In this document: one piece after another, positions 1-22,103 of the stretch
Layout of the letters: every line of letters begins with the position of its first letter
How positions within the stretch are numbered: position 1 is the stretch's first letter
IMG/VR virus record: IMGVR_UViG_3300050343_000034
Span: 1 to 22,103 of that record
DNA from: a virus
Length of the DNA stretch: 22,103 nt
Direction: 5' to 3' (one strand)
Translations under genes and position numbers: made by a program
The notes under the pieces: generated by a model
Told to the model about the DNA's origin: nothing
The model's input: only the letters and a program-made list of their open reading frames with translations
Database searches by the model: none

Positions 1-275
1 ACGCTACGCTAGGCACCCCAATTATCTTTAACTATGCACTTGAACTATCAATGCAACATAATGGATATTATAGGACAAGTTTTTTTCCTCAATGTTTATA
101 AGGTTTAATCTAAAATAACCTAGAAATAAAGCAATCTGTAAAACAATAGGATATTTTTTTAGAATAATAAGGGGGCTATGGTTTTGAATGAGATAAGTTA
201 GATAAGATTATTCTTGGTTATCCCTCCACACTTCCGAGCAACAAGAGAACCAGGCAAAATTAAAAAAAGGTTATA

Positions 276-318
276 GATCAGCCAATGAATTTTAAGGATC
301 AGCCAATAAGTTTTTAAG
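276..318. repeat. Tandem 21/22-bp direct repeat
   Basis: Two adjacent copies start with GATCAGCCAAT and end with TTTTAAG, at 276-296 and 297-318, differing by a few bases. They lie about 35 bases before the promoter of the first gene. They could be an operator pair or short iterons; no binding protein can be named. Confidence 0.6.
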
Positions 319-353
319 ATTGGGGCCGCCTGGCACAAACAAAATATAATATA

Positions 354-398
354 TTGTTTAACTTTCTCTATATATATGTATAATGGGTTTACACAAAC
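354..398 (+). promoter_or_regulatory. Promoter of first early operon with adjacent GTTT-ACAC-AAAC element
   Basis: A TTGTTT box at 354-359 and a perfect TATAAT at 379-384 are separated by 19 bases, a little long. A second TATAAT at 345-350 is also present. Directly after the -10 box, 387-398 reads GTTTACACAAAC, a small inverted repeat with GTTT/AAAC arms that would sit over the transcription start. The same GTTTACA string recurs at two later promoters. Confidence 0.5.
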
Positions 399-410
399 GA
401 AAGGGAAATT

Positions 411-704
411 ATGCAAACTGAAAAATTGCACAAAGACATTCAAAACATAATGAAAGTAAATGAAGATTTGTTTACTTTCCATAGTGGTGGAGGTTGCGAA
501 CATCTAGCTTATAAAGGATGGTTAATTAATGCCGAAGAAGAAAATGGGGATTTTGATTATGATATTACAAAAATTAATTCAAATACTTTTTTAACCTTTG
601 GAGATTATGATTATCAAGATGATATTAATTATTTCTTTTTTGCAACACTTGAAGAGGGAATGAAATTAATAGACAAATACAATATGAAAGGGGAACAATA
701 CTAA
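411..704 (+). CDS. Small acidic hypothetical protein
   Basis: This 97-aa protein is not recognised. It is acidic and rich in Asp, Glu, Asn and aromatic residues, with a DYDYQDD stretch near residue 65, and has no membrane segment. The start is supported by AAAGGG about six bases upstream and by the promoter just before it. It is the first gene of the plus-strand block, and its stop overlaps the next start (TAATG), so the two are probably co-translated. Such genes at the head of early phage operons are often host-takeover factors, but nothing here shows a function. Confidence 0.75.
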   Translation: MQTEKLHKDIQNIMKVNEDLFTFHSGGGCEHLAYKGWLINAEEENGDFDYDITKINSNTFLTFGDYDYQDDINYFFFATLEEGMKLIDKYNMKGEQY

Positions 705-865
705 TGGATAAAAAAACAGAACAAGAGGGTAAAAAGTATTCGGACAATGTCATTGAAGATATGGAAAGAATATTAAGTTATTCAGATGATGAGGACAGAG
801 CAGAGGAGAACCAAGAAGAAATAGATTTTTTTTGGGTTGAGTCTAAGCAAGACCACAACCATTAA
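704..865 (+). CDS. Very small acidic hypothetical protein
   Basis: This 53-aa frame starts at an ATG that overlaps the preceding stop (TAATG) and encodes a strongly charged, Glu/Asp-rich peptide beginning MDKKTEQEGKKYSD. There is no recognisable domain. Its end overlaps the next gene by 29 bases in another frame, which weakens either this end or the TTG start of the neighbour. The coupled start and the absence of any other use for these 130 bases support it as a gene. Confidence 0.55.
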   Translation: MDKKTEQEGKKYSDNVIEDMERILSYSDDEDRAEENQEEIDFFWVESKQDHNH

Positions 866-1073
866 CTATTTAATTTCTTATGGTGGACCCTCTTATAGAT
901 TACAAATAGAAGTAGATGAAGATAATGAAATTGTAGCCATTCGCCCACAGTTTCAAGATTGGTTTACTACTTGGGTAACAATGGAAACAACAGAAGAACA
1001 AGACAAAATTCTAAAGCAATTTGTAGAAGTATCTTATATTGTGGAACATATGACCGAAAGCCATACGGAATAA
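837..1073 (+). CDS. Hypothetical protein with TTG start
   Basis: This 78-aa protein of unknown function opens with MSLSKTTTINYLISYGGPSYRLQ (alternating beta-like pattern) and ends in a polar helix. An in-frame TAG lies at 822-824, so the TTG at 837 is the first usable start; its ribosome site is weak, and it overlaps the previous frame by 29 bases. The composition (IEVDEDNEIVAIRP, QFQDWF) looks like a real small globular protein. A terminator-like hairpin follows directly, so this gene probably closes the first transcription unit. Confidence 0.65.
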   Translation: MSLSKTTTINYLISYGGPSYRLQIEVDEDNEIVAIRPQFQDWFTTWVTMETTEEQDKILKQFVEVSYIVEHMTESHTE

Positions 1074-1085
1074 TTTGATTAGCTT

Positions 1086-1116
1086 AAACTCTAGGGATCA
1101 AAATTTCTAGAGTTTT
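1086..1116 (+). terminator. Terminator-like hairpin
   Basis: AAACTCTAG at 1086-1094 pairs perfectly with CTAGAGTTT at 1107-1115 across a 12-base loop, followed by only one further T. The stem is AT-rich, so this is a weak intrinsic terminator or attenuator after the gene ending at 1073. Confidence 0.5.
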
Positions 1117-1117
1117 G

Positions 1118-1135
1118 GATATTCAAAGGAATATC
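1118..1135. repeat. Perfect inverted repeat upstream of a gene
   Basis: GATATTC at 1118-1124 is mirrored by GAATATC at 1129-1135 across AAAG. It lies two bases after the terminator-like hairpin and about 18 bases before the next ATG, in a place suitable for an operator or a 5' mRNA hairpin. Confidence 0.5.
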
Positions 1136-1152
1136 AAAAGAAAGGAAAAGAA

Positions 1153-1386
1153 ATGAAGTGCGATTGTGGAATTAAATACAAATGTTTTTATCATCAAGGA
1201 TATAGAAATATTAAAGTAGGTACACGAATAGAAACAACATACGAGATTATGGAACGAAGTAAATTAGTAAAATTATTATTTCGTAAATTATGGAATGTTC
1301 TTTATGACTTAGAGAAATTTATAAATCAATATGAAAAAGAAATAAAAATAGAAGTAGATGTATTTGAAAATAAAAAGGTGGCGTAA
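1153..1386 (+). CDS. Small Cys-motif hypothetical protein
   Basis: A 77-aa basic protein with an N-terminal MKCDCGIKYKC cluster (Cys 3, 5 and 11) that could hold a metal, followed by a helical, Lys/Glu-rich remainder. The family is not recognised. AGAAAGGA is placed about eight bases before the ATG. The stop overlaps the next start (TAATG), coupling it to a tiny membrane protein. It belongs to the group of small Cys-containing proteins that fill this early region. Confidence 0.7.
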   Translation: MKCDCGIKYKCFYHQGYRNIKVGTRIETTYEIMERSKLVKLLFRKLWNVLYDLEKFINQYEKEIKIEVDVFENKKVA

Positions 1387-1511
1387 TGGAACTTAACCCA
1401 ACAGAATTTATATTATTAGTTATGGTTTGCTACTCGGTGGGGTTTCTATCGTGTTGGTTAGCGAATAAATTGGAGGACAAGCTAGACAAATATTATTATA
1501 TAAAAAAATAA
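1386..1511 (+). CDS. 41-aa single-pass membrane protein
   Basis: A short frame starting in a TAATG overlap. Residues about 7-27 form one hydrophobic segment (EFILLVMVCYSVGFLSCWLA), followed by a charged tail ending YYYIKK. The layout suggests an N-out, C-in or reverse single-pass inner-membrane peptide; the role is unknown. It is the last gene before a good intrinsic terminator, which supports it as a real operon end. Confidence 0.65.
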   Translation: MELNPTEFILLVMVCYSVGFLSCWLANKLEDKLDKYYYIKK

Positions 1512-1526
1512 ATAGCTGATCACTAA

Positions 1527-1566
1527 CACAAGACCCTAGATTTTCCCTTTGTTCTAGGGTTTTTGT
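1527..1566 (+). terminator. Rho-independent terminator
   Basis: ACCCTAGA at 1533-1540 pairs with TCTAGGGT at 1553-1560 over a 12-base loop, with a run of T (1560-1564) after it. CACAA before and TTGTG after can extend the stem around a small bulge. It closes the operon ending at 1511. Confidence 0.8.
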
Positions 1567-1611
1567 GTATCCTGGCGGTCCTATTGTGTAGGCAGATAAT
1601 GGAAACAAAGG

Positions 1612-1639
1612 TTTACATTAAAGACAATGTAGGTATAAT
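1612..1639 (+). promoter_or_regulatory. Sigma70-like promoter with inverted repeat in the spacer
   Basis: TTTACA at 1612-1617 and a perfect TATAAT at 1634-1639 are 16 bases apart. TACATT (1614-1619) and AATGTA (1626-1631) form an inverted repeat with a 6-base centre inside the promoter, a likely operator. The preceding base makes GTTTACA, as at the other early promoters. It drives the gene at 1671. Confidence 0.7.
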
Positions 1640-1670
1640 GTAGGTAGGTTAATTAAAGAGAGGAAGAACA

Positions 1671-1883
1671 ATGGCTAAAAAAGAAATGGCTATTAGTAGA
1701 GAAATGAAAATGAATCATTTTAAAATAGATGATTTGTACGGAATAGCAGAGAGTGTGTTGGCGTTGCTTATGCAACTAGGAGAACCATTTGCATTTGACT
1801 CGGACTTAATATGCAGTATCAATTTATTTGATGAATGTTTTTGTCCTAATTGTATAGATCAGGAGGATCAGGATGGTTGTTAA
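1671..1883 (+). CDS. Small hypothetical protein with C-terminal CxxC
   Basis: A 70-aa protein with a Lys/Met-rich start, a hydrophobic helix around residues 25-36 and a C-terminal Cys cluster (ECFCPNC, then a final Cys). It is not recognised. AGAGAGGAAG lies six to eight bases before the ATG and a strong promoter precedes it. The end overlaps the next gene by 11 bases, and the ribosome site AGGAGG of that next gene is inside it, so the two are coupled. Confidence 0.7.
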   Translation: MAKKEMAISREMKMNHFKIDDLYGIAESVLALLMQLGEPFAFDSDLICSINLFDECFCPNCIDQEDQDGC

Positions 1884-2256
1884 ATTATATTATAGAAAAT
1901 GCAGCGAATGTAAAAGTGGTATGAGTGCAGGTTATATGTATCACGAGGGTCAAGAATATTTTTGCAAGGATGATTGTGTAGGCAAATTTTTTGGAGATAG
2001 AAAAGCATTCACAAGTTTAGATGATTGGAATAATGATGGCCCAGGTTTAACTTGGGATGAGTTTAATAATCATTGGGATAATATTAATGATTTAGACAAC
2101 AATGCCTTTGAGTTCGCTTGTGAGGTTATGTCTTATACCGAGTGGGAAGATGAATGTAATACGGATGAAGTCTTTGATAAGAACGGAAAATCATATACAC
2201 TTGACGATTTATTATCTTTGAATGAGTCCTTTGGAATAGTTATGGGAGAAGGATAA
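1873..2256 (+). CDS. Zinc-ribbon-like hypothetical protein
   Basis: A 127-aa protein with an N-terminal CSEC pair at residues 10-13 and a second FCKDDC cluster near residues 31-36, the spacing of a small treble-clef or zinc-ribbon fold that ends in a GKFF helix. The remainder is acidic and Asn/Asp-rich. AGGAGG (1861-1866) is well placed before the ATG. The stop overlaps the following start. DNA or RNA binding is possible from the zinc motif, but no substrate can be read. Confidence 0.75.
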   Translation: MVVKLYYRKCSECKSGMSAGYMYHEGQEYFCKDDCVGKFFGDRKAFTSLDDWNNDGPGLTWDEFNNHWDNINDLDNNAFEFACEVMSYTEWEDECNTDEVFDKNGKSYTLDDLLSLNESFGIVMGEG

Positions 2257-2438
2257 TGTATCTATGTAAGGAATGTAGATCAGGCAAAGAGGTTTACCAA
2301 GGATGGTATATAAAAACTAATGCAGATAAGATTATCCCATTAGATGATGGAGCAATAGATACAGTAGATATGATATGTTTAAAATGTATCTGTACAGATA
2401 TAGAATATGTAGATCAGGAGGAATTATGTTCGCAGTAA
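2256..2438 (+). CDS. Two-CxxC zinc-ribbon small protein
   Basis: A 60-aa protein with CKEC at residues 4-7 and CLKC at 41-44 (followed by another Cys), a classical pair of knuckles for one zinc ion, and a GWY turn between them. The function is unknown. It starts in a TAATG overlap and its end overlaps the next gene by 13 bases. It forms part of a run of three consecutive CxxC proteins. Confidence 0.7.
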   Translation: MYLCKECRSGKEVYQGWYIKTNADKIIPLDDGAIDTVDMICLKCICTDIEYVDQEELCSQ

Positions 2439-2644
2439 CAACTAAAGAATGTATACATTGTAGGCAGACAGGTAGTGTTATGGTAGATCCAGAGAAGTAC
2501 ATAGAGTTTACTCAAACACCAAGACACCTACGCAGATTAATCCAGGATATATTCCCAGATCATAGCAGAGCAGAACGAGAGCAACTGTTAACAGGTGTTC
2601 ATCCAGAATGTTTTGATGAAATGTTTAGAGGAGAGGGAGAATAA
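2426..2644 (+). CDS. Conserved actinophage-type small CxxC protein
   Basis: A 72-aa protein. The frame is open from 2375, but the ATG at 2426 has a near-perfect AGGAGGAATT in front and is the better start. Seen: CIHC at residues 9-12, then VDPEKYIEF, RLIQDIFPDHSRAEREQLLTG and a final HPECFDEMF. This order (CxxC, Tyr, IQ-xx-FP, xRExLxxG, C-x-D-x-F) matches from memory a small protein of unknown function that recurs in phages of actinobacteria. Cys residues at both ends may form a zinc site. It is the best single clue to the host group. Confidence 0.75.
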   Translation: MFAVTTKECIHCRQTGSVMVDPEKYIEFTQTPRHLRRLIQDIFPDHSRAEREQLLTGVHPECFDEMFRGEGE

Positions 2645-2657
2645 GAAAGTCAAATAA

Positions 2658-2690
2658 GTTTACACGCTATTGTAAACTTCTGTTTATACT
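2658..2690 (+). promoter_or_regulatory. Promoter overlapped by a perfect 7-bp palindrome
   Basis: GTTTACA (2658-2664) and TGTAAAC (2671-2677) are a perfect inverted repeat around CGCTAT. The left arm contains a TTTACA -35 box; TTTATA at 2683-2688 (18-base spacer) or TATACT at 2685-2690 (20) would be the -10. A dimeric repressor on this palindrome would block the promoter of the gene at 2708. Confidence 0.6.
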
Positions 2691-2707
2691 GTAATGAAAG
2701 GTTATTT

Positions 2708-2896
2708 ATGATAAAGATTGATATGCCACGAGATTGTAGGCAGATAGTCGTAGCTTTTAATAAGAGCTTTCGTATCTTCCCTAGCACGATACAGGTTGAA
2801 CGATATTGTAGGCGAAATAGATTAGAAGTTGTGAGCCAGGAAAGTCAAATGGGTTCATTCATTGTCACTCTTAAAAGAGCAGACAGTACAATATAG
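2708..2896 (+). CDS. Small basic hypothetical protein
   Basis: A 62-aa basic protein rich in Arg, with VERYCRRNRLEVV in the middle and a beta-like end (GSFIVTLKRA). The fold could be a small nucleic-acid-binding domain, but no family is recognised. AAAGG lies about eight bases before the ATG. It has its own promoter with a palindromic operator just upstream and is followed by the structured element at 2902-3012, so it may be regulated apart from its neighbours. Confidence 0.7.
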   Translation: MIKIDMPRDCRQIVVAFNKSFRIFPSTIQVERYCRRNRLEVVSQESQMGSFIVTLKRADSTI

Positions 2897-2901
2897 ACAA
2901 G

Positions 2902-3012
2902 TTGTAGTTAGCTTGTAGCACATACAACAATATGGGTTAGTGGCTTTAAAAGAGCCAAGAACTTCTACGCTAACCTAGTACAGATGTTTTGTGTGTTACA
3001 AGCTAACTATAA
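2902..3012 (+). ncRNA. Long branched stem-loop, candidate structured RNA
   Basis: The outer arms 2902-2929 and 2985-3012 pair over 28 positions with one mismatch (C2925/T2989) and three G-U pairs; the core TAGTTAGCTTGTA (2905-2917) is a perfect complement of 2997-3009. Inside, GGTTAG (2935-2940) pairs with CTAACC (2970-2975), and TGGCT (2941-2945) with AGCCA (2953-2957) forms a nested hairpin. It fills a gap between two genes exactly. It may be a small RNA, an RNase III-processed leader, a cis-regulator of the gene at 3029, or a small inverted-repeat element. No known riboswitch class is recognised. Confidence 0.6.
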
Positions 3013-3028
3013 ATAACAGAAAGGAATT

Positions 3029-3148
3029 ATGTTTAGTAAATTAATATATAGATACAAGTTCTATAAACGAGTACGCTTAGAAGAACAACAACGAAAATCA
3101 CAGGGATTATCACAAGAATTTTTAGACCAGATCAGAAAGGATATGTAA
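3029..3148 (+). CDS. 39-aa hypothetical protein
   Basis: A short frame with a good ribosome site (AGAAAGGA, four bases before the ATG). The peptide is basic then amphipathic: MFSKLIYRYKFYKRVRLEEQ and an end LDQIRKDM. There is no domain. The stop overlaps the ATG of the HTH gene (TAATG), so it is translationally linked to it. It starts 16 bases after the long hairpin, so that structure would form in its leader. Confidence 0.6.
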   Translation: MFSKLIYRYKFYKRVRLEEQQRKSQGLSQEFLDQIRKDM

Positions 3149-3396
3149 TGGAGGAACTATTACAACAAGCACAAGAGAACATTAGCGAGAATGTAGACAA
3201 GCAAGAGAAAGAGAAGTTATATTTAGTACTGCAAGAGAGCTTGAATGAGCTATCAGGATTAGAAGAACTAAATAAAATATACAAAGAGTTAAGAGATAAG
3301 GCAATCAAAGACCTATACAATGTAGGCATATCAGCACAGTCATTAGCAACGACTACTGAACTAACTAGACAAATGATCCATAGGATTGTTAAGTAA
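3148..3396 (+). CDS. Small coiled-coil protein with C-terminal HTH
   Basis: An 82-aa protein. Residues 1-50 are a Glu/Gln/Lys/Leu-rich helix of coiled-coil type; residues about 51-82 (AIKDLYNVGISAQSLATTT, then TRQMIHRIVK) have the pattern of a helix-turn-helix as in sigma region 4 or resolvase-type domains: a Gly turn after the first helix, then Ala-x-x-x-x-Leu in the recognition helix. It probably binds DNA as a dimer and is a candidate reader of the GTTTACA operators, which is inference. The start overlaps the previous stop. Confidence 0.75.
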   Translation: MEELLQQAQENISENVDKQEKEKLYLVLQESLNELSGLEELNKIYKELRDKAIKDLYNVGISAQSLATTTELTRQMIHRIVK

Positions 3397-3398
3397 AC

Positions 3399-3418
3399 AA
3401 CCTCTATTGCTAGAGGTT
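3399..3418 (+). terminator. Hairpin after the HTH gene
   Basis: AACCTCTA (3399-3406) and TAGAGGTT (3411-3418) pair perfectly over a TTGC loop. There is no T-run after it (ATCTACTT), so it is a weak terminator, attenuator or mRNA stabiliser. Confidence 0.5.
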
Positions 3419-3443
3419 ATCTACTTCAGAAAGGAAATAAACA

Positions 3444-3515
3444 TTGAATAATCTGTTTATCAGTTTCAGTCTAGTAGATATTGTCATACTTAGTAACTAT
3501 AATGTAGGAAAATAG
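3444..3515 (+). CDS. Possible 23-aa peptide
   Basis: A TTG start with AGAAAGGA about eight bases upstream opens a hydrophobic 23-residue peptide (MNNLFISFSLVDIVILSNYN...). It ends at the ribosome site of the Rad52-like gene. It could be a leader or membrane peptide. Only the ribosome site supports it; chance is a fair alternative. Confidence 0.3.
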   Translation: MNNLFISFSLVDIVILSNYNVGK

Positions 3516-3524
3516 GAGATAAAA

Positions 3525-3599
3525 TTGGATAAAGAAACATTAAAAAAACTAACTAAAGACTTCCCTAAGAGTGTTGTTAAAGAAAGCACCACAAGGTAA
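3525..3599 (+). other. Displaced N-terminus of the Rad52-like protein
   Basis: AGGAGAT at 3514-3520 leads to a TTG at 3525 and a 24-aa frame whose first 19 residues, LDKETLKKLTKDFPKSVVK, look like the usual start of phage Rad52/Sak proteins. It closes at 3597-3599. Skipping one base near 3582 joins it to the main frame as VVK-KAPQGKFG. The true start of the gene is probably here. Confidence 0.6.
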
Positions 3600-4539
3600 G
3601 TTCGGCGACTATGTACCACACCACATATACACACAACGATTAGTTGATGTAATACCAGGTAAGTACAACTTTAAATACGAGCCACTAAGAGATAAAGATG
3701 GTGCGTTGGTAGGTGCTAAGTGCATACTAGAGATAGATGGCTTAGGAACTATGGAAGAAGTTGGAGATGTAGATAGCAACGCATTGAAAAGAAACATAAC
3801 AGAAAGCGAAGTACTTAAACTTGCAGTATCAGATGGTATCAAGAGATGTTGTATGCGATTTGGTATTGGCTTAGAACTATGGACAGGTGGCGTTACAGAG
3901 GAGGAACATTACTCTGCACCACAACCAGTACAAAAGGCAGGTACAGTTAAAGATCAGGTCATAGAAAAAGAGGATGAGGCTTTAAAGAAAGCTAAGGAAA
4001 ACTTTGCTAAAGATGTAGCACAACCTCCTCCACCAAAAATAACACAAGAAGCATTACAAGAGATGGTATTTATATCCTGTAATGAGGACAAGAACTTTGC
4101 TAACAAGTGTTGGAAAACCTCTATGGAGATGACCAAACTAAAAGCAAAAGTAACAGGAGATGTTGCTACCTGGAAAGAAAGTACAATCAAAACATTCTTA
4201 GACAATGTAGAAACATTTGTTACTAACTACGCAGATGAATACAAAGAACGAGAAGGAAACACAGACACTATCAATAACATCATAGATGTACTTGATGCAA
4301 AGGTGTCGGATAATAAGGAGGAAGAAGTGGGAGAAGTAAAAGAAGGACCTTGGATGCAAGAGCAACCTAGTGAGAAGCAGATGAATACATTTAACAACTG
4401 TCTTACTAAAGCTATTGACAATGGAGATGATGACCTAGCTGCAAAAGCAAAATCAGCATTAGCAGATGGATCAATTAACAAAGGCAACATCTTTGATTGG
4501 GTTGACACAGAAACTTGGAGTCTTAAAGACGGCTCGTGA
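3571..4539 (+). CDS. Rad52/Sak-like single-strand annealing protein
   Basis: Probably anneals complementary single strands during phage recombination and replication. Seen in the first 115 residues: KFGDYVPHHIYTQRLVD, a GxxYNFKYEPL strand, LEIDGLG, then SEVLKLAVSDGIKRCCMRFGIG, the order of the Rad52_Rad22 core of phage annealing proteins; GIGLELW closes it. The following 200 residues are acidic and charged, as in the variable tail that contacts SSB. A methyltransferase follows within 500 bases. The GTG at 3571 has no ribosome site; the in-frame part upstream is open only to 3553, and the likely real start is in another frame at 3525 with a +1 shift at about 3579-3585. Family assignment fairly sure; N-terminus uncertain. 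Confidence 0.8.
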   Translation: MLLKKAPQGKFGDYVPHHIYTQRLVDVIPGKYNFKYEPLRDKDGALVGAKCILEIDGLGTMEEVGDVDSNALKRNITESEVLKLAVSDGIKRCCMRFGIGLELWTGGVTEEEHYSAPQPVQKAGTVKDQVIEKEDEALKKAKENFAKDVAQPPPPKITQEALQEMVFISCNEDKNFANKCWKTSMEMTKLKAKVTGDVATWKESTIKTFLDNVETFVTNYADEYKEREGNTDTINNIIDVLDAKVSDNKEEEVGEVKEGPWMQEQPSEKQMNTFNNCLTKAIDNGDDDLAAKAKSALADGSINKGNIFDWVDTETWSLKDGS

Positions 4540-4670
4540 ACAGGTGTCTTAGTTGTAATATAGGTGAGCTTGACTTGTTCGGTGAGCCAACTAACTTAAT
4601 CAATAATTACTGCGAAGAGTGTAGAAAGGTTATGTACATTGACAGAAGAAGAAATTATCAACAGACTTAA
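4536..4670 (+). CDS. 44-aa zinc-ribbon-like protein
   Basis: A GTG overlapping the Rad52-like stop (GTGA) opens a 44-aa frame with CLSC at residues 4-7 and CEEC at 27-30 and a basic tail (RRRNYQQT). The two knuckles 19 residues apart are typical of a small zinc ribbon. It overlaps the next gene by 32 bases. The coupled start and the CxxC pair make it likely real despite its size and a weak ribosome site. Confidence 0.6.
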   Translation: MNRCLSCNIGELDLFGEPTNLINNYCEECRKVMYIDRRRNYQQT

Positions 4671-5034
4671 TGTGATGTTTCCTGTTATGGATTCCTTACA
4701 GAAATGTGCTGATCAATACTCTCATTATGATTGTGAGAACAAGCAGTATTTAATGGAGATTAAATCAAGAGATAGGAAATATAATCCCTGGCTCATTGAA
4801 CGAGCTAAACTTATAGCAAACTATGACAAAGCAATAGAGGTAGGTAAAGAGTTTATCTATCTTACAGAACACAAGACTAAAATTATTACTTGGAATATAA
4901 ATGACTTAGTTGCAAGTGGTTACAACTTTGGTTGGGAGATCAAAGAGATGCCACAAACAACTGCCTTTGAACACAATGAAGCAGTGTTAAAAGAGGTAGG
5001 TTATTTATACGAACAATTTGGGAGAAAAATATGA
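4639..5034 (+). CDS. Hypothetical protein before the methyltransferase
   Basis: A 131-aa, mostly helical, charged protein beginning at TTG with AAAGG about eight bases upstream. Features: NPWLIERAKLIANYDKAIEVGKEF in the middle and an aromatic stretch SGYNFGWEIKEM. No family is recognised. Its stop overlaps the methyltransferase ATG (ATGA), so both are made together. A role linked to the methyltransferase or the annealing protein is possible from position only. Confidence 0.7.
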   Translation: MTEEEIINRLNVMFPVMDSLQKCADQYSHYDCENKQYLMEIKSRDRKYNPWLIERAKLIANYDKAIEVGKEFIYLTEHKTKIITWNINDLVASGYNFGWEIKEMPQTTAFEHNEAVLKEVGYLYEQFGRKI

Positions 5035-6191
5035 GAGTAGGAAGTTTATTCAGTGGTATTGGTGGATTAGAGTACGGACTAGAGAGATCTGGTCTAGCTA
5101 CATCTAGTGAGTGGATGATAGAGATGGATGACTTCTGTTGTTCTATCTTAGAAAAAAACTTTCCCAATGCGTTAGTCATTAATGACAAAGTAGAAAATAT
5201 AAATCCTTCGGACTTACCGAAGATAGATATATTAACAGCAGGATTTCCCTGTCAACCTGTATCAACAGCAGGTTCAAGAAAAGGAGTGATGGATGAAAGA
5301 TGGTTATGGGATGAAGTATGGAGATTTATTGATGTACTTAGACCACAATACTTTATCTTGGAAAATGTCCCAGGATTATTTACAGCGAACAAAGGGAAAG
5401 CCTTTGAAAGAGTTATCAAAGATATTGCCAAGAGCAGGAGCTATAGATTTGAATGGCAAATTATATCAGCAAGATCAGTTGGTGCAGCACACCTTAGAAA
5501 AAGATTCTTCGGAGTTGGCATCTTGGCAGACACCGAACACAATGGATCATCTACCTCCGAGAACAGGCAAAGCGTTGGAGAACGCACTGTATCGTGGCGA
5601 CAAGGAGAGGAAGTCAAAGAGAAAAATGTCAGGAAATTTGAGGGAGAATCCAAAGATTTGGAGTACACCTCTAGCAAGTCAGACACCAAAACCAATAAAC
5701 AACTTCGCTCCATCAGTGAGAGCAGGGAAAAGGAACTCAACATTGGAGATGGAGTTAGGAGAGAAGAATCCAGAGATGATAGGAAAGAGGCTGAACTATG
5801 GATGGGTGGCACGGCTTATGGGTTTCCCAGATGGATGGCTAAATTAGGTGTAGTAAATGTATGGCAACATACATTAGATAACTTTCCAACTGCAGCTGCA
5901 AGAGATTGGAAAGATACATATGGTACTGTATTAACTGGTAGCATATCATCTAAAAGAAAAACATTACCATTAGAAATATTTAGACAACTTAGAGATACTA
6001 TAAAAGATTTTGCATTATGGGAGTTTGGTATGCCTAGATCAGCAGAGGATTATCCAAATAGAAAGCCAATCCTTATGGCCCTAGGTAATGCAGTAGTACC
6101 ACAATGTGCAGAGCTTGTTGGAAGAATGATAAAAAGAGCAGATGAATTAGGTACTATGGTATTTGATACATCTATAAAGGAGGAAGAATAA
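5031..6191 (+). CDS. DNA (cytosine-5) methyltransferase
   Basis: Transfers a methyl group from S-adenosylmethionine to C5 of cytosine in a specific DNA site, usually protecting phage DNA from restriction. All key motifs are visible in 386 aa: motif I LFSGIGG (6-12), motif IV GFPCQP with catalytic Cys74, motif VI ENV (111-113), motif VIII region SARSVGAAHLRKRFF (146-160) and motif X GNAVVP (352-357). Residues about 165-260 are a charged, low-complexity target-recognition segment, followed by GGTAYGFPRWM (259-269). The site is unknown; no partner endonuclease is seen, so it is an orphan enzyme. Positions 5293-5847 are also open in the +1 frame with family-like motifs. Confidence 0.93.
   Translation: MRVGSLFSGIGGLEYGLERSGLATSSEWMIEMDDFCCSILEKNFPNALVINDKVENINPSDLPKIDILTAGFPCQPVSTAGSRKGVMDERWLWDEVWRFIDVLRPQYFILENVPGLFTANKGKAFERVIKDIAKSRSYRFEWQIISARSVGAAHLRKRFFGVGILADTEHNGSSTSENRQSVGERTVSWRQGEEVKEKNVRKFEGESKDLEYTSSKSDTKTNKQLRSISESREKELNIGDGVRREESRDDRKEAELWMGGTAYGFPRWMAKLGVVNVWQHTLDNFPTAAARDWKDTYGTVLTGSISSKRKTLPLEIFRQLRDTIKDFALWEFGMPRSAEDYPNRKPILMALGNAVVPQCAELVGRMIKRADELGTMVFDTSIKEEE
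5293..5847 (+). CDS. Overlapping +1-frame ORF inside the methyltransferase
   Basis: A 184-aa frame wholly inside the methyltransferase. It shows, in order, SWKMSQ (22-27), LPRAGA near residues 45-50, SWQTP (77-81), a second WSTPLAS, and GWVARLMGFPDGW before the stop. Phage proteins with the order SWRTSQ, PRSG, WPTP, WVEWLMGFPxGW are remembered as common and often sit at cytosine methyltransferases. Each motif lies over a conserved methyltransferase motif in the other frame. It may be an overprinted gene or only a shadow of the conserved codons; no clear ribosome site is seen before the ATG. Confidence 0.3.
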   Translation: MKDGYGMKYGDLLMYLDHNTLSWKMSQDYLQRTKGKPLKELSKILPRAGAIDLNGKLYQQDQLVQHTLEKDSSELASWQTPNTMDHLPPRTGKALENALYRGDKERKSKRKMSGNLRENPKIWSTPLASQTPKPINNFAPSVRAGKRNSTLEMELGEKNPEMIGKRLNYGWVARLMGFPDGWLN

Positions 6192-6364
6192 TGGATGATC
6201 TATCAAAGGTAAATATGCTAGAACTACTAGCAGAGTTAGAGAAGAGAGGTAGCTTTAAAACAATTATATTTAATAAAGCAGATGGTAAGCAAGAGATTGC
6301 TGCAATCTTACCTCTTGAAACTATGACTATTACTAATCAAGAAGTAACACAAGAAGAAGAATGA
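6191..6364 (+). CDS. 57-aa hypothetical protein
   Basis: Starts in a TAATG overlap with AAGGAGGA upstream, a strong ribosome site inside the end of the methyltransferase. The peptide has a helical start (LSKVNMLELLAELEKRGSF), a beta hairpin (KTIIFNKADGKQEIAAILPL) and an acidic tail. No family is recognised. Next start overlaps its stop (ATGA). Confidence 0.7.
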   Translation: MDDLSKVNMLELLAELEKRGSFKTIIFNKADGKQEIAAILPLETMTITNQEVTQEEE

Positions 6365-6471
6365 AAATAATAATTAGGTTATCTAATGCAGGTGAATATA
6401 AAGATCTGGAATTAATAGATGCACCTAAATATATTGACATTGATGTTGAAGTAATAGAAGAAGATGTATAG
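6361..6471 (+). CDS. 36-aa hypothetical protein
   Basis: A short acidic beta-type peptide, MKIIIRLSNAGEYKDLELID then IDIDVEVIEEDV, starting in an ATGA overlap and ending eight bases into the SET gene. It has no recognised motif. Being tightly wedged between two genes in a coupled string is the main support. Confidence 0.55.
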   Translation: MKIIIRLSNAGEYKDLELIDAPKYIDIDVEVIEEDV

Positions 6472-6751
6472 ACCTTTACCTGAATACCTTACTATTCAAC
6501 CAAGTAAGATAGAGGGCTTAGGTTTATTTACCTTAAAAGATTTAGAACCATACGAGTCACTAGGTATGACACACGCACATTGGTTTGGTGAAGATAACAA
6601 CCTACTGCGTACACCTCTTGGTGGTTTTATTAATCATAGCGAAACACCTAACTGTAAGATTACAGGTAAGATGACACGCTATTTATTTACAGAGGAAATT
6701 ATACCTGCTGGATCAGAGCTTACTGTTAAGTATGGTATGTACTCTGTCTAA
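6464..6751 (+). CDS. SET-domain protein (putative lysine methyltransferase)
   Basis: A compact 95-aa SET domain. Seen: EGLGLF at 17-22 (GxG cofactor loop), NHSETPNC at 57-64 (the canonical NHSxxPNC knot strand) and GSELTVKYG at 83-91, where Tyr90 corresponds to the catalytic tyrosine of ELTxxY. SET proteins methylate lysines on proteins with S-adenosylmethionine; the substrate here cannot be inferred. There is no pre- or post-SET part. It shares its operon with a DNA methyltransferase, so this phage may encode two SAM-dependent modifiers. It is the last gene of the plus block, and its stop overlaps the opposite-strand stop by 4 bases. Confidence 0.85.
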   Translation: MYRPLPEYLTIQPSKIEGLGLFTLKDLEPYESLGMTHAHWFGEDNNLLRTPLGGFINHSETPNCKITGKMTRYLFTEEIIPAGSELTVKYGMYSV

Positions 6752-7899
6752 ACTATCTTGTAATTATCCCAACCATCTTTATCAATAGTAAAGGTTAACA
6801 CTCCAGGCTTACTCCACATACCAGTTCGTGCAGTAAAGTCTATACTTGCATCAATAGATGGACATTGAAACCAAGTTCTGTTACCTTGCTGCATCATACG
6901 AGGGTGATGAAAATGCCCTGTAATAAGAATCTCTGCATCTCCAACTGGGAAGTCACCGAACATTTGTCCTTGCCACCACTTCATTATCTTTCCCTCTGGA
7001 CCTGTACCACCACTGTGCATATGTCCGTGAGTAAATCCAACAGTTAATCCTTTTATATCTACTGTATGATGGAAACCCTCTGGTATGGACACAGTAACTT
7101 TGTCATATCGTGGGTTCTGTTCCATAATCTCTTGGCATATCTCTAAGTGCATAGTGTCAGAGTTGTCTAATCGTGATGTCACGACCTGTCCTTTGCCTGA
7201 TCTAGCCATCTCTCCGTGATTAGCAGGTACACCAGACAGTACAATCTTGTTTGCATAGGGTAGAAATGTATCAACAGTTTTCATTATGAGCTTTCTTGCT
7301 AAGTGATATTGTTGAGATAGATTTAACGATACATTATGTGGTTGTGAGTCGTAGAATCCATAACAGCCTTCGGTCAAATCGCCCATAGAAAGCAAATAAA
7401 TTTCATCTACGCTACCTAGTTGCCTAACCTCTGCTACTGCTCTCTCAAGTGCCTTGTCGTACCTCTCAAGCGTTTTCTCTACACCAAGGTCAACTTTACC
7501 CAGTTGCCAGTCACTAAGCGTGAAGATGTACGCCAGATCACTCTTAATCTTCTTTTTCTGTAGTGGTTTCTTCTTTGATACTTCTTTAAGTAGCTTGTCA
7601 TACCACTCATCACGCTGTGGATGTCGCCTTCTGACCACTCCTTTGAACGCATAAAAGGTTTCAACTGTACCACCTTTAAGTTGTGTGTTCCAAGATGATG
7701 CTTTAACTTTGCCATCTATCTCGTAATGTTCTGGATCAAAGCCCCAATCTTTTAAGATAGTGTCAAATTTAGATTTGTAATTAGGGTCTTGCCCTATATG
7801 TGTAATCTCTCCTAAGCCTGTGGACTCATCAAACTCTGCTGATGGTTGCCAACCTGACTTAAAATAGTTATTGCCTAAGTCTTTTTTGTCTTTCTTCAT
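6748..7899 (-). CDS. Calcineurin-like metallophosphoesterase
   Basis: A two-metal phosphoesterase of 383 aa. Seen: SDWQLGK (129-135, the DxH-like strand with Gln132), GDLTEG (173-178), ANHGE (226-230, equivalent of GNHD/E), THGHM (290-294) and GHFHHP (328-333). The order is complete for the superfamily. The N-terminal 120 residues are a phage-specific extension with KKKPLQKKKIK. Similar proteins are remembered from actinophages; nuclease or phosphatase activity in DNA metabolism is possible. It is the last gene of the minus block. Its ribosome site GAAAGG lies in a hairpin at 7904-7921. Confidence 0.88.
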   Translation of the reverse strand: MKKDKKDLGNNYFKSGWQPSAEFDESTGLGEITHIGQDPNYKSKFDTILKDWGFDPEHYEIDGKVKASSWNTQLKGGTVETFYAFKGVVRRRHPQRDEWYDKLLKEVSKKKPLQKKKIKSDLAYIFTLSDWQLGKVDLGVEKTLERYDKALERAVAEVRQLGSVDEIYLLSMGDLTEGCYGFYDSQPHNVSLNLSQQYHLARKLIMKTVDTFLPYANKIVLSGVPANHGEMARSGKGQVVTSRLDNSDTMHLEICQEIMEQNPRYDKVTVSIPEGFHHTVDIKGLTVGFTHGHMHSGGTGPEGKIMKWWQGQMFGDFPVGDAEILITGHFHHPRMMQQGNRTWFQCPSIDASIDFTARTGMWSKPGVLTFTIDKDGWDNYKIV

Positions 7900-7903
7900 A
7901 CGC

Positions 7904-7921
7904 AGCCTTTCTGTTAAGGCT
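7904..7921 (-). promoter_or_regulatory. Hairpin covering the metallophosphoesterase ribosome site
   Basis: AGCCTT (7904-7909) and AAGGCT (7916-7921) pair over a 6-base loop. Read on the minus strand, the 3' arm carries the AAGG of the ribosome site, 5 bases before the ATG at 7899. The fold would hide the site and lower translation until opened. Confidence 0.5.
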
Positions 7922-7949
7922 TAGTATAATCAGATTTTATGACAGTTTC

Positions 7950-8228
7950 TTAGCTTATTTTTTTCTTTGCGAATGTCTTTATGACTGATAATGCAGCACC
8001 ACCACCAGATATAGCAGCAATTTCAAGGGCTGATGCCTCTATTCCTACCATTGGGCTGATCACTAATGCACCTAGAAAGGCTTCTATGAAAGTCCATACA
8101 GCTCTCTCTAACATATCTTTTAGTTCTTCATTCATTTTATAACTCCAGGCTTCGTTCCAAGGAGTCCACCCTACATCCATCTTGAATGTACCATCTTGGT
8201 TTCTTTTTCTTTTGAATCTCTCAAACAT
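7950..8228 (-). CDS. Holin (r1t-like)
   Basis: A 92-aa membrane protein. A basic N-terminus (FERFKRKR) and a Trp-rich linker lead to ERAVWTFIEAFLGALV and a second hydrophobic segment ALEIAAISGGGAALSVI, ending KTFAKKKIS. The ERAVxTFxxAxLxAL start of the first membrane helix and the AAxxGxxAALSVxK pattern in the second match the r1t-type holins of Gram-positive phages. It permeabilises the membrane at the end of infection and is coupled (TAATG-type) to the DUF5675 gene upstream. Confidence 0.75.
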   Translation of the reverse strand: MFERFKRKRNQDGTFKMDVGWTPWNEAWSYKMNEELKDMLERAVWTFIEAFLGALVISPMVGIEASALEIAAISGGGAALSVIKTFAKKKIS

Positions 8229-8809
8229 TATGTAATAAGTCTACCTTTTAGCATTGCATTTGTTTTGATAACATTTCCATTTATCTCTTGAAGTTTTTCA
8301 TATACGCTATCAGCTAGTATCATATGGTCTTTAGCTTTGTTATCTCCACCACTAAGGTTTATCTTTGTATATTCTATGGTGACATCATCACCTTTAAGTA
8401 TTGCACCAGATACTTTAGGATAGAGTTTCTTGTAAGCGTTAGCACTACTGCCAACCATACCATTAAAGTTTACATCTAAGTCTTGTTGTGAGTCACCAAT
8501 TATTAAACAACCACTGGTGTGCTCATCACTATTACCTTGATGAATTAAAATATATTCAAAGCCTGGTACATCTTGTAACCACAACATACCTCTATGAAAG
8601 GTAGGATATTTCTTGGTGTAACGAGAGTTAAATCCACCAACTGTTCTAAGTTTAAGTTTGTATGTGCCTTCTGGTATGCAGGTTTCGTGCATTACTTTGA
8701 CTGCTTGATACTGATCCTCTAAAGTATAACACTCAAACTTACCATCAATAAACAGCATCCCATTAGTTGCATCCTTACCAAATTGTGTCCTGACTACTTG
8801 TAATTTCAT
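8228..8809 (-). CDS. DUF5675-family protein, likely cell-wall acting
   Basis: A 193-aa protein. Residues 10-105 follow the DUF5675 pattern: GMLFIDGKFECYTLED, IPEGTYKLKL, a loop, LWLQDVPGFEYILIHQGN (His90, Asn93), then HTSGCLIIG with Cys101. His and Cys in these places recall the L,D-transpeptidase or carboxypeptidase type of site. The next gene is a holin, so it is probably the lysis enzyme or its helper, an inference from position. The C-terminal 60 residues are a helical extension. AAAGG is upstream of the start. Confidence 0.75.
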   Translation of the reverse strand: MKLQVVRTQFGKDATNGMLFIDGKFECYTLEDQYQAVKVMHETCIPEGTYKLKLRTVGGFNSRYTKKYPTFHRGMLWLQDVPGFEYILIHQGNSDEHTSGCLIIGDSQQDLDVNFNGMVGSSANAYKKLYPKVSGAILKGDDVTIEYTKINLSGGDNKAKDHMILADSVYEKLQEINGNVIKTNAMLKGRLIT

Positions 8810-8818
8810 ACCTTTATC

Positions 8819-9301
8819 TTAGTGGTTATGGTTGTTAGCTTCAAGGTATGCCAGTCTAGTTTTTAAATCGTTAAGTTCCCACATATTATTGTTAACAGTT
8901 TGTACTTGTGTTTCTACCCTAGTCAAAGAATCATTAAGGTCTTGATACTCCCACTTTTCTAGTAAGTAATATCTATCTAAATCAAACCCACCATCTCTAA
9001 CTGTTTGCTCTAAGTTATATAAGTTAGCTTGTAAGGTAGCTATCTCTTCATTGAACTTGCCTACATTCTGTGCAGCCATCTCTAATGATTGTATCTTCTC
9101 ATACAGTACAGCTATATCATTCTGTACATAAGTGCTATCTTTAAGAGTTACAAATTCATACTCAATGTTATTCATCCTGTCATCAATTCCTGTAAGAGTT
9201 ATAAGTACAGCGTTAAGAGATTGAATACCTGCACCAACAGAGGACATAAGAGCTATACCTGTTACGACTAAACCTAGATTATCTTTAAGTTTTTTAAACA
9301 T
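8819..9301 (-). CDS. Membrane-anchored coiled-coil protein
   Basis: 160 aa: a short basic start (MFKKLKDN), one hydrophobic helix (LGLVVTGIALMSSVGAGIQS) and then a long heptad-type helix with many Leu, Asn and Gln to the end, closing LEANNHNH. It has the shape of a small anchored coiled coil such as an inner spanin or lysis regulator, but no family is recognised. It is in the same operon as the lysis genes and overlaps the stop of the micro-ORF (TAATG). Confidence 0.65.
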   Translation of the reverse strand: MFKKLKDNLGLVVTGIALMSSVGAGIQSLNAVLITLTGIDDRMNNIEYEFVTLKDSTYVQNDIAVLYEKIQSLEMAAQNVGKFNEEIATLQANLYNLEQTVRDGGFDLDRYYLLEKWEYQDLNDSLTRVETQVQTVNNNMWELNDLKTRLAYLEANNHNH

Positions 9302-9354
9302 TACTTACCTATCGGACAAGTGTTGCACATACCAGTACATAAACCACAAATCAT
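9301..9354 (-). CDS. 17-aa cysteine-rich micro-protein
   Basis: A minute frame encoding MICGLCTGMCNTCPIGK, with four Cys in two CxxC pairs. ATG at 9354 directly follows the TAA of the upstream gene and its own TAA overlaps the ATG of the next gene, so it exactly fills a 54-base slot in a tight operon. Four Cys in 12 residues could hold one metal ion. Short length makes chance possible, yet position and Cys spacing favour a real gene. Confidence 0.5.
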   Translation of the reverse strand: MICGLCTGMCNTCPIGK

Positions 9355-9567
9355 TTAGCCACCTATCTTCCAGATTATCTCTGTAATCTCTGAATCAATA
9401 TTCTGTATGATGTTCAATACATCACTAAGTTTGTTGTTTGAATTAATAACTTCTACTTGTAAGGCAGTAACTTCTTGTTGTAGATCATTAACTGTTTTAA
9501 ATAACCAACCAACAAGTGCAGCTAAACCACCTTGTAATACTTGACTTAAATTTACTTGTGCTTTCAT
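9355..9567 (-). CDS. Small membrane/coiled-coil protein
   Basis: 70 aa. One hydrophobic segment at about residues 11-24 (QGGLAALVGWLF) followed by a Leu/Val/Asn heptad helix (VNDLQQEVTALQVEVINSNN). It resembles other single-pass coiled-coil proteins of this cluster. Function unknown; a lysis or membrane-stress role is inferred from neighbours. Confidence 0.65.
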   Translation of the reverse strand: MKAQVNLSQVLQGGLAALVGWLFKTVNDLQQEVTALQVEVINSNNKLSDVLNIIQNIDSEITEIIWKIGG

Positions 9568-9573
9568 ATATCC

Positions 9574-9741
9574 CTACATACTTAGGCTACCAACAATTAA
9601 TATAACTGTGGCAACTAATCCTAATACTTTATAAAATTCTGATTTATCTAACTTCTCATCTAGCTTCTTATCTATGTCATCTAACTTATCAAATATCATT
9701 TGATTCAGTTCTTTCTGTGTAAAGCCATTGGAAGTTGTCAT
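9574..9741 (-). CDS. XhlA-like tail-anchored protein
   Basis: 55 aa. The N-terminal 35 residues are a charged helix with DKLDDIDKKLDEKLDKSEF, and residues 38-55 (KVLGLVATVILIVGSLSM) a C-terminal membrane segment. Haemolysin XhlA proteins have this order, coiled coil then membrane anchor, and work with holin and endolysin. Family by shape only. Starts in a TAATG overlap with the 47-aa gene. Confidence 0.6.
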   Translation of the reverse strand: MTTSNGFTQKELNQMIFDKLDDIDKKLDEKLDKSEFYKVLGLVATVILIVGSLSM

Positions 9742-9884
9742 TATGGAAGGTCATCCTGTGTAAGGAAATCCCATTCATCTTGGTATGAAATACGATTATC
9801 CCAATCGTAATCGCTTATTCTTTTAATAAATCCGAGAGCTTCTTTTAAAAAATACCCTAAAAGAAAACCTATTAAATAATCCAT
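9741..9884 (-). CDS. 47-aa small membrane protein
   Basis: MDYLIGFLLGYFLKEALGFIK forms one N-terminal hydrophobic helix, then a polar tail rich in Asp, Trp and Tyr ending LTQDDLP. Similar small N-terminally anchored proteins are remembered from marine phages, without a function. No clear ribosome site; coupled to the gene after it. Confidence 0.6.
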   Translation of the reverse strand: MDYLIGFLLGYFLKEALGFIKRISDYDWDNRISYQDEWDFLTQDDLP

Positions 9885-9925
9885 ACTATGAATTTTATCA
9901 TAGAATTTTTAATTAAGGTTTAGGA

Positions 9926-10093
9926 TTATCTATATCCTTCACTTTCTGTGTCTAAAAACAATGCTTTTTTATTTATTTCCTTTGTATATTCATCATCAGA
10001 TAATTCTGATACAACTCCATTATGGTCTTTATACAAAGGTTTAAGAGCTTCTATTTCTGTAGTTGCTTGTGCTATGTAATCTTCTATTGCCAT
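9926..10093 (-). CDS. 55-aa hypothetical protein after a tail fibre
   Basis: A small acidic protein, MAIEDYIAQATTEIEALKPL then YKDHNGVVSELSDDEYTKEI, with no membrane segment. The ATG overlaps the stop of the fibre gene at 10093. Position and helical charge are compatible with a fibre chaperone, but no family is recognised. Confidence 0.6.
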   Translation of the reverse strand: MAIEDYIAQATTEIEALKPLYKDHNGVVSELSDDEYTKEINKKALFLDTESEGYR

Positions 10094-10683
10094 TATTGTT
10101 TTATCCCAAATATCTGTACATTACCTGTAATTGTTGCACCACCAGGAGCAAATGTATATAGTTCTATACCATCAAACTGTGTGTTATCTGATTGAAAACC
10201 ATATATTTGTTGGCTATAAAAATCAGTATTATAAAACCCTTGTCCGTTTGCTAAATATTTTGTTGGAGCAGCAAGATTTGGTGCAAATAAAGTTATATCT
10301 GAACAAGTAGCATCTGTTTGACTACTACTAACATCTCCTAAATATAAATATGTTGTACCAAAACTAGAGCCGTGTATAGCAGTACCACCTGTATAAACAT
10401 AGTTTCTGTGACCAACATAATTGCTAGTTGTAGAAGTTGAACTTGCTCTAAGTCTAATTGCACATTGTACTGTTGTTGCAGAACCATCAGTTATGTTTAT
10501 AAATATTTTATAGTTGTTATAAGTAGAACTAAATACACTATCTCTTGTAACACTTGTTGCTGTGCTAAAATCGTGGTCATCTATTTTAACTAAGCTACCA
10601 TCTTTTAATGTAACACCATCAATGACTACACCATTAGCAGAAGTCTTTTCTGATATAGTATCTACTTTAATTTCACTAGACAT
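10093..10683 (-). CDS. Tail-fibre protein
   Basis: 196 aa. The N-terminus SSEIKVDTISEKTSANGVVIDGVTLKDG is the marine-phage fibre cassette also seen in modified form in the three genes upstream. The remainder is a Ser/Thr/Gly/Tyr-rich beta structure with QCAIRLRASSTSTTSNY and a final VQIFGIKQ, typical of a receptor-binding tip. It probably binds the host surface. It overlaps its neighbours on both sides by one base. Confidence 0.7.
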   Translation of the reverse strand: MSSEIKVDTISEKTSANGVVIDGVTLKDGSLVKIDDHDFSTATSVTRDSVFSSTYNNYKIFINITDGSATTVQCAIRLRASSTSTTSNYVGHRNYVYTGGTAIHGSSFGTTYLYLGDVSSSQTDATCSDITLFAPNLAAPTKYLANGQGFYNTDFYSQQIYGFQSDNTQFDGIELYTFAPGGATITGNVQIFGIKQ

Positions 10684-11072
10684 TATTCAGCCAGTTCTTC
10701 CCAAGCTCCTGTGTTGTCATTCCAAATATATTGTTTACCATCATCTGGCATATCAACTGGTGCTTTCCAAGACCAAGTATCTTCATCTAATATCCACTTG
10801 CTATAAGGTTTAGGTGCTATAAATACATCTTGATCTGGATCATAAGTATATCCTATACCTGCATAGTTACCTCTAAAAGGAGTTCCCTCTCCACTATGTG
10901 TATTAGCTATAGTGTTATAAGAAGTTCTTTTACAAGTCTGTCCTCTAAAATCTCCATACCACGCTTCCCAGTCAGCAAAGCCATCTGGTAAAGTTTCTGT
11001 ATTGTCCTCATTAATACCAACAATGACTTCTGTCACTATGTTGTTATCGTTTATAAATGCGTAATGTGCCAT
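10683..11072 (-). CDS. Conserved marine-phage tail-associated protein
   Basis: 129 aa. Pattern MAHYAFINDNNIVTEVIVG, then YNTIANTHSG, FRGNYAGIGYTYDPDQDVFIAP, KPYSKWILDEDT and a final WNDNTGAWEELAE. This layout matches, from memory, a protein common next to fibre genes in cyanophages and other marine phages, of uncertain role. A good ribosome site (AGGAGAG) precedes the start. The Trp/Tyr/Asp-rich surface suggests a small beta domain. Confidence 0.75.
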   Translation of the reverse strand: MAHYAFINDNNIVTEVIVGINEDNTETLPDGFADWEAWYGDFRGQTCKRTSYNTIANTHSGEGTPFRGNYAGIGYTYDPDQDVFIAPKPYSKWILDEDTWSWKAPVDMPDDGKQYIWNDNTGAWEELAE

Positions 11073-11087
11073 ATCTCTCCTATTATA

Positions 11088-11630
11088 TCAGCTAAAACTG
11101 ATTGTACCTGTTCCTGCTGTAAAAGTTACTACTGTATCTGAACCATCTGTAGCAGAAGAACTTGTTAAACCTGCACCAACATTAATAGTTGCATCTGCTG
11201 TTGTATATCTAATTATTACTATACCACTACCACCAGCACCAGAAGCTGCATTGTTTGTACAACCACCACCACCAGAACCTGTATTTACAGTACCTGCTGT
11301 ACCAGTATGGGGAGCACTATTTCCACCAGCTGCACCACCACCACCTGTTCCACCAGAAGCACCTGCACCATTATAATTTCCACCACCACCACCACCAGCT
11401 CTAGTAACAGCAGAACCTGTGATAGATGAACTTAAACCATTTCCTCCAACACCAGCAGTTGTATTACCTGCTCCTCCATCAGCACTAGCACCACCACCTC
11501 CACCAGCTGCATAAGGTGAACCAGATACTGTTACTGCACCACCATTTTTGCCTTGTAGCTGATAAACCATTTCCACCATCTTGTCCAGTTTGAGCTCCAC
11601 AGCCACCACCAGAACCTCCACCTTTTCCAT
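11088..11630 (-). CDS. C-terminal half of a glycine-rich tail fibre
   Basis: 180 aa as read, but the first 25 residues (MEKVEVLVVAVELKL...) are probably an out-of-frame start. From about residue 29 it is a glycine-rich adhesin: repeated GGGGG blocks alternating with Ser, Ala and Thr loops, then SGIVIIRYTT and a conserved end (SATDGSDTVVTFTAGTG). Read in the frame between 11568 and 11640 the missing link is glycine-rich too (GKGGGSGGGCGAQTG). Together with the gene at 11634-12128 it forms one fibre broken by two shifts in A-runs. Confidence 0.6.
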   Translation of the reverse strand: MEKVEVLVVAVELKLDKMVEMVYQLQGKNGGAVTVSGSPYAAGGGGGASADGGAGNTTAGVGGNGLSSSITGSAVTRAGGGGGGNYNGAGASGGTGGGGAAGGNSAPHTGTAGTVNTGSGGGGCTNNAASGAGGSGIVIIRYTTADATINVGAGLTSSSATDGSDTVVTFTAGTGTISFS

Positions 11631-11633
11631 TTT

Positions 11634-12128
11634 TTACAGGTCTCTACCACCAGTAGCACCACCTATTGCAACTACAAAATCAAAAAAAGTATTAGTTCCT
11701 TCGTTTCCATATACTAAACCAGTTACTGATGCACCACCTGCACCAACAGATACTGTATAGTTTGTGTCTTTGTATGTTGTGAAAGTATTAGCAGTTGATG
11801 AGTTTGCACCAGAAGTTTCAGAAGCATAAGAGTTTAAATATCCACCAGCTCCACCACCTCCAGAACCAGTTTGATTAGAACCTCCACCACTACCTCCACC
11901 AGCAATAATTAAATATTCTATTTCAAATGATGAAGCACCAGTTTCTACCCAAGCAGAGCCATTATAAAATTGTGGTTTACTTTCAGTAGTATTGTAAATC
12001 ATATCACCAGCAACAGAAGTTAAAGCATTTCTAGCAGTTGTATCGTATGACTTTAATCCAAGTGCATTATCTATTGCTACATTGTTCTGGTCATTTGTTG
12101 AAATCTTATTTGTTTTTAATTCACTCAT
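11634..12128 (-). CDS. N-terminal half of a glycine-rich tail fibre
   Basis: 164 aa. Starts with the shared cassette MSELKTNKISTNDQNNVAID, then LKSYDTTARNALTS, AGDMIYNTTESKPQFYNGSAW and YLIIAGGGSGGG; later GGGGAGGY and YTVSVGAGGAS. This is the usual start of glycine-rich fibres of marine phages. The frame ends early (GGATGGRDL) beside an A6 run at 11633-11638, and the glycine-rich part goes on in another frame. Probably one gene with 11088-11630. Confidence 0.65.
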   Translation of the reverse strand: MSELKTNKISTNDQNNVAIDNALGLKSYDTTARNALTSVAGDMIYNTTESKPQFYNGSAWVETGASSFEIEYLIIAGGGSGGGSNQTGSGGGGAGGYLNSYASETSGANSSTANTFTTYKDTNYTVSVGAGGASVTGLVYGNEGTNTFFDFVVAIGGATGGRDL

Positions 12129-12944
12129 TATGCAAAGCTCACTGTTCCTGTTCCTGCTGTAATTGTTGTAACTTTATCTGAACCATCAGTAGCAGTTGTA
12201 CCTGTTAATCCTGCACCAATAGTAATAGTTTTAGTATTAACATAACGAAGTATTACTGTTCCTGAACCACCTACACCTCCTGCTGTAGCACCACCAGACC
12301 AACCACCACCTCCACCGCCACCAGAACCAGTATTTACTGTTCCTGCAGCTCCATCAGTGCTTCCACCTCCACTACTTTCTGCACCACGACCACCTGCACC
12401 ACCACCACCATCTCCTCCAGCAACAATACCACTTACATTTTTATAATTACCACCACTACCACCACCAGCTCTTGTTACTGATGAGCTAGTTATAGATGAA
12501 GCTAAACCATCTCCTCCAAGACCTGTTCCATCAGTTCCACCTGCTTCTCCAGCACCACCACCTGCACCAGCTGGAAGTGAACTATTTGAACCAGCGTATC
12601 CTTGATTTGCAGTTCCACTACCTGCTGTTGCACTTCTTGCACCACCACCAGAGCCACCTGTTCCTGCATTAGCTAAAGCTCCACCACCAAAACCTCCACC
12701 TGTTGATGTTACTGTTGCAAAAACACTATTATTACCATTTACACCATTACCAGTTGTATAACCTCTTGCACCACCAGAACCTACTGTTACTGTATAATTT
12801 GTGTTTGCAACAAGAACAAGGTCTGTTTCAGATGAACCACCACCACCAGAAGTTTGTACTGTATGACTTTAAATTTAAACTATCATCAACTGATACATTG
12901 TTACCAGAGTATTTACCTATAGCGTTAGTTTCAAGAGTTGACAT
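12128..12944 (-). pseudogene. Frameshifted glycine-rich tail-fibre gene
   Basis: An ATG at 12944 (TAATG overlap) opens MSTLETNAIGKYSGNNVSVDD and LNLKSY, the fibre cassette, but stops at 12828-12830 after FWWWW. A second frame, open from about 12866 to the stop at 12128-12130, carries 245 residues of glycine-rich fibre (QTSGGGGSSETD, YTVTVGSGGARGY, RAGGGSGGNYKN, and an end GLTGTTATDGSD). The usual middle of the cassette (TTxRNALTS to NGSAW) is missing, so an internal deletion or misassembly accompanies the shift. Confidence 0.65.
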
Positions 12945-13135
12945 TATAAATCACCCCAAGCAGAGCCATTGTAAAACTGTACTTTGCTATCTGTTGTGTT
13001 ATAGATTATATCTCCAGCAGCACTTGTTAGTGCATTACGCTGTGTAGTTGTATAAGACTTTAAATTTAAAGAGTTTTGCATAGCAACATTATTGCCAGAT
13101 GCTTTTGATATTGTGTTTACTTTTACAGTTACCAT
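12944..13135 (-). CDS. Short tail-fibre cassette protein
   Basis: 63 aa: MVTVKVNTISKASGNNVAMQ, LNLKSYTTTQRNALTS, AGDIIYNTTDSKVQFYNGSAWGDL and stop. It consists of the N-terminal fibre cassette alone, without a distal domain, and its stop overlaps the next cassette (TAATG). It may be a stand-alone collar or a truncated fibre. It is closely similar to the starts of the two genes downstream, so these arose by duplication. Confidence 0.6.
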   Translation of the reverse strand: MVTVKVNTISKASGNNVAMQNSLNLKSYTTTQRNALTSAAGDIIYNTTDSKVQFYNGSAWGDL

Positions 13136-13210
13136 TAGATAACTACAAGTGTACCATTGTTTGTCACTGTGCCTGTGATTGTGATAGGTCCAGCCATAAC
13201 TGAACCTGTG

Positions 13211-15430
13211 TTAGCTGGTACTGTGTATGTAGCAGCTTGTACTTGATTGTGTTGGAAGATACCACCAGCTGTAGATAAGAACTACACCTGCTTGATTCCA
13301 GTCAGCCATATCTGTGTTGTCTAACTCGTAGTGTATTCCATTAGCAATACCATCTGATAGTGTAAAGTCTGAATCTCCATCAATAAGTGCAGTTGCTGAT
13401 CCTACTGAACCTGGTTCAAACTGACTAGCAGTATTGTTATAAACTAATACTTGTCCATCTGATACACCAGAAGTAGATATGTCTGATAGATCTCCAGCAG
13501 CTACAGTTATGTTTGCTGATCCATTGAATGATTTACCAGCTATAGTTCTAGCAGTTTGTAAAGTTGTTGCAGTAGTAGCGTTACCAGTTAAAGCTCCTAC
13601 AAATGCAGTAGAAGTTACTGATGATAAACCTGTAATTGTTGTATCTAAGTTGACTGTTACATTTCCTGAAGTTCCACCACCATTTATGTTTGTACCTGCT
13701 GTAACTCCTGTTATATCACCTGTTGTTGCATCTACCCATTCAGGAGCAGTTGCACCAGCATTGACAGCTAAGACTTGGTTTGCTGTACCTATGCCTAATT
13801 TAGCTATAGTTGTTGTCGCAGAAGCGTAAGCTAAGTCACCTACTGTGAAAGAAGTTAATCCTGTACCACCACTACCTACTGCTAATGTGGAAGATAATCC
13901 TCCAGCAGTTCCTGTTACATTACCTGTAACATTACCTGTAACATTACCTACAAGGTTGGCTGTAATACTAGCAGGAAGTCCTATAGTGACTGTGTCTGTT
14001 GCACTTACTGCTACTTCTACTTCATTAGAAGTACCACTAAATGTAATTGTATTTGCATCACTTATTGTTTCTGATGTAGAACCATCTGATATATTAAAGC
14101 TATTCATATTACCAACACCAGTACCAGACAAGAAAGCACTTCTTGTTTGTTTCTTTAATCCACTAGCAGAGTCATCATAGATAAGTATGACATCATTATT
14201 GTCAGCAGTTCCTTCGTTAGTTTGTCCTGTAATAACTGTTGCATCTACAGCAATACTGTTACCTGTTATTGTAAGACCAGAACCAGCTTCTAAAGTAGAA
14301 CCAAATACACCAATCTTTCCACCCATACCAGAGTGTGAAGAACAATAATAAAATAAATTGTCTGGTGTATCAGCATTTACAGTAAATTGAATATAAGCAT
14401 TAGCACTACCTTGTGAACCACTAGCAGTTCTACCAGTTGTATAAGCTGTACCTTCGCTTGTTTCTGATAATACAAATGGATGTGAAGCTACTGAACTATC
14501 AGATACATCAAATCTATGTACAACACCAGGTCTAAATGATATTGTTGCATTTGCTTCTCCATCAATTAAAAAGTTACCACCTGATTCTGTGACTGCATAC
14601 ACAACTATTGCTGTGTTGTTTTCAAAGTTTATTGTTTTGTTAGTAAGAGTTTGTGTGTCATCTAAATCTACTAATGTTGCATCAGATACTGCTGTGTTAA
14701 ATTGTGCAAAAGTACCTGTTAAAGTAGCTTGTGATAAATTAACTGTAAGAGTATTACTTGCACTGTTTATAGTTTTGTTTGTTAAAGTTTGTGAACCTGT
14801 AAGAGTTGCTACTGTACTATCTATTCCAAAAGTTATTTTGTTAGTACCAGTTGCTGTGTCTATACCAGTACCACCTTCTAAATCTAATACTTCTGTATCT
14901 AGATCAATAGCAATGTTCGTACCACTATCAGCAGATAAGTCTAAGTCACTTGCACCTATTTGTGTATCTACATACGCTTTGATAGATTGTTGTGTTGCTA
15001 AATGTGTTGCAGAGTCAGATGACATATTGTCCTCATCTTTAACTGCATTACCTGCAACTATCTGTGTACCAGCTTCGTTAAAGTTTGCATCTACTCTGTC
15101 GTTAATGTCCTCTATGTGTTGTTGTAAAGGAGCCATTCGTACAACAGTTCCAGATGAATGTGATAATCCTGAACTAGCTGCTGATCCTTTTAAGTACCTA
15201 TTTGGTACAGATGTTGTTAATTGTTTTGTACCTGTGTTGACAGCAGTAACTAATAATACTTCTCTGTTCGTTGCACTATCAGGGTTTATAACTATGTAAA
15301 AAGGTGCAGCAAGAGTTGTAGGGTAGCTATCAACTACAGCATTAACAGTAAAGGTTGTATCTGATGAACCCATAGTTGCTGTTAAGGTTGTTTCAAAAGC
15401 GTTAAATAGCTTTGTTTCTTGTGCTGTCAT
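13211..15430 (-). CDS. Large tail fibre with cupredoxin-like motif
   Basis: 739 aa as read. The N-terminal 130 residues look like a fibre base; DDTQTLTNKTI and SQTLTNKTI repeats follow. At 290-375 there is a beta domain with His317 and C363-S-S-H366-S-G-M369, the ligand order of type 1 copper sites. Then come beta repeats, including three 12-bp units (VTGN) at 13911-13946. The last 15 residues (from IYSWWYLPTQ) are out of frame: another frame continues STAGGIFQHNQ... to a TAA at 13135-13137, which overlaps the next ATG. The real stop is probably there. Confidence 0.75.
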   Translation of the reverse strand: MTAQETKLFNAFETTLTATMGSSDTTFTVNAVVDSYPTTLAAPFYIVINPDSATNREVLLVTAVNTGTKQLTTSVPNRYLKGSAASSGLSHSSGTVVRMAPLQQHIEDINDRVDANFNEAGTQIVAGNAVKDEDNMSSDSATHLATQQSIKAYVDTQIGASDLDLSADSGTNIAIDLDTEVLDLEGGTGIDTATGTNKITFGIDSTVATLTGSQTLTNKTINSASNTLTVNLSQATLTGTFAQFNTAVSDATLVDLDDTQTLTNKTINFENNTAIVVYAVTESGGNFLIDGEANATISFRPGVVHRFDVSDSSVASHPFVLSETSEGTAYTTGRTASGSQGSANAYIQFTVNADTPDNLFYYCSSHSGMGGKIGVFGSTLEAGSGLTITGNSIAVDATVITGQTNEGTADNNDVILIYDDSASGLKKQTRSAFLSGTGVGNMNSFNISDGSTSETISDANTITFSGTSNEVEVAVSATDTVTIGLPASITANLVGNVTGNVTGNVTGTAGGLSSTLAVGSGGTGLTSFTVGDLAYASATTTIAKLGIGTANQVLAVNAGATAPEWVDATTGDITGVTAGTNINGGGTSGNVTVNLDTTITGLSSVTSTAFVGALTGNATTATTLQTARTIAGKSFNGSANITVAAGDLSDISTSGVSDGQVLVYNNTASQFEPGSVGSATALIDGDSDFTLSDGIANGIHYELDNTDMADWNQAGVVLIYSWWYLPTQSSTSCYIHSTS
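13911..13946. repeat. Three 12-bp tandem repeats in the fibre gene
   Basis: Units of CCTGTTACATTA and CCTGTAACATTA (twice) encode a GNVT repeat of a beta-helical fibre. Slippage here would change fibre length. Confidence 0.75.
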
Positions 15431-15431
15431 T

Positions 15432-17411
15432 CTATCCTAATCTCTCTACACCTAGTAATCCTATGGCTAATCCTTCACCACTGGCTGAAGTTGCAATAAC
15501 CTTACTACCTCTAAATCTTACTAGACAATATTGTGTTACAGACCCTCTTGGAGAAATTTCTTCAATAGGACTACTAACATTTTCTATTATACCTCGTAAT
15601 AAAGTATCTGGTCTGAATATCTCTAATTGGACATTCTGTCCTTCTTTATTTCTTAGTGCCTGATAGATTAAATCCCCTTGTCCATTGACTCTTAGTGCTT
15701 TCCTAAATGGTCTTTCTACTTGATCAGATATATTTATTGGCATATCTACAACCAAGTCATTGACTAACTGGAAACCTCTAACAGCAAACGATAATAACTC
15801 TGGTGATTGTGATGTGTCACTTGTAGTTATAGTAAGTTTTGCAGACATCCATCTACCTTGTACTAACTCTAAAACTTCTTCTTCTCCACCTGTACCAGAG
15901 GCAACAGATATTTGTGGTGTCCAAGTAATAGATGCAGAGTTGTTTATGTCATTAGGAATAGTTGTTGTTGCTAATGCTATAGTTCCTGAACTAACACCAT
16001 TAGTATTTAGCTTTGCTCCTACCCATTGTTTCTTTTCAGATGTATAGAAGTCAGCTAAAGCAGAGATAATATAACCTGTACTGACAAAAGTATCTGTCTG
16101 TTTATACACACCAACACCACTGATAAGTATGATAAATTTACCTCCAGTTGTACCAGTCTGTGTAATACCTGTAACTTTTGCATTAGCATCAGAGCTATGT
16201 GTCACGCTTAAATCTCTAGCTATACCAGCAGTAGGTAAGTAATATCTCCACAAGTTTGTTTCAGTTGCTGATTCGTGTATGCCCATATAGACACTATCTC
16301 TAGTAACAAACATACTATGTGGACTTTGGTCAACACCATTATCCCATTCTTTTATTAACTGTCTGTTAGCTAAGACATACAAGTTATCTGCAACAGTTAA
16401 CTCTGCTGTATAGAATCTACCTGTATTAGATTGATAACCTTTTGTACCGATATAAACAATACCTTCTGTTGCTGCAAGTGAATGGATCTCTTCAAAAGGT
16501 AACTGTGTTTGTCCTTTAAGACTCCAGGTACCTCCATCAATCTTTAGAGAATAGACATTACTATCTGTGTTACCTGCAATAACTACTGCACCTGCATCAA
16601 CAACACTTGTGAATTGATGTGTTGGTTCTGTTGTAACTAAAGCATCTGTTGTTTCAAAGTCACCAGAAAAGTTAGCTGTGAATGGACTTGATTGCCATAA
16701 AAACTCTGCTGTTGTGGACTTACCACTAACAAATAATGTACCTTTAGCAAACCAGATCCCTGTAAATGCACCAGTAAATACTGAACCTAAGTTTTCTGTA
16801 GTGAATGTTGTAGCAGATAAGTCATAAGATATAAGTTGTTTGTTTGATCCACCATCTCCTGTGACTATAAATAAATCATTACCAAATGCGACTATACCTT
16901 GTATTGCATAGCTAACACCAGTACTTGTCATAGCAGTCCAAGTGCCACCCTCATTAATAGATTGATATATGCTTGTACCATCTGTGATATACATATAACC
17001 ATTAGTTGTTTGTGCTAAGTAGTTATTCTCTGATGATAAAGTTAAAGTCTTTTGTTCTACATCTTTCAGTAATCTAACACTGTATGAGTTATCTTGTTCT
17101 GCGTGAAAGACATCAATACCTTTGCTATCCCAAAACCTAGAGAAATCATTAGGTGTACCTTCTCTTCTATGTGCTTTATCTAAACCTTCACCACCACTAA
17201 AGTTTGTTCTTGAATAAATCTGACCAAACTCCTGTTGGAAATCCTCTGGTGTTTCTGATGTTTGTATAGCTTGTGCCTGTAGTGGAGCAGTGTTTATGTT
17301 CATCTGCCTACCAGGACCTACAGCAAATCGTAAGAATAAATCATCTAAGTTAGCTTCAAATCCTTGTGCTTGTGGTTGTGCTGTGTTGCTAGGTGATGGT
17401 AATACTGCCAT
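15432..17411 (-). CDS. Beta-propeller-like tail protein, possible nozzle
   Basis: 659 aa. A polar N-terminus (NTAQPQAQGFEANLDDLF...) precedes a series of similar strand blocks (TTNGYMYITDG, AFGNDLFIVTGDG, AKGTLFVSGKS, DAGAVVIAGNTD, TEGIVYIGTKG) of the beta-propeller type. The C-terminal 150 residues form a beta domain (ISDQVERPFRKALRV, LEIFRPDTLLRGIIENV). It follows the 299-aa neck candidate and comes before the fibres. In short-tailed phages the tail nozzle has a propeller domain and this position, which suggests the same role; the homology is not proven. Confidence 0.6.
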   Translation of the reverse strand: MAVLPSPSNTAQPQAQGFEANLDDLFLRFAVGPGRQMNINTAPLQAQAIQTSETPEDFQQEFGQIYSRTNFSGGEGLDKAHRREGTPNDFSRFWDSKGIDVFHAEQDNSYSVRLLKDVEQKTLTLSSENNYLAQTTNGYMYITDGTSIYQSINEGGTWTAMTSTGVSYAIQGIVAFGNDLFIVTGDGGSNKQLISYDLSATTFTTENLGSVFTGAFTGIWFAKGTLFVSGKSTTAEFLWQSSPFTANFSGDFETTDALVTTEPTHQFTSVVDAGAVVIAGNTDSNVYSLKIDGGTWSLKGQTQLPFEEIHSLAATEGIVYIGTKGYQSNTGRFYTAELTVADNLYVLANRQLIKEWDNGVDQSPHSMFVTRDSVYMGIHESATETNLWRYYLPTAGIARDLSVTHSSDANAKVTGITQTGTTGGKFIILISGVGVYKQTDTFVSTGYIISALADFYTSEKKQWVGAKLNTNGVSSGTIALATTTIPNDINNSASITWTPQISVASGTGGEEEVLELVQGRWMSAKLTITTSDTSQSPELLSFAVRGFQLVNDLVVDMPINISDQVERPFRKALRVNGQGDLIYQALRNKEGQNVQLEIFRPDTLLRGIIENVSSPIEEISPRGSVTQYCLVRFRGSKVIATSASGEGLAIGLLGVERLG

Positions 17412-17417
17412 ACGAAC

Positions 17418-18317
17418 CTAGTAATTGATGTTCATTATCGCTACTGGCTGTGCATACAGAGAGCGTAGATTACCTCTTGCTTCATCAATCAACAATGACC
17501 TTAGTCGTAGTAATGCGTTTCTTAATCTTTCTCCTGATCCGACAGGATAGTTTTCAGCAGCTAGTTTTTCTGTAATAAATTCTTGTGTTGTTGCATCTAT
17601 ATCAGTTGCACCTATGATGTCAGCTACTGCTCCGACCATTACAATCTGATGATATGTTTGGTCATCTAGTAAACAGAAAGTAGCTAAGTCCACTGTTTCA
17701 TCAGTAGGTCTAACAAATCTTCTTTTAACTACAAGGTGTACTGTCTTACCTGTTGCAGTGTTATAAAACTGTACTGCTGCGTTTGTACTTGATGGTGGGA
17801 AATCTCTTAGTAATTCTATACCTGCTGATGTGTACTGACTACCTGATGCAGACTGTACATAGGAGTTAAGAACTTCTACTGTTGATGCTGGTACTTCTGC
17901 GTATGTTGCATTAGAAGTTACATCTGCTGTCGTGACATTCCATAGCGTTGGATATAGTCTTTCTATGTTATCTGATGTTGCATCAAATACAGACTTACGA
18001 GGGAATGTTGGGTTAATAAATATATTATCTTTGTCAGCGTGTGTAGCAGCTGTTGTACCAGAGTAACCTCTTGATACTGATAACACTCTTGTTGAAGTGT
18101 TTGCACTGGTAACTAACATAAGCTCTAGTCCAACCTCTACGATTGCACCATTGCCTAAAAGGTTTTCTTCCTCTACACTAAACAATCCATCTTCATAAGA
18201 AAGTGTGTTTTGTGAGTTAGTCATAGCACCATCTAACCTAGAAAAAGCTGATAGATCATCAGGTTTATTTAAGTAATCTCTATAAATTCTATCTACGAGT
18301 GTGCCTACTGCTGCCAT
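17418..18317 (-). CDS. Virion protein, probable head-tail adaptor
   Basis: 299 aa, first after the capsid gene. Residues 55-105 are a beta section (GAIVEVGLELMLVTSAN, RVLSVSRGYSGTTAATH), which resembles the common GTTAAxHAxG phrase of structural proteins; the end is a helical bundle (GERLRNALLRLRSLLIDEARGNLR). A good ribosome site (GGAGAT) precedes the ATG. Place and length fit a neck or adaptor protein of a short-tailed phage. The function is inferred from order, not from a motif. Confidence 0.55.
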   Translation of the reverse strand: MAAVGTLVDRIYRDYLNKPDDLSAFSRLDGAMTNSQNTLSYEDGLFSVEEENLLGNGAIVEVGLELMLVTSANTSTRVLSVSRGYSGTTAATHADKDNIFINPTFPRKSVFDATSDNIERLYPTLWNVTTADVTSNATYAEVPASTVEVLNSYVQSASGSQYTSAGIELLRDFPPSSTNAAVQFYNTATGKTVHLVVKRRFVRPTDETVDLATFCLLDDQTYHQIVMVGAVADIIGATDIDATTQEFITEKLAAENYPVGSGERLRNALLRLRSLLIDEARGNLRSLYAQPVAIMNINY

Positions 18318-18332
18318 ATATCTCCATATTAC

Positions 18333-18360
18333 TAGAGGGAGAAGTATTTATCTCCCTCTA
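18333..18360 (-). terminator. Perfect 10-bp hairpin after the capsid gene
   Basis: TAGAGGGAGA (18333-18342) and TCTCCCTCTA (18351-18360) pair over an 8-base loop. On the minus strand it falls between the capsid stop and the ribosome site of the 299-aa gene. No T-run follows, so it may be a partial terminator or a stabiliser of the abundant capsid message rather than a full stop. Confidence 0.6.
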
Positions 18361-18384
18361 ATAAATATACTATCTATCTTTTTA

Positions 18385-19323
18385 TTAGGCTACAGATAGG
18401 TTTGTTATCTTTGCGTGGAACTGTTCTGGACCATATTCTAATCCAATTTCTCCATACACTTGGTACTTATAAGCTGCACCAGTTTGAGCTAATGGCTCAA
18501 CAAAGAAGTGTCCTTTTCCTGGAATGTCCAAGAAAACTGGCTTCATAAACGCAAGATCAGCAATGAGAACATCATCAGCTGGTATGTGTCGTTCAAAAAC
18601 GATACCTACTTGACCGAAGTCTGTTTCTATTGTTGTGATATTAACGCCACCGATATTTCTATCTCTTGGTGCTAAAGCTAAAGCACTTGAATAGATAGAA
18701 GATAGTTTCTGCTTTTGAAAAGCATTAGCGAATATAACTGGCATCTCAAATGGAGCACCAGAGTCAGCCATTTTCTTTAAAGCTGATTCTACTTTTGCTT
18801 GTGTCAAAGCAGCTGCACCACCAGCAACTTCGTTAGTTGTTACTGCTGCTAACATACCCCTAGTTTTTCTAGGTGTAGTTATGTTGGCACCTGCGTTATA
18901 AGCTCCTTGAATAAAGGAATGCTCAATATCTCTTGCAGCTGTTTTCATAGCCATATCTAATTGGAAAGCCAATTCATCTTGAACTGGTTGATTACCAATG
19001 ATAGATTCTCCAGCTATGTTACCGACTGCTGCTTGTTTGGTGTATGATACTTCAACACCATACTGCATTATTTGAGTAACATTGCTTACTTCGCTTCTTG
19101 TTCTACCTTTCATAGTAGGGTCAGCACCTTCAACAACTGCTGTTTGTGTAGCACCTGCGAGGTCTGTTGTCTGCCAAGTAAATTGTTTTGATGAAACTGA
19201 TATACCACCAGTCATACCACCAATTGCACTCAATAATGGAGTATCTGTAGGGGAAACATTAAATAGTTCTCCTACATAGTTAGGGAGGTTAAAGGATTGT
19301 CCTTGACCTGTTATTGCACCCAT
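18385..19323 (-). CDS. Major capsid protein, SU10/DUF5309 type
   Basis: 312 aa, HK97-fold shell protein. Seen: SPTDTPLLSAIGG (24-36), FTWQTTDLAGA (48-58), VVEGADPT, RSEVSNVTQIMQYGVEVSYTKQAAVGNIAGE, QDELAFQLDMAMKTAARDIEHSFIQG and RKTRGMLAAV, the run of phrases typical of the DUF5309 major head proteins. The C-terminus holds VFLDIPGKGHFFVEPL and YGEIGLEYGPEQFHAKI. AAAGGAGAA lies six bases before the ATG, a strong site as expected for an abundant protein. The scaffold gene is directly upstream. Confidence 0.88.
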   Translation of the reverse strand: MGAITGQGQSFNLPNYVGELFNVSPTDTPLLSAIGGMTGGISVSSKQFTWQTTDLAGATQTAVVEGADPTMKGRTRSEVSNVTQIMQYGVEVSYTKQAAVGNIAGESIIGNQPVQDELAFQLDMAMKTAARDIEHSFIQGAYNAGANITTPRKTRGMLAAVTTNEVAGGAAALTQAKVESALKKMADSGAPFEMPVIFANAFQKQKLSSIYSSALALAPRDRNIGGVNITTIETDFGQVGIVFERHIPADDVLIADLAFMKPVFLDIPGKGHFFVEPLAQTGAAYKYQVYGEIGLEYGPEQFHAKITNLSVA

Positions 19324-19363
19324 ATGTTCTCCTTTTTATTTGTTAATTAATAAAGAGTAATTT

Positions 19364-19828
19364 TTATAATTTTCTCTCCATTAAGGTTTTTAATTTTTCT
19401 GCTTTGAGAGCTGAACTTGTTTGCCAATCACCATCAGACTGTGCCTGATTTATTTGGTCATCTATGCCTACTGGTTCAACTGGTACTGATGCTTCAATTA
19501 CAGTATCTAAACTATCTTGGCTAGTTATAACTCTGGATCTTTGAGCCTCTTGCTCTGTTACTTGATCAGGACTTGCACCCCAACCATAGTTTTCAGAAGC
19601 AAACTGCTTAATAGAATCAGAATCCATTTCGCCTTTATACAAGTCTTTCAATGCTTTACCTTGTCCAGAGCTAGGATCAAAACCTGCATCTTTAATGGCA
19701 TTACCCATCTGTACAGACTTATACTCTTTCTCTACACCTTCAAGTTCTTTAATGCGTTCTCGCATTGACTTGATAGCATTGTTATCATCTTGTGTGTTTT
19801 CCACTGTATTTTCCATATCGTTTTCCAT
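19364..19828 (-). CDS. Capsid scaffold protein
   Basis: 154 aa, acidic and mostly helical: an N-terminal Asn/Glu stretch, a coiled segment (MRERIKELEGVEKEYKSVQ), AIKDAGFDPSSGQGKALKDLYKG, and a basic helical C-terminus (LKAEKLKTLMERKL). The order charged coiled coil, then a short basic tail, directly before a capsid gene is the common design of scaffolds that bind the shell from inside. ATG at 19828 has GGAGAG in front; a second in-frame ATG lies four codons later. Confidence 0.8.
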   Translation of the reverse strand: MENDMENTVENTQDDNNAIKSMRERIKELEGVEKEYKSVQMGNAIKDAGFDPSSGQGKALKDLYKGEMDSDSIKQFASENYGWGASPDQVTEQEAQRSRVITSQDSLDTVIEASVPVEPVGIDDQINQAQSDGDWQTSSALKAEKLKTLMERKL

Positions 19829-20072
19829 ATTCTCTCCTCTCCCAGATTTCTACTAACTACATTATCCTGGGGTAAATAATGCGATAGGCGACAAGTTATA
19901 ATTAAAGTACAAATGAGAATTGTCAGCCACTTCTAGCTGTACCGATACTGGGCGATTTAAAATACACAGTTTATACGCCAGAGATAAACTGGAGGTGCAA
20001 TGTCAATTTTGTTCGCAGACTGTTGCTATGCGATACTATATATAGTACCACTATATGTGGGATATGTGTGTA
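19829..20072. other. Intergenic region within the head operon
   Basis: A 244-base gap in an otherwise closely packed minus-strand block. It contains an inverted repeat CAGTTTAT/ATAAACTG (19967-19974, 19984-19991), a 14-bp perfect palindrome at 20034-20047 with the TATATA centre, and a TTGTCA/GATACT pair on the plus strand (19920-19925, 19944-19949; 18 apart). A promoter for the capsid genes or an operator would fit here; no strong minus-strand -35/-10 pair is found. Confidence 0.5.
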
Positions 20073-20113
20073 TTAAAGTTCAGTTAATCCTGAAACTCTA
20101 CGACCTGTTCTAG
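20000..20113 (+). CDS. Possible 37-aa membrane peptide, opposite strand
   Basis: On the plus strand GGAGGTGCA precedes an ATG that opens MSILFADCCYAILYIVPLYV and a hydrophobic remainder, ending 40 bases inside the opposing gene. The ribosome site and hydrophobic helix are good, but no neighbour runs this way and the overlap with the gene at 20073 speaks against it. Confidence 0.25.
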   Translation: MSILFADCCYAILYIVPLYVGYVCIKVQLILKLYDLF

Positions 20114-20900
20114 CAGCACCTGTAGTTGGTGCAAACTCTGATTCTTCTTCTGCTCTAAGTCTTTGTATTTGTTGTAATTCTTCTGGACTTTGGAATACTG
20201 CTGCCTCTGTAAACTCTTCTAAGCCAAATTGTTCTTCGGCTTCTACACCTCGTTGTGCTTGTAAATCTTGTAATTGTGGTAACTGTGCTTCAGCAGAAGT
20301 AAAGATTTGTCTAGCTTGTGCTTGTGTTACACCAGCTCTTTGTAGTCTTTGTGCCAGATCACCTGTAATACTAAACCCTGCTCTTGCTGCTTCTCCACCA
20401 ATCTGTGCAGTAGTTATTCTACCTGCAACAATTTCTTCACCTACTGTTGGGTCTAATGCACCAATAAATATAGCTTCAGGTGTTAAATCTAAGTCAAAGT
20501 TATCTCTGTAAAAAGATTGTACTTCTGGTATGTTTTCTTGTATGCCTTGAAATGTAGCATCAATTCTTTGTGCAAATTCTCTAGCAGATACTTCGCCTTC
20601 AATAAGACCTGTGAATCTATCTGTTAGTAAATCTACTGATGTATTTCTTGGAATACCATACTCTTGTAAAGTACCTATGTAACTTTCTTTAAGACCTGTG
20701 TATGTAACTTCATCAAACTTAACTGTTCCATCTGGTCTTTTATTACCAGGAAAAGCTATATCATAAGCATCACTTCTTCTTACTTCTGCGATAGCTACTT
20801 GTGGATCTCCTGTTCTTGCCCACTCACTAGAAAATAATGCTAGAACATCAGGTGGCATATTAGGATATAAACTCTGTGCTAGTTCTTCATATGTTGCCAT
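20073..20900 (-). CDS. Probable virion-associated protein, actinophage type
   Basis: 275 aa, mostly helical. Features: MATYEELAQSLYPNMPPDVLALF, WARTGDPQVAIAEVRRS, DLLTDRFTGLIEGEVSAREFAQRI, ALDPTVGEEIVAGRITTAQIGGEAARAG and LQRAGVTQAQARQIF, then a Gln/Glu-rich tail and GAARTGRRVSGLTEL. Proteins with this LDP...AAQIGG...AGVTxAQARxxF pattern are remembered from actinophages near head genes; their function is not known. It overlaps the upstream gene (TAATG). Confidence 0.6.
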   Translation of the reverse strand: MATYEELAQSLYPNMPPDVLALFSSEWARTGDPQVAIAEVRRSDAYDIAFPGNKRPDGTVKFDEVTYTGLKESYIGTLQEYGIPRNTSVDLLTDRFTGLIEGEVSAREFAQRIDATFQGIQENIPEVQSFYRDNFDLDLTPEAIFIGALDPTVGEEIVAGRITTAQIGGEAARAGFSITGDLAQRLQRAGVTQAQARQIFTSAEAQLPQLQDLQAQRGVEAEEQFGLEEFTEAAVFQSPEELQQIQRLRAEEESEFAPTTGAARTGRRVSGLTEL

Positions 20901-22103
20901 TATACATTAACTCCTGTTTGGCTTACAGAACCTTGTCCTAATGCTTGTTGTAATGCTTGTGTTGCATCTGTAGTTACTTGTGTAACATCTTGTTCTAAGC
21001 CTCTCTCTCTAAGTGTAGTTTGTGCTTTAGCAAAGTCATTAGTCTTAACCATTTCTTGCCACCAACCTTGTGTTTCATCTGCTGTCTGACCCCAAACAGA
21101 AGTTGTTAAGTTTCTCCAAGGTCTTGCAATATCTTCATAAGTAAGTTCTGGGTTAGTGTAATTACTAAATGCAGCAAGTCTTGATTGTTTTAATGAACTA
21201 ACCAGAGCATCTTCATAGTCTGGGTCATCTCTTAACTTACCTGCTATCTCTGCTCTCTCGTTGTCTGTTAACTTACCAAGAGAAGGTCCTAACCATCTGT
21301 TATAAAGTTCTGTTACTTCTCTTTCTCTCTCTGTAGTTCTATCTACACCTGTTAATGCAGTAGAAGATAAGTAGTTTTCTAAAGACTCATCTCTTTTGCC
21401 TTCTGCATATGGATCAGCAAATAAAGATATTTGTTCTGTTGTATAAGTCTGTGACCAATCACCTGTAACAAATTTACTAGCTACCCAATTCACTAAAGCC
21501 TCTGGTGCATTAGATACACCTGCTGCTTGTAACGAGTTAGCTACTGCTATTTGACCATCTGTAATTGTTTGTGTAGCTGTTGCTGGATCAGCATAATAAG
21601 TTCTTAACCAATCTCTTTGACTTTGATTATTTGTTTGATACCAGTTAGTTGTCTGCCATTCAGCATCACTAACTTCTCTGCCTTCTACAGCAGCTTCTGC
21701 TATCAAAGAAATCATCTCTGGGTCTGTTATCCAAGGTGCAACTTGTGCTTGTTCATTAATTGTTTCTACAAAACTTGCAAAAGGATTATCTATTAAAGAA
21801 GATAGCTGATCTGTATTACCTGTAACTATAGCAACAGAATCAAAGAATGCTTTGTTAACTTTAGCATTAGGGTTTACTGTTGGAGCTTCTGGTGATACGA
21901 TACCAGCTTTTATTAAATCATTATCCATAACTTCATAAGCCATATAAATTGAGTTACCATCATAGACTTCACCATTAGCACCAGGAACTTCGTACACTAA
22001 ATAGTTAACACCATCTACATCCCATAACCAAGCACCTTTTGGTACATTTAAAAACTCCGATTGTGCATTGCTTATCATTTGTCCACTTGCTTCACTTGCT
22101 AAT
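20900..22103 (-). CDS. Large virion-associated protein, cut by the window edge
   Basis: At least 392 aa. The ATG at 22078 is not certain: the frame stays open to the window edge (LASEASGQ before it) with only a weak ribosome site, so the protein probably begins outside. It is helical, with VNYLVYEVPGANGEVYDG, PWITDPEMISLIAEAAVEGR, DAEWQTTNWYQTNNQSQRDWL and a Gln/Thr-rich end. The PEMIxLIAEAAVEGR...WxxTxWYQT phrase is like virion proteins of actinophages remembered in this position. A role as an internal or head protein is inferred from neighbours only. Confidence 0.6.
   Translation of the reverse strand, partial: LASEASGQMISNAQSEFLNVPKGAWLWDVDGVNYLVYEVPGANGEVYDGNSIYMAYEVMDNDLIKAGIVSPEAPTVNPNAKVNKAFFDSVAIVTGNTDQLSSLIDNPFASFVETINEQAQVAPWITDPEMISLIAEAAVEGREVSDAEWQTTNWYQTNNQSQRDWLRTYYADPATATQTITDGQIAVANSLQAAGVSNAPEALVNWVASKFVTGDWSQTYTTEQISLFADPYAEGKRDESLENYLSSTALTGVDRTTEREREVTELYNRWLGPSLGKLTDNERAEIAGKLRDDPDYEDALVSSLKQSRLAAFSNYTNPELTYEDIARPWRNLTTSVWGQTADETQGWWQEMVKTNDFAKAQTTLRERGLEQDVTQVTTDATQALQQALGQGSVSQTGVNV

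Follow-up and report, generated by a model that had tools for sequence, protein, structure and literature searches.

The window, a stretch of 22,103 nucleotides from IMG/VR record IMGVR_UViG_3300050343_000034, belongs to an uncultured phage and contains its early control region; one of the genes points to the actinophages. As a whole, the region is best explained by three separate promoters (P_left, P2 and P3), a dyad at P3 through which the operon behind it would repress itself, and an early module built on TGTAGG, a reading to which we give a probability of roughly 55%. The comparison of the window with its relatives shows at least three rightward promoter-like sites, at about 379, 1634 and 2685, which agrees with the first-pass annotation as to their number, and no GTTTACA operator common to them. 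The features are collected in Table 1.

Table 1. Features of the early region, in window positions
Feature	Position	Strand	Basis
P_left -10, TATAAT	379..384	+	sequence; aligned -10 in relatives; absent from promoter-scan list
GTTTACA around presumed P_left start, window variant of relatives' GTTACAAA	387..393	+	alignment of 10 promoters
First early gene, 97 aa, without family match	411..704	+	family searches
TGTAGG copy 1	1587..1592	+	
P2 -35, TTTACA	1612..1617	+	promoter scan, 11/12 matches with -10, 16-nt spacer
TACATT-N6-AATGTA dyad inside P2 spacer	1614..1631	+	sequence; shuffles
TGTAGG copy 2	1628..1633	+	
P2 -10, TATAAT, fused to GTAGG	1634..1639	+	sequence; promoter scan
TGTAGG copy 3, at presumed P2 start	1639..1644	+	
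TGTAGG copy 4, coding DNA	1977..1982	+	
TGTAGG copy 5, coding DNA	2459..2464	+	
Operator-like dyad of P3, AAGTTTACA-N6-TGTAAACTT	2656..2679	.	sequence; shuffles; relatives
P3 -10, TATACT	2685..2690	+	sequence; relatives; TTTACA 20 nt upstream
Presumed P3 operon gene 1, 62 aa, predicted beta-beta-alpha-beta-beta, without family	2708..2896	+	fold prediction; family searches
TGTAGG copy 6, coding DNA	2735..2740	+	
TGTAGG copy 7, coding DNA	2807..2812	+	
Presumed P3 operon gene 2, 39 aa	3029..3148	+	
Presumed P3 operon gene 3, 82 aa: long helix 2-58 and HTH 63-81	3148..3396	+	structure model
TGTAGG copy 8, inside HTH gene	3321..3326	+	
Presumed P4, TATAAT-GTAGG before annealing-protein gene; TGTAGG copy 9 at 3503	3498..3508	+	

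GTTTACA and the first two promoters

The first-pass annotation had proposed GTTTACA as an element shared by three early promoters. Its coordinates on the + strand (387-393, 1611-1617 and 2658-2664) are correct; the complement, TGTAAAC, lies at 2671-2677, and two further copies stand at 8468 (+) and 20208 (-). Nevertheless, the element as such is a coincidence, since its frequency is at chance and relatives differ at two of the sites. A motif scan gave no enrichment, with 6 copies in the window against 5.90 expected (at least 6 in 54 of 100 shuffles), and over 24 records, that is, the window and 23 relatives, it totals 87 copies where its reversed control totals 94. In the early spacer of 987 bp, the limits of which are the analyst's choice, 4 copies stand where 0.26 would be expected, but the same number is reached there by three other 7-mer pairs, and some 7-mer is present at least 4 times in 91% of 500 shuffles of this spacer, so that the four copies are unremarkable and at the level expected from post-hoc word picking. 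As a regulon word GTTTACA was therefore rejected, on its chance-level frequency in the window, in the 24 records and in the early spacer.

At P_left, the TATAAT described as adjoining GTTTACA was confirmed, whereas a consensus -35 was looked for and not found, and the best dyad was matched or exceeded in 47% of shuffles. In the alignment of 10 promoters, all nine relatives carry GTTACAAA just 3' of the presumed -10. At P2, both the -35 box that includes GTTTACA and the TACATT/AATGTA dyad are present as annotated, TTTACA-16-TATAAT agreeing with the SigA/sigma-70 hexamers and the spacing of 16-18 nt at 11 of 12 positions. A promoter-scan match alone is weak evidence, because the scan gave 25 sites in the window against 27.3 in shuffles. 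The hexamers are TTGCAT-16/17-TACAAT in most relatives and TTGACA-17-TACAAT in L003. Arms as long as those of the TACATT dyad occur in 9.4% of 1000 shuffles, and this dyad was not seen at P2 among the relatives listed, most of which carry a different one, GTAAC-N6-GTTAC, that the window P2 lacks. The latter was found at 11 sites spread over 9 of the 24 records. By position, P_left accounts for 3 of them and P2 for 8, and no site lies elsewhere in these records (reversed control, 0); as the pattern was derived from these promoters, finding it there is in part built in, whereas its absence elsewhere is not.

The P3 dyad and the presumed operon behind it

The GTTTACA/TGTAAAC palindrome described at 2658-2677 is real and forms part of a longer dyad of 24 bp, with 9-bp arms and a 6-nt loop. 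When its 63-bp region was shuffled 1000 times, arms of that length arose in 0.4% of cases, so that of the two dyads called clear by the annotation this one beats chance, and the one at P2 does not clearly do so. All 11 close loci have the P3 dyad, even where the upstream neighbour gene differs, and it lies within a block conserved throughout. In 10 distinct sequences of close relatives none of the 18 arm positions varies, compared with 6 of the 39 upstream positions outside arms and loop and 30 of the 186 in the gene; the difference between the arms and the positions outside the dyad is suggestive and short of strong. Among the distant relatives of the adjacent gene, 21 in number, none retains the dyad, though many encode homologues of the HTH protein. 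Moreover, the window clade has TTTACA-20-TATACT, whereas in all 21 distant relatives the best spacings are 16-18 nt. From its symmetry and conservation, the dyad is probably operator-like, a protein-binding site: a dimeric regulator would bind it and, with a start near 2697, would cover about -41 to -18, thus blocking RNA polymerase.

The best candidate binder would be the coiled-coil/HTH protein at 3148-3396, repressing its own operon. Its model (pLDDT 92.7) has a C-terminal HTH, and the nine top PDB rows in Foldseek are HTH proteins (IstA, a LuxR-type regulator, resolvase) with rmsd 0.7-1.3 over 29-33 columns and a best E of 0.42. In addition, it matches PHROG 686 (HTH) with E 0.005, and Pfam HTH_11 was recognised in 5 of 19 members of the HTH family (best 0.004), while an HNH-endonuclease PHROG was met in 10 of the 19 against 6 for PHROG 686. 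An HTH domain is thus predicted, each of these lines being a prediction or a weak score. Since the protein is encoded third in the operon behind the dyad, self-regulation at P3 is plausible. The annotation's idea of this protein as a regulator holds to that extent, for its predicted HTH and its place behind P3, and fails for the three promoters together, because in one relative (L002) the gene of a 100% identical HTH protein lies beside a second promoter without the window's element.

The 62-aa protein of gene 1 was rejected as an HTH regulator, on its predicted fold and for want of a significant fold match or a family; the best Foldseek E was 0.14, and the best VIA Z 5.5 (a protein L variant, 50 residues, 2.1 A). 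A PDB sequence match to it with E 0.0003 extends over 18 residues of a lectin; none of its stretches passes by itself, and it was read as chance. A family of variable-loop hairpins was observed at 2899-3012. A REP-type transposase was discarded as their mover, PF01797 being found in 0 of 25 records. The GTAACATARNRGTTACAAA pattern occurs in 9 stretches in IMG/VR, 3 of them in this phage group (L171, L182, L151) and 6 with flanks unlike it by eye, and a literature search combining repeat and hairpin terms gave no match.

That GTTTACA is a common operator of the three promoters for the 3148-3396 protein is very improbable: all four early copies do fall in spacers and an HTH is predicted, but against the chance-level frequency stand also arms and loops that differ from site to site, which excluded a common dyad geometry, and relatives with a near-same or identical HTH protein that have other words at P_left and P2. 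Thus GTTTACA fails at two of the three sites the test by which the annotation was to be refuted, conservation at relatives' promoters, and the simple circuit with one regulator loses its support; its role differs by site, as a variant of the conserved start-region element at P_left, a -35 at P2 and a dyad arm at P3 only. For P3 itself, it is unlikely, without being far-fetched, that the dyad is no operator and was kept only through conservation of the whole block, or acts as an RNA hairpin. Identity across the block is 91-95% in the aligned close loci, with 7 of 63 upstream positions variable, which would suit passive retention, and the invariant arms speak suggestively against it; a hairpin upstream of the -10 would be present in read-through transcripts only, and no T run follows. 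In MerR-type promoters, which combine an over-long spacer with a dyad, an activator twists the DNA into register. The 20-bp spacer peculiar to the window clade would fit such an arrangement, yet the left arm includes the -35, the dyad centre falls at about -29.5 and the HTH of the candidate protein is C-terminal, all of which leaves a MerR-like P3 as highly improbable.

The TGTAGG motif

TGTAGG is the top-ranked 6-mer of the early region in four of four records, tied with GTAGGC in the window, its counts being 9, 13, 18 and 15 against 1.43, 1.23, 1.59 and 1.45 expected within bounds chosen by the analyst. The window alone gives about 0.08 after correction for 4096 words, which is borderline, much of the signal coming from three relatives with partly homologous copies. 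All 55 early copies are sense-oriented, 5 of the 9 in the window lying inside genes. In the window's early copies, the hexamer that ends in the T of TGTAGG agrees with TATAAT at 4.33 of 6 positions, compared with 2.1 at copies elsewhere and 2.66 for any T-ending hexamer; the fourth -10 position is A in 47 of the 55 early copies and in 4 of the 47 others. CA follows GTAGG in 24 of 55 against 2 of 47, and any pyrimidine-purine step in 39 of 55 against 19 of 47, the latter being barely enriched in two records (G005, 11/18 vs 6/12; G006, 10/15 vs 7/13). A full -35/-10 promoter at every copy was discarded on weak -35 support, the partners averaging 2.85 matches against 2.60 in the background (at least 4 matches in 31% vs 15%). 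Nor is the motif a ribosome site, its distance to the next start codon ranging from 15 to 287 nt in the window. Codon usage was rejected as the only cause of the coding copies, which stand in several frames, the flanking signature of the early copies being missing from the others; Cys-Arg pairs are encoded by TGTAGG in 3 of 4 cases, a sample too small to test. In distant relatives 52 copies are sense and 13 antisense in 17 loci, with sense/antisense counts as different as 7/0 (L064), 8/0 (L067), 0/3 (L023), 0/0 (L025), 1/1 (L026), 1/2 (L056) and 1/2 (L007).

On this evidence, the real shared early element is an oriented motif of approximate form KAnAWT-GTAGG, often then CA, which can be read as a -10 hexamer followed by a GTAGG discriminator and a start site. 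Early spacers and genes alike carry it repeatedly in the sense orientation, and the odds are about even that the copies mostly act as weak promoters driven by their -10 or as sites where RNA polymerase pauses, all within one early-gene programme; the chief alternative is that they are stoperator-like protein sites. A literature search for TGTAGG with promoter and phage met no description among the titles listed, a result that speaks of this search and not of everything in print.

Comparison with known phage systems

According to PMC9283540, the stoperators of cluster A mycobacteriophages (L5 type) are short asymmetric sites, present in many copies per genome, oriented with transcription and located at promoters and downstream. 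TGTAGG resembles them in its asymmetry, its many copies, its occurrence both in promoters and within transcribed DNA and its orientation, which agrees with transcription for every early copy of the four records, and differs in its -10-like prefix, its enrichment in the early region and its frequent position inside genes. It is possible, at a tentative level, that TGTAGG copies are stoperator-like protein sites which stop or slow elongation, one of them overlapping the P2 start as an operator. The traits given in PMC9283540 would suit this; on the other hand, a stoperator has no need of a -10-like hexamer, and no immunity repressor of that type (HTH and second domain) was recognised among the ten proteins of the library scan, a minority of the genes in a window that is probably a fragment. 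Rather unlikely is a joint reading by which a one-directional module (-10, GTAGG and start) every ~300-500 bases would mark the whole early region, inside and between genes, and be recognised by a factor specific to the phages, perhaps the small HTH protein, while a second layer of dyads at the first two promoters, exchangeable from phage to phage (GTAAC-N6-GTTAC in some, different words in the rest), would set regulator specificity.

The SAS/ESAS of cluster K mycobacteriophages are, according to PMC3203893 and PMC11373665, oriented repeats confined to the non-structural half of the genome, the SAS lying ~3-9 bp from start codons and the ESAS combining a putative SigA-like promoter with an imperfect inverted repeat. 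Like ESAS, the relatives' GTAAC-N6-GTTAC overlaps a SigA-like promoter, being present at the P2 of 11 of 13 distinct sequences. TGTAGG is unlike SAS in its varying distance to start codons and in sequence, no likeness to the SAS consensus GGGATAGGAGCCC being seen in 79 TGTAGG contexts, and no SAS-like sequence to which an ESAS could be coupled downstream was found in the P2 regions listed. The likeness of TGTAGG to either class is an analogy. In cluster O mycobacteriophages, PMC4351075 gives 17-bp dyads in more than 30 copies per genome and predicted SigA promoters, some predicted to be leaderless; measured against these, the P3 dyad is similarly phage-specific and set alongside predicted SigA-type promoters, but was found once in the window. 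Finally, P2 has the -35 and -10 hexamers of sigma-70/SigA promoters and the other sites a -10, whereas GTAGG immediately 3' of the -10 sets P2 and P4 apart.

Implications

A chance motif, GTTTACA, is replaced by two that can be tested, the P3 dyad and the TGTAGG module. If the latter starts or pauses transcription, it would provide a sequence handle on early-gene control in an uncultured phage group and a point of comparison for the stoperators and SAS/ESAS which the cited papers describe in cultured actinophages.

Early promoters

The first-pass annotation had proposed GTTTACA as an element common to three early promoters, two of them with clear dyads. The word is indeed present at 387, 1611 and 2658, and on the other strand at 2671, with further copies outside the early part at 8468 and 20208. 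Nevertheless, these six occurrences in the window compare with 5.90 expected by chance, and GTTTACA cannot be upheld as a special shared word. That all early copies lie in spacers (4/4) is unremarkable, since a search over all words allows it: three other 7-mer pairs reach four in the early spacers, and some 7-mer occurs at least four times in 91% of 500 shuffles of them. As for the dyads, that of the third promoter stands out (0.4% of shuffles), while that at 1614-1631 (9.4% of shuffles) is not clearly above chance.

Features of the window
Feature	Positions	Remarks
Non-coding block upstream of first promoter	1-224	75-92% identity in longer matches to relatives; invariant positions and T tracts; counterpart in G005 (larger record of a relative) within ~1.2 kb separating the early from the late genes, one short ORF there
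First promoter, -10 TATAAT	379-384	Promoter scan gave no -35
Inverted repeat, perhaps a terminator	1074-1127	21-nt arms, 81% complementary, 12 nt apart; 3' of early gene group
Second promoter, -10	1634-1639	
Third-promoter dyad	2656-2679	Upstream of TATACT (2685-2690) and a 62-aa gene (2708-2896)
Hairpin	2899-3012	Long, RNA-like, in spacer; -50 kcal/mol, z -7.0
Gene whose product looks like a single-strand annealing protein	3571-4539	PHROG 3290, E 9.7e-7; Pfam Rad52 match below cut-off
Cytosine methyltransferase gene	5031-6191	
Second long frame overlapping it	5293-5847	Methyltransferase family match, PHROG 1008, E 1.3e-5
Hovlinc ribozyme family match, probably chance	18405-18533, minus strand	Sub-threshold: 26.6 bits vs gathering 42.3, E 0.12

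Alignment with nine relatives showed that the first site is conserved as a position, its usual word not being GTTTACA: the stretch 3' of the presumed -10 reads GTTACAAA in 9/9 of them, and the window has GTTTACACAAAC. Four of these relatives (L006, L014, L017 and L174) have GTTACAAA as right arm of a GTAAC-N6-GTTAC dyad. At the second promoter, where the window has TTTACA-16-TATAAT (11/12 in the promoter scan), GTAACATAnnnGTTAC spans the spacer and a TACAAT -10 in 11 of 13 distinct sequences, the exceptions being the window and L014, and the -35 beside it is mostly TTGCAT (TTGACA in L003). GTAAC-N6-GTTAC occurs 11 times in 9/24 records, three times at the first and eight at the second promoter; no copy was found outside these promoters in the 24 records, none in the window, and none with the reversed control. 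As the pattern was derived from these promoters, only its absence elsewhere counts as a test. On this comparison, a putative operator common to early promoters of this phage group has the form GTAAC-N6-GTTAC, which the window lacks.

Third promoter and candidate regulator

The third-promoter dyad, a putative operator, is kept in 11/11 close loci and 0/21 distant ones, and is retained in several relatives with a different upstream neighbour gene. Among 10 distinct sequences, variable positions number 0/18 in the arms and 1/6 in the loop; outside the dyad they amount to 6/39 elsewhere upstream and 30/186 in the downstream gene, 19 of these 30 falling among its 62 third positions. TTTACA and the -10 are 20 nt apart, more than is usual in promoters. 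Upstream of the homologous gene in the 21 distant relatives, 16-18 nt separate the best -35 from the -10, and all of them (L050-L069 and L025) have the start codon close behind the -10, at six bases in 15 and at seven in 6, a spacing as would be expected for leaderless mRNA.

The HTH protein encoded at 3148-3396, put forward at the outset as a possible regulator, would bind this dyad, and its gene co-occurs with the third promoter in close loci long enough to include it. Its predicted structure is a single long helix followed by an HTH at the C-terminus (pLDDT 92.7, pTM 0.59), and the top Foldseek rows were HTH proteins with low rmsd, none significant (best E 0.42). Family matches argue weakly for an HTH protein (PHROG 686, HTH, in 6/19 members; HTH_11 in 5/19), but 10/19 members match PHROG 7545, an HNH endonuclease. 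Its extension to the second promoter fails: L002 has an identical protein and a GTAAC-N6-GTTAC promoter, a different type from that of the window, and the protein therefore cannot explain that promoter.

Gene layout, hairpin family and host

Early ORFs run rightward and the long later ones leftward. The small early genes (704-2425 and relatives) are seemingly swapped as cassettes; the order second promoter, gene ending at 2644, third promoter is constant among relatives, with differing intervening genes. The methyltransferase gene, matched in only L025 and L026 of 26 loci compared, may be a case of dual coding or else a shifted gene; conservation in L026 is 83% for the second frame vs 73% for the first.

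The hairpin is present in L006 and absent at the same place from L002, L003, L005 and L014-L017; on the left it ends in GTAGG...TTGTAG, which is similar to the TGTAGG motif. It is one of a large family in phage contigs, and a search with its arms, TTGTAGCACATA...TGTGTGTTACA, returned 93 IMG/VR stretches. The 77 distinct copies have 30 loop classes of 50-80 nt, an identical loop being found again in unrelated flanks. Beyond the searched words, nine more stem pairs are maintained in 73-77 of 77 copies, two of them retaining G-U (60/77, 65/77), and 73/77 copies point in the direction of the local genes, all of which suggests a function as RNA. Tandems in the same direction, 126-264 bases apart, occur in 8/25 records. 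No Rfam match at gathering score was obtained in 18 loci or at the window copy, no Y1 transposase was found in 25 records, and the one match in bacterial genome contigs was a MAG contig.

The 22,103-base virus contig is classed as linear, and is thus perhaps a fragment; it had no megablast-level match to phage records. The phosphoesterase (6748-7899) matched 803 phage records, 800 under ten genus names, which we take to be all actinobacterial. The capsid protein matched 184 records of mixed hosts (100 Pseudomonas phages), the best among the matches listed being Mycobacterium and Propionibacterium phages (~47%), and the terminase of one relative matched 205, also mixed. Since the phosphoesterase is one-sided but the other two are mixed, an actinobacterial host is only inferred.

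The TGTAGG element

The element that the early region does share is TGTAGG, in which the last T of a -10-like hexamer is followed by GTAGG, and which is fused to the -10 of the second promoter and to that at 3498-3508. Among sense-strand hexamers it ranks first in the early regions of 4/4 larger records (in the window jointly with GTAGGC), with 9 copies vs 1.43 expected in the window and 13 vs 1.23, 18 vs 1.59 and 15 vs 1.45 in the others, all 55 in the direction of transcription; nine copies were reached in 0/1000 shuffles of window 1-4600. Upstream of the second promoter, 13 distinct sequences (1430 bp) hold 34 sense copies and none on the other strand, most of them at -87, -57 and -40, counted from the copy that overlaps the -10.

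The surroundings of the early copies differ from those elsewhere. The fourth position of the -10-like hexamer is A in 47/55 early copies vs 4/47 elsewhere, and its matches to TATAAT average 4.33, 3.85, 3.72 and 3.80 of 6, record by record, whereas copies elsewhere average 2.1, 2.17, 2.42 and 1.85. GTAGG is followed by pyrimidine-purine in 8/9, 10/13, 11/18 and 10/15 early copies (elsewhere 3/10, 3/12, 6/12 and 7/13), and by CA in 24/55 vs 2/47. This context is read as a -10, discriminator and start; the enrichment of -35 boxes is mild.

In distant relatives (17 loci) there are 52 sense and 13 antisense copies, several loci being unbiased, and this mixed orientation means that the motif may be restricted to part of the phage group. 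Stoperators are numerous asymmetric sites that follow the direction of transcription, their effect being lost on reversal (PMC9283540). SAS are 13-bp oriented repeats that lie close to start codons within the non-structural half and about half of which have inverted repeats (PMC3203893); they were later described as containing putative SigA-like promoters (PMC11373665). The TGTAGG system resembles both, although neither definition fits it fully. In the early region of these phages, the TGTAGG copies would act as weak promoters or polymerase pause sites.
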